From positions 1-64,000 of the forward strand of contig MU270084.1 in assembly GCA_021432635.1 (NCBI GenBank): a DNA stretch of 64,000 bases, in the 5' to 3' direction. Under the pieces are notes generated by a model. The model had not been told where the DNA came from. It did no database searches and saw only the letters and a list, made by a program, of their open reading frames with translations. This DNA comes from Thozetella sp. PMI_491 (taxonomy: Eukaryota > Ascomycota > Sordariomycetes > Chaetosphaeriales > Chaetosphaeriaceae). Positions within the stretch are counted from its first letter, which is position 1. Each line of letters opens with the position of its first letter. Shown here in pieces: positions 1-64,000 of the stretch. A program made the position numbers and the translations under genes.

Positions 1-1214
1 CAACTTTAAGCCGCCAATTCTTTATAGTAAAACATAAAACTTTGTATTACTTTTCTAATAAGAATATAAAATCAAATAATCGTTTTAAAATATTTTCTAA
101 AATTTTCTTAAATATAATAAAAGAAAAGTGGAGATATATGTCTCCACTCTTTCTTTTCTCCTTAATTATTATATAATAAGGTTTTTTAAAACTCTTAAGA
201 AAATTATATATATATAAAGAACCTTGGGATAGATTATAACTTTATTTATAAAGAGATTCCTTTATATTTACGTGTAAAAGGCTGTTAAGAAAATCACGAT
301 TTAGTATGTGATAATGAGTGATCGGCCCACATATATGATCGGCCCACCTATGGACTACGTTAGTGTCGATTTGTTTTTACTTAGCCGCTGTCTTGATACG
401 ACCTAGAAAATTAAGCAAGTTTTAATGCCTAATCTAAAGCTTTAAAATAAGTACTAATATAATTTAATGAAGTGATAAATACTAGTACAGATAAACTAGT
501 AATCGCCTAACTATAGTAAACTGTACTTTAAGCATCCTTACACACCTAGGAGCAGCTCCTCTCAAATATTGTCACTTCTATGTGCTAGGCCTGACGTTTA
601 CGACGACTGGGGCTTCCCAACTACTTCACAGGCGGCGATAGATTGAGACTCCAGGGACCAGAAGCAATTTTCCACTTCAAAATATGCAAAATCCTTCTCT
701 ATCCTTATACCCTGGGGGACATAGAAGCCTCTCCTTCTGAAAACTTTCAAGATCTTATACCCTGGGGACAGAGGCTTCTCTGTATTTATACTCTAAGGGA
801 TATAGAAGCTTCTTCTTCTGCAGGCTTCTAAACTCTTAGTTCTTAAGGGATATAGAGTTAACTTCTCTCGACGCTTTAATATAAAATTCATTTATTTATA
901 AGTGTAAGACTGTATATAGATATACTCCATTGTTTTCCTTTTGCGCCTATTATGAACTGGTAGTCCTTTGCATGACTTGTCCGTATACCCTAGGGGACGC
1001 GCTCTCTCCAGACTGGACCCCCAAAGAACGGAAGACCCTCCACTATTAGGTGCTGTGGAAGTATAGTACTACTCCAGAGAAATAATAACATTATGTCTTT
1101 TGTCAACTGTGTTAGCTTCTAATACTTTGGTTTCTTTTTCTTTCTCTTTTTCTTTAAGGTTGGTATTCATGAAAAATCATCTTAGATTTCAACACAAACT
1201 CGAATCTGCATGAC
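1..1214. repeat. AT-rich, decayed left edge
   Basis: The first 540 bases are strongly AT-rich and full of stops on both strands. From about 700 to 860 there is a degenerate tandem motif: three related copies beginning near 705, 756 and 786 (TATACCCTGGGGGACATAGA-like), differing mainly by C/T and G/A changes, followed by a shorter fourth trace near 840. The pattern resembles a repeat altered by repeat-induced point mutation. No intact transposon gene is visible, and the small ORF at 643-831 simply runs through this degenerate repeat. Confidence 0.6.
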
Positions 1215-4200
1215 TTATTCCTCCATAAACCGCTCGGCCAGCTTAAATCTAGCCCAAACATTCGTGGTGCGAACGTCCTCTTTTCCGAATTTCTTTTCAG
1301 TGAGCTGTACCTCCTGGAGCAACAGTGCCAAGGCATCCGACCGCCTGCTCTGTCTCGAGTAGGTTGCAGCCAAATTGTTCATGACACGCATCGTCTCATC
1401 ATGATCATCTCCATTCACCCTTTTCGTAGTTTCGAGTAACGCCTCTTGCAATGACGCAGCCTCTTTTAGTTTGCCGGCTCTCATGAGAGCAGACGCAAGG
1501 TTGATCTTCTGCTTTATAGCGAGAGGGCTATCTTCGGCCGCAGTCACCGAGAGACTCCTCACAATGAGTTCAAGTTCGTTTCTGGCTAGGTCCCAATCAC
1601 CTTGCCCGCCATGGCAGAGCGCAAGGTTACCGCCAATGGCGATGGTTGTCTCATGATTTAGTCCCAGAGTCTCACGCGAGGTTTTCAGAATCTTAGCCAA
1701 TATACCCTCTGCTTCCTGCCACTGATAGCCCTGCATCATGCCAGTAGCTCGGTGGTTTTCAGCGGAAAGAGTGCGTATGTTGGCCTCTATATTCTGCCTC
1801 TGCCTCAGCTCTGAAACGCGGCGCCGTACCTGTTCTGCTTCTTCTCTGTCTGAGACAACCTCCGCATATTTCGAGAGAAGGGAGATCATCTCGAGACTGT
1901 TCGGCCCGGTTGTTGTAGCCACAATCTCCGTAGCACGCTTCAGTAATGGGGAGGCCTCATCTGGAAGTTCGAGAGCAGAGTAAACTGCAGCGAGCCCCGC
2001 CAACGCACTTATCGAGATGGGATGATTCTTCCCGTATCGATCTACTACAATCTTTAACGCCTCTTCACCCAATATTTTAGCTTCCTTCGGTGTCCCTTTC
2101 GCGCAGAGAGCCCTAGAAAGAGCGATGCTGGCGGATATTGAATCTGGGTGTGATTCCCCGAATAGAGAGCGGCTTTCTTCGACTGCTGCCGATATTAGCT
2201 CGATGCCGCGATCTGTATTCCCTTGCTTCTCTAGCGCAGTGCCCAAGGCTCTCTTGCCTCTGATCGTGAATGGATGCTGCGGGCCGAAGGTGATTTTGCT
2301 TTTCTCGACAACATTCTCCTGCAACTCTAGTGCTGGTCCTAACATATCCTGGTCGGCGTAGAAGCTGGCTAGTGTCTGCTCGCTGGTCAACGTATCGAGA
2401 TGCGTACTCCCTAATGCTTTCGTCTGTGCTTCGATTATTCTTTTGTAGAAGTCAATAGTTTCTTGCGGTTTGTTCGTAAATGATAGGATCCGTCCGAATA
2501 ACAGTTCGCCTTTCAGCAAACGAGGATCGGACTTGTCGACCAGTTTCTTCATTGTTACCAAGGCCGCTTTGGAAGTCTCGAAGGCATCAGCCCAGGCTCA
2601 TTGCTCGAGAAGAGAATTTGCCAGAGAGAGCATCGCACACAAAGTATGCAAATGGCCCGTTCCAAGCTCTTCTTTCAGTGCCTTGACTATTTTTTGTCGT
2701 AGATCAACGGCCAGGCTGTATTTCCCTTGCTGATGGAAAATATCTCCCAAGTCGGCTATTAATTCTCCAGGGTCTTTGCCCATCGACTCAAGCACAAGGC
2801 CCATCCTGTCAACCTTTCCTTCGCTGTGCGTTCCTTTATACTTTTCCTTCAAAGCCTCGTTCTTCGTAATAAGTGCATCGATTTCTCTTGTAGCCATCTC
2901 AGTGGCTTTATCGAGCATGTCAGTGAGAAGTCTTTCGGCGTCTTCCCACCGTCCCTGGCCTGCGCGAATGGCTGCTAACCTCCTCGAAAGACCGCTGATA
3001 TTTCCATTTACTTCTAGTAGTTTCTCTATGACGTGAGAAGCGTCATTCCATTGGCAAGTTGCCTCTAGGATGGAAAGCAGCTGAAGCTTGGCGTTTATGC
3101 TTAAAATATGGCATTCTCCGAGAATTCTGGTCCGCACTTCGACCTCTTTTGCCACATATTCTTTTGCTGAGGCCAAAATCCCCTCGGCGCGATACGCGTC
3201 AATCACATTGTCGTCCCACACAGCGAGATAGTCGAGCTCTAGTCTCGTCCAGCGCTGGGGCACTTCGGCTTGATGGATCAGTTGTACCATACTGTCGAAC
3301 TCTGCGGATGATGAACCTCTCCTCGAAAGATATTGGCTGATGGTCTCCTCGTCGCAGGAGATGAAAAACCCTACCTTCCACCCCAGGGCCAGAGAAAATG
3401 CGGCACTTGCGGCGCACTCTGAGCACGTTGAGTCCTCGGCGGCAGACTTCAGGGCATCGAGGAGGAGGAGGCGAACCCTAAAGTCGCAATTGCTTAGGTT
3501 GACAAATTCAGAGATTACCTGCGCACAATAAGTAAAACCATTCGATAGAGGGGAGCATTGGCTGACACCCACTGAGTCTTTGTGTGGGTCCGGGAAGGCG
3601 GCCGGCCTCGATCGTCCTGCCTCGTTGCTCTTAGACAACAGACGAAAGTCTTCATCAAAGGTCAGAAGACGAATGAGGGTTTCAAAATCTAATTCTCGCT
3701 TTTCAGGTGTGGGGCAGACGGTTCCCTTGAAAAACTTAGAGATGCATTGCTTCTGATGTTCTGAAATGTCGAAAAATCTGCCGAGAGCAGAATCGATGAC
3801 GGATGGAATCTCATTCTGAGATTTGAGCCCCGGAAGCACTTCGACAATTTTCATACCTCCAGAATGAGCAAGTGGTAATTAGCCAGTAAGCTTGGAATGA
3901 GCTAGCAAGAGTACAAGTATATGAAGGCGGACTTACTGAATACATTCTGAAACATTGTCACAAAGCACACCAGCCCAAATGAGTAAATTTCCATCCTTTT
4001 TGCGACTATCAGGCGGAAACCCCCTCTGACATGCCATTCAGGAGCTTCCCAGGGTTCCGTTTTTGGAAGCGAGACTAAATCGTCTTCAGAGGTGCAAATG
4101 CAAGAAGACTCAAAGTCTGTGAGCTTTGGAATGTAAGCGCCATTTTCCTTGGATACCAGGATGTTGTTGGGGTTTAAATCGCCATGTACAATATCTACAA

Positions 4201-4851
4201 TTGTAAAGGGCGAGAAAGTTAGAAAAAGATTCGCTATTGACTGTGTTGGGTTGATAGAAACACTTAACTATTCCGATGCAAGACCTCCAAGCCAAATGCG
4301 ATCCCTACGCATATACGAATCAAGTCTTCAAAGGAAGCCTGTACGCCATCGGCGCTATGGATGAAGGCAGCCAAGCTTCCAAGGTTGGCGGTGGGGAAGA
4401 CTAGCACAGGCCACACAGAGCCTTCGCAGAACTCCCAAGCCACGCCTAGGAGACTGGTGATGTTCTGATGTTGACGTATCTCGGGATGGCTAAGCACTAA
4501 AATTTCTGAGAGTAGAGCCCTGTAGCGCCGCCTATCAGGAGGCGCCGGGCGAGACGGCCTTGGGGCGGTGCGTTTGAAGGCACAGGCGAGGTCCCTCGTA
4601 ACCAAATTGGATGTGTTGACCTGGCCAATTCCGCCGACACCTAACGGTCGCAGAGCCGGCTGCCAGGTGAAGTTCACCAAATCGATCTGAAGGCGCAGCA
4701 CAAGAGACAGGAGCGAAACAAAGGTGTGGTGATATCTATCGGGAATGCTTGGATTGACGGGCTCATTGACTGCAGGCGAGGCGAAGGCCAAATAGTTTGA
4801 TTCCGATGTGACTTGATAGCCTGGAACCTTGTTATCCTGTTTCCCTGCCAT
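1215..4851 (-). pseudogene. Kinase-like/TPR protein, interrupted by one in-frame stop
   Basis: Exons 4851-4269, 4194-3937 and 3856-1215 join in phase (introns of 74 and 80 nt). Residues 65-280 resemble a protein kinase: a Gly-rich stretch (LGVGGIGQ), the VAIK-type Lys in CAFKR (K93), a catalytic loop HGDLNPNNIL, DFE in place of DFG, and an APEW motif. The rest is a long array of kinesin-light-chain-type TPRs. Reading continues in one frame to 1215 except for a single TGA at 2600-2598, inside a TPR at the place where the repeat consensus (EQG-x-W) usually has Gly. No splice pair removes it. It is a paralogue of the divergent gene at 5846 and has no nucleotide-binding domain. Kinase-plus-TPR layouts recall fungal NLR-like signalling proteins; the function is inferred. 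A sequencing error could also explain the stop. Confidence 0.75.
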
Positions 4852-5845
4852 TCTTGAGTGAAATCGAAGCAGCTTTGAGATGATGGAGTCGCGTCGGCAA
4901 GAGAAAGGACAGAAAAAAGAATTGCTCGTTTAACGCGCTTTCTCGGCGGCAAAATATCACGGGAATGCGAATATCAGAGGCCTCCCCGCCCGTAGAAAGG
5001 GGGAAAATGAAATTTTTGTCAAGACTCTTCGTAATTGCCTGATGAGTTGGGTAGCAGCAGGCTGCGGTTTTGTTGGGGTGTGATGCTTGTCAACTGGCGA
5101 ATGATTCCCGTCTCTAGTGAACTCTGTGGCGCAAGTCTCGGCCACTCTCGATGTTATCCTCGAGTCCCGGTGGGGCTTTTTTCTTTCCTTTTTTTACCAA
5201 GCCTCAACCAGTTCTTGCGATTCCTATAGGCCCATGGGTTCTGTGACCTCCAGCGATTCTTCTGTAGGGTGTACTAGGCAGCGTAGAATCAGGGTTATGC
5301 AGCACGCTGCGTTTTAAAAGACATATGGGATTTACCGCGAGCTGCCCGTTTTGGAGGCCAAGGCAACTCTCGATGAGCGCAGAGTGGAAACTGGTGCCGT
5401 ACTTTTGAGTCTACTCTTTACTCTACGTATGCGGTATACTCAGGCTGCCTACCATTGTAGTAGGGCATAGTTAAGAGTAAGCAGCTAGGTAGGAGCCACG
5501 GTAGTAATAGAGAAAGAAATTAACAGAACTCCCTTACTATTTGCCGAGGCTCATGATATTAGGATCGCTATCTGACCAGGCTATTCAGGTCGGTACCTGC
5601 TTGTACCCTCCCCTCCTGTTCTTGTCACTTCTTTCCACACGTGACAAGATTTGAACCAATTAGCTCGACAACGACAGAAATTTCGGACAGCTTTTAACTC
5701 TCCCACTGCGTTACTAATTACCATAGTTAACTATTCCTCTCCAGCTATTTTTCTTAGTCGACAATTTTGTAATTTTTCTTTCCTTTACCAGTAGTGCACT
5801 GGCTAGAATTGTTCCCAAACAAAAGACCAAATCTCCTACCTAGAC
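4852..5845. promoter_or_regulatory. Shared intergenic region of two divergent kinase-TPR genes
   Basis: These 994 bases separate the start codons of the two paralogous kinase-TPR genes and so should hold both promoters. Several short ORFs exist but none has codon structure or a recognisable product. The stretch from 5560 to 5800 is pyrimidine-rich on the plus strand, as in many fungal promoters. No specific operator was identified. Confidence 0.5.
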
Positions 5846-8734
5846 ATGGAATTGCCTCGTTTTGCGCGAGGAAAATGGATTTCCAGTAGCGGGGCGCCTG
5901 AGCCGCCAGTTTCATCGACATCCAGCCAGCCCCCGGATCTGGTCGAGTTTCTTGCCATCACACAGCAGTACATGGTCGATCTACTCCCGATAACCTGGCA
6001 GGAAGGCCTAGAGTATCTTGGCCAAGGTCGTTCCGCGGATGTGCACCAGTCGCTTGTCAGTCTCAATACTAGTTTTGCGTTCAAGCGATTTTTGCCTCGT
6101 ACCTCTTCTTACCGAGACGATGTGCTGCGACATATACTGTCAGAAATCAAGGTCCTTCGGAATGAAAGAATTTTATCCCATCCGAACATCATGAATCTTG
6201 TCGGCGTATGCTGGGAGGTGCAAGACGACCCGCCGTGCATCCGACCCGTGCTCGTATTTCCAAAAGCCCATCACGGAGATATCCGGACATATCTGGTCGA
6301 TGGCGAAGGCAAAAATGTCTCATTTTCCTCGAGGCTAGAGCTTTGCATTGATGTGGTTTCCGCCATTGCAAATTTACACCATTGTAGTAAGTTTTAAGCC
6401 GTAAGCTTCTCGATAGTTAGGCTAACCCCCGGGCCCCTCTATATACGTTGTTCACGGGGATATAAAACCCCAGAACATTCTTGTTTTCCCGGGCAGCAAC
6501 GAAAGACCAAACGCAAGAGTCATCGATTTTGCGTTCTCCTGCTTCGGAGCACGCTCTACTGACAGAATTTTCCTGCCAAAGCCCTTGCCCTGGATCATGG
6601 CTCCCGGCTGGCATTCAAGAAGCTTTTCCCTCGAAGCTGCTAAAGGAACCGATATATTCTCCTGCGGAATGTTGTGCTTGTGGATTCTGTTCCGTCGGGA
6701 GGTCCTCATGAAATTCGCAACTGATGGTGAAACGGCCGAAGACATGCTCCTGGACCTAAAAACCCAGAACCAGATTTCCACGGTTGCCAAAACGCTCGTT
6801 CAGGAAATCGAGATTGAAAAAGATGTCCGGCTAAGGCTCGCAAGCTTCTTTTCCGAGGCTCTTGGAAATGATTCCCTGCCGAAAAAGAATTGTCTTGAGC
6901 GTCTTCTGGATCCTAAGCGGTAAGATGTGCTTGTGAGGCCTCGCTATACAATTTGATTCTTCTACTGATAGATCTTGTAGAGCCGAGCAACAAATGCTCT
7001 CCGCAATGACTTTGACCCAAAATGATTACGTAGAACACACGCATACTGACCTCAGCGTCCGTACACACGTGCATAGTTTAAGAAGCTTCGAGCGCGCTGA
7101 CATCATTGTAGGTGCCGAAATCAATGCTCCAGCTGTTGTGGGCGGACTTTCGAATACGAGAAGCAATAACCTTGCACATTGAACAACGGACGAAAGACTG
7201 TTGCGAGGAGTGTGTCAAGAGGTTTGCTTTCCAGCTCGCAACTTGTTACCACACCGGTTTTGGCGTGCAGAGAGACGAAGATCAGGCCAAAATTTGGCTA
7301 TCCAAGAGCCAGAGGCCAATGGCAGACTTGGAGTCATCTTTGTCTCTGATGGCGAATGGCCCAGTATTCCAGGCTGGCGCATTCCTCGATGCATGGTATG
7401 CTGGATCCATCATGCCAGCGGATATAATCCAAACCTATCGCAGCCAGCATATCCTAACTCGGGCTGAAGAATACCAACGCAGGGAGATTGCGGATTTTGA
7501 GGCGAGCCTTGGGAAACATCACTTCTTGGCCTGCACTTCAAAGAGTTTATTGGCAGACATTCTCCGGTCCCAGGATAAACTGAACGAGGCTGTTCAGCTG
7601 TACGGAGAGGTCATCGACTCGAGGCAGGGCGACGAGGGCTCACAACACCCGTCTACAGTCCCTGCAATGCTTAGTCTAGCTTCGGTTTTGGAGGAGCAGG
7701 GTCGTTGGAAAGACAGTGAAAAGGTTCTGAGAGCGGCTTTGGACGCCATCAAAAGCACCCTTGGCACACAGCATCCCATGATGATAACCTGCTTAACCCA
7801 GTTAAGTAGTGTATTGGGAGATTTGGAGCAGTGGGAGGAGGCAGAGAGCATTGATCGGGAAGTCTTGCAGCGAAGCCTGGATCATTTCGGGCCGGCGCAC
7901 CTGAACACTGTTAAAGCCATGGGCAGCCTCGCCATATCGCTGGAGCAGCAAGGCAACTTGCACGAATCTTCAGACTTACAAAACGAGGCCTTGCGATTGA
8001 GCGAAAAGTTGCTCGGAGAGGATCACCCAGACACACTTACTTGCAAATCAAATCTGGCACAGACACTGGGAGCGGCAGGGATGTGGGGTGAAGCGAAAGA
8101 CATCCACCAGCATGTCGTGGAGCGACGAACTGAGGTCCTCGGCCAGAGACATCGCGACACCATCAGCAGCCGGAGCAACCTAGCAGCCACCTACGCCTAC
8201 ATGGACATGATTGAGGAGGCCGAAAAGCTTCTCGTCGAGTTAATCCCGCTGAGCAATCAAGTTTTTGGAGCTGAGCATCCCGAGCAATTGAGCATTCGGA
8301 CTAACTTGGTAGAAATGTATAGGCGCCAAGGCCGCCTGCAGGAGGCATGGGACTTAAGCAATGAGGTTTTAGAACTCGCAGAAAGAATTTTGGGAAGCAA
8401 CCACGGCAAAACAATGAACATCATGGCTTCCCAGGCACGAATAATGTGGGATTCTGGCAACATCGACCGCGCTTCCGACATCAATAATGAGCTAGTCAGC
8501 CTGAGCCTGGAAGTCTATGGTCCAAGAAACGAGAAGACTGTGAAGCATAGTCACGACTTGGCCGTATGCCTCCACAATCTTGGAGATCACGAAGGAGCTG
8601 CACTTCTGATGAGGGAAGTTGTCAGGCTAAAAACTGAGATTCATGGACCAGAGCATCCGCAGACCAGCAATTCTGTCCAAATATTGAAAGTCTGGGAGGC
8701 TTCCGCTGCATCGGTCGGCGTGAGAAGCTCGTGA
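5846..8734 (+). pseudogene. Kinase-like/TPR protein with a missing splice acceptor
   Basis: Exons 5846-6386, about 6445-6919, 6972-7029 and 7112-8734. The N-terminus is kinase-like: LGQGRSAD loop, K80 in FAFKR, HGDIKPQNIL catalytic loop, DFA in place of DFG. A Sel1-like stretch (CYHTGFG) follows, then roughly nine kinesin-light-chain-type TPRs ending at 8734. Introns 2 and 3 have normal borders. Intron 1 has a good donor (GTAAGT, 6387) and branch site (CTAAC), but there is no AG between the last in-frame stop (6423) and the conserved Val-His-Gly-Asp codons at 6450. The paralogue has TAG at the equivalent place; here it reads TAT. The next AG (6473) would delete the catalytic loop and shift frame. 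The locus is therefore probably broken, or carries an assembly error. Confidence 0.75.
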
Positions 8735-9121
8735 GAGACACATAGTATATCATGTGGGCTAGCTAGAGAAGCGACTGACAGCAACCAATTCTTGCTTTTC
8801 CCACTCTGGAAGCTCGTCTGAAATTCACCAATTTCCTTCGTGGTTGCTCGACGTGTCATTGCGTATGGGAGGGAGAAATATTTCATAGGCAAATATTTCA
8901 GGCATACAATACGCATCTGGTTATTGATGTGCAGTGGCTGTGCTTCCTGTGACCGTCTTGATTGGCCCTAACATTTTCCGAGTCAGGTGGCTTTGATATG
9001 CATCTGCCTCGCCGCAGGTCGCTCTCCAATTGACCGGGCGCAGAAAATCAAACATCTCCTATCCTTGTTCTGAAGCAGACGTTTCTCCTCTCGTTGTTAT
9101 CAGACACGATCGTGCCATGAA
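8735..9121. other. Intergenic, nothing recognised
   Basis: Tail of the kinase-TPR gene and probable promoter of the CorA-like gene. No gene, repeat or RNA could be supported. Confidence 0.4.
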
Positions 9122-11023
9122 ATGGCCATGTCTAGAACAAATCACTCTGGGAAGACTTCGACTGCATTGCCGGCACCCTTCGCAAATCTTGCCGCTGATG
9201 CCTCCCGGATTTTCATCGCGTCAGGGTCGTGGGATGTCCGAATTGTGACATTCTCTCCTGCTAAAGAAGGTTCTACGAGTGGCAACGGTCAGTCGACTTT
9301 TATTACCAGGGCCGGTGTTGTGGGAGTAATCGTCAGCTAACAAGTTGGAAAGGATATTCTGTCAAGTCCATATCCGATATGCATAGCCTTGAAAAGGCTT
9401 TGAAGGTTACTTCAGGAAATACCCCGTTGCTCCTAGATATAGTTTAGAACTTTTTCGTGCTCTACAAATGCTGACGCCTATTCTATCAGGTGCCTTTGGA
9501 GCAACACTCGACCCGCATTTTGTCAGTCAGCTGCTTGGGACTATACCACCCTCCCCCTAAAGCGTGTTTAAGCTGACCTACCAGTAGCATAATTCGCCAG
9601 AAAAACTCCTGGAGCAGGATTCAGATACCGCATCTCGGTTTCGTTCAGATAATTTCTAATTTTGGCGTCTCTTCAAATTTTGCAGATTTTGTTCACGAGT
9701 TCGGATATAAGTCGAGTTCAGCGGGCGAGAACTTCTGCAGCCACCACCGGCAGGTACTCAAATTCCAAGAGCCACACAGGGTTTGTCATAATACCGAGAT
9801 AAAACATGCGCCTCTAGCTACTAACGCCTATTTTAAGCATGGCATAGAGATGTGCTATAACATTAGATATCCTGAGCGAACGAACAGAGACTTCGAGTAT
9901 CCGTGGGGCCTCCGACACATGGCGGTGTGCCAAGTATACAGTCCAGAAGAACTTTCCTCGCAGTGGATACTATTACAACCCTCAAGATTAATTGAGAGCA
10001 GGCTGGAACCCATACTCCAAAACACTGAGAGCTCTGACGTCCTGTCCGCCCTGAATGTGATGATTCTAGCCTCAACGGAAGCCAACTGGAGACTCTATGT
10101 CAACCACTTAGAATCAGAGATCATCTCATTTGTGAGTATAAAACAAAGAGGGATCAAATACAGCTTTAATTTTTATTTTTTTTGGCTTCACTCACTGACA
10201 ATATTTGCGGACGGATCCAGAATGAGAAAGCATGCTACTCCAAAGTCGGGACTGCCAAGCGATACGATTATTCGGTCACCTTCAATGATAGCCAGGAGCT
10301 TCAGTTATCCAGAGATCGAATTTTTAGAGCTATTGCTGCGGTCGAATCTAGCTCGGATTCGTGCACTGGTCTAGAAGCACTCATGAACGACTTACACTGC
10401 ACCAAAGATGGCGGTTTTGCGGAGATGACAACCTCTCTTGAGCTCAAGAATATTCAAGCGCGCCTAACATGTCATAATAGGTCCCTGAAAAGACTTCTAG
10501 AGACCTCAGCTGGGACATCTAATCTCGTATGATAGTTTCTTACCTGGAACGGTTCGATATCTGTGATATGCGCTAACCCCCGGAAGCTTCTGAAAATTAT
10601 GGATTTCCGTAATGATGAAGCTGTTCGTGAAAGTGCCAAAAACACCGAAGAGACTCTCCGCATGGTCGGGAGAGAAAATGAGGTGATCCGAATCATGGCC
10701 CAGAAGACCAATGGTGATTCTCGTTCTATGAGGATCTTGACGGCAGTGAACATCGCATACCTTCCGGCAAATCTCGTTGCGGTAAGTTGATGCTGAGCTC
10801 CGATTGAAATATTTTCGCTCCAACTCACAAGGTTTAGGCCATCTTCAGTTCCAATGTCGTTCAGACAGGCGATGGGACTACTGAACACTCGGGTTCGCTA
10901 ATCGGGTATTACGTTTTGACAACGATCGCCCTTTCTTTATTTACACTTGGTATGGCCATGACTATGGAAAGAGGCCTTCTTAAACACGTCTGGTTATCTC
11001 TGCGTCGGTCCTTGGGTTATTAA
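9122..11023 (+). CDS. CorA-like fungal membrane protein, many small exons
   Basis: The 3' two thirds is well supported: exons 9490-9521, 9585-10131, 10221-10526, 10587-10781 and 10838-11023 join in phase, with CTGAC or CTAAC branch sites in most introns. Residues such as TRIFSIIRQKNSW, FVHEFGYK, MCYNIRYPE and WILLQPS match a large fungal family of unknown function whose C-terminus resembles CorA magnesium channels. The C-terminal part has the usual layout: a long charged helix ending DSRSMRILTAV, a first membrane segment (YLPANLVAAIF) and a second (YYVLTTIALSLFTLGMAM). The 5' end is uncertain. A first exon from the ATG at 9122 (SRIFIASGSWDV) and a second around 9346-9441 fit the family, but their junction could not be brought into phase. 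Convergent with the dual-kinase gene. Confidence 0.65.
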
Positions 11024-11094
11024 ATGGCGTTTCTTAGTAAGAACAGTTATTTGAGCTTACAATATCTTCTTTGAATCTTCTCTGCACCATTCAT

Positions 11095-13981
11095 CTATGC
11101 GTTACACATCCTCAGTCCAGCTACAACTCTCGCATCGAACTTTTCAATCACGTCAAATGGGACCACTTCTTGTTCACCTTGCTCTGGAGTGATCTTGAAG
11201 GTGAGGCAAGTCCTGATGGCATTCTCGTAGACTCTTCCCATGACAGTGTGGACCTCCGCGACAGGAGACTGGATGAGCCAGTTCCGCAAGTTTTCAGGGC
11301 TTTGGTTCTCGTCGATAAAGTTCGACACAATGTCCTTTAGCCTTTTCCAGTACGCTATCTCTAGAAGAACCAAGCCCAGGCTGTAGTAGTCATATTCGGC
11401 CTGGTGGCGTGCTGGGTTTTCGAGGTACGCAGGGTGGCAGTAGTCCTGCAATTCAGGCTGGTCGGGAGGGCCAGTGGTAAAGGCGTCGGGGACGTTGTGC
11501 CTACTGTATTGGAAGCCAAGAAAGAATGGCTTGTTAATAGATTCAAGGACAGAATCCAGATCAGCGCCCAAGAATATAATGCTGAAGGCGGAAATACGGC
11601 GGTGTACCCATCCAACTTTGTGCCAATCCATCACGACAGTGGCCAGTGCCTTAGCGAGTCGGAATTTGGCGCCCAAGTCTGGGCGCATCCTCAGTTTCCG
11701 GCACTGCTCTATTAATTTAGTCAGAGATAAGGGCTGTGATGGCTGCAACTCATTATCCAAAAGATTGGGATCAAAGACCAGGCCGAAGGAATGATGGGAT
11801 GTAGAGTGGTAATACCCAAGGCAACGAAGGGAATGAAACTGGGTAGCGTTTTCCTCATCCCTTAGAATCCGAGCGATAGACTCAACGCGAGAGAAGAGCT
11901 CTTTCCCGGTAGAACTCCGCCAATTTTCATCGTATTCTAACCAGTCTACCAGGACGGTCTTATCGGAATCTCCTCCACCCACGGTCATGGTGGCCATGGT
12001 AGAGAATGGGCCAACTTCTGGCCCGGTCAAGTTCAAACCGGATTTAATTTGCAGATTGGACGCTTCAACACTTTGACCTCCTGTCAAGATGATCATCGAT
12101 CTGATAGCCGCTGCCACTCCAATACTTTTGTAGTTCTTATCCCCCTTGAAACTCGTGTGGACTGCACTCAGGATGTCGAGGTCAGAAGTGTTGACGAAAT
12201 CTGCCTCTAACATATTTTCAAACTTCTCCCTGGCGATTGGTGTCAGGGTATTCCATAGTTGATCAAGAGTCCCACGAATCTCTTTTAAGACGAACGAATG
12301 GAGCGCCGTTCTTTTATCTGTGGACGATGGCATCAATTCCAGGTGCCCTCGTAGGTTGGAGATACAATTCTGGAAAGTGCTAAAGTCGACGAATGTGGTG
12401 CTGGGCTCTTGGATTGTATTCCATTGGCGGCTCCTGTGATGAAAGTTTGCTGCTTCGCCAAACCAAACCGCTCTCTTATTTTCGATCGTAATGAGCGGGT
12501 CTTCGAAAGCCTTTGCAACACTGTTAAAAGTTTGCATCATGCACTCGTAGTTTGCCTTGAGAGCAAGAAAATCCATCCGAGAAGACAGAACCGCGGCGTC
12601 GGGACGATCGGACGGGTTTATTTGCAAAACGTCCTGGATAAGAGACAACAGCCCGTGGTCTTCTTCGCTTGCGCCCTGCGCCAGCTCCGAAAGCCATCCC
12701 CGCACGCCGGGGTTCTCGGCTCCGAACGAATGAAAGGTGTAACTAGTCCAGTTGTGTTGCCTCTGCATTCGCATCTGTTCAAATTTGAGCACGCCGCTCG
12801 GGCCGCGCCGCATGAAGGTAAGCAGCACAGCCAGAATACAGCCGAGTGCCCAGATGTCGCTCGGCTGTCCAACCAATTTCCGTGCCAAGCCGTCTTCGAT
12901 CGATTCACTCTCCGGAGATATGTAATAGCCCATGATGTCCCTTGAAAGCGACTTAGAGCTGGCACATTTGTCTTTTAGATTGGAAAGGCCAAAGTCGGAC
13001 AGGAGAAAACGCGAGCCATTCACCAAGATATTCTCGGGCTTTAAGTCGTGATGGAACCCCCTGAGCTCGAATCTGAACTCAGGATGCGTTAGGTTGTGGA
13101 AGCATTTCACGGCGGAACATAGGCCTTGCATGGCCTGATAAAACAACCAATCGGACTGCAGGGCTTTAGGTCGCTGCTCGGAGGACAAGAGAGTTTCTAA
13201 GCTACTCTCTGCCCGTTCAAATATGAGATTGTAAGTATTCCGGTATGTGTACGTGGCGATAAGCCTGACAATGCTCGGGTGTGAAACGAGACGAAGAAAG
13301 GATAAAATATGACCTTCCCGCTCTGGAAGATCAGAAACGTCTGGATTTTCGACTGCCGAAGGCAAATCGAGCTCCTTCCGAATAACTCTCCAATCCTGGC
13401 GTGAATTAGCTATCTGCAGCGAACAACTTCCGGTGGTGAATTTCCTCTACCTCTGAAATTCCGACCGCTTCTGTCTGTACCTGGTGCCTTGCATCTAAAA
13501 CAACCTCATATACAGTGCCGAATGCGCCGTTGCCGATCTTGACATTGTGAATGAACGGCAGAATGGTAGCTTTATCGAAGACTCTATGAGACAAGTCTCC
13601 CCGGAAGACCGGAGCCAAGACTTGCCATTGGGTACGGTGGAAAAGCACGCCGGCAGCTTCGCCCAAGATGGTATCGAGTTCAGGCTGAGTGTATGGGAGC
13701 TTTGCATCGAGGGGCGTATTTTGGAGGTGATCATGCCCCAAGAAATTAACAAAACATTTTGCCTCATCTATCAGAAGAAGAACGGCAAAGATCTTCTTTC
13801 CACCGTGTAAGATAGCCTGGACCACTTCGTCTTGTTTGTAGGGCTGTATTTTGGATTCAACCACAGCATCCTTCACATTTTCTGCACTCAGAGCCTTCTC
13901 CAACTCTGTTGCCGGGATATACCATTTCGACTCGTAGTTTTCGGCCTCGATACGGAGAAGCTTTTTCTTCAAAGCATCCAT
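11095..13981 (-). CDS. Dual kinase: Ser/Thr kinase fused to HeLo-type pseudokinase
   Basis: Exons 13981-13481 and 13413-11095 (67 nt intron, both phase 0) give 939 residues. An N-terminal region of about 145 residues common to fungal kinases precedes kinase 1: Gly loop GNGAFGTVYE (near 151-160), Lys in VIRKEL (K180), catalytic loop HHDLKPENIL (288-297), DFG (307-309) and an APE-like PES. The C-terminal 300 residues match the kinase-like module that usually follows HeLo prion-inhibition domains: LRCLGYYH, WHKVGWVHRRIS, FFLGFQYSRHN and YDYYSLGLVLLEIAYW. This second module has HRR for HRD and LGF for DFG, so it should be catalytically dead. No HeLo domain is present; the active kinase takes its place. 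A role in cell-death or non-self signalling is inferred from related architectures. Confidence 0.85.
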
Positions 13982-14069
13982 CTGGACTGGTTATGACGAG
14001 GTTGTTGGCTAAATAAAGGGGGATGGGGCAGGCTTCGACAGTTGTGCCAGCAGGAAGGATCGCAACGGG

Positions 14070-14371
14070 TCAGCAAAGAGCTTCGACTTCGGCCTGAGTA
14101 AACCACTTGGTCAGCTTAATGGCGCCTTCGGAGTAAGTGCCAACCACCTTTCCAGGGATTGTACTAACCTCTGTAAGTTGCCTAGGAATCGTCAGGATAT
14201 ATGCGTCTAACCTCGCCTACGCATTAGGTAGTTAGCAACATTGCGGCTTGGGGTTGTAATTCGCTCAGTTCCTACCTCGACTCCGTAACCGCCAGAGCCG
14301 AATGCAGAGTTGAGAAAGGCCAGCAACTTCTGACGATTAGTGTATCGTTTGTCAAGTCGCTGCAGAATCAT
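14070..14371 (-). CDS. Small unknown protein, 80 residues, two exons
   Basis: Exons 14371-14276 and 14216-14070 join in phase 0 across a 59 nt intron with a perfect GCTAAC branch site and TAG acceptor. The product starts MILQRLDKRY and contains LLAFLNSAFG and YILTIPRQL, ending KWFTQAEVEALC. The reading frame stays open upstream of the ATG for seven codons and then meets a TAG; open codons continue beyond it, so the gene may once have been longer. The C-terminal KWFTQAEVEAL resembles KWYIPATELEKAL near the start of the neighbouring dual kinase. No family could be named. Confidence 0.5.
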
Positions 14372-15352
14372 TTCTTTTAGCGAGTTTGTCGGCTAACTGG
14401 AGAATATGGTGTTGTAGGAATGGACTCTGGGACTCTTTCTAAAGGCGGCGAATCTACAAACCTTTCGTTTTGGTAAGTTTCGAGCCGTGCCACTCATGTG
14501 ACTGAGCTGATCCCCAAGTCACGAGATTCCTGGCTTTGCACATTTGTCTGGACATTGTATGATAGCTCAAGCTGCGCCAATTAACCCTAACCCTAAGTAC
14601 TTCTTTATCCTTATCCTACGGCCTTGCTCACTCTTAGCTAAGAGGTCTAGGTTACTTTCAACCATTTCATATTCTCCGTATTTACCTTTCCCCTATCTAG
14701 GGTATCCTTAAGACTACTAAGCTTATCTACCTCTACTTCTCCACCGTGATGGCGGCTAGACTGGGCTCAAGGCTCCCGCCGAGTGCCTCCTATTTATCCC
14801 ATCTGACAAACTGAGTAAAGGACACAGCCGATAACTCGGGCTTTCGCCACCAGAATGTTTATTAATTATATGTATTTATCCTTTAAAAGAGAGCAGGTTA
14901 TATATTATAACACTAAGTCCTGAGGGTTCGCTATCTAATATATACAAAGACTACATTTTTAAATACTCAATTGCTCTTCTAGGCTGATCCAGTGGTGATC
15001 CACTTACTGGTAGCTAACTAATCCTTTTGTACTAACTAGTGGGAACGGACCTAGGAAGAGGTGCCTGAGGCGTCTATCGTTAGTTCTGCCGGTATTGTCC
15101 GCCTTAGGAAGGCACTAGGCCTGCGTTCGGGCCGAGCTGATGCATGCTTAAAACACCTACGCTTTCAACTGCCGTCGGTCACATTCTAGCTCATACAACC
15201 CGAGGGCAACATTAGCATCCATGAGCCATCAGTTGCCCCCCCCCTTCGGTTTTATAGGATACGAGACTGACAATATTTTGTGTAACTGGAGATCCCTCCG
15301 TCTAACAATCTCCCTGCACCTATCGTGTTCCTGCTGAAGCAAGCCGCCAACC
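14372..15352. repeat. Degenerate AT-rich spacer with short telomere-like tract
   Basis: Stop-rich on all frames; 14860-14960 is AT-rich, suggesting a decayed repeat. At 14583-14597 there are two CCCTAA units, too few for a telomere. No gene supported. Confidence 0.45.
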
Positions 15353-16269
15353 ATGGGTGGCGTGCCGTCAATTCCCACCGACCCCTCCCGCAAACTGCAG
15401 GTCATTGGGGCCGGCTACTCCCGCACTGGCACCGTGACAATGCAACTGGCGCTAGAGAAGCTCCTGGACGGGCCTGTCATGCATGGCGGTACCCAGATTC
15501 TGGCGCGCGAGGATGGTAAGCCGTGACCCGGGCTCAAGACCCTCCGTCTGGCCCTCTTCTCACCCTCATCCGCAGCCTATACGAAGAAATGGGTCGCAGC
15601 GTACAAAGCCAAGCGCACCGGCGACCGCGCCCGTACCGTCGAGCTGCTGCGCGAACTCATGGCTGGCTTCGTGGGGTGCACCGACATGCCGCCGCTCGAC
15701 TTCATTCCAGAGCTCATGGAGATCTACCCGGACGCCAAGGTCGTGCTCGTCACGCGAAATCCTGACCGCTGGCTCGAGAGCATCCGGCCCGTGGCACAGA
15801 ACTCATCGCTGTGGTGGCTGGCATACACCATGTGGCTGGTGCCTGGCTGGAGATGGTTTCCGTCCCTATCTTTGGAGTTTGGGACGAGCACCCGCGAGAT
15901 CCTAGCGGACGGGTCGACTGAGGCAAACCCAAAGCCTAGCACAAGTCTGTTAGACCCGCACCCCCACACTGCTCGGCTGGATGCTGACTGAGGCGTACAG
16001 AACTGTTACTTAACTGGAATGAAAAGGTCAAGCGCATGGTGCCCAGCGAGAAGCTACTCATCATGGATCTAAAGGACGGCTGGGCACCACTCTGCAAATT
16101 TCTGAACGTCCCAGTTCCTCAGGAGCCGCTTCCTAGAGCCAACGATGCGGCTGCGGCGGACAAGGCCGCCGCTGATATTACCAATAAGCTTTTTAATATA
16201 TGGCTAGGCACTGTGTCGGCAGTTGGACTGACCGCGTTCGGACTCTGGAAGTTCTCTAGGAGGAGGTGA
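15353..16269 (+). CDS. P-loop sulfotransferase-family protein with C-terminal anchor
   Basis: Exons 15353-15515, 15576-15944 and 16001-16269 give 266 residues. The N-terminus has the 5'-PSB-like loop of the fungal sulfotransferase fold (GAGYSRTGT), followed by the typical LLDGPVMHGG and, near the middle, DAKVVLVTRNPDRW, the region that binds 3'-phosphate in true sulfotransferases. The third exon has VPSEKLLIMDLKDGW and a hydrophobic segment (WLGTVSAVGLTAFGLW) followed by Lys-Phe-Ser-Arg-Arg-Arg, which looks like a tail anchor. Exon 2 ends at a weak donor (GTCTGT) chosen because only it keeps phase with the CTGAC/CAG acceptor. Members are often called NAD-dependent epimerases by mistake; the substrate is unknown. 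Confidence 0.8.
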
Positions 16270-17016
16270 CGCAAGTCAGATTCATAACCGGCGCTGATTT
16301 GTACGTTGCCGTGCAAGTCCCTGGTGGTTTTGGAAGGATGCTCCTCCTTCGAAACTTGATGCATACGATAGTCTTCTTTGAGATAGTCCGTGGCTTCCGA
16401 AATCTCTCAGATAACTAAGGCGGACAGTCGGATGCATTAAAACCATGGTTGCACTTGTCAACACGCCATCAGTATACGCATCGACTACATATTCGAAAGG
16501 CCAAGGCAAGAAATGTGACGATCGTGTTGAGCTATGCGTGCTGGCCTTATTCAAGGGTTTAGCTGTGAGAGGAATACGAAATACCTTTGAAGGAGTACTG
16601 TGCTAGCCTCAAGTATGCGGCCTAGTTGATATCTCTTTAGAGGCCTTGGAGCCTTCCGTTTAACTTACCAATGAAAAGTTAGTTCCTCGTAGCCATTAAT
16701 ATCTAGCAGTGCCTCTAAGATTTCTCGTGCTACCCGTCCTACCTCTGCTAAATCCCGAGTACCTTGGGTATTACATATGTAGGTACCTGATAATGACAGA
16801 AGATCTCCGCGGAGTGGCGCGGGCTGTGATTGGCCACTTCAATCGCAACTGGGGCGGGGCTCAGGCTGGTGACTAATGTGCTGACCTGTCAAAGCCGGAG
16901 GCGATGAGTTCTAGCAAGCACGAACTTCTGTTCCTCTCCTCTCTCGAGCCCAGAGCGACCTCCAGTGTAGAAACAATTTAAAATAGTGATCTGTCAATTG
17001 GAGAATTGCATCGGCA
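16270..17016. other. Intergenic, nothing recognised
   Basis: Contains the 3' flank of the sulfotransferase gene and the likely promoter of the Ada-like gene. The short ORFs on either strand have no family resemblance. Confidence 0.4.
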
Positions 17017-17877
17017 ATGGGCAACAACTACCCCCAGACGGACTCGGCACGGTGGCTTGCCGTCAAGACGCGGGATGCCGCCGCCGACGGGACTTTCGTC
17101 TACGCCGTGCGCACTACCAAGATCTACTGCCGACCGGTATGCAAAGCGCGCCTGGCCCGCCGGGCAAACGTTGCATTCTATACATCCCCGACCGAAGCCG
17201 AGGGCGCCGGGTTCCGAGCCTGCAAGCGCTGCCGGCCCGCGGCGTCGGGCGTCATGCCCGAGGACCAGGCGGTTCTGAAGGTGCGGTCCTGGATGCTCGA
17301 CGAGACGCTGCGCAATTGGCAGCAGAGCCTCGCCGACGGGGAGGGCGGCGCCTCGGAGCCCGCGACCAAGAGGCTCAACGACATGGCCGCCAAAGCCGGC
17401 GTGTCAAAGTGGCATTTCCATCGCATCTTCAAGGAAATCGTCGGCCAGACACCGGCCAAATTCCTCGAGGAGCAAAAGTCTCTGGCCAGCTCTTCCCCGA
17501 CGCCCTCTTCCCCTCGCTTGATTTCATCACTCGGATCGACGAGCGGGGAGAGGGGAGCCAGCTCAGAACCCAGTAAGGACGGCTCTCTATTTGAGGCCGG
17601 CGATCTATTTGAGACCGGCGATCTATTTGCGGATACGACGGCTCTTTACGACGACGCGATCGCCGGCCCGCCGGGCGATCAGCTGGACAGCTTCCTTGCC
17701 CAGCTCGCCCACGACCAGGCCTTCGACCCGACAATGACGATACCCTTTCAGGCACCAGACATACCACCGATCCTCGACGGCGACGGCATCGATTGGACGG
17801 ATTCTGGTGGCTTCATGTGGCCAAGCGCCGAGGCCACGGTTTGGGACCCCAAAGGTGCAGATACAGATGGCACCTGA
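17017..17877 (+). CDS. Ada-like DNA methylphosphotriester sensor with AraC-type HTH
   Basis: Intronless, 286 residues. Residues 20-75 form an Ada zinc-binding domain: DGTFVYAVRTTKIYC, CRPVC and CKRC place the four cysteines at 38, 42, 69 and 72, the same positions as in E. coli Ada, where Cys38 accepts a methyl group from methylated phosphate. Residues 90-155 resemble an AraC helix-turn-helix (AAKAGVSKWHFHRIFKEIVG, then TPAKF). The O6-methylguanine transferase domain of bacterial Ada is absent. Instead there is an acidic, low-complexity tail with a repeated D/E-LFE-GDLF motif (about 190-205) that could act as an activation domain. A role as an alkylation-responsive transcription factor is inferred; the family is bacterial in origin but known in some fungi. 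Confidence 0.85.
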   Translation: MGNNYPQTDSARWLAVKTRDAAADGTFVYAVRTTKIYCRPVCKARLARRANVAFYTSPTEAEGAGFRACKRCRPAASGVMPEDQAVLKVRSWMLDETLRNWQQSLADGEGGASEPATKRLNDMAAKAGVSKWHFHRIFKEIVGQTPAKFLEEQKSLASSSPTPSSPRLISSLGSTSGERGASSEPSKDGSLFEAGDLFETGDLFADTTALYDDAIAGPPGDQLDSFLAQLAHDQAFDPTMTIPFQAPDIPPILDGDGIDWTDSGGFMWPSAEATVWDPKGADTDGT

Positions 17878-18300
17878 GCCCCACCGGCCGGCGAGCTCTG
17901 CCTTACCACAACCGCCCCCACGGGGCGGGAAGCAGGGTGCCTAGGCCACGTTGGCGGGACACCCTCTCAGCTCGGAGAAGCCGGTAGCTTAAAACGCTTT
18001 GCCGCTGCATTGCGTGCGACAGGCCATCTAGGATTCCCTAGTGGCGCTGGAGCTAGCAGTAACAAGGTTGTAGTCCAAGACGTCGTGGAGGGCAAGAAGT
18101 TCCTCGGCTTGCCTGGGAACAGATGCCCCATGTGGACCTTGGGTCTTGACCATCAATCTGCGCTCCACGGTTTGACAGGTCACATCGGGTCTTGCCAAGG
18201 CAGTTTCATCCTTATCCATGCGGTCTGTGGTGAGGCGCCACCGATGTATATATATATACATAAGGGCCGAGATGAAGGAAAACTAGGACCCAAATATTGA

Positions 18301-18530
18301 TTATTTTTCCGCAGTTGACTGGTCAGCCTTGTCATTCGTGCCCTTTGCCGCCTGTGCCTTTGCCGCTCTTTCCTTGGCCATTTGTTTCCTGCGCCGCGCC
18401 GCCGTCAGACATTTTTCCCATGTGGCATGCGATCGGGAACTAGAAGTGAAACCTACTCCTTTTCTCGAATGTACTGGTTCTCCATTGCATTCCCCCTATC
18501 GCCGAGCGGGTTCGGTTGGAGAGGATTCAT
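18301..18530 (-). other. Possible small basic gene, unresolved
   Basis: The minus strand holds an open stretch ending at 18301 rich in Lys, Arg and Ala (RRRKQMAKERAAKAQAAKG), and just upstream, in another frame, MNPLQPNPLGDRGNAMENQY starting at 18530. Both look coding-like, but no splice pair of normal length joins them. It may be a small two-exon gene, or one damaged by a frameshift. The surrounding 17878-18995 holds nothing else that can be supported. Confidence 0.25.
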
Positions 18531-18995
18531 CCTGCCGTGCAAACGTGTGTGATGACGGTAGAGTGTCTGTAGAGGATTGCGGCTCGTGTGGTGCGCCAAG
18601 TAGAGTAGATATTCGGTTTTTGTTTCTGCTGGGAGGCACATATGCACCTACGGCTTCCGGCCAGTGTTTGAAAAAGCCCGTGTGTGGCGATGGCGAATGA
18701 TCAGGTGCGAGTCCGCTGACGTCACCACACCACGAACACTACCCCACACTGCCTCCCGTACCCACGGCACCGGAGTTCGGGACGAGCACGAACGGCAGAG
18801 ACTCCAGTGAGTATCATCGGGCATCTCGGGCGCCTAGTTTGCGCGGGTGCGGATAGCTGCGACTAGTAACTAGGCTGGAGGAGTCTCAGCGGGGAAGCAC
18901 GCCCAATGCAGTCGCCGACATGTGCTGCGATTGGAGTTGAAAGACAATCTAACGCTTGCTCTAAATACTCCATAGGCCATCTAGATATCTGATAA

Positions 18996-20351
18996 TTATA
19001 CATGCGCCCAGCCGTTCCCGACAATAATATGCATTTCGTTGACGAGGCAGAACTTTCCCTTCTCCTCCTTCTCACCCATGGTCCCTAGCTCCCAGGCTCG
19101 TACCCTTTGGTTCACCCGCCACTCTTTTATGGCGATGAAGGGTGCGGTAGCCCACCTTTGCACCCTGTTCCTCCATAGCCCCGTGAGGATTGTGAACGAG
19201 GTGAGCCAGGGCCCGTCCGGGTTCACTGCCTTGTACGCCGCGTCGTTATAGCCGACACGGACGCGTGGGTTGAGCAGAACCTCGTGCCTCTCCGCGAGCG
19301 GGTTATCAGCATGGATGAGGCAGCATTCCGAACCTTCGAGGTGGAAGGCGGCGAGGCTGTCGTCGACCCCGCGGAATGTAAGCCCCGACTGCGACTCCTT
19401 GTCGTGGGACCGGAACGCGTCCGCCGGCATGGCAACTATCAGACCCAGTCAGCGGCCCGATGCAGAGATCTAGGCATCCAAGAAACTACTCACCCATGCC
19501 GTTCCAGCAGCTCGTGACGGGCACGGGCACCCCGAGCTTCATCGCTCGCCTGGACGCGGACGACCGGAAGTACGGCCACGTCTGGGCAACATGCTCGTGC
19601 CCAGCCGAGTCTCTCAAGGCAAACGTGTCGTAGAAGTACGGCGCCTTGGAGTAGTCCATCGAGCAGGCTGCCGCATAGTCACCGTCATTGGTATGCAGCA
19701 GCTCGAGGGCGTCGTCGGCCTACATTCTGCTGTAAGCCTCGGGCCGATAGGGTGTCGTTAGCAGTGGGGGCGTACCTTAAATACAACATCATTCAGGAAG
19801 AGGATCTGGTCAAAGACAGCTCCCTGGGCCACTAGGTCGTGGAAAGGCTGCATGGACTTGTTCCGAAGCTTCGCGAGGAACGGCACCCGCCGGGGCGCGC
19901 GGACCCCTTTCGGGGTCATGACCCACCCAGGGGTGTCCTCGGCCGGCGGGCGGTCCGATATCTCGTCCTCATGCGTCCTCGCATCCAGGATGATGCTCCT
20001 GTTTACGCCGACCTTGCCCAATTCTTGGTCTAGCGCCCGCAGGTGGAAGGCGGTATTGTCCCAGCTGCCGCTCTCGTAAATGCTGACGTAGACATTGTCT
20101 GGGCCCAGCGCTTCGACCAGGCTCAGGAGCGCATCGTTCCAGTACTCCTTGACGAGGTCCTCGTCGTTCCAGTGCAAGCTGGCGACGAAGACCTTGGGCG
20201 GCCGGCTGAACCGCTCCCTGCCGGTGGGCGGCTTCCGCCAGCTGGACCGGATGTAGTAGACCTCAAGAACGTTCCAGATGACAAAGGCCACGAGGCAGGC
20301 CCGCAGAATCGGCGAGCGCAGCAGTCGGCGCGATGTGCGCAGCCCGGCCAT
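18996..20351 (-). CDS. GT69 alpha-mannosyltransferase (CAP59/CMT1 family)
   Basis: Exons 20351-19776, 19719-19494 and 19435-18996 join in phase to give 413 residues; the introns are 56 and 58 nt with clear borders. Residues 17-33 form a signal anchor (ACLVAFVIWNVLEVYYI), as expected of a type II Golgi enzyme. Family landmarks include VFVASLHWNDEDLVKEYWN, VYVSIYESGSWDNT, QILFLNDVVF, the CSMDYSKAPYFYDTFALRD segment across exon 2, and CCLIHADNP with VGYNDAAY in exon 3. The family includes Cryptococcus CAP59 and CMT1, which transfer mannose in capsule and glycan synthesis. In filamentous fungi the acceptor is unknown, probably cell-wall or secreted glycans. Confidence 0.88.
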
Positions 20352-21968
20352 GAGAGGGGGGAACAGCGGCTCGAGGGGGGTGAGGTGATGCAGTGGCGGC
20401 AGAGCTGCTCACTCACGGCTCACGGGGAAAAGGGGGGGCGTGGGATTTGGCCAGATTTTTTTTCGCGATTGATAGGCTTTAACGGAAGGGGCAGTGACAG
20501 GCAGGGGTCCGGCGCCACATGGCGTTTACGAGCGTCACCTTTGTTCCTCCCCTCCTCCGTTTAGCGCGTCGTTTCTTGCACGGTGGAATGCAGGCAGGCC
20601 CGCGCCAAGCGATCGTCGTTGCAGGCCGAGGGGTGGTGACGAGCAACGGCAGCGGGTCGCAATATTTCTGGCGAAAAGAGGGATGCGGGCAATTTTGGGC
20701 GCGCGACAGAGCACGAACGACAGACGGTTAGATTCAACCTCAGCTGATGGCGGCGCAGCTGCCCGCAGCCTCGCTACTGCAGTCTGTGCCGGCCCTGGGT
20801 CCCACAGAGAGCTAGGCTACGGCGGGGGAGATTGGCGATTGGCGCCAGGCGACGACGGACGCCCCTAAACGCCTGCAACCCGATACAAGAATAAACCTGT
20901 CCCCGCCCAAGGGTCCTTGCATATAGCTCCTCGCTGTCCCTTGGATCGCCCGTACGGTACCTTGGCAGTTTGGGCAGCACAGCGGGGAACGCGCCCCCAA
21001 ATTTGCGGCGTAGGGGGATCCGAGGGACTCGAGACTTCCCCCTTCGTACCATCGTAGAGCCCTGCCAGTGCAATCGTGCTTGCCTAGTCCATTAGATAGG
21101 CCCGTGCCCCCCTCGCAAACTGTGCCCGTAGTCAGCAACAACGGCCGGGGGGAAGCAACCCCCCTCCCCCCCTTCTACATCATGCAATGCATTAGACTTC
21201 CATAGTTGCGCAAGTGAAGGTCTTGGCCCCCGACAATGCTATTGCAGCTAGCCCCTGTGTGTTCCAGAACACGAATGCACACTGCAGGTTCCATAGCGGC
21301 GTCGGGACTCGGCATTTGGGCCCAGGCAGAGAGGGTATTTGGCATCCGTCGTAGAAAAATTCCCATGCTGCCTAGCGGCGGTTACACCGGACGGCTCGTA
21401 TGACCACTCATATCGGCCTCCCGCAGGGCGCTCCAGATTGCCTGCATTTGGTTCCGAGCCGACCTAACGTCTGCTGATCCGGGAACGTACTTCCCGGACC
21501 GGAATACTTGGCCAAGAGCGCCAACGCCTCCTCACGAGGATCGGTCCAATCGACACGCGGCAGGTATATTCAAAGATGATTGTAGGATCAATGGATCCAG
21601 CCACATCTTATCTATAAGGCGAGCACTTACAGACAGGGCAGAAAAGGCCCATGCAGGGCCACCCCAGTGGGACCGGAGCCGCGGCTGGAGGAATGGCGAG
21701 ATGCACGAGACGAAGAGTGATAGAATAGAAAATAGCAAGAGAAAAAAAAAAATCAATTTGCGTTGGGGATTGACCGAAATCCCACGGCTGCCTAGTGGCT
21801 CGATGTCTAATGGATCTTATCGTCACAGGTTCTTGGTTTGCCCACTGCATCCGGTCCAACCAACACGTTACACGGGCCCGGGACACCTTCCATAGCAAGA
21901 AGAGGAGAGAAAGAAAGCAAGAAAGAAAGAGAGAAAGAAACCCCCCCCAAAAACCCAAACTTCAAGCC
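20352..21968. other. Intergenic with a purine-rich tract
   Basis: No gene supported on either strand. A polypurine run (A/G only, mostly GAAA units) lies near 21896-21942, followed by a run of C. Short ORFs here lack family resemblance. Confidence 0.4.
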
Positions 21969-23201
21969 TCATACCATGCCCCGTGCCCCTAGCTCCATCA
22001 ACACCCGTATAACATCGTTAGTCATCTCGGATGGACCCGCGCGGCCCAGGGCGTCCGCTAGTGCGTAGTCCAGGACGCCCTGCCTGGTGATTCCCAGGGT
22101 CCCTGCCAGGAGGGACACGGCATCTGCATGGCCGCAGTTGGCGGCCACAACGAGGGGGTGCTGTTGGTCGGCGTGCATAGGAATCATTGCGCCGCCGGCA
22201 AAGAGTGCTGACAGTACGGTCGCGCTCCCCCCCGCCGCCCCCGCGACGAGGGCGCTGGCAAAGGGGCCTGCGGCAGAGTTCGGGTCGGCCCCCTGCGCAA
22301 GGAGCCGCTCCACGACCGCGCTGTGCCCGCGGAGCGCCGCGGCCTGCAGCGCCTCGTCGAAGCTCTGTGATGTGTCGACGGTAGGCGCCGCTAGTGCGCG
22401 CTCGACCAGGCTCTGCGTCGCCGTCTCGAGCCCGTGGAAGGCCGCGTGGAAGAGGGCGCTGTGCGGCGCCATCCAGCCGTACCGCCGGGGGACCGCCGCT
22501 ATCTGAGTCTCGCGCTCGGCGGCGTCGTAGATGCGGAGCCAGCAGTCAGTATGCTCGGGCGACGCGAGGAGGGCCAGCTCCGCTCTGGCGAGGTCTCCGT
22601 CGTTGGAGGCGCCGCCCGACCGTCCTAGGTAGGCGTGGATGGGCCAGTACTTGGCAGCATACGTAGCGAGGAGGTGTTCTTGGCGCCATTGTTGCATTTG
22701 ATATCCCGCTGCGTAGGCGGCCATCGCTTGGCTGTGCGAGCCGCCTGCTCCGTGCGCCGATGGCGGGTCGCAATTCATAAGGTAGATCAGACATATTCGT
22801 GCCATTAAGGCGTGCGCCTGGGCCATCCATGTCGCCACCTTGGGGCTGTCGCCATGGCTCAGATCCTGCCGCAGGCGCTGGGAGAGGGTCAGCGCGTGCA
22901 CGCAGTAGACGCCCTGGCCCTCGTCCCAGTATGTCGACTCGGTGTCGGGGTCGTTCCAGGGGACGGTGGTGGATTCAAAGATGCGCCCCGGCTTGAGCAG
23001 CTGGCGGATGTCGGCCTGCGACTGGTGCGAGACGAAGCGCCAGCTGGTGTAGTCCACAAACATGGCGCTGGTGAGTTCGTCTAGCGTCAGCGGCCGCTGG
23101 GCTACCTCGAGGATCCGGATCGCGTGGAGCAGGCTCACTCGCGCGCCGGGGACAACCTCGCGGAGGATGGCTTGGTGCTTCGGGAGAGCCTGTGTCGCCA
23201 T
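21969..23201 (-). CDS. Ankyrin protein resembling an NLR without its NACHT domain
   Basis: A single ORF; the ATG at 23201 was chosen because the protein family begins at this point, although the frame is open to 23267. Residues 1-120 (SLLHAIRILEVAQRPLTLDE, then VYCVHALTLSQRLRQDL) match the winged-helix and helical region that directly follows NACHT in fungal NACHT-ankyrin proteins. The C-terminal 150 residues contain degenerate ankyrin repeats (EALQAAALRGHSAVVERLLA, then PLVVAANCGHADAVSLLAG). No P-loop, NACHT or effector domain is found upstream within several kilobases. It may be a stand-alone ankyrin adaptor derived from an NLR, or a 5'-truncated relic; the frame itself is intact over 410 codons. 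Confidence 0.7.
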   Translation of the reverse strand: MATQALPKHQAILREVVPGARVSLLHAIRILEVAQRPLTLDELTSAMFVDYTSWRFVSHQSQADIRQLLKPGRIFESTTVPWNDPDTESTYWDEGQGVYCVHALTLSQRLRQDLSHGDSPKVATWMAQAHALMARICLIYLMNCDPPSAHGAGGSHSQAMAAYAAGYQMQQWRQEHLLATYAAKYWPIHAYLGRSGGASNDGDLARAELALLASPEHTDCWLRIYDAAERETQIAAVPRRYGWMAPHSALFHAAFHGLETATQSLVERALAAPTVDTSQSFDEALQAAALRGHSAVVERLLAQGADPNSAAGPFASALVAGAAGGSATVLSALFAGGAMIPMHADQQHPLVVAANCGHADAVSLLAGTLGITRQGVLDYALADALGRAGPSEMTNDVIRVLMELGARGMV

Positions 23202-23267
23202 AGTGGTATTGCTCGCTCGCTCGCCTGCAGAATGACGGGCGCGCGAGAGGGAGGGAGTATGCGTCAT

Positions 23268-26200
23268 GGGGAAAGAGGAGAGATCGAATATATAGAATCC
23301 AAAAGAGGAAAGGAGAGAAAAGACGAGGCTGAGGCAGGCCTAGTAGTAGGATAGACAAGAGAAACGGAATTGTATACCTGACGGAATGGGCTCGGTAGGC
23401 ACTGGTCAGGTGGTGGAGAGCGGTTTGACTAGTACGACGACTACAAGTGAAAAAGGTCAGAAAGCTACAACGGGTGACGGGTGGCGGAAGGACCCGTTGG
23501 TAGGGCTGAAGGGACCAGGTAGTCGACAACGGCGCTGCCGTACCTCTCGGGAGGGAACCGTACTCACCTAGGATGCTGCGCATAGGTGATGGAGATGCCT
23601 AGAGCTACAACCACGCCGCGCATCTTGTTCACGACAACCCATAATCCGAATTTCCAGAAGGGGAAACCGCTCAGACCGGCGCGGCGGCTGTGGGTATTCA
23701 CCTGCTCCCCTTAAGTGGCACTTCCTATTGCGTAAGGGCGTTCAATGCCGGGCTGATCGGCGACCGCCCCCGTACGATCATGGGCACAGCGCGGTAGAGA
23801 TGGTGTCGCAAGGGGCGCGGCTACCAATACGGGTCGCAGTCGCGAGGGCAGGATGCAAGTCACACGAAAGGAGTCGGGGGATAGTCTGGGCGCACACAGG
23901 GAGCCTTCCTAAAGTGTCATCACGGTCGAAAGCAGGGAAGGGGATGGAGGGGAAGGGGGCAACTACGAGCCACACCACGCCCGCGCTCGCAGGATTCCAG
24001 CGCCAATGAGCCACGGGGCCAGCTTTTTTCCAGATGGGCCTAGTCCCGGCGCACCCACGGCGTCTCTGTGCGATCGGATCGATACGCATGGGGGGGCCCG
24101 CCCGGGGCAGGTGACGGGGGGCGGCCGTATATTTAGAGAGCATAATGGGCGGCGCGCGCTAAGGGGCCAAGAGAGCCAACGAACCAGATCCGCTGCTTCC
24201 TTTGCCCAGGAGGCACCGAGATTTCCGAGGCGTGGAACCGAAAAACTTGCCCGCCGCTCGACCCTCCTCCGAAACAAGCCCATTGCCCGCCGCACCTCTG
24301 ACTCGGCGCCGCCCACGCCGCACAAGAAGCACCGCCACGAGGGGGGGGGGGGGGTCCCAAGGGCGCGGGTTTGGCCCCAGCCAGCGGGTCCTTGGTCTTT
24401 TTGACTAAGTCTGCCTTATGCGACCCCAGGTCCTTAAGAGATTCAGCCACAGTTTAATAGCCCTTTCCACCAGCGTCTCCCACTAAACCGGTGTTATACC
24501 CCGTGGAAGTGATTGCCTCTTCTCATGAGCCCCCGTGTGGCTGCTCCTGTCTCTGCAGGGCCAAATTTTTTTTTTCCCCCTCGACTTCCCAGAACAGCCA
24601 GGTGCATGCCCAGAGAGGAACCCCTGCCAGCCGCGCCTGGCCCATGCCTGAGCCGCGCGCGCATATCCGATGACCCGGGCTCGTGGCTGAGGTCCTACAC
24701 GGTCGACCCGACGAGGAGACAACCGTGCGTCTTTGCAGCCACTGGAAGCTGTAAGGTAGATGAGAAACGGTCATCATTCTTAATGCGCGCCCGCTATTGA
24801 CTATCCCGATCGGTCGCACTGCTAGGCTACGTCGATCCACTTCTGATGTTTCGCCGAGACGAGAAGCTGGCGCGAACGCCGGAGCGCGCGAAAACCCTGT
24901 GGGGCCGGGACGCGGCGCGGACTCGGTACCAGTACATATGGAGAAAACCAACGCGGGGCCAGCACCTAGCTTGCTTACCTGGAAACTCCCAAAACCCGGC
25001 GCACATCCGTCGTGCTTGACTCATGAGCCTCACTTTTAGGCAGATGCCGGTGTATATTGCTCGGTAATATTTCCGCATCCACCAAGGCTGAGCCCCTCAC
25101 CGATGCGGCCCGGATTCCTCCTCCCATGGCCTCTATCCAGCAAACACCTCGGCCCGGGCGCCTGTGCGCCCACCCTCGCCCTCGTCAGTGGTGGCCGCAA
25201 TTGTCGCATTCTACCGGCGGTTATCTACATCTATGCCCCCAGTGCCGGACCAATCTAGGGAGACGGCGTGGGCGGGGCGAGGCCCTCCTGGAAGCTGCGT
25301 GGGATGCTGAAGCCTGGGTGGCGGGATGATGGAAGTGCCCATGATCGCTGGTTCGCAGCCTCCACATACCCTCCAGAGTCGCCGAGTCCTTTGAAATCAT
25401 CCGGCGCATTCTCCTGAGATTGTATTTATGAAATGCGTCACCGAGGCTGCCTACGTCAGGAGAAAAGTTCCTCGCATAGCGGCAGCGCGTGATGCCAAAA
25501 CACCATTGCAATGCCATGGGTTAGGAGATGGGGGCTTTAACAGCAGCATTGAATGTATTGTCTACCTTTTCCCTCGCATTTACCGCGGCCAACATCGACT
25601 GACAACACATGCAAGTCACGCTTCTGGTTGTCAACCTGATTGTTTGGGCTATCGCCTTTGCAGCCCCTCTACGCAAGGGCGAGGGCGCCGTAACGGACTA
25701 TCTCGCCACTTGGGCGGACCGTTCAGCAGCCCAACTGCGTTGACACTCTGTGGAGACAGGCCAGGCTAGCGGTAGCAGCGAGCTCCCTAGTGTCTACGGC
25801 GACAAGGATCAAGGACACATGCTCAATGTCACTCCGGCATTTCCACCGAGGTGGGATTCGGACAAGGTTTATTGGTCGGTCCAGGTATGTAGTACTTCAC
25901 CACCGGAAGGAAGGAATTCCACTCAATTTTTTACGCTTATCGAGAGAATCCTTCCGGTGGGAAGGCGAGGCGATGGACTATGGATGGTAACATAGTCCAA
26001 GGTCCCCACTTAGGCCCGCCGTTGAAATGCATACCTACTCCTAGACCTAGTTATCGTGGTAGGGTGGCAAATCTGATCATCGAAGGACCCAAGTCAGTCG
26101 TCGCCCTGCGCAGTCTTTGTGCACCTGACGTCCACAGAAGCATGGGCCAGTGCGATAACAGGACTCGGTCACAGCCGCCTTGGACAGGAACCAAGGTAGC

Positions 26201-27245
26201 TAAGCCTGCAAACCTTAATTGCAAAAGGCTGCCGAAGTAACCTAGCAGGGTTCTGCCTATAGGGCTCCTTCTGACAAATGCCGTCGTCTTCCTGCAGCTA
26301 CGTATTAGCATTTTCCCCGTAGCCATTCCTTCGCCGCACTCTGCAGACACTCGCAGCTGTCCGATCGCTCGGAATGGAACGAGCGGCATCATAATTGAGC
26401 CGGTCGCCTCAGCCCCCTGTGCGATGACCAAGTCGACAGGTTTCCATATGTGACGAATGAGAGGGAGGGAAGCAAATTTTGATCGTGACACAAAAAGACG
26501 ATAGGAGACGGCACGGCGTCTATGAGTCCAAGACGGGGGTGCCGAGGGGGTGATTGCGCGGACGCGCACCGTTGCTAAGGTAGGCAGGTAAGCATTAAGC
26601 AGTTGGCGTGGCAGGGGCAAACCCTGAGCAATCGTGGGGTGGGTGATCTACGTTTGGGGAAGCTAGCCCTGCGGCCTTCTAGAGTATCAATTGACTTTTG
26701 GGGAATACGAGCAGCTCTCGTATTGGCCAATTCGCGACAGCACTCCTTCGTCTGTGCTGCTTGCGTGTCGCACTACGAAACGGGCGAACCGGTGCTAGTA
26801 AGATGGGCCGCTGGTGCTGTGTAACTCTTTAACCGTCGCCTTGGGCGTGTTCGGGGTTTAAGCTAGCTTTCGTCGCCTGAACACGTCAGCCCGCCAGAAC
26901 GGGCTAGACCCCCTGCCCCGGCCGGCGGGAGCCTGAGGCTGAATAGCGATGATGCAACCTCATGGGCTGTCTAGTTTGGACCCGACTGGTGATATTTGGC
27001 TCGCGTGTCCTCCTCAGCTGGGAGCCATTTTCTTCTATCTTCCAACACTTCTTAGGAGGATCCGAACCCGGAGTTGCGCCCCCCACGTGGATCTTGTCCA
27101 TCTCCAGAAGGACAATAGAGGCATTAACCAGAGTTTGGCCCGGGCCGTTCTTTCCCCGCTTCGAAGCTTCCGGGAGCTTATCTGTGCCGCCTGGTCGCCC
27201 CGCCGCCCCTCCGATCCCTGGCTTCCAGCTCCGAGTGCAGGCAGA
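23268..27245. other. 4 kb gene-poor region
   Basis: No multi-exon gene or transposon could be supported. It contains a G run (24341-24354), a 12 bp inverted repeat (CCACCGGAAGGA at 25900 and its complement at 25949, loop 37 nt), and one short secreted-looking ORF at 25609-25743, listed separately. Base composition is ordinary rather than AT-rich, so it is not obviously RIP-degraded. Confidence 0.4.
25609..25743 (+). CDS. Short secreted-peptide-like ORF, 44 residues
   Basis: Starts MQVTLLVVNLIVWAIAFAAP, a convincing signal peptide, followed by LRKGEGAVTDYLATWADRSA and a stop at 25741. The end of the leader (AIAFAAPLRKGE) resembles that of the RiPP precursor at 35 kb (AISLAAPVTKGE). No Lys-Arg repeats follow. 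It could be a small secreted protein, the first exon of a longer gene (a GTAACG donor lies at 25689), or a relic of a precursor. Short length makes a chance ORF possible. Confidence 0.35.
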   Translation: MQVTLLVVNLIVWAIAFAAPLRKGEGAVTDYLATWADRSAAQLR

Positions 27246-29261
27246 ATGGACGGCTTCTCGGTCGCGTCAGTGTCTGCGACCTGTAGCTCGCTCTCGAATC
27301 GGGCCCTCTCCGCATCGATCGAACTCGACGAGATCCTGGACTATGGTTCCATCGGCCGCCCGGCCTCCGAGAAGCTAGCGGCGCTGCTAGTGACGTTGAA
27401 TGAGTTCAAGCAGAGCGTTGAGGAACTGCGGGAGCGGCTCAACGCCAGCCCTACGATTACAGATGGCCTCCAGCAGGTCCTGATTGAATCCCTTCCGGAC
27501 TGCGACAGCGTCGCAGCCATCATGTCGAAGCAGGTAAAAAGGATAGGGCCTGAGACTCCAACGGAATTGATCAACCTTGCTGCACTTGCGGGGTACGAGG
27601 GGCTCTTGGCCTCCCATGCGAGGTTATTCAAATTGGAAATACAGCTGCTGTCCATGTATGTGCATATCGCCGATGTGACGAGAGCATGACCTAACGGGAG
27701 CGGCAGGAAACAACCAGAACAATCTACAGCTCTAGATAAAAGCGAAAGCAGAGCGGCCATTGTCCAAGCTCAAGCTGCGATCCAGACGGTTAAAGACATC
27801 CCAGATGTTCTTCTTGATGGCGGACCCCCAGGGTACTCCACTACCAGTGCGAGAAAAGCGGCACCGGCAGCGAGCCCATCTAACGAGGATGACGACCTTC
27901 CTCCCACGTTCGAAGAGGCCATGGCGAGCACACCATCACCCCAACCAGGTGGCAGCCGAGGGGAGTCTAGCAGCAGCAACCGAGGTTTCATGTCGTCAAT
28001 CTCGAGCGGTTTCAAGGCCATGGCAGCGGCCATGCGCCCTAAACCGGAGCCGTTCGTCTCCGCGCTCTGCCAGGCCGCGTCCCGCGGAGACATCCCCCAG
28101 ATCAAAGGCTTCATCGGCGAGGGAGCGAACATCAACGGGCGCAACGAGGACGGCAATACCGCCTTGATCTGTGCCGTTCTAGGTAACCAGGCGGAAGCAG
28201 TCCGATTTCTCCTGAGCTCTGGGGCGGACCATACAGCCAGGGACAGCGGAAAGAAAGGACGGCCGCCCTTCTTCCACGCTGTCGAGGTCGGGTCCGAGCC
28301 CATAATTGAGCAATTCTTGAAGAGAGGGGTCGACATCAACGAGAAGAGCATATATGGCCAGCCGTTCTTCGTGGACGTGATCAACAACGGCAAGCTAGAG
28401 GCGGTCAAATTCCTCTTGTCCCACGGCGCGAATCCAAACACGACAGAGATCACCGGCAGCCCAATCGTTGCACTGGCGACGAAGAAGGGGAATCTGCCGC
28501 TAGTCAAGCTGCTGCTCGAGTTCGGCGCCAATATCAATTCTCGCGACAACACAGGCCAGGCGATACTCGTTCTCTCCTTCAACCAGAGCAGAGACGACCT
28601 TGTAGAGTTGTTGCTGTCGCGTGGCGCAGACCCCAACACGGCAACCATTCACGGAACCCCTCTCGTGATGGAGGCTTTCAACAAGGGCAACTTCGGCCTT
28701 GTCAAGGCGCTCCTCGAGCGCGGCGCCAACGCCAATGTTTCGGACATTATGGGCAACAAACTCCTCACCTTTGTTGTCAAGAGCAATACCATGGCCGACG
28801 ACGACAAGGAGAAGCTTGCCAAGCTGCTTCTTAGCCGAGGTGCCAACGCAAACGAGACGGATGGCTGGAATAAGCCCACCGTGTTCGGCCTCGTGCTAGC
28901 TGCTGATAGCCCCAACCTCGCCAAGATGTTCCTTGAGCATGGTGCAAACCCCAACGTCAAGCTCCCCAGCGGTGAGACCTATCTGCTGAGCGCTATGGAC
29001 AGGGAGAACTGGGGGCTGGTCCGAATGCTGCTCCAGTTCGGGGCGATTCCCAACGAGCCCGACAAGGGGGGAAGGACTCCGCTGATCGTGGCACTGCAGC
29101 TGAAGAAGCCAGAAATCGTGACGCTTCTGGTCCAGCACGGGGCAGATGTAAACAAGCTAGGCAGCATATCACCGCTTGCATTCGCCAGGGCGACTGGGGA
29201 TTTACAAACCGAGGAGCTGCTGACCCGCCATGGTGCACGCGACCCTACTGGAAAGCAGTGA
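27246..29261 (+). CDS. STAND-type N-terminal helical domain plus ankyrin repeats
   Basis: Exons 27246-27655 and 27707-29261 (51 nt intron, CTAAC branch) give 654 residues. Residues 1-137 are helical and resemble the fungal N-terminal domain found on STAND/NLR proteins. A disordered linker follows with PPGY and PPTFEEAM, which look like WW-binding and arrestin- or ubiquitin-ligase-type motifs. From about residue 230 to the end there are some eleven ankyrin repeats of regular 33-35 residue spacing (LLSHGANPNTTEI, LLSRGADPNTATI, LLERGANANVSDI). No NACHT or NB-ARC domain separates the two, so this is an NLR-like layout with the switch removed. The function is unknown; a scaffold in signalling is inferred. 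Confidence 0.85.
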
Positions 29262-29730
29262 TGGAACGAGACGCAGCGAACAGAGCGCCCTTTCAGGCTC
29301 AAGAGGCATTGATCGGCCGCTAACGAGCCCACGATTCGACGAGATCATGATAATATTTCATGTCTGATTAGCGATGTTCGAGTTGGCATCGTTCGAGCTA
29401 GGAGGATATGTGTGAATAATACTCCATAGACTTTGTCGCGAATACCTGTCACGCCCATCTGCGATTATTCCCCACCCAAACTTACGGACGAGTTGTATTG
29501 TATATATATGAGCCACCGCTCTGTGAGAGAGACATCACTTCAAGGAATTCCTCTGTTGCCTTCAATATTGCCTGTGAGTGAAGATTAGGTGCCCTCGAAC
29601 GCCCGTTCTCGTAAATATCCATGTCACCAGCCCGGGTGGAAAAGTTTACCAATGCTAAACCGTATGCTATTTCCCGACGCCTCCTTGCTCATACAAGACT
29701 CGGCCTAACCAAAATATGACCAGGGCCGCT
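29262..29730. other. Convergent 3' intergenic region
   Basis: Lies between the convergent ankyrin and rhomboid genes and should hold both 3' UTRs. A short AT stretch (TATATATAT) occurs near 29502. No gene seen. Confidence 0.4.
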
Positions 29731-30774
29731 CTATATCAGGCGCATCCTCTGCATGGCCTCAAACGCGAATCGGCGCGTCGGCTTCCAGATCCGCTTGTTT
29801 CCTTGCCACGCCACATATGCCGACCCCACAGCCATGCCGCCCAGATGCGCGGCGTGCGCGAAGCGGATGGCGCTAAACCCAAACAGCGTTCCGTACAGGT
29901 CAAACAGGGCGAAGCCGGCGAGCGCCTGCTGGGCCTGGAAATCGAACGGGAGGAACAGGATGCCGACCTTGGCGTCCGGGAACTGGAACGCGAAGGCAGC
30001 CACCAGGGCGAAGACAGCACCACTAGCGCCGAGGGCAGGACTGAAGGCGGCGGCTGCCTGAGCAGGGATAACGGCGGCCGCGATGTGGTGCGCGAGGCTG
30101 GCGAGCACGCCCGACGATAGGTAAAAGGCAGCGAGATGGCTACCGCTGCGCTCAAAGGTCCGGCTCTGGGCAATGGTGGGGCCGAAGGTGAGCAGGCCGT
30201 ACATGTTGGCGGCGAAGTGGAGAAAGCCGGCATGGGCGAACATGGACGTCAGGAGGGTGTAGTTGTGCCCGAGTATCGGTATGTGCACAAGGCGGTGGGT
30301 GATGGCGGGAGCGTAACTTAGCAAGAAGACACCCGAGTTCAGCCCGGCCGTGGCGAGGAAGAACCGGCCCGCCTGGGTCGGCGAGAGGCGGTTCCACAGA
30401 TCGTACGGCGAGTGCGCCCGTGCCCGTCTCTGTGCTTCGGCGTCCACGTTGAAGGCGGCGGCGCGGGCATACTCGATCTCCTGGTAGGTGAGGGGGCCCT
30501 GGCCGCTGCCGCCAAAGTACAGCAGATGCTTCTCGCGCTGCGCACGGGCGGCGCGGGCGTCCTGGTAGACCTCGTAGGCGGCGCAGCCGACGTAGAGGGC
30601 AGAAACGATGGTGACGCTCCAGAGGACGGGCCTGAGGATGCGCACGCGCGGGACGGCGAAGTAGTTGTGTTCCGGGTAGCTCGAGAACGGGCGCGTCGGC
30701 GCCGTGCGACCGAAGCCCGCGCGAGGGCGGGGTCCCCAGGCTCGGGCGTGGCTTCTAAGGGCCGCGCGAAGCAT
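29731..30774 (-). CDS. PCP1: Mitochondrial rhomboid protease
   Basis: Single exon, 347 residues. The N-terminus is rich in Arg and Ala without acidic residues, as in a mitochondrial presequence, followed by a first membrane helix (PVLWSVTIVSALYVGCAAY). The rhomboid core shows HAGFLHFAANMYGL, the catalytic serine in GASGA (Ser251) and the catalytic histidine in HAAHLGG (His310). This 1+6 membrane-segment layout is that of yeast Pcp1/Rbd1 and PARL, intramembrane serine proteases of the inner membrane that process dynamin-like Mgm1 and cytochrome c peroxidase. It looks like a conserved housekeeping gene inside an otherwise accessory region. The upstream region carries an AACCCTAACCC element at 30906. 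Confidence 0.93.
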   Translation of the reverse strand: MLRAALRSHARAWGPRPRAGFGRTAPTRPFSSYPEHNYFAVPRVRILRPVLWSVTIVSALYVGCAAYEVYQDARAARAQREKHLLYFGGSGQGPLTYQEIEYARAAAFNVDAEAQRRARAHSPYDLWNRLSPTQAGRFFLATAGLNSGVFLLSYAPAITHRLVHIPILGHNYTLLTSMFAHAGFLHFAANMYGLLTFGPTIAQSRTFERSGSHLAAFYLSSGVLASLAHHIAAAVIPAQAAAAFSPALGASGAVFALVAAFAFQFPDAKVGILFLPFDFQAQQALAGFALFDLYGTLFGFSAIRFAHAAHLGGMAVGSAYVAWQGNKRIWKPTRRFAFEAMQRMRLI

Positions 30775-32314
30775 TCTGGCTACCTGTCTGAGGGTGTGGT
30801 CCCATTTGACGTGGGCTGGAGCTCCCGGATATGCGCGGATGATGCAAGCTCGGCTGTCGTTTGCGTTGAGCTGACACGCGACCGGAAAACGCGGGGCCGT
30901 GGGGCAACCCTAACCCTTTTTACGGTCAACAACCACCCAGCAACCCTACCGCCCTTTGTCGACGACCGTTGAATCGATGATGCCTTCCAAATCTCGCGAG
31001 TGCTTATTAACTGACATAATTAAATGAATAATCTTTTAATTCGAAGAATGTAGGAATGGCCGGTTTAATAACATTGCAGAACCTCGGAGATTGTTGAATG
31101 CTGGGTGGCAGGCAGTATTGGATCAACTTGTGATTATCTTCTAGGTTGCTGACAATTGGGACCTTGGGCTTCAACTATCTTGAGCTTTCTGCGGCTATAA
31201 GTAGCACCATTGTATCTGAAAGTTCGTTAGTTCTGGACACTAAACAAATCGACTTGGGTGGTGCTCAGTGCACTACTCCCTAGTTCGTAGTGTAACTAGC
31301 AGCGGGAAGTTCTCTAGGTTGGAGCCTAGAAACTCTAGGATCACTGGCTGTGCCACAATAAGTCACCTAGTTGGGCACAGATCTACGCTCGATCTTCAAC
31401 TCTACGAGATATCTATAATTCGTCAACTGAAATGAGCGGCAGATCATTGCCAATCCTTCTTACTGCCTTTCGTCTTCGAGAATCCCGATTCCATTAGCAA
31501 ACCTCGATTGCCAAGGTCTACAGGATTCCATCGATTAGAGACAAGTCTTCGTAGCGCCTCTTCCATAAAATCTACTATTACTAGGTACGTAGCTATTGCT
31601 AGCTGTCGGGTCACAGATTAGGCTCGGGTGGTCCTGGCAATTACGGTTGGCGGTTGGGGTATGAGTAAGGTATTCACTCTAATAGCCGGGCATCAATACC
31701 ATTAACCTTGTCGAGAGTGGTTTGAATCCAGCAAAGCTTCTAGCTGGAGCGGATAATCGAATCATCCATGTACCTGGCATTTGGTAGGAACTAGCGATGT
31801 TCTGTCTCTGTGGCTCATCAGGGTGTGTTTACACCTCCACGTGGGGAAAATAACCCAATGTCAGCTGGAGGATCCATAACGGCACAGCCACTGCGCTGAG
31901 GTCAGTGCCAAGTGAAAAGCTCCGGCCGTCTGTTTGTTTGGAGCAACTGGCTAGTCGATCAAGGCTCACGGCCAAACCGGGTCGAGTAGCGTTTCCTATT
32001 GGGGTATCGCAGATCAGCTTAACCGCAACCACCAGGTTTAATGCCATGACCAACACAATGAAGCTCCTAGTTAAGCATCGGGCCGGTCTCGTAACCTCAG
32101 TCAAGCCCCGGGGGGAGGTGGGGAGATAATTGTCTTGACCGAAGGCAAACATGTATGCAGAGGCCCTAGCCCATCGGAGGGGGAGGCGACTCGGGACGCA
32201 TATAAATAGGACGAGTCTCCCGCTTCGCAATCCTAACCTCGTAACTCAACAGCCATTCCTTAATCACCTGAAACAACACTGCCTCTAGCTCGATCCTTTA
32301 GCTTACATTCCAAT
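30775..32314. other. Intergenic, partly AT-rich
   Basis: Promoter of the rhomboid gene, then about 1 kb with stops in all frames and moderate AT content (31000-31700), possibly a decayed repeat, then the promoter of the secreted-protein gene. No gene supported. Confidence 0.4.
32201..32208 (+). promoter_or_regulatory. TATA box of the secreted-protein gene
   Basis: TATAAATA 107 bases upstream of the start codon at 32315, in a GC-richer surrounding; a strong match to a fungal TATA element. Confidence 0.5.
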
Positions 32315-33317
32315 ATGTATCTGAAAACACTCGTCTTCGCGGGGGTAGCCAGCGGCGCCGCTCTTACCAGTCGCCAGGCTCAGCCTGGAGTGTTGTGCGA
32401 TGGAAACAGGTTCCCAGACTTTGAATCCTGTTAGCTACATCAATCCTTGTTGTTTTTTCATACGCTGACTCGTTCCGGAGGCAACCTTATCGTCGCCGGC
32501 TTGGACTGGAATGCAGACTCATCCGGCACGACTTCTATCCCCGCCGGCTCGCAATGCTTCGAGGTTCATGACCTAGGCCACACCGTTAACTGCCAAATCC
32601 TGGTGTGCGACAGAAACGGAGGAGCGCCGCCGATTTCGAACAAGGTTGCCTTTGATAATTACAACCGCATTGTAACCACTTGTATTAATAGCCAGCAAGC
32701 CGGCGGGGCCTCCAACACAGATGACGGTGTCTACCAGGTGCAGGCCTGGAATGACCCCGACTTCAACCCTAGCGATGATTCGAAACGAGAGGTCCATGTT
32801 GCAGTTCGTGGAATCGGCCTGTCCGAGGTCAAGGCCATGTCTATTGCACGGAAGCGGCAGCAGGGTGGAGTAAGTCTCAATCCGCCCATCTACTTCCCAG
32901 AGACTAATAATCAAGCAACAGGACAACAGCGCTACAATTACAACTGTGACAAACAACGTCGAGGCGCCGGATTCTCGACAGCAAATCACTGGTCGTCTTC
33001 CGGCCGGTAGCACCTATGTGACCACGCAGGCAGACACCAAGACGCAGGGGATTGAGTCCTCGTTTGGACTGGAAGCTGGCTTCTTCGACATCTTTACCGC
33101 TAGCGCCCAGATTACGGTATCTTCCAGCTTCAGTATCACCAGCACTGTGGGTGTCAATGTCCTCATCCAGTGCGAGGACAGCCAGCAGGGCACCCTCTTT
33201 TGGGCCCCTCTCTTCGATCGCTTCCAGGGCAACTTCCAGCCCAGTGGAGAGGCATTCGATGTGTATATCCCCATTCCCAACTCTGCGGGGAGCTATGACG
33301 TCGAATGCCTTGGCTGA
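32315..33317 (+). CDS. Secreted protein of unknown function
   Basis: Exons 32315-32429, 32481-32869 and 32922-33317 give 299 residues. Introns of 51 and 52 nt have normal borders; the first has a CTGAC branch site. The N-terminus MYLKTLVFAGVASGAALTSR is a signal peptide. The mature part has about ten cysteines, a region with DWNADSSGTTSIPAGSQC, and a C-terminal segment rich in alternating hydrophobic and Thr/Ser residues (ITVSSSFSITSTVGVNVLIQ) that suggests beta sheet. An internal dibasic site (ARKRQQ) could be a Kex2 cleavage point. I do not recognise the family. It lies next to the RiPP region but nothing in the sequence ties it to peptide synthesis. Confidence 0.8.
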
Positions 33318-34059
33318 GAGGCCATGGTGGTTGGCCGGAGCTAACCATCGCACCCACTCGTCGCGCAGCTATGAGGCAGTGGGCAATTTTCACGTTCTCT
33401 GTAATAAATTCGTTCGCCATTAGGCGGCTTGGCTGTAATTCTTTGGTCAATTTACTGCGGTTTTCTTTTTGTTCAGATTCTAAATGACACATGTTCAATG
33501 GTTTAGTTATACAATCTCCATGTATTTACTTTCGTCCCGTACTCTGCAGCCAATGCCAAACTCGACGGCGTAGGGAGGGTCTGAGTCCTAGTCCACAAGC
33601 AGTAATTAAATGCTTATATGCACTGGGTATCTCATTTGCGCAGCTCTGGTAGTCAGCCCGGATTCACAGCATCTTACGGCCGCGGCCGGGCTGCCGGCGT
33701 TCCGTGCCAGAGCCGCCACCTCGCACAATGAGCCCGAATTGGACAAAGTGACATTCCAGAGCCCGCTTCGTTTGCTAACCCCAATTGGCGAAGAGGGATG
33801 TTCCGGGTAGTAGTAAGCTACTGTCGCGAGCGATGACGCGCTGACTGGTGAGTGTGAGCGCGGCGGCAGAGTGTGAAATCACTTCTTCGCCCCCAGCAGT
33901 GTGTATTACTTCCCCCCTCATTTCACGCCTCCGACACCCGTGTTGTTCTAGATTATCGTTTAATTTTCCCTTGGGGGTCAACTAATTGCAGAGATAAAAG
34001 GGCGATCCTTCAAAGGTTTGGCTGTGCCGTCCGCAGGACGCCTTCCACAATTTGGCGTC
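33318..34059. other. Intergenic, nothing recognised
   Basis: 3' flank of the secreted-protein gene and promoter of the SnoaL-like gene. Short ORFs only. Confidence 0.4.
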
Positions 34060-34539
34060 ATGGTCAACATCACCGACGCTACTAAGGCCGCTGTCGCGGC
34101 GTACGCGGCCGCCGTCCAGCTGGGAGGAAACATTTCAGTGCCGATTGCCGATGTAGCTAGGACTATGGCCGCTCTCTACCTCCCCGGGTTCACAAGCTTC
34201 ACGCTAGGGAGCATCATCGTCCTCACCGATCCCGCGACCAACATCACCACCGACCTCGTTCTGTACCGTGAAAGCGGAATAGGCACCAACATCAAGTATT
34301 GTCGGTCACGCATCCAGGCTATCTCAGACCAGAGCGCCATAGCGTGGATCACATGGTCCATCTATCCTAACAACAGTCTCCCCGAGTGGCAATTTACAGA
34401 TGTCTACGGCTTCCGCGTTGCAGCCAACCGTCCAAACGGCCTGGCGGGTGGGTGGGAGTGGTCGAATGCCGACGAAGAATACTTGCAGCTATTTGCGAAG
34501 GATCCCACGTTCCCTAACCGACGCTCGCTCAATTTCTAA
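34060..34539 (+). CDS. SnoaL/NTF2-like fold protein
   Basis: A single ORF of 159 residues from the ATG at 34060 (an in-frame ATG at 34018 would add 14 residues, but the family start fits the later one). Landmarks of fungal SnoaL-like proteins: AALYLPGFTSFTLGSI near the first strands, AIAWITWSIYP, WQFTDVYGFRVA and the near-terminal NGLAGGWEWSNADEEYLQL. Members range from polyketide cyclases to proteins with no known activity. It converges on the RiPP precursor gene (447 bases between the stops), so it might act as a cyclase or isomerase in that pathway, but this is only positional inference. Confidence 0.8.
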   Translation: MVNITDATKAAVAAYAAAVQLGGNISVPIADVARTMAALYLPGFTSFTLGSIIVLTDPATNITTDLVLYRESGIGTNIKYCRSRIQAISDQSAIAWITWSIYPNNSLPEWQFTDVYGFRVAANRPNGLAGGWEWSNADEEYLQLFAKDPTFPNRRSLNF

Positions 34540-34985
34540 GGTGGTGATCTGAGGTCTAGTATACTGTCGAAACTAGAACGCCTAAGCGAGATCTAGGCGA
34601 CGCCTAGGGAAGTGCAACGCGACGTCAGCAAATCTGATTACCTATCTATTGTTATTAGGCTTCTTCCAATATCAGTTAGCTATTTTCCCAGCCAAGCTTT
34701 TCTCATAGAATCCAAAGACACGAGCCTCAGTTGGATTAACATCGCCCCATTGAACGTAATCACCACCTTGTGACATCACCTTCTTCTCGGATGATGTATA
34801 GTATACTTTGATAGATTGTAACGAGTCTGCTAACATCCGGCGGTATTGATAGGCCTCATATACGGACAGCTACCTCTATAGCCATACCATACGGGAACAA
34901 GTTACTAGCTACGGATGCCGAAAACTCAGGTGTTTACTCGAGGTACTAACTTATGCTACGTCTGATATTGTGCTCAGTATCTAAT
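34540..34985. other. Convergent 3' intergenic region
   Basis: Between the stops of the SnoaL-like gene and the RiPP precursor. AT-leaning, no ORF of note. Confidence 0.4.
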
Positions 34986-35783
34986 TTAAGCAGTAGTCTC
35001 CGCCTGCTCACCCTCAGCAGCCGAGATGCCGTAGATATCTGATCCTGTTAGCATGAAATAGCCTCTCAGACGGAGGAATGAGCTTACAAAAGTCCCGCTT
35101 CTCCTTCTCGGTGGTGGCCTCAGCCTGCTCACCCTCGGCGGCGGTAATGCCGTAGATGTCTAATCTTGTTAGCGCCAAGTACCGTTCAGTTTCGGACAAC
35201 GAGCTTACAGAAGTCCCTCTTCTCCTTCTCGGTGGTGGCCTCGGCTTGCTCTCCCTCAGCAGCGGTGATGCCATATATGTCTGGTCATGTTAGCACCAAA
35301 CAGTCTCTCAGACCGAACCATGCAACTCACAGAAGTCACGCTTCTTCTTCTCGGTGGTGGCCTCGGCCTGCTCTCCTTCAGCGGCGGTGATGCCGTACAT
35401 GTCTAACCTTATCAGTGCCGAGTACCTTACACCTTGAGGCAAACTTACAGAAATCCCGCTTCTCCTTCTCAGTGGTGGCCTCAGCCTGCTCTCCTTCGGC
35501 GGCAGTGATGCCGTAAATGTCTGACCATATTAGCTTGAAGTACGTCTAAAACGCTCCATGGGATTGTAGCCTTACAGAAGTCTCGCTTCTTCTCAGTAGC
35601 GTCAGCCTGCTCTCCCTCAGCGGCAGTGATACCGTAGATATCTAACAAAGTTAGACAAGATTTGTTTTACAGAAACGGAGAGGCATAGAACGTACAGAAG
35701 TCACGCTTGTCCTCGCCCTTGGTCACGGGGGCGGCCAGGGAAATGGCGCCAAAGGCGAGGAGAAGAGCGGTCTTGAACAGCAT
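34986..35783 (-). CDS. Dikaritin-type RiPP precursor, six Kex2-flanked repeats, one per exon
   Basis: Seven exons (35783-35696, 35641-35576, 35520-35449, 35402-35331, 35280-35209, 35159-35088, 35038-34986) give 164 residues. Residues 1-18 are a signal peptide ending LAAP. From residue 28 the protein is six units: Asp-Phe, core Y-I-Y-G-I-T, acidic linker AAEGEQAEATTEKE, then Lys-Arg. Core 3 is YMYGIT and core 6 is YIYGIS; unit 6 ends at the C-terminus without Lys-Arg. This matches UstA/PhomA-type precursors cut by Kex2 and cyclised by UstY proteins. All six introns (46-55 nt) split the first core Tyr codon (T|AT or T|AC), so every repeat exon is 66 or 72 nt and symmetric. A UstYa-like gene is divergent from it. 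The product is predicted, not known. Confidence 0.9.
34989..35641 (-). repeat. Six-copy coding repeat with conserved intron position
   Basis: Exons 2-7 of the precursor gene are near-identical tandem copies, each followed or preceded by a short intron whose sequence is not conserved between copies except at the borders. Exons 3-6 are exactly 72 nt; exon 2 is 66 nt through loss of two linker codons. The exon similarity against diverged introns shows that the coding units are homogenised or selected while introns drift. Confidence 0.9.
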
Positions 35784-36269
35784 GTTGTTAGCGGGGATTG
35801 CAAAAGCGGTACAGTAGGCACTCAGGAGCGGACTAGATGGGCCGATCCGAAGCACTCAATGGGCACATGCTTGCTTTATGCGGTGGTCATCGCTTTTGAT
35901 GACTATAGGTCTCGGTCGCATCATCGGCGGTGCCAAGGATGCAACATAGGTCCGGCCGGTTAGGGGCGGATGGATTGCCGTCACGAAAAACCAGACCTTC
36001 CTATCGTAGAGCAAGCGTGCGCCAGAATCTTCCTTCCTAATATGGCTATTGCAAGGCTGTCGAAGCAGGCATTCGATCTGCATTGCCGCCGGCTGGATCC
36101 GTAGCGTTGTCTGGGCGGCCGCCCCGCCGGTATGCACTGGTCTGGGGTCATCCTATAGAGCCGTCCCTTAGCGTCGAGCTGCCCAGTCTACGAGCTCACC
36201 GGTTGCAGTTCCTCCCTCTTCTCCTCCTTTCAAACACCACACTCAAAGCGACACGATCGGTCCAAAGTG
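35784..36269. promoter_or_regulatory. Divergent promoter of RiPP precursor and UstYa-like gene
   Basis: 486 bases between the two start codons. Two GC palindromes stand out: CCGGCCGG at 35952-35959 and GGCGGCCGCC at 36114-36123, candidates for binding of a Zn2Cys6 or other dimeric regulator. A pyrimidine-rich tract precedes the UstYa-like start, as in many strong fungal promoters. Shared control of the two genes is inferred. Confidence 0.5.
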
Positions 36270-36950
36270 ATGGCCACCTTCAAGAGCGTTGAATACCAGT
36301 CGCTTTCGCCAGAAGGCGAGCGCGCGCCGAGGCCGAGGTGGCAATCGCGCGCCGTGCCGTTTTCCATCGGATGTCTCACGACAATGCTGCTGGTGGCGCT
36401 GGTCGCCGTCACACACAAGGTCATCTTCGTACCGAAAACTGCTGCAGAGATCGAGGCGCAAGACTGGAACTACTGCGGTCACACGAGCGAGGTTGCCAAG
36501 CAGCGAGGATGCGTGATGGAGCCGCTCTATTATGGCTGGTTCCCGCCGCAATGTGTCTTCAGCGACCTCATCGATCTCTTTCCCGTTTTCGAGGACCGCA
36601 AGTGGTACCGGGACGTCAACTTGACAGTACCCCTCTCGCCCGAGCAGCTATGGAACGGCCAAGTGAGCCCCATCTACACCTCGAGGTGAGTACATCTAGG
36701 TATTCGGCTTCATCAAGTCTAAATCAGCTAGCTCACACTCTACGCTAGGTACCATAGCGAGCACTGCTTGTACCAATGGAGGAAGCTACAGTATGCGGTG
36801 GACCATCGCACCGAGTTCGTCGACAACAAGACAATTAGCTATGGGCATGAGAACCACTGTGCCAACCAAATGTCTGTGAGATGTGAGGACCCCACAGACA
36901 TAACCGAGATAAACCTCGGCTTCTACAAGTGCAGAAAGAGCATTTGGTGA
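36270..36950 (+). CDS. UstYa-like (DUF3328) oxidase, RiPP cyclisation candidate
   Basis: Exons 36270-36685 and 36749-36950 (63 nt intron) give 205 residues. A membrane segment (IGCLTTMLLVALVAVTHKVIF, about 32-52) follows a short cytosolic tail. The family signature of two HxxHC motifs is present: HSEHC at 141-145 and HENHC at 172-176, with the usual YHSEHCLYQWRKL context. The spacing between the motifs is shorter than in the canonical UstYa at 38 kb and the C-terminus is brief, so it belongs to a divergent subgroup. UstYa proteins are copper- or metal-dependent oxidases that form ether or C-N macrocycles in dikaritins. Sharing a promoter with the precursor makes it the leading maturase candidate. 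Confidence 0.85.
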
Positions 36951-37864
36951 AAGGACAAATAGAGTAGCTAGCCAAGACCAAGACAAACCTGCCATTGAAA
37001 TATTCCTCCAGATCCCCCCATATCATTCGCTGCAGCTCGCTGCATCCCGAAAGATAAGGTGCCTAGGTAGGTTGTGGGCGGACCAGGCCTCGGCCGAAAA
37101 TGGCGGGCTGCTGCATGTTGACAAGGCTATCGGCTTCCATATTCCGAACCAATCGTAACCCTGATTAGGAGGCTGCCGCTTTCGACATATAGATCCTGGA
37201 GTTTATGTTCTAGGAACGATTCCCTAGACTGGCAGGAGGTGTTCTGTCGGCGTCGCGCAATACGGGAGAAGGATCGGTGGACGTTGCTTCGACGCCACGC
37301 ACCCCTGTCCGTTGATGCATAAAACTAGTCGGCATGCGGAGTATAGAGCGAAGCGATGGCCCCTAAGTGGTCGGGAGAGCGATTCGAAGGCCCTGGGCGT
37401 GAAGAGGGGTCGCTTAGGAATCCCCAGGGGCGGCTGGCTAGGGCGGGTTTTAAAGACGCTTATACCAAGCTCTTCATTCTCCGTTGTCCGGCCCTTGTGG
37501 CGGGATGTAACCTTCGCCATCTCCCCCCAGTTGCCCCCATAGGATAACACACAATGACCTGCTCAATTGGTACTAAGCCTATGATGCGACAGTCATCGCC
37601 ATTCCTCACGACATGAATTGGTGGGAGGGAAAATGGGGAAGCCCCTGAAGGATCACAGCCTGGTTGCGGTATCTGGCAAGAGATATCGCGTCTCAATGTA
37701 TTGCCTTTGTCAAAGCTCGGCCTAGGATAGCTGGAAGACTCCGGCGTTTGTAATCCACTTCCGCCTCCTTGCACCGCGTGCTGGGACTCCAAGAGAGAAG
37801 GGGCTCTGTAATCGCCATTCACAAACTCTTGTCTACGAGACTGTTGAATCTCTAAAGAAGCAAC
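36951..37864. other. Intergenic, nothing recognised
   Basis: Space between the two UstYa-type genes. ORFs on both strands are short and without resemblance to known families. A pair of in-tandem UstY genes commonly share control, but no shared motif was proven. Confidence 0.4.
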
Positions 37865-38953
37865 ATGTCATCGTCATCACAGACCTCGCTCGAGTCCAAG
37901 GAGCGCGACGATGCTACTGTCGGTCTCCTATCGTCAGAGTACCGGCATGACGATGGCTCCGACTTCTCGGCGCCTTTCCCAGCGCGGGACGTCGCCGCGA
38001 AGCATCGAAAACGAACCAGATGGCTGTGGACCGCGGTCGGGATTGCGGTCCTATGCGTCACCAATGCCATCACATTTGCCCTCACACTAGAGTTCTCGGC
38101 CGGGCGACGCAGTGGCTCTAATGTTGCCGTGCCTCCCAAAGGCACAGCTCCGTTTCTGCAACACCTCCCGACAGAGACCACGAGCAAGTGGTTCGATGCG
38201 ACATTCTACGACTCAACAGATAGTGTGTATAGGAAGCATCACTCCATGGAGACTGAGCTGGCGTGGAAGGCACTGACGCGTAGGGTCCCTTCTCAGGTCT
38301 GTTCATTTTTATTATCGGCTAATATATTCACGCAGCATCGGGCGTGTTTCTTGTAAACAAGGAAGACGCCGCGGCATCGGACGTTGACCCTGCCAGAAAC
38401 GCCTACTACGACAACTCCACGGCCGGCTTGGTTGGATACCCGGTGGCTTTGGAAACGTTTCATCAAATACACTGTCTGGTACGTGCTAGCCGACGAGGAG
38501 CAAGTACTTCATGAGTGGCCTCGAGGGCAACTAACATCTGATGCCCGTAGAACATGCTCCGCCAGAACCTCTATTTTAACGTGAACTTCACGCGCAGTCA
38601 CTACAACGTCCTTTATGGCATTCCGTGGCCCCAAGAAGACTACATCACTATCCACCTCGGTGTGTGCCCTTTCGGAGAAGCACAAGACAGCGCCGAGCTT
38701 GCTAACATGAATGCCAGACCACTGCGCCGATTTCCTGCGCCAGAGATTGATGTGCACTGCGGATCTCGGCCTCGTGCCCATGGTATGGACTGGTCACCAA
38801 GGACGCACCACCGGTGACTTGAAGAGGATACACACATGCAGGAACTACGAGGCCGTAAGGCAGTTCGCGCTGGAAAACGCGATCGACGAGCCTCGGGAGC
38901 CGGGCCTTGTCAAGCCCAAGCCAGGCGACTATGTTGTCAGCGATTACATTTAG
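37865..38953 (+). CDS. UstYa family (DUF3328) protein
   Basis: Exons 37865-38279, 38336-38478, 38551-38659 and 38718-38953 give 300 residues; the first donor (GTAGGG) was chosen because it alone restores phase and the family's ALTPSG segment. A membrane helix (WLWTAVGIAVLCVTNAIT) lies near residue 52. Both signature motifs are complete: HQIHC at 181-185, with the following NMLRQNLYFN, and HLDHC at 221-225 with ADFLRQRLMCTADLGLVP. These histidines and cysteines are essential in characterised UstYa proteins, which oxidise core peptides of ustiloxin-type RiPPs (some act on other metabolites). It stands 0.9 kb from the first UstYa-like gene and in the same direction. Dikaritin pathways often use two such proteins. 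Confidence 0.93.
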
Positions 38954-39242
38954 CACAATGTGAAGCAAGAAGCAGTATTTGCACAAGCTGAGTCAAGAAT
39001 TAGATTTCCATGTGCGTTCCCTTCTAGATGGAACTGTGAGCCTCGAGTTGGGCTAAGTGGCATTGGGCCTGGAAGTGCATTGCCAAAGCGCCTAAACGCC
39101 GCCAAAGAAAAACCACACCCCCGTCATCGCAACCAATTAAGGGAGAAATTATCATCCGCGATTGCATTCTCTCACACCTCCCATATCTTCTCCTTCCCCA
39201 CCGCCTTTGGCCGTCTCGACCACGCCAGAGTGGCTAGCCTAT

Positions 39243-40129
39243 TTATTTCTCGACGTCGCCGTTCCATTGGTCACGAGGCCGGAGCAGCCAGGTCTCGGCT
39301 AGTGCGAAGAGCAACGAGAAGCCGAAAGCCATCCACTGGATAACCTGCAGGGAGATTCCGGGGCTAATGTTAATAGGCGAGTTGGTGACAGAGCCCGACG
39401 AGTAGTGCAGCGCCCCGGCCGTCTCGCTCGTAGCGAGGGCGGAGGTAAAGACGAGGCCAACCGACAGATACATGCAGCCATAGGTGAGTCGCTTGATCAG
39501 CATTGCCCGGCGCGGCTTGTCTGGGTTGGGGTTGTTGATGCTGCGCTTCAGGAGGAAGAGCAGGGGCAGCGAGATGAAGAAGAGGAAGGCGGCGCCGGCC
39601 AGGATGGAGATGAAGATCTGCGACTGCAGGACCAGTGCGGTCGCGATGAGGGACTTGGCCTCGGTCTGGCTCGCATCGAGCTTGGTGCTGTTGGCGCTCG
39701 CGCCGGTGCCGTTCCCGGCTGGAGCATCTACGTGAAAGAGGTTGGCGAAGACGGTGTCCGCCGAAGCACCCGAGGTCGACTGGCAAGCGAACTTAGTATC
39801 GTTGGCCTTGGCACAGATACCATAGTACCCAAGACGGACTTCGAGGGGGCTGCTGTTATTGGCGGAGGGCTCGAGCTTCACGATGTAGAGCTCCGGGATG
39901 CCGGGCGACGTTGAGACGCAGCTAGCGAGGGAGAGGGCTGCGTTGTTCGTCAGTCACTGTTCTAGTGGGGCGAAAGAGAGAGTACATACCGTAAAACACG
40001 AGAACGGGAATTACGATCAAGTACGGGATAAATTTCACCGTCAGCTTGGCTGGGACTTGTTAGCAGCCTTTACCAAGGAAGGTTAGACACCAGGGACGTA
40101 CTAATGATCTTCGCCACGAATGCAGGCAT
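39243..40129 (-). CDS. Fig1-family calcium regulator / membrane fusion protein
   Basis: Exons 40129-40102, 40049-39990 and 39937-39243 give 260 residues; all three joins are phase 1 with 52 nt introns. The protein has four predicted membrane segments: residues near 16-32 (FIPYLIVIPVLVFYALS), then ALVLQSQIFISILAGAAFLF, LTYGCMYLSVGLVFTSALA and VIQWMAFGFSLLFALAETW. The extracellular loop after segment 1 contains LGYYGICAKAND and nearby cysteines, the signature of Fig1. In yeast Fig1 supports calcium entry and membrane fusion in mating; in filamentous fungi it also affects hyphal growth and development. It appears unrelated to the RiPP genes on either side. Confidence 0.8.
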
Positions 40130-41178
40130 GATGATGATTCCGAATGAATGCAGAGTGGTGTTTTGATAGGGTGCCTTTTTTTTTCTCAAGGAGAGGAATC
40201 AAGGAAATAAGGAATTTGGCGAGAGACTGTATAAGTTGACCTGCAACCAAAACGCCAGGACCAAGGAAAGAGATAGGAAAAGGTAGGAAAGAGGGAGAGG
40301 GAACTTCGTGCGACTTCAAGTCACTTGCTGCGATGTCGAACAACTCACGAACTGTGATTCACCGGCACCAGACGGGCTATATGTACACCAGGACGGCGCT
40401 GCTGAGGCCTCGCGGGCCGTGGAATGGAGGCCCATCGCGCCCAGGGTCTGAAAGGCCCATTCACTCAACTCGGCGCACGATAGAAGAGTCGACCCATGTG
40501 CAGCAGGGGGCCCTCAAAGAGCGATTTGATGGGGCTCTTTGTCGCCAGTTTGAGAACCCGCGCGGCGAATCGACGCTGTCGTGGCGCCTCGTTGCGGGAG
40601 GCGATGTGCGGCTCCTGATTGGACGGCGGTCACAAAGGCCGCGGCCCCTGAATCCCCGTCGGCGGCTAACCCGCGACCTGGGACGCTGCCCATAGGGCTG
40701 CAACGACCGGGGCTATTTTTACACCTTTATCGTAGTCTCTTTCTGGGGCCTCGCCCTTGTTTGTCTTCATTCCGCTTCGCCGCGGCATTTGAGCCCGGTC
40801 GTCGCATGCATCAGCCCATGGCGCGTTCAACGTTGCTGAATCAACGTGCTGCGGGACAAAACCCTAACCCTCCCAGATTGGTCGGCGCTGGGCCTCCCCA
40901 AATTCAAGGTTCCTCGTTTCCTCGCTCATCGAGGCTCGGAGCGGTTGGTTTGCTGCAGTCATCTGGCACAGGCCGGGAAATCTTCAATCAAGAGCCCTTT
41001 CACGTGAGGATCTAGCTGCGCCGCGGCGGTATGACTTTCCTGTAATGTTCTAGCCGGAAAATAGCGAACATCAAGTTGCATTTATCAGCAGGAATCCATT
41101 ACGTAGCCCCAGAAATGAACGCTTCCCTCCTCGCACTACAAAAAGAACTGTGAATTTGGGTCTTATCGTCACCTTCCG
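40130..41178. other. Divergent intergenic region (Fig1 and P450 promoters)
   Basis: Holds both promoters. An AACCCTAACCC element occurs at 40861 and a poly-T tract near 40175. No gene supported. Confidence 0.4.
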
Positions 41179-42903
41179 ATGGAAATTTTCAACTTTGGGG
41201 GACCGTTTGTACTACTTGTGGTGGCCTGGCTTGTCTTCGACTGGCTGCAAACTCGCCGTGCAACCCGCAGACTAAAGCAACAAAATGGCTGCCAAGAGCC
41301 TCCCAGGTATCCTCACAAGGACCGAATTTTCGGGTCCGATCTTGATCGAGACACCGCTGAGTATGCGAAGCAGTCCAAACTCCTAGAGCGTTGGACTAGC
41401 CGTTACAAGAAGTATGGCGATACCTTTGGGGCCATTATGCAAGGCACACCGGCCATTTGTACGGTCAACTCCACGAATCTGTTGGCTATAACTACCACAA
41501 ACTTTAAAGACTATGGTGTACAGCCTATGCGAAGGGATGCCACTCTTCCATTCCTAGGGGAAGGGGTCTTTACAATGGATGGTCCCTTTTGGGAGCATTC
41601 ACGGGCCCTTCTTCGGCCGACGTTTACAAAGACAAATATTGCGAACTTGCCTGCATTTGAAGTCCATCTCCAGAAGTTCTTGAAGTTGCTTCCCCAAGAT
41701 GGAAAAACGGTCGATTTGAAACCATTGTTGTGCAAACTGGTTGGTCATCCTTGTCACCTCTACTTCCGGGGAAACAATAACTAAGGTGCTTACGTTCCAA
41801 GTTCATCGACACCTCGACTGAGTTTCTCTTCGGAGAGACGATGGGTATCCTCAATGAAGACGAGCCGGAAAGATCACAAGCATTTCTTGATGCGTTCCAT
41901 TATGCTCAAAAAGGTACAGGCAGACGGCTCCAGCTGGGAAAATTTGCCTTCCTCTACCGCGACAGGAAATATTACGAGTCGATCAAGGTCGCTCATGCGT
42001 TCGCCGAGTACTATGTTGATAAAGCGATCAAGTATCGGAGAGACCATCTTTCAGCTGAGGCCGAGAAGAGCGAGACAGTGTCCGATGGAGATACTCCTGG
42101 GCGTAGAGTTGTGTTGCTCCATGACATGGCTTTGGAAACCGACAATCGAGAGGACCTACGGAACCAGATCTTGCATGGTAGGTTTAATTTCTTTGGAAAC
42201 ACAAATTCGCTGAAGCTGATCTCTATTCTTCGACAGTATTTCTTGCGGGTCATGAATCAAGCGCCATCACTATCGGCAACGCAATGTTTCAACTTTGCAG
42301 GCACCCAGAGAAATGGGAAACGCTTAGAACAGAGGTTTTGGCCCTCGGCACTGCACCTTTGACAGTCGACAAGGTAAAAGGTCTAAAATACATCACCAAT
42401 GTGATCAAGGAAAGTCTGTACCCTTATCCCATATTCGCTCACGTCAGCTCGAGCCCTGTATCTCACAATGCCTTTCTCCAGCCCTCCGACTCTATCCCGT
42501 AGCCAGCATGGCAACACGAAAAGCGTACAAAGACACAATTCTCCCTACGGGAGGAGGCCCTAATGGTACCTCACCCATATTCGTCCGGAAAGGTTCCGTC
42601 CTCTCGACCTCGGTCTACGCACTCCACAGGATTGCAGAATGCTGGAAACCAGATCCAGAAGCGTTTCGACCTGAGCGTTGGGAAGACATCAAACCCGGGC
42701 CAAACTATATGCCTTTCGGGTGGGGGGTCAGAACCTGTCCTGCGCGTAACTTAGCGGAGATCGAAATCGGGTATACACTAGCGAGGATAGCACAGATGTA
42801 TAAGACGATCGAGTGTCGAGACGAGGTTATGGATTGGGTGGAGGAGTTAAGAGTTTCCACGAGTAGTAAGAATGGAACGAAGATCGGCCTTATACTAGCT
42901 TAA
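41179..42903 (+). CDS. Cytochrome P450 (CYP52-like clade)
   Basis: Exons 41179-41739, 41802-42177, 42237-42413 and 42482-42903 give 511 residues. An N-terminal membrane anchor (FVLLVVAWLVFDWL) precedes the fold. Motifs: I helix FLAGHESSA (residues 314-322), ETLRLYP with the ExxR pair at 371-374, PERW, and the haem loop FGWGVRTCPAR with Cys457. The final Gly of the loop consensus is Ala here. In place of the usual acid-Thr pair the I helix has Glu-Ser, as in several fungal alkane- and fatty-acid-hydroxylating P450s. It lies 2.2 kb beyond the canonical UstYa gene, and a P450 (UstC) is part of the ustiloxin pathway, so a tailoring role is possible but not shown. Confidence 0.9.
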
Positions 42904-43190
42904 CGGTGTGGTCATTCACATTCACAGGCGGCGGCTAGGTAATTCATTTCTTTTATTCCGTATCCTTTTTTAGCTTCGCAAGATTAGTAGCGGCAATGCC
43001 TCCTGGCCCCGTTCCTACGCGTTTGTAATGTCACCTAGGACCCTGCCCAATCCAAGAATTGAAGGTCGTTCTCACAATATGGTATATACAGCATCAGCTA
43101 GCTCGCGTGCGGTAGACGCACCATGTACGATGTAGATAAGGACAGTCATTAGGGAGGGCAAAGTCATACCCGCTGGCGTCCTTAGAAGTC

Positions 43191-44730
43191 TTAGGCTTTC
43201 CCGCCACGGGTTTTGTACATTGCTTCAGGCTCGTCGACAACGGTATACTCGTGTGTCACGACGATACGGTTAGCCTCGAGACTTTGTTCTATCCGGTTGT
43301 CTCTCTTCGAGTCCTTCGGCTTGGGGCTCTTAATCTCAACAGACACACCACCTTTACGGTGGCGCCCCTCCTCCACATGCTCGGGATGTTGAACGGGCAG
43401 CCCGACTTCCTCGTTGCTGGAACCCGTGCCGGTGGTCTTCATGTCTGAGTCCCTGACTATATTTTCCTCGGATCCCCAGCGGGTATCACCGGGGAGGGAG
43501 AGGGGGTGCTTGTGGCCGGTGTGGCTGCCGCTGCGGCCAGGGCGGTTGCGGCTGTCAAGACGGTATCCGTTGGAGCCATAGGGGTTCGAGTTGGAGCCGT
43601 TGCCTTTCGTACGGCTCATGCTGTTGATAGTTGACTCTAGGAAACCTCTCACCAGAGGGTAAACCATGGGCATGTTGGTGAGAACCACAGAAACGAACGA
43701 CTCGCGGACCGACCAGTAGCCGGACTGAGCGGGGTCGGTGTCGCCGAGCTGTTCACGTGAAACGTTAGTCTAGGAAACAGACGGACCGGACTAGAGGAGA
43801 AGGAAAGAGTTTTGCGTACGGTGAGAATAGACACGCAGCGGAGGATACCGAAGGCCATCTCGAGGAAGCCACCGCTGAACATGACGAGTAGGACGAGCTT
43901 CTTCTTCCACGGTAGGTTCGCCTGCCACACGATAGGAAGGGGAATCGCCATGAGGTAGAAATCCGTTATGGTATTCATGACCATGACGTAGATGGTCTGG
44001 ATGGTAGAAATCGCGGGCATGCAGTGGTCTACCAGGTAGGTGGTTAGCGACGATGGGAATGGGCGCGGGTTGCGACTTACTGCCTGGGTTGGGGTAGATC
44101 TGCCATTGATGGTCGAAGGGAATGCATTTGAAGAAAGCCACCATGAGACACGAGATGTATGTCACGGGCATGATGACGATGGCGCCGATGATGATGTATC
44201 TCATCTTTTGCACTCCAGCCCTAGAACGAGGGTTAGAGGTCGGCTGGCAAGTGGTGCCCCAAGTTCAACTCACGCTAGGCGAGAATAATAGACAACCCAG
44301 CAACCTTTCAGTAGCCAGAGTAGGGTGGTGTAGAGCAAGAGGCCGACGACGTGCGTCTTGGAACCGTTCACGCGTAACGTGTACTCTTCGGAGAGAGGGT
44401 CGAGAGCCGCTCGTTGCTCGTCCGTCATCGCATTGTTTGCAAGCCCTTTCCAGTAGGCTACCACCAGGTATGCCATGACCGACTCGGCCGTATACACGAG
44501 CTAGAGGAAGTGTCAGATTGCGCCACGCGGCTTTTGCTTGGAACCTAGTGTTGACAAACCACCGCTAGCACCATGAGGAAGTCATCCCAAGCCAGCTTCC
44601 GCCATCCCAGCGTCGCGATGCGGCTGTAGTACCGCAATCCCACGACAAGATAGGCCGCGCCCTGGAGTCCCCAAACTTCCGAGATGAACTTGTTCGCCGC
44701 CGCCTGTAGGGCCGCTGCGTCGTCCGCCAT
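43191..44730 (-). CDS. PTH11/rhodopsin-type seven-helix membrane protein
   Basis: Exons 44730-44563, 44500-44274, 44220-44081, 44028-43820 and 43748-43191 give 433 residues, every join in phase. Seven membrane segments follow the fungal rhodopsin-domain pattern: YYSR and WDDFLMVLA after helix 1, KMRYIIIGAIVIMPVTYISC, the diagnostic NPGNHCMPAIS, ITDFYLMAIPLPIVWQANLP, KLVLLVMFSGGFLEMAFGIL, and YWSVRESFVSVVLTNMPMVYP. A long polar C-terminal tail follows (about 150 residues), rich in Asn, Ser, Gly and charged residues. Family members include Magnaporthe PTH11, a receptor for surface cues, though most are uncharacterised. No CFEM domain is seen at the N-terminus. Confidence 0.88.
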
Positions 44731-47700
44731 GATGAGTTGTGGGCGTGGGCGTGCAGGTGTATCGCAGAGCCGAAAGAAGAAACGAGAGGGGAGAAAAAGA
44801 AGGAACAAAGAATTGGAGGAATAGACCAAAAAAATTCAACTTCCGCCTCTACCACGAAGAGCTCTAGACGGGGTCAGGATACGGAGGTGGGCGTATACAA
44901 ATACCGAAAAGCGACCCAAGAAGTCCCAATGCCTATTTTTCGAGCCCTGTCGATCCTTGCTCTTCTTGATGGCCGTTAGGGGTAGGCACCACGGGCGAGT
45001 CCAGCCTGTGCCATAAGTTTGGTACTAAGAAATCAGGGTGCCGAGCCGACCACGTTGTGAGTTTCGCTTTTCCTGCCGGCGCACGCACGTCATACATGCG
45101 GACTACGAACCCGTTACGGCGTACCAGTACGTACTTTGGCACCCTGCGAACTACAAACTGGTTACAGTCTACCAACTCGCGTCTCCTGCTGCTCTACTGA
45201 ATCCCCTTGATCCCATGGCTTTTATCGCGCGGAGGCGGGGAGAAGCAAGAGAACCCGCAAACTCCATTCTTACGGCGCGCCTGGGAGGCGGATGGTGCTT
45301 TCCGCTCAGGCAGAGAGCCACTGGACGTGGATCTACACGATCAGCCTTCGTATGTAACTATGGACTGTCGTGGGGGGTGTTCCAGGAACCCCAGGCTTGC
45401 ATGCGGGTGTCGGTGGTTCTGCTCCGTATGCATTGATTATCACCAAAGGCCCTTGATGGGCTCAACGGTCGAGGTTCGGCGATGGATCAGGGGTATATCG
45501 CTGGGGTCCACCGAGGTGAAGTATGAAACAGCCTTGCTCGAACAAGAAGGGATTGACTGCCGGAGTAGCAATGGGCGGGGGCCGGAGATGCGAGCCGGGG
45601 CGCTTCATTCATATGCTCCCGCATATAGGTGGATACTCTGTAGTCAACGCTCCTGATTACGACCCTTGCTTACGCAAGAGATACTTCTCAAGACAAATAT
45701 GCTGCAACGACAGCGCCCCTCGGTGTCAGTGCTGCAACGAGGTGAAAATTCTTCAAAGTATGTTTAGGCGTTGCTGCACGGAACATCCCTGTGGCGGGCC
45801 CCGTAACAGTACCATATTCGTATACCATACTGATAATATGCAATAATTACCAACAAAGAAGGCTGGGGAAGGTAGCAAACCCCCACGGTGGAGCACCATC
45901 TCCGGAAGGTCTTAGTCCCGCCCCGTGAAATCTGGTCGTTGTACTGTACTGAGGTAGGCAAGTGGGCATCATGCACATGTACCGCGATTCGTACCAAGAT
46001 TGGCCCGACGTAGGTCAAGGGGGCACCAGAGTTGCTGTGGGGCGTAAAGAGGGGGGGCAATAGAATAGAAAGTACCCCGGGCAGCCTTCTGGGGATAAAG
46101 ACCGTTGCAACAACAGCGTTGAAGCGACCAACGAAAAGATTCATCTCCACATGACAAAGGCCCTCTGAAGATCGTAATACCCAGGCTGTTTAGGCATGAG
46201 ACTCAGTAAAAGATGCCGTAGTAGCAAGGTAGTGTTGTGGTTCGGCTGTAATTATGCACTCGGTTGGGCAGCTAGAGAACATGACGCCACGCAGAGCTAA
46301 CAGGTAAAAGTACCATAGTCCCACATGAAGTGAAGCAAATGCATGCTGTTCAAGGCCAGGATCGGCAGAGTTCTACAAGCCGCTCCCTCTGCCGTGGGTC
46401 TCTTCTCGAAGAGTCGCCACTGAAAGGCATCGTAGAGGGGCCAGAGGCACCAGAGCTGCTAGGGTAGCCTGCAGGTTGGAGGCAGATAAGGGGGTTGTAT
46501 GGTCCGGCAGCGCAATCGTTGGGTAAAAAGACCGAAAAGGCCTGCTGGTTTACGGATAGTAGCTGCTGACAGGTCATAGATTTCAGGCTGTGAAGAGCAA
46601 TCCTGGCATGGGTATGGGCAGGGGGGGCCTTTACCAGGGGTTTGGAACCCGAGAACCGGAGAACCAAAGATGATCGTCACAGAGCAGATCAACCAGTACA
46701 CAAAGTCGGAAATAATACGAATATAGGGGATAGTCCGGGGGCGCTCGCCAACTTCCAAGATATTACACGTAGTTGTTTAGTCCCTACATCGACCTGTGGT
46801 CTACATTTTCCCACTTCGCTCCCTTACGCGTCTTTGTCCCTCGTCTTTGTGTTGTTGTCCACCCGCTTGCCTTCCGCGCATCTGTCTTGCGCAAGCCATC
46901 TCCCAGCTCATGACGCGAACTGTTCTCCTCCCACAGCATAGTGCCCGTTTGTCTCCAGAAACCTGCAACTCAACCCCCATAGTACCCATAGTAGCCCACT
47001 TGTGTGGGATCCTGGATTGGCACCTTGGAGGGGGATTCGTGGTGGGTTCTAGTGCTGTGCTCGGACTCTTCAACCGTCGTCGGTTGGGCCCGCGATTGGG
47101 CATAACTCTCCGGGGCCACGGGTCGCCCCGGTAATCTCTACTGAGAGCAGTACTGTACTATGTACAAGTGGGCTCGCAGTGCTCCCCTCTGCTACGTAAG
47201 CAAGGGTGTAGCGCGCACAGAGACGACAATCACCCGAGAGCTAATTGCAGCGGGAGGGAACGGCCTCCCGCGACGGCACCAAGGCACCAGGACTATCCCC
47301 CCATTGCCCCCTCCTGCCCGCCAGGGGTCCTAACGGTCTTGCAGGCCTAGTGAGGACACGATGTGACGGGCGTGGAGGGGAAGCCGACTATCCACAGGGT
47401 CGCCGCCTGTCCGGCACCCACCTGGTGCCGTGAGTGAAAGCCGGCCAAGCCCCGCGAAAGGAGGATCAGCGACATTATTGCTCTGTCAGGCGCCGAGCCC
47501 CATATCGGGACTCCGCTCGTCTCGGCGACCTGGCCGCCCCTCGTGCCCCTCCCATCCTCCAATTATGGGCCCCAGCCGCCATGCTGATCAATTCCTGGAT
47601 GCGACCTGGTGCTGCAGCTAGCTGCGCGCTGGATTTGGCGGTCGCAAATCTTCCATGTTGGGCGAGCTGGCAACCTATACGCATACGCCTCGCCCACTCG

Positions 47701-47983
47701 CGTGCCGTCGCACAACGCAAGAGTGCCTCGCGAAAGTAGCATGCATGTGATTTGCATGAGGCCTAAGGACTTCTGTCCGCGCGCCTCCGCTCTCCCGCTG
47801 TCTGTGCGGTTATATTAGGAGCGCAGGCTCGCGGGGTACTCGCACCGTCTACTACCGTGCAGATTCCGTCGGAAGCCTCCAAGTGACCTGCAACTCTCTC
47901 TCGCATTGCATAGTTCCACCGCCGGCTGTGACGGTTTGAGACATACTGTATCATCACACAGCAGACGTTCTAGACGCAGCAAG
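44731..47983. other. 3.2 kb intergenic region without recognised genes
   Basis: Both strands were read; ORFs up to 149 codons occur but none has a signal peptide, motif or splice pattern that supports a gene. Composition is ordinary. The right end contains the promoter of the flavin monooxygenase, with TATATTA near 47812. Confidence 0.4.
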
Positions 47984-50225
47984 ATGGGATCTGCTGCCCC
48001 AACCGAATCCAACGTCGATGTGTAAGTGACGCCCTGCCAGCCTTGCCACACCACCCCGTCGGGATGCTCTTCTAATTCAATCGCTCAGGCTCATCATCGG
48101 CGCCGGCCCAGCCGGCCTGATGGCAGCTGCGTGGATGGCGCACTGCGGCGTCAAGGCCCGCATCGTAGACAAGCGGAATGCCAAGATCTTCTGCGGCCAG
48201 GCCGATGGTCTACAGTGCCGCAGTCTGGAGATCTTCGATAGTCTCGGCTTTGGCGATCGAGCCTGGAAGGAAGCCAACCACATGATCGAGATTTGCATGT
48301 GGAATCCTGGCAGCGACGGCGTCATACGTCGCTCTGATCGCATTCCGGATACCATCGTTGGTCTCTCGCGGTTCCAGCAGATCGTCCTCCATCAGGGCCG
48401 CATCGAGCGCTTCTTCTTGGACAACATCAAGAAGTTCTCCAATGGTGGGTGCCATTTCTTCTTTGTTTGGTCTCTAGCGACGCCTTCTCTGAGACTCACA
48501 CGTTGTAGATTCCATCAAAGTCGAGCGGGGAGTTCTTCCCGAGTCTCTCGAGATTGACGAGTCCAAGGTGGATGATGAGTCTGCTTACCCTGTGACCGTC
48601 AAGTTGAGGACACTCAGCGAAGAGGAAGCTATGCCGAAGCAGCAGGCAACCGGCAGCAAGGTTGCCGACGGCCTCTTCCGCAGCAACTTGACACAGGAAG
48701 ACGACGAGGAGGACTTGATCCGACAAAGCCAGGCCCGCTCCGGCGAGTCAGAGATTGTCCACGCCAAGTACGTCATCGGCTGCGACGGTGCCCGCAGCTG
48801 GACCCGGAGAGCCCTCGGCCTCGATCTAGTCGGCGAAGCCACTGACTTCATCTGGGGTGTTATGGACATCATTCCCATCACCGACTTCCCCGACATCCGC
48901 ATGCGGTGTGCCATCCACTCGGCCGAGAACGGCAGTCTGATGGTCATCCCCCGCGAGAATGGGCTGGTGCGCTTGTACATCCAGCTCAAGGAGGTGACAC
49001 CCGATGCCTCCGGTCGTGCGGACAGGTCTAAGATCACGCCTGAAGTCATCTTTGGTGCGGCGCAGAAGATCCTCAGTCCATACAAGATCGATTATGAGTA
49101 CTGCGACTGGTGGACCGCCTATCAGGTATGAAGACCGCCCAACTCCAGTGTCCCCTTCCTCCGTACTACCAGTGCTCTAACACTACGCAGATTGGCCAGC
49201 GTGTGGGTAACAACTTTGACGCGCATCGCCGTGTCTTCCTCGCCGGCGATGCCGTGCACACGCACTCGCCCAAGGCTGGCCAGGGCATGAACGTGTCCAT
49301 GCAGGACACCTACAACCTGGGTTGGAAGGTCGGGTTGGTGGCCAAAGGGGTTGCTAAGCGCGACATCCTCGGTAGCTACGAGAGCGAGCGTAAGATGGTA
49401 GCACAGGACCTGATTGACTTTGATCACCGCTTCAGCCGGCTCTTCTCTGGCCGGCCCGCCAAGGACGTCATGGACGCCGAAGGTGTGAGCATGGAAGAGT
49501 TCAAGGACGCCTTCCTCAAGGGCAACCTGTTCGCCTCGGGCCTGATTGTCAACTACGGTCCTAGCCCCGTCGTTGCCAAGGAAGGCACCGGGGCCGAGGC
49601 CGCCGCTCCGAAGCAGAGCCTCGCCACAGGACTTCCCGTCGGCATGCGCTTCAACAGCTTCAAGGTGCTCAACCAAGCGTGTGCGCGGCCGTGGCACTTC
49701 CAGGAGCGGCTCAAGGCAGACGGACGCTTCCGCGTGGTCTTGTTCGCAGGCAACGTGCTCGACCCAGCGCAGAAGGCGCGCGTGGACGCCTTCTGCGCGA
49801 AGCTGGACGCCCCCGAGAGCTTCCTGCATCGGTCGGGTGGCACGCTGCCCCACAAGGACGGCGAGCGCACGCACCGTGCCGTTGAAGTGTTGACGATTCA
49901 CTCGGCCAAGCGTGTCGAGACGGAGCTACTGCGCGACTTCCCCGCGGTGCTGCACCCGTTCAACTCGCACACCGGCTGGGACTACAACAAGGTGTTCGTG
50001 GACGATGAGAGCTACCACGAGGGCTACGGCGATGCGTACAAGAACTATGGCGTCGACCGGGAGCGCGGCTGTGTTGTCGCCGTCCGACCAGACCAGTACG
50101 TGTCGTGGGTGGGCGAGCTGGAAGACTTCGATGACCTCCAGAAGTACTTCGAGGGGTGCCTGGTGTTGGATGCGCCCCAGACCAACGGCCACGACGCCAA
50201 CGGGACCCAGATCCCCATTCGATGA
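47984..50225 (+). CDS. FAD monooxygenase of the phenol 2-hydroxylase type
   Basis: Exons 47984-48021, 48089-48444, 48509-49125 and 49191-50225 give 681 residues. The first intron interrupts the start of the FAD fold, so the dinucleotide motif reads VLIIGAGPAGLMAA only after splicing. Other class A flavoprotein hydroxylase motifs: the DG motif YVIGCDGARSWTR and the ribityl-binding FLAGDAVHTHSPKAGQGMN. The C-terminal 200 residues form the thioredoxin-like dimerisation domain of yeast phenol hydroxylase (RFRVVLFAGN, then VAVRPDQYVSWVGEL). It should hydroxylate a phenolic ring with NADPH and oxygen. It may serve aromatic catabolism or a secondary pathway with the SDR and MFS genes nearby. Confidence 0.92.
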
Positions 50226-50570
50226 ATGTAGCCTGCGATACAGGCCCCTGTACTGTATGTAGAATAGCTCCAATCATGTCGAGGAGGTAAGCGATGTACA
50301 TATAGCTCCTCTTTCCCCACCCGGTGGCCTGAGTCGAGTGCAAGCGGGGAGAAAATGCGACATTGCCGTAATCAAACCTGCATAATGCCAAACTTTAAAT
50401 GGGCTTATTGTTCGATTCTATCTGCGTGCTGGACATCAGAGCGCCCCTGATCTAGGCTCGGGTTTGCGAAAGGCACGCGGGACAATCAATAGTTCGGGGT
50501 AGGGGACAGGAGGTTGAGAAGTGCCAGATCACTGCAAGTAAGTTCTTGTAACCAAGCTAAACCGAGCCTG
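50226..50570. other. Convergent 3' intergenic region
   Basis: Between the convergent monooxygenase and TPR-SET genes; no feature seen. Confidence 0.4.
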
Positions 50571-52804
50571 CTAAATGTCCAGAACGCTCAAGTCATTCTT
50601 GTATCCGGTGATAATGGCGTATCCGAACTCGGCGGCCTCGACGCAGCGCTTCGCCATGTCCTCGCGCCCTGTCGCCGCATAGGCGTCGGCTATATACCGC
50701 AGAGCTGTGACTACGTGGATCGTCATCAGTGCTGCATTTGAAGAGCTGGCGTAAATCTTCATCGGGTCCCAGTCCGCCTCTCCGCCATCGTCGGGTGCGT
50801 AGAATCCAAAGTTTCGTACCACCCTGGTCCCGTACTTGAGCACCTTGCTGTGGTTCTTCCTTCCCCGGTGCGCCTCAATCAGCCAGTTGTTGGGATAGAT
50901 CAAGGCTAAGCGCGGCAGATTCTCGTACACCTCTGGCTCGTGAAGATCCTCGAGCTGCTTGGCGAGCCTGTCCACGGTCCTGATGGCCGAATCAGGAACA
51001 ATCTTGTCCTTTGACGGGTTCTTCTTGACGCAGGCCTTCTCGACAGCCAACAGCACCTCCTTCCTCTTCTCTAACGCCGCCTCGCTCGTCCCCTTCTCTC
51101 CCTCGCATAGCCTACAGCGGCACTCGAACCCCCAACCTTCCATGAACTGCTTCTGGCGGAGGTCTACGAGGGCCTTGACGGGGACATATTGCTGGAACAA
51201 CTCTTCGCCCTTGCGGATGTCTCGCACCGCCCGGCTGATCAATAGATCGCCTAGGAACGAACGCATGCTATTTGGCACGCAGCTATGGTTCATGTAGCTT
51301 GAGTACGCCCAGAGCCCTTTGGACATGCGGCCGGACTCTGTGTGTGGCTGAGTGTCCTCAAATGTCGACAGAGGTGCACTGAAGCAATTCTTGGTGCGGA
51401 TGCCCTCGACCATGAAGATGTCGACGACGGGGACGCCATCCACTAGTGTTCCTTCGAGTCCACTAGCGGCATATCCGAGGTCGCCAGGATGGAGTTTGAA
51501 CACGGTCTGCGCGAGCGATGGGTTGTCCGAGAGCTGGCGTCCCATCATCGCATACAGCGCGGCAGAGGCGCGGGCTGGTTCATACTGGTTCGGCATCAGG
51601 GCCGCCTTCTCGGCGAAGATGAGGTCGCCGGCCTTGAAGTCGCGTGCGGCGAAGATGCCGCGGCCGTGGAACGCGGAGTCACGGACCTCGGTACCCTTGA
51701 CGAAAGAGCCCACGTCTAGATGAACATTTGATGGGTTGAGGGAGGCATACAGGGCCGGAAAGTCGTAGTTTCCAGTGTCCTCCTCTCTCAGCCGCGCGAG
51801 ACAGCGCTCGTATTCTCTCTTCAGACCTGCGCCATCGGCTTTAATGCGGAGTGCGGATTCGAAGTGTGCCTTGCTTGCCTTGTAGTCACAGAGTCCGTAT
51901 GCCGCTCGCCCGGCAGTAAAATAGGCTCGCCAGTCTGTCGGGGCTCCAGTACAAGAAGCTAGAGCATCGAGCTGGACAGCGTCGTAGCGGCCAAGAACAA
52001 GATTGACCCCCGCCCGTTTGGCATAGACGCCGCTTGCGAATGCGTCGTCTCCAGACGCTTCGATCGCTTCTGTGTAGCTACATGCATACAGGTCAGCCAT
52101 TTGCTTAGGACTCATCCAAGCCGGTTTTCGGCTAGGACGGGGCAAGTAGCTCACCAGAAAACCGCCGTAGGAAGATCCTTCTCGATAAAAGCTTTATCAC
52201 CAGCATCCTTCCATTCCTTGGCAGATTTCAAGAGAGGGCCCATCCGAAGTGACTCAGGGATGACCGGGTCAGAAAATCTCAAGAAAATGACGTCGGATGG
52301 GTGATCTACGCAAATCATGTAGTCCTTCCCGCCTCCGTTGTCTTTGTAGTAGGGTTCCTTGACGGCAACTACGCAACCTTCCGGTAATGCGGATAGAACC
52401 GATGAATCCGGCTGGTTGTATATGGCTAACTTATCGACGTTGCCGAATCCATCTTCCACAATGGATATCGAGCCTGCGCTAATGTACGGAGGCGTGATGG
52501 CCCGCACGACCAGCCCCTTTCCGCGGTGGTGAATCTCGAGGCGCAGCTCACTGAGAGGTATCTAAGTTTTTGTTAGTCCGCTGGAAACTACCGAGTGCAC
52601 AGCTTGCATTACAATTTCTAGATCTTTGATGGAACGTGCTGATGCAGGGTACGCCTCGGACATGACCGGCTGCTTGACCGGGCGAGGTGCATCGTCGACG
52701 AGGTCTTGCTTCTTGAGATGCGATCGATGAGTCTTGATTAGCTGCTCCCTCGACGACTTGCTGGGAGGCAGCTGCTCTTTCAGGTCTTGCAGGTCTACGG
52801 CCAT
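50571..52804 (-). CDS. TPR-SET domain protein, SMYD-like lysine methyltransferase
   Basis: Exons 52804-52613, 52561-52155 and 52077-50571 give 701 residues; intron 1 has a CTAAC branch, intron 2 is 77 nt. An N-terminal region of about 190 residues precedes TPR-like helices (DAGDKAFIEKDLPTAVFCYT and DYKASKAHFESAL). The SET domain begins near residue 330 with GRGIFAARDFKAGDLIFAE and contains the hallmark NHSCVPNS and a post-SET cysteine cluster (FECRCRLCEGE) for zinc. Such proteins transfer methyl groups from S-adenosylmethionine to lysines of histones or other proteins. The order TPR then SET is common in filamentous fungi. Its place between the monooxygenase and SDR genes does not itself show a shared role. 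Confidence 0.9.
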
Positions 52805-53650
52805 TATGAGATCGCAGAAAATGCACGCAGCGGGAGAGAGACAGGAGTTCGGGTTCGGTCAATCCTTCCGGAGGGCCAAGTGGGCTTGGTTTTAATTATC
52901 ATGTGTTGTCTCCTGACGATTTTGTACAATCAAGAAATCTGGCTTCTCGGAACCGGCAGAGCCGCACGTAGATTGCTTCGCATGTGTGCATATTAACCGG
53001 TGCCCTCTTTGGGGACAAAATACCCCACGCTCTACCCAAGTTTAATTCCATAACGAGTTCCTTAACACAAGCTATAAAGAATTCGTTTCAGTTTCGTTAG
53101 CGAAATACCCTTGTTCGCTCATGGTGGCCAGGTTAAGCCCAAGTGGGTGGAAGCAGGTGCTTTGCGTTCCAAAGAATCAACGTTCAAGTTATAGGGATAT
53201 CTTACCAGCCGACCATTCTATCCAGCGTACTAAGGGTCTGCTAATGTCAGATGATATTTATATACCCCAAGGTATTGAAGTGTGTCTGGCATCATCGGTA
53301 GCACAGCCGTAGTAATATGATCTCAGCCAGGGCAAAGGCTGACGCCATCACGATGGGTACGTCTTCATGAGCGCACCAATTACAAACCAAGCATACCTCA
53401 AACTCATTCTTAACCCGAGCGAATCATCATTAAACCGCCTCAATCCCATCATGAGAGCGTGGGAAGGGTTTAGCGGCCGCGCGCGGTTTGGCGGGGTTTG
53501 GACCATTCTCCGGCCTTATGTCCGGCCCATCACGAATTTCAACAGCACCGTGAAGAACGGTACAGTGACGAATTTGGGTATAAAAGCTGCTTCGGAATAC
53601 CTCGAGTCTAGTTAGTCTTCTCGGGCAGACATAGTAATCTAATCTCCATC
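52805..53650. other. Divergent intergenic region (SET and SDR promoters)
   Basis: Holds both promoters. No ORF with family resemblance. The SDR side contains a TATA box at 53579. Confidence 0.4.
53579..53585 (+). promoter_or_regulatory. TATA box of the SDR gene
   Basis: TATAAAA 66 bases upstream of the start codon at 53651. Confidence 0.5.
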
Positions 53651-54653
53651 ATGGCTGCCTTTGATACGAAGTCCTGGGCTAACCCACCCGCTCGAACCTT
53701 CACCAAGCCGGACCGGCCGCTGGTATGGTTCATCACGGGCTGTTCTTCCGGCTTGGGGCTGTCTCTTGTGCGTATTGCGCAGTCACATGGTCACACAGTC
53801 ATTGCAACCTCTCGGAACCCGGCTCGCACGCCCGACCTTGTGGCCGAGGTCGAGGGCAAGGGGGGCAAGTGGTTGAAGCTCGACATCGACGACCCCCAGT
53901 CGGGGAAAGTGATTGATGATTTAGAGGCACAAGGCACCCATGTGGACATCTTGGTGAACAACGCCGGCTGGTCGGTGCATAATAGCGCCGAGCAGGTCAC
54001 GGAGGACGAGGCACGTGCGCAGATCGAGACGCTCTACCTCGCGCCATATCGGCTGATGCGGGCTGTGACTCCATACATGCGCAAGCGCAGATACGGAGTG
54101 ATCGTAAACATCAGCAGTGGTGCTGGTCTCGAGGGAAGGGAGACCATGGCTGCCTATGCAGCTGGAAAAGCTGCGTTGGACGGTGAGACGCCACGACCCC
54201 AGTCACCCCACGCCCGGTGCTTCTTGGTTGAATGCCTCGGCTGACCAGTCTGATTGTCAATATCTAGGAGTAACCAAAGTTTTCGCGAAAGAAGTAGCGG
54301 ACTTCAATGTCCGCGCTCTATATGTCACCCTCGGCGGCTTCAACACCAATATGCCAAATGCGTTAGTCATGGGCTCCATACCACTGGATGCCGACTACGA
54401 AAACACCATGGTCGGGATGATGACGAGAGGTTTAGGCAGTGGAAACTTCAAGCCTGACGGCGACAAACAGAAGGCTGCTAAGGCTATCTACGAAGTTGTC
54501 GTCGGTGAGGGAGTGGGTAAGGGTCGCGAAGCCGAGCGCGTCCTGCCGCTCGGGAGAGATGTGGCTGCGAGGATTAAGTCGATCGCAGAGCAGTGGCAGA
54601 ATACGATGGAGGCATTCGGCGAGGTTTGCAACAATGTGTACGCAGAGAAATAA
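53651..54653 (+). CDS. Short-chain dehydrogenase/reductase
   Basis: Exons 53651-54182 and 54268-54653 (85 nt intron) give 305 residues. Classical SDR motifs are all present: cofactor loop TGCSSGLG (about residues 29-36), NNAG with the preceding VDILV, the catalytic serine in NISSGAG and the YAAGK pair (Tyr and Lys). An Arg after strand 2 (ATSRNP) suggests NADP preference. The C-terminal substrate region (GGFNTNMPNAL) resembles fungal ketoreductases of the 17-beta-hydroxysteroid dehydrogenase-like group. It converges on the MFS gene with only 154 bases between stops. The substrate is not evident. Confidence 0.92.
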
Positions 54654-54807
54654 GCATCTAGGTTTCTCTTAGATTGCCGGGAAGACGCCGCTCCTTGCAA
54701 TGTTGGCCCGCTAAACCCCTGCCACTTCCATTATGACAACCATAAAGTGTAAACCATCCGCAGAGCCCAGAATCCAGTACCTATCGAGGAAGTAATGACG
54801 CCCAAAA

Positions 54808-56458
54808 TCAAAGAATGATGCGCCACTGTGCCTGATTATGTCTAATCTTCGCGCCAAAGGGTATCAGAAGCAACATGCCGAGGCCAATGATGGCGACGTA
54901 GACGCCGGCCTGGGTACCGAAGCAGTTCACATATCCGGCCTGCTCAACCCAAGGAATGATCCCGTACAAGAAGCCGAATGCAACAATGTTCTTCGAGCCT
55001 GCAGAACCCGTTAGTGGGAGTATACATGGGACGCAAGGAAATTGGCGTCGAGCGCCTACCATTCACTAGCATCAAGGCGTCTGAGTTGACGGGTAGCACG
55101 CAGTCCGAGACGTAGGCCATTGTCGTGGTCGGAACTGCCGTCAGAGCAACTGAAATCATGCCGTAGCCAAAGAACATGCTCGTCCAGTGCATGGTTTGCT
55201 CTACACCGTAGCCAAAGACGAGGCAGCCGGCACCCGTGATTAGCAGGGGCAGGATCAGGAGATACAATCTGCTCTCTGGCTCAAAGACACCGTGGTTCTT
55301 ACGCGCCCGCCAGTCGCAGAAAACATCAACCAGCCAGCCGCCAGCGTAAGCGCCTAGCACGTTGCCGATCAAGCCGGGGATGTTGATCAGGCCGTTGATC
55401 GACGGCGACCACGAGTACGGCGGGGCCTGCAGGACGAACGAGTTGAGAATATTGACGGCCACGACGATGACCAGAGAGACCGCATAGCCCAGGAAGGAAT
55501 ACACGACGCACGGGTAAGCAAACATGGGGAACGGCCGGAGGAACATCTTGACCAGGTTGGTGTTGGGCGGGACCCCAGACCAAAGGCTCAGCTCCTGCGC
55601 CCAGGTCTTCTTGGGAATCTGGGCCTGGGTGCTAATCTCGGCTGAGGCCTCCAGATAGCTGTCTCCAGTTGCCTTTTGCTCTCCGCCCGCCGAGATCTCT
55701 TCAAACGACGAGTTTGCACCCCGCGCATCGACCACGTTCTGATTCTCGTCGCGGTAGTAGCGGGTCTCGGGCACGAAGAGCAGCACTGTCAGGAAGTTGA
55801 GGCCCGTCAGGATCACGGCAATCCACTTGTGCCAGCGCCAGCTCAGGCCGGTGACGATGAAGCCGCAGATTAGCGGGCCGATGGTGTTGCCGCCAGAGAT
55901 GAAATTCATATAGATGCCCATCTTGGCGCCGCGCTCGTGGAGGAAGTAGAGGTCATTGACGATGCTGGCGCCAAGGGCCTCGGTGGACGAACCGGCGAAC
56001 GCGGCAACGATGTTGGACCACAAAAGGGAGTTGAAGGAGTCGGCGCAGGCTCCCCAGATGTAGCACACGCAGAGCAAGAGCGAGGCAAAGACGAAGACGG
56101 GCCGCTTGCCGAAGTAGTTGGCCACCGGGACCCAGAAGAAATTGAAGACGCCCAGCACGAGGATCGGCCAGAGGAGCAGGTCCGACGTCTCACTCGGCGT
56201 CTTGTTGAACTCAATGGACAAGAGGTAGAAGGCGGGCGCAAGGCCGCCGATGGCGTAGTTGGTCAGGAAGGTGAAGGCGCAGATGGAAAAGAAGGCCACA
56301 TGCTTCTTCCATCGGGGCCACCGAAGCGGATCGTTGGGGTCGTTGTCGGACGGCTTCGGGACAAGCACCAGCGAGTCGGTGGAGGAATTGGAAGTCTCCT
56401 TGCGCAGCTGGACTGTCCCCTCGCTCCGGTCGAGCTCGTGAAGCGTGTGAAGACGCAT
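54808..56458 (-). CDS. MFS drug/metabolite transporter (DHA1-like)
   Basis: Exons 56458-55060 and 54998-54808 (61 nt intron, CACTAAC branch) give 529 residues. The start at 56458 was chosen because it opens the hydrophilic tail seen in the family; the frame is open further upstream. After a 65-residue cytosolic tail with NDPNDPLRWPRWKK come twelve membrane helices in two groups of six, separated by a long charged loop (VVDARGANSSFEEISAGGEQ). The loop after helix 2 has YFGKRPVFVFAS, a form of the MFS motif A. Such proteins export toxins or secondary metabolites by proton antiport; the cargo is unknown. Position next to the SDR and monooxygenase genes suggests a small metabolic group. Confidence 0.9.
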
Positions 56459-58265
56459 GTTTGCGACAGTACACAACTCGGGATCCGATGCAGGCCGAGT
56501 CCGCGCGATTCCTCTTGGATATGCGTCTCCGCAGAATTGCTCTTGACGCCAGAAAGGGCCCTCAGCAAGGATGCGACGAGAGCGACAACCCAACTTCTTG
56601 CAACACCAGAAACTCGCGGGCCGATCGAAGGTAAAGAGCGCGAGAGCCAGAAGCCTGGACGCTTCGTGGGGGCGGAAACCCAGGGCGATTAATATAGGGA
56701 GGATGCACGGTCCGGATGAATGTGTATGATTGGTGGCAAAGGCAGGGAGAGGCCTATGTTTTACTCGGACGTCCGGTAGTGCAACCTAGGTCGGGGCAAA
56801 ACTATATTCGGAGGCATATGTGGCGCCTTGGCGACGGCAAGACACTGTGGAAGCCGTCTCATTGGGCTGATTGGGGTCTGCACCTAGCCGTGCAGCGATG
56901 GCGCACCAGGCGCCGAGAGACGCAGCGCAGCTTTCCTGCATCTCTCCCAGCGATATTGCATGGCTGCAGACGAACTATACTACGGTTGGTCACGAGCCTG
57001 CGTCTGGCTGCAGGGAATTTCTGAAAAGAGATCGCGCTGCCGGGGCGGTGAGCGAGCGTCGCCTGCAAGCGAGGGCCTCATTCTAGACATGAGCGGGCAG
57101 GGAGAGATAACAGCCGCCGGTTGCGCCCCGGCCTTCCGGTGCCGGCACGGGGTGTGTGTGTCCCGTGCCACCTCCCGGCGCCCCCCCTCGAGCGAGCTTC
57201 CCCGGAGGCCGAGACGGGGTGGGTGGGCCCCCGGGAAGGCGCGGGAACCCCTGGCGCGTCCAGAGCCCAAAAAATCGTGGCTGACCCAGCCCCTCCAAAG
57301 GGAATTTGTGTCTTCTTTACCCCCTTTCCCCAATCGGGGTCTCCCTTATTAGAGTGATGACGGGCGGTACGCCACTTTGCACAATCGATACTGGGCGCTA
57401 AGAAGGGACACAAAGAGCGAACCTCTCCCCCGTTCCAGGACTTTCCTCGCAGTTTTATTTTGTCTCCATACGAGCGGATACGAATGCTGTCTCAAACCCT
57501 GGTATTCCCAGGAGCCAAGTTGAATCCAGCTCAAATCCGATAGCAAAAAAAGAAGATGAGTATCGACAAGTGGGCCCTGGCAGCCCTGCGGCTAAAACCT
57601 CACCAGTGGGGGGTAGGATCGTTCGGTCCACTGACTCGGGAGGCGTGCGGCGTCCCCTGTTATCGCTAAGCCCTGCCGCGAAGTTAGGCTCGGTGGTGCT
57701 GGACCTGCTTTGCTCCTCCCTTCTCCTGCGAACTGCACGATATCAGCAAATTCGTCGACGGAGATGTGCCAGCCAGGCATGCTGCGCAAGCTTCCTACCT
57801 CCGTAGGATCGCTCATGTCATCATTTTGAGATTTACTCCGTATAAGGTACAGTACGTATGGCGCAGGCACGGCATCGCCGCCAAGCCTAAGCTGACCCAA
57901 AGTGTGGAGGACCACAGGTCCAGTAGCTCGGTGTGGTGGGCTGAAGCATGGTGGAAATTTGCCAATTTAAATTAGCTACCAGGGGAGCTTACATGCGGCG
58001 CGTCAACAACCGACCGCACCACTGGTGCAGGCGCCCAGGCACCCAAGCCCTGTCCCTAGCCGTTACGCTTTATAGTATCCAAAAGCCGAATCCATCACCT
58101 CGGGGCTAGCGCCGCTATGACAGCCGTCGGGCGACTAAGCAGATACAAATACGTACGGCCCTCCCGCTGTGGGCGGTGGCGCGCTCAGCTCGATCGTCAT
58201 CCGGCCGCCACTCTTTTCCATCTCCGCCGTCGTCCGTCCTCCCCCTCCTCCACAAGTCACGAAAC
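56459..58265. other. 1.8 kb intergenic region
   Basis: No gene supported. A GC-rich segment (57080-57290) with C and G runs gives long but featureless ORFs in several frames. Confidence 0.4.
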
Positions 58266-59141
58266 ATGCGTGCGTCCACTCTTTCGCTCGCGGCCCTCGC
58301 GGCGCCGCTGGTTTCCGCCATTGCCTTCACTTCGCCCGCCGAGAACTCGACCGTCACCAAGGGCGCCGAGTACGAGCTCACCTGGTCCAGCGTCGACACG
58401 GACCCGTCCGTCTTCAGCATCTACCTCGTCAACTTTGTCGACTGGCCGCCCTACTACACCCCGCTGGCCCTGGACATCGAGACCGGCCTTGGTGCCTACA
58501 CGGTGCGCGTGCCGTGCGAGGCCGCCACTTCCTACGGCTTCCAGTTGTAAGTCACGGGCTCCCCTGACCCCCCGGCTGACCCTCCTGATCTCTGGCCGGC
58601 ACCCGAGGTGCGGGGTCCGAGAAGAGACCGGGAAGGGACCGGGAAGAGTTTTGAGAATGCGTGGCTGACCGAGCAATACAGCAACGCCATCAACGGCACC
58701 AACGTCTACGTCATTTATGCGCAGACGCCCAAGTTCTTCATCGATGGTGACGCATGCACAGACCCCCCGTCGTCGACCTGTGCGGCCGCCACCGTGACCG
58801 TCACGGTGAGCACAACCCTTTCGTCTGCGTCTGCCACCAGCACCTCGTACTCGGCCTCTGGGAATGGGACTGCCACCTACTCCCGGACCTCTGCGTCGTC
58901 CACGGCCACGTGGTCGTCCAACCCCCCTGCTGATCATACCACTACCTCCCACCACCACCCCAAGCCCACCTCTGGCGGAAAGTGTCCTGACACCATTGGC
59001 TGGGGCTCTTCAGGCTACAGTCACCCCGTGACGTTGACGCAAGCGCCCACTCCCCCCGGAGCGGCCTCGACCGATTATGCCTCCACCGAGGTGGTGTACA
59101 CGACCGTGTACCAGGAGTGGCAGGGACAGTGCCACTGCTAA
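58266..59141 (+). CDS. Secreted Ser/Thr-rich wall protein (Kre9/Knh1-like domain)
   Basis: Exons 58266-58546 and 58682-59141 give 246 residues; the 135 nt intron is long for this locus. A signal peptide (STLSLAALAAPLVSAIAF) precedes a small beta-sandwich-like domain typical of fungal Kre9/Knh1 N-terminal domains: FTSPAENSTVTKGAEYELTW, then YTVRVPCEAATSYGFQ and FFIDGD. The second half is a Ser/Thr/Ala-rich stalk expected to be O-glycosylated. The end (YQEWQGQCHC) has no hydrophobic tail, so it is probably soluble or covalently wall-bound rather than GPI-anchored. The role is presumed to be in cell-wall glucan organisation. Confidence 0.82.
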
Positions 59142-60640
59142 AAGGCCAGGAGGCACGACGAGGACGAAGTATTGAAGGAGGACCTGCCTCACGCGCAGGG
59201 TTCAGATGGTTGGGCGTGGGACCGGGCTACGCCACTGCCGCGTTGTGCTGGCTAATAACTAATAAAAATACCCATGACAATATACCTTGTTGCAGCGGGA
59301 TCCAGATGATGCTGAAGTGGCCGTTGTGCAAAAGACAAGCTCGCTAGGACCATGTGCTCGGCGATGAGGCGAGGATGCTGATGATAATAGTAGACTGAGG
59401 TGACGAATTTAGCGAAGCCGGCCTCGTAAGGATGCCCGAGCTTCCCAATGGAGCGCTTCCCACAGGATTTGCGGGGGAGGGTCGGTCAACGGATGAGACT
59501 CTTTGAAGTTGAGCTCCGCTAGCTGTATCCTTTCGACGCTACTTCTAATACAGGGCACCTCAGCCTAGAAATAGAAGAGAAGTCGGGTCCTTGAACGCTG
59601 CGGAGCTCAGGAGAACTCTTCTTAGACATGTATACTTGGCGAAAGAGATAAGTTAAAGGACGGTGAAGTCATGCCTGTGCAGAAGATCCCTGTATCGGAT
59701 TGACTGCCTGGGCCGGCATGCCGATGGGGCAGAAACCGTTGCGCTAAGCGGAGGAGAAGCAAGTTAGCAGCCTGTTACCCCCCTGAATCGTAGATGCCAG
59801 ATCCCGTACAGAATCAGGCCATAGCACCCCATGCTAGCAGATCTGGCCTAGTTAGTAATTACGTAGGTACCCCCAGCACGAACGCCTCCAGTGGCTGCTT
59901 TAGTCCCGAGAACACGGCAGTTCCGCAGCCACATCGGCAGCTGTAGCCGTAAACCCAGGGGGGGGCAGGGGGGGCAGAGGCGAAGGGAATAATGCGAGCA
60001 CGTACTCCGTCACGCATTCCGTAGTATGTATGCTGACACGATCACAAAAATCAGCGCTCGATGCCCTGCACTGGAGCCAATCTCACTCGTCGGTCAGCTT
60101 CTACCAAACTGCGAGGGAATTGCGAAACCGTGGGGATGAACTAGGCAGAAGCTCAATGCACCCCTGTTCGTCTTGACACGTGGTCCGCGGTAGCATCTGG
60201 ATATTTATATTTGTCTTGCGCGAATATGTCAAAGATCGTATCTGGTTTTCTGGATTCCCTCGATATAAACACGATCGTCCTTGGGCCTTGGGCGCGTCCC
60301 AAGACTTAGAATATGTAAAAGTCAACTCTGGTGACACCAGTTACCCGATCCGACCAACCAGACAGCACAGGGTTGGGCCGGGGTTTTCGGCAAGCCATCA
60401 AAAGTCCGCTCCTGCCAGCTCTGAGGCTCCAGCTCAGCTCTGAGGCTCCACCCAAGCTCCAATTGCGATTACTCAGTGTGGGGCCGCGCCTGCCGGAGTT
60501 TTGGATATTCTCCGCTTGGCCGGCGACCATTCTTGAAGGAAGCGCCTCGCGGCCCGGTGCCTTATCGCCGTTTCTCCTTTCTGATATGTCGCTACCGAGG
60601 GCACGTTGAAGCATCGAGAGAAAGAAGACGTCTGCTTGTC
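59142..60640. other. 1.5 kb intergenic region
   Basis: No gene supported. A 16-base direct repeat (CAGCTCTGAGGCTCCA) occurs twice, near 60416 and 60434. G runs at 59959-59976. Confidence 0.4.
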
Positions 60641-63600
60641 ATGGAGCGGCCAAAGTCCGTGGCGAAATGGGGCGCTGCCTGCTCGGCGTGCGCTTCGGCA
60701 AAGGCCAAGTGCCTCCGGAGCAACGACAACGCTGGGGCCAAGTGTGACCGGCAAGTTGCCCATACCCTCCCCTGAAATCCCCGATACACTCCGGACCGGC
60801 CTTTGGCCTCCAGTTCAGCTCCGGCCGCCGCCCTGGGCGTCGTATCGGCTGCCGCCCGGACGGCCTGCCCCGCTCGCCAAGGGTAGCGATGCCCAGCGCC
60901 CCCGCCGGAGACTCCCGCATGGGACTCCGGGCTCGCTTGTCACCGTGGTCTCGAGACATCGGCCTGCGGGATGGCCCAACTGGATGGGCGGCCCCCTTGA
61001 GACCGACCTCTTGCTAACTAAGTTCGTAGCTGCGAGCGGTTGTTCAAGGACTGCACCAACCAGGTTCATAAGCCGAGGAAGAAGAGGACTTCCAAGCCTT
61101 CGTAAGTCTCAGCTCCCACTATGTTCTTGTAATGCGGGCAAGTTGCTACGAAACTGCTCTGTTCCAAGCGAGCTGTAAAGTATATACACTGGCTATTGAG
61201 TGCTTGGCGTAAGGGTGTTGTTCCCCCCACTTGGACCTGTGTCGACCGGCGGTGCGGACTTTACGTCTTGGAGATATTCGCCGCGGCGGCTTTTCGCCCA
61301 ATTTGTCTATCTATGGCCTGCTCGCTTCTTGCTCCTCTCCCCAACCCCTAACTGGCCCCCGCTGCATACCTCCTTGTCGTACAGACCGCCCATTGGCGTG
61401 CCCCAGATCTTGCTAACCCCGCTATGCGATCTCCAGGAAGACGGCACAGCTGGAACAGAGGCTTAACGGCCTCGTTGACCTCCTCAGAGCATCAGGCGAA
61501 CTCCGTGGTGTGGACCCTGGGGGCTTTGATGGCCAAAACGCCCGGGAAGCGGTCGACAAGATCTCATGCATAGCCCAAGACAGTCAGTGACGTCCACTCT
61601 TGGGCACCACACCTAGTACTTGAGCTGATTCGATGGATAGTCGACCTAGACATAGGTGTGTCGTTGGCTTCGAGAGCCCAGTCGTCGCCGCAGGACGACA
61701 GCTCGGATGATGAGGAAGAGGACGAGCTGGCCGAGGAGGGGTCGATCAGGGTTCCCAAGCACTACAATTCGTATGCGCCGCCGACATGTATCTGCTGCGT
61801 AGAGCCCGGCCTGGCACCAGGGCCGCCCGAGACGGACGAGACAATCCTCACTGTCTACCAGACGCACCTGAGCCCCCTGTTCCCCTTCGTCATCATCCCT
61901 CCGGGGACGACGCCCGAGGAGCTGGAGACATCTCGCCCCTTCTTGTTCTCTGCGATTCGCATGGTCACGACCTTGACCAACATGCGGTCCATGCATGCGC
62001 AGATGTACAAACTGATCGCGCAGGTTTCGGATAGGATGCTCATTAGGTCCGAGAAGTCGCTGGATCTACTCCAGGGCATCATTGTCATGGTGGGGTGGCA
62101 CCATTATCACTGCCTGATGCACTCCCAGATGAACAACTTGATCCACCTCGCCCAGAGCTTGGCGGCAGACCTGGGCCTGAACCGGCACCCGTCCATCCAG
62201 GAGAGGACGAGCCTGATGGTCCTATACCCAGACGACCCCCCGCCCCGATCGAACGAGGAGAGGAGGGCGATGCTGGGGGTATGGTATATGACTTCATGGT
62301 ATGCCACCTATGCACCCGTGGTCACTCGGAGCCTTTTATTGCGTGGACCTGCTAACCATGTGTATTCAGCATGGCCACCGGCTTCTACAGGATACAGTCC
62401 CTGAACTTCACACCTTACATCAAGCTCTGTCTACAAGAGCTCCAGGATAACCGAGAATACGAGACGGACATTATTCTGGCCCACATGGTGCGCATCCAGA
62501 ACCTGACCGAGAAGATCGTGGAGATGAGGACGCGGGAGCAGGAGGACAGCTCGGTGCTACGAGCTCCTATCTCGGCGTATACGTCGACGTATCAAGCCGA
62601 GTTGGACAAGATCCAATCGTCGATCAGCAAGAACCTAAAGAACAACAGTAAGTGCGGTGAATTGCGCCGCCGCCATCAGTTCCACACAGTCTGAGCTCAC
62701 AATTACTCTAGAGTACCTCATGGTCTACGTCCATTCCACAGTCTTGCGCCTCTACGAGCCGCCCACTGTGGATAGCGCCCTTCTAAACAAGTTCCACAAA
62801 GATCTCACCTCACTGAGTGACAGTACACCGTCTTCACTCGACCTCTTTTACCGCGCGAGCCACGCACTGCAGGCCTGGTACGATCACTGGTTCACCGTCC
62901 CCATCTCGTCGTATTTCTACCTCCCCATGCCGGTCATCGTCCAGATCATATACAGCACGACTATGCTCGCTCGGTGGGCCAAGCTGGTTTCGCCCGTGCC
63001 ACGCAATCCGGGACCACGTATCGGAGGTGCTGCTGGTATCGTCGACCCGTCCGCGAACAACCCGCAGTGTCGACCAGCGGTTCCGATCCCTGTATCTCTC
63101 CGGCAGAGAATCCAGCAGGGTTCGAGACACTGCATGGGGCTCGCGCCGCCGCCAAATTTCGACGAGGCTGGCGGCGAGCAGCCAGCTGTCTCGGCCTCTA
63201 CCGTGTCCAATTCGCCTTCGGCGTCGGTCGGGAGCACTGCCCCTTCAGAAACAAGCGCCGATCCCCTCGTGAAGCCCCTGTCCGACGTCAAGTTCCGCGA
63301 AACGACAGACCCGAGCATCCCCGTCATTGTGGCAGCCATGAAGGAGCAACTCAACGCGCAACTTGGTCTGAAGATCGATATAACGGGCATCCTGTCGCAG
63401 TTCGCCTCCCGTTGTGCGCAAGCAAACGAGGAGATGCTGCTTGTTGGCGGCGGCGAGGCCGAACGAAACGTGTGGGACCTAGCCTCCAAAAAGATCAACA
63501 TCACACGTGCCAAGTTGGAGCGCTGGGCTGAGATCATCGCGCAGGGAGGGCCGGAAACATATCCCCCGGCGATGCCCGGCGACAATATGAAGACAAAGCT

Positions 63601-63958
63601 AGGGTACGAGCGTGGCAGGTACGACGATTGTATGCCGTGCCACCCCACTTCGGCTGGCGAGAAAACTGTGTTGCCGGAGCTAGATCAAGGCGCGTCGGAG
63701 GCAGCACAACAACAACAGCAGCAGCAGGAGCAGCAACAACCGCTAGAGAATCAGTATATGGTTGATGGTGGAATGGTGAACATGGAAATGGCCCCGATGG
63801 AGGACTACGGCACCGCCATGAACCTGGAACCCAATGTGATAGCACATGCGCTGAACAGTGGCTGCGCCGATTTCTGGTTCCAGAACGGTGCGGAAACCTC
63901 GGAACAGAACCTATGGGACAATATGATGATGGATTGGGGTCCGATAAATATCTTTTGA
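60641..63958 (+). CDS. Zn2Cys6 transcription factor
   Basis: Exons 60641-60750, 61030-61101, 61437-61582, 61656-62298, 62370-62647 and 62712-63958 give 831 residues. The binuclear cluster has C14-x2-C17-x6-C24-x10-C35-x2-C38-x6-C45 and is complete only after removal of a 279 nt intron with a GC donor (CG|GCAAGT) and CTAAC branch. A basic linker (KPRKKRTSKP) and short coiled coil (TAQLEQRLNGLVDLLRAS) follow. The middle region shows the fungal-specific factor domain (SPLFPFVIIP, VGWHHYHCLMHSQMNNLIHL, LGLNRHPS). Near the C-terminus there is a Gln-rich run (about 63707-63739). It could regulate the neighbouring SDR/MFS/monooxygenase genes or act elsewhere; no target is evident. Confidence 0.88.
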
Positions 63959-64000
63959 GATGCTGATGCATTGGTCTCGTTGGTTCTGGGGCAGGCGTCT

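Follow-up and report, generated by a model that had tools for sequence, protein, structure and literature searches.

The thresholds for fungal Kex2-processed repeat proteins, as given in the available portions of two reports (PMC6339444, PMC7329392), are secretion and the presence of at least three repeats of at least 8 amino acids at Kex2 sites. For dikaritin clusters, an older five-part definition includes a tyrosinase, a methyltransferase, several DUF3328 genes, and a transporter or peptidase, and functional clusters missing some of these parts are known (PMC12048977, available part). The words "intron" and "exon" are absent from the available main text of the KEP survey of Umemura 2020 (PMC7329392), and in that of Le Marquer 2019 (PMC6339444) "exon" and "splic" are absent and the count of "intron" is 0. 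Outside the fungi, each repeated peptide domain of nasonin-6 from Nasonia is encoded by one exon, with phase-1 introns, which the available text of PMC2853521 reads as exon duplication. The literature basis of the present comparison, covered in part for each source, includes PMC9632046, PMC12048977, PMC7099791 (which gave no match), PMC9233826, PMC7329392, PMC6339444, PMC9769878, PMC8786786, and PMC10182648. A prior sequence-only reading of the locus described here stated that it knew of no precursor with a strict one-exon-one-core layout, and this agrees with the accessible portions of the open-licence literature, where none of the matches listed describes a fungal Kex2-repeat or dikaritin precursor with one exon per core, which is not proof of absence. 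The locus belongs to Thozetella sp. PMI_491, a genus placed in the Sordariomycetes, Chaetosphaeriales (PMC6367777, available part), and the window refers throughout to the whole stretch of 64,000 nucleotides that was analyzed.

Structure of the precursor gene and its genomic neighborhood

The precursor gene occupies positions 35783-34986 on the minus strand and was spliced by script into seven exons and six GT-AG introns, giving a predicted protein of 164 amino acids. Exon 1 (35696..35783, 88 nt) encodes the hydrophobic signal-peptide-like start, the first Kex2 site (KR), Asp-Phe, and position 1 of the Tyr codon. Core unit 1 is encoded by exon 2 (35576..35641, 66 nt), and units 2 to 5 by exons 3 (35449..35520), 4 (35331..35402), 5 (35209..35280), and 6 (35088..35159), each of 72 nt, with unit 3 being a YMYGIT variant. 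Exon 7 (34986..35038, 53 nt) contains core unit 6, a YGIS variant, followed by the stop. Introns 1 to 6 (35642..35695, 35521..35575, 35403..35448, 35281..35330, 35160..35208, and 35039..35087, with lengths of 54, 55, 46, 50, 49, and 49 nt) are all in phase 1, each splitting, between codon positions 1 and 2, the Tyr codon that follows Lys-Arg-Asp-Phe, and a YTRAY branch motif is located at −13 from the intron end in all six. All introns are backed by the spliced model and the branch motif, and introns 4 to 6 also by the likeness between introns described below. The anatomy proposed in the sequence-only reading, with six same-phase introns in the first core Tyr codon, was thereby reproduced, and each core unit corresponds in the spliced model to one symmetric exon, as had been suggested. 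The predicted protein is composed of a hydrophobic N terminus, MLFKTALLLAFGAISLAAP, which is signal-peptide-like by eye, and six KR-DFY[IM]YGI[TS]AAEGEQA units, which take the form DFYIYGITAAEGEQAEATTEKEKR. Kex2 sites are found at five internal KR positions and ahead of the first unit, with no such site after the last unit. The six repeats, of 19–24 residues each, exceed the size and number thresholds for Kex2-processed repeat proteins, and secretion is predicted.

Across codons 1 to 16 of all six units, the predicted reading frame shows a pS of 0.624 and a pN of 0.036 (pN/pS 0.058), compared with pS/pN values of 0.048/0.206 and 0.018/0.181 for the other two frames. The constraint is specific to the predicted frame, indicating that the frame crossing the introns is real and not the result of chance. 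A loose intron pattern has 43 matches on the minus strand in 64 kb, compared with the six introns modeled within 0.8 kb here. The possibility that the introns are prediction artefacts, or that the gene is an unspliced or non-functional relic, draws on the deposited proteins, where no relative of the precursor was found at E ≤ 0.01 among the 8000 candidates sharing most words that were scored, so that no deposited model backs the gene. However, the six canonical introns with their constant branch distance, the spliced frame without a stop, and the low pN/pS value all speak against this explanation, as do two junctions of a similar layout that are present in a deposited model for a second locus (L026, see below), making it extremely unlikely. 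Judged from its sequence, the exon layout of the precursor is real as a gene model, with the splicing itself being predicted. In a search of the organism's own genome with the precursor, no relatives were found outside the gene, and seven of seven matches fell inside it. A Pfam match of the precursor to Lambda_Bor (32.7 bits, cut-off 25) was taken as chance on repeats, with no single stretch passing the cut-off, and matches to DUF7911, Clr2, MFA1_2, and three NCBIfam families were below their cut-offs and likewise taken as repeat-driven chance.

On the opposite strand, with 487 bp between the two start codons, lies gene B (36270..36951, plus strand), which encodes 205 amino acids with one hydrophobic segment (by eye), contains one intron (36686-36748), and has no Pfam family. 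Relatives of gene B are found at 13 other places in the genome, 12 of which have a UstYa match no more than about 5 kb away, with C16:1205707 being the sole place away from such matches. From its sequence, gene B looks like a member of an unnamed UstYa-associated protein family. The UstYa gene itself (37865..38953, plus strand) starts 2.1 kb from the precursor start codon, a distance that places it close to the precursor as expected for a dikaritin cluster, and is comprised of four exons (37865-38300, 38336-38478, 38551-38659, and 38718-38953) encoding 307 amino acids. The protein matches PF11807 over its full length (132.8 bits, profile positions 4-220 of 220). The deposited UstYa of Thozetella sp. 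PMI_491 matches it at 97% over 100%, with 300 amino acids compared with 307 in our model and a different first donor. Related UstYa proteins (P0002-P0008, 43-48% identity) come from Parahypoxylon ruwenzoriense, Hypoxylon spp., and Aaosphaeria arxii. No sequence relative of the protein was found in the PDB at E ≤ 0.001. The designation of the precursor as dikaritin-like in the sequence-only reading is borne out by the six Kex2-flanked Tyr units together with the adjoining full-length UstYa gene.

A cytochrome P450 gene, with Pfam matches in two separate open reading frames (41179..42900, plus strand), is a candidate tailoring enzyme and a putative member of the cluster. The gene for a Fig1/SUR7-type membrane protein (39246-39953, minus strand) is located between UstYa and the P450, and genes for a phenol hydroxylase-type FAD monooxygenase, a SET-domain protein, a short-chain dehydrogenase, and an MFS transporter are found downstream (48120-56593). 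The six precursor units provide the kexin-separated repeated cores of a dikaritin cluster. With regard to the older dikaritin definition, the window contains one UstYa place. Among the 29 window proteins scanned besides the precursor, no tyrosinase match was found, the only methyltransferase-type match is the SET domain (50574-52154), and an MFS transporter (54947-56593) and a rhomboid-domain protein (29734-30774) are present. Searched exon by exon, UstYa has at least 149 matches in the 72.3-Mb genome (150 of 203 candidates scored), the number of genes being lower than that of matches, and matches were found in 0 of 14 control genomes, the kind of which is not stated. The genome thus possibly holds a very large stock of dikaritin-like clusters.

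Repeat precursors elsewhere in the genome

The survey comprised the window and 36 stretches (248,796 bases) picked at or between UstYa places, and so covers part of these places. The scan detects tandem peptide repeats in any frame and needs at least three similar repeats to recognize a precursor. There was no repeat cluster in 22 of the 36 stretches. In total 15 repeat precursors were counted, including the window gene, and three of these (the window gene, L026, and L029) have one phase-1 intron per repeat. The remaining 12 show no introns between repeats (two in L016 and one each in L017, L018, L025, L028, L032, L034, L035, L038, L043, and L045), 11 being uninterrupted and L045 being uninterrupted apart from a run of N. 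L045 was considered as a fourth split gene and rejected because its gap holds this N run; it was counted as uninterrupted with the reservation that an intron could be present there. The run (L045:1813-1887) falls in the 63-nt repeat array of the precursor, making the assembled copy number unreliable. L018 and L028 were included with inter-repeat sites of GR or KPR/KAR/KRR in place of the regular KR, whereas L020, which has repeats with no Kex2 pattern, was taken as a minisatellite and left out. The repeats in L002, L003, and L007 were taken as the genes of L017, L018, and L028, and each was counted once. Two different repeat precursors, with units QLYRDNGGGYSALVPGDVEKR and EPGTYGVDTFGAIKR, are present in the single 10-kb stretch of L016 (C84:105000-114999), where they adjoin two UstYa places and a relative of gene B.

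The L026 gene (C15, about 1,085,230-1,085,800) has exons of 88, 42, 78, 78, and 65 nt and four phase-1 introns, with the repeat exons being 78 and 78 nt and the repeat introns interrupting the final Gly codon of GYVGAGG. Its splice signals are weaker, as intron 3 ends in GAG and the branch motif of intron 1 is found only far upstream. The deposited Thozetella protein P0013 is the product of this gene, and both of its GYVGAG|GALILNYD junctions, at introns 3 and 4, are as in our model. At the 5' end the two differ: P0013 appears to retain intron 1 as coding sequence and is spliced from an alternative donor within exon 2, so that it lacks most of that exon. The L026 model may be wrong in this 5' part; it recovers a complete unit of the repeat. 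A relative from Trichodelitschia bisporula (P0014) has two GYTGAGG[TA]LI cores. In a metagenome protein (P0015), GYTGAGG is followed by 22 extra residues starting with KSLKKS and then by GALILNYD, and the second GYTGAGG is followed in the same place by a KFPYY tail. P0015 therefore appears, from its protein letters, to read through a G|GTAAG intron in each of the two repeats, at the site found in L026, since the inserts begin with Lys, as such read-through would give, which suggests gene calling that allowed for no introns. The core GYTGAGGALILNYD is common to Thozetella, Trichodelitschia bisporula, and the metagenome sequence. The cores of such precursors are described as highly diverse, and a shared core is unusual in that light.

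In the L029 gene (C20, about 736,880-737,480) the repeat exons are 57 and 57 nt and the phase-1 introns are located in the Trp codon of WYATG; the 5' end of this model is ambiguous, and the branch motif is absent from its three repeat introns. The cores of the three split genes are unrelated and their introns interrupt the repeats at different positions, indicating that the feature they share is one phase-1 intron per repeat and not an exact site. Only in the window gene is the intron positioned directly after KR-D-F. The three genes may have gained their introns separately.

Origin of the layout and number of cores

The gene probably encodes a UstYa-type (dikaritin-like) precursor whose layout arose by tandem duplication of a core unit fronted by an intron. 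A phase-1 intron would have fronted the core of an ancestral gene, and a unit made up of intron, core, acidic spacer, and KR-DF would then have been duplicated in tandem. As this unit holds one intron, introns of equal phase and exons whose lengths are multiples of three would follow. By analogy with the family, Kex2 would cut the secreted precursor after each Lys-Arg to give six near-identical peptides starting DFY[IM]YGI, and UstYa would cross-link the peptides through Tyr. We infer splicing, secretion, Kex2 cleavage, and cross-linking in vivo, and likewise the order in which the intron preceded the duplications.

Comparison of the six window introns with one another showed 5 of 15 pairs to be alike above 500 shuffles (4-6, z 7.8; 5-6, z 5.4; 3-5, z 5.0; 4-5, z 4.9; 2-6, z 3.9). 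The remaining ten pairs gave z values of 0.4 to 2.9, with 1-2, 3-4, and 2-5 among those that do not stand out. When the last 20 nt, containing the branch region, were removed, the values were 5.2 for 4-6, 3.4 for 5-6, 2.6 for 3-5, 2.0 for 2-6, and 0.6 for 4-5. The likeness of these five pairs indicates that introns were, at least partly, duplicated along with the exons, and the shared position suggests a common origin of all six introns. The proposal that the repeats multiplied by exon duplication is accordingly supported in the form of a joint duplication of exon and intron. Additional information comes from the paralogous cluster L051 (C6), which contains the closest genomic relative of gene B (45-58% identity) and the UstYa with the lowest E-values among the fetched stretches. 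One of its 43 listed models is a candidate single-core precursor, MKFVAILSALVAVGLAAPMAAPAAQDGKRAPEVFTIAYVGAEAGEVAE, whose intron would interrupt the codon immediately preceding the core Tyr. This candidate fits an order of intron first and repeats later and is only suggestive.

The opposite order, in which an intron entered one of several existing repeats and spread by gene conversion or unequal crossing-over, would account for the 12 of 15 precursors whose repeats show no interruption by introns (including the one with the N run) and for the different repeat places at which the three split genes are interrupted. The large synonymous differences between the window repeats (the pS of 0.624), where recent homogenization is not seen, speak against such spreading, and the L051 candidate, with its intron ahead of a single core, weakly opposes it as well; late intron gain is therefore unlikely. 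The idea that introns shield repeats from homogenization was dropped, as the fractions of same-amino-acid codons that differ overlap between split genes (0.436 in the window gene, 0.600 and 0.345 in two parts of L026, and 0.487 in L029) and 12 uninterrupted genes (0.167-0.519, with some values derived from part of the copies because adjacent ones were skipped, 3 of 5 being used in L016a and 3 of 5 in L043).

Another set of explanations assigns the layout a function in setting the dose of peptide. That exons 2-6 are multiples of three (66 or 72 nt) was confirmed, and all 32 subsets of these exons can be skipped with the frame kept, which favors the suggestion of the sequence-only reading that skipping lets the cell adjust how many cores each precursor carries. 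However, duplication of a unit with one intron explains this symmetry by itself and needs no selection, introns of 46–55 nt between exons of 66–72 nt suggest intron definition, and, as the repeats give nearly identical peptides, mostly dose would change. Under intron definition, exon skipping is uncommon in fungi. Variation of copy number by exon skipping was thus left unsupported, and we regard it as highly improbable. Intron retention could also lower the dose, since keeping any single intron ends the predicted protein early (6 of 6), after 0, 1, 2, 3, 4, and 5 complete cores, so that retention of intron k would yield a precursor ending after k − 1 cores and less peptide. Truncation of this kind is expected in many genes, however, and such transcripts may be degraded, making dose control by retention very unlikely. 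It is also quite unlikely that the gene represents a UstYa-linked class, spread over several lineages, in which each core has a phase-1 exon, gene callers break up the genes and so hide most of them from repeat-based genome mining, and splicing, through skipping or retention, sets the core number. Tandem duplication of an intron-fronted unit remains the preferred reading of the layout.

Comparison with known systems

With two further precursors in the Thozetella sp. PMI_491 genome built alike, the layout is not a one-off. Its main interest lies in how such genes grew and in the reasons for which gene finders may overlook them. Surveys for such peptides search predicted proteins for tandem repeats, and a precursor with seven short exons is easily mis-modeled, as illustrated by the window gene, which has no deposited counterpart at E ≤ 0.01, and by P0013, with its apparent read-through of intron 1 and the loss of most of exon 2. 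If the layout is common, the peptide class would be under-counted. The window gene also provides a clean case for asking which came first, the introns or the expansion of the repeats, and its layout makes the core copy number testable by cDNA.

The precursor resembles the UstA/PhomA dikaritins and the KEPs in its signal-peptide-like start, its tandem Kex2-flanked Tyr units, and the adjoining UstYa (DUF3328) gene. In contrast to these systems, each repeat of the window gene is a separate exon, a difference that is drawn from the available survey texts and not from the ustA and phomA gene structures. The epichloecyclin precursor GigA, as described in the accessible part of PMC9233826, is similarly a multicore Kex2-type protein with imperfect repeats, with gene structure falling outside this comparison. 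The closest parallel in exon layout is nasonin-6, which, according to the available text, differs from the window gene in having animal defensin-like domains with no protease signals between them and no RiPP enzymes. On that partial text, the principle of giving each repeat its own exon, with phase-1 introns, is already known outside the fungi.
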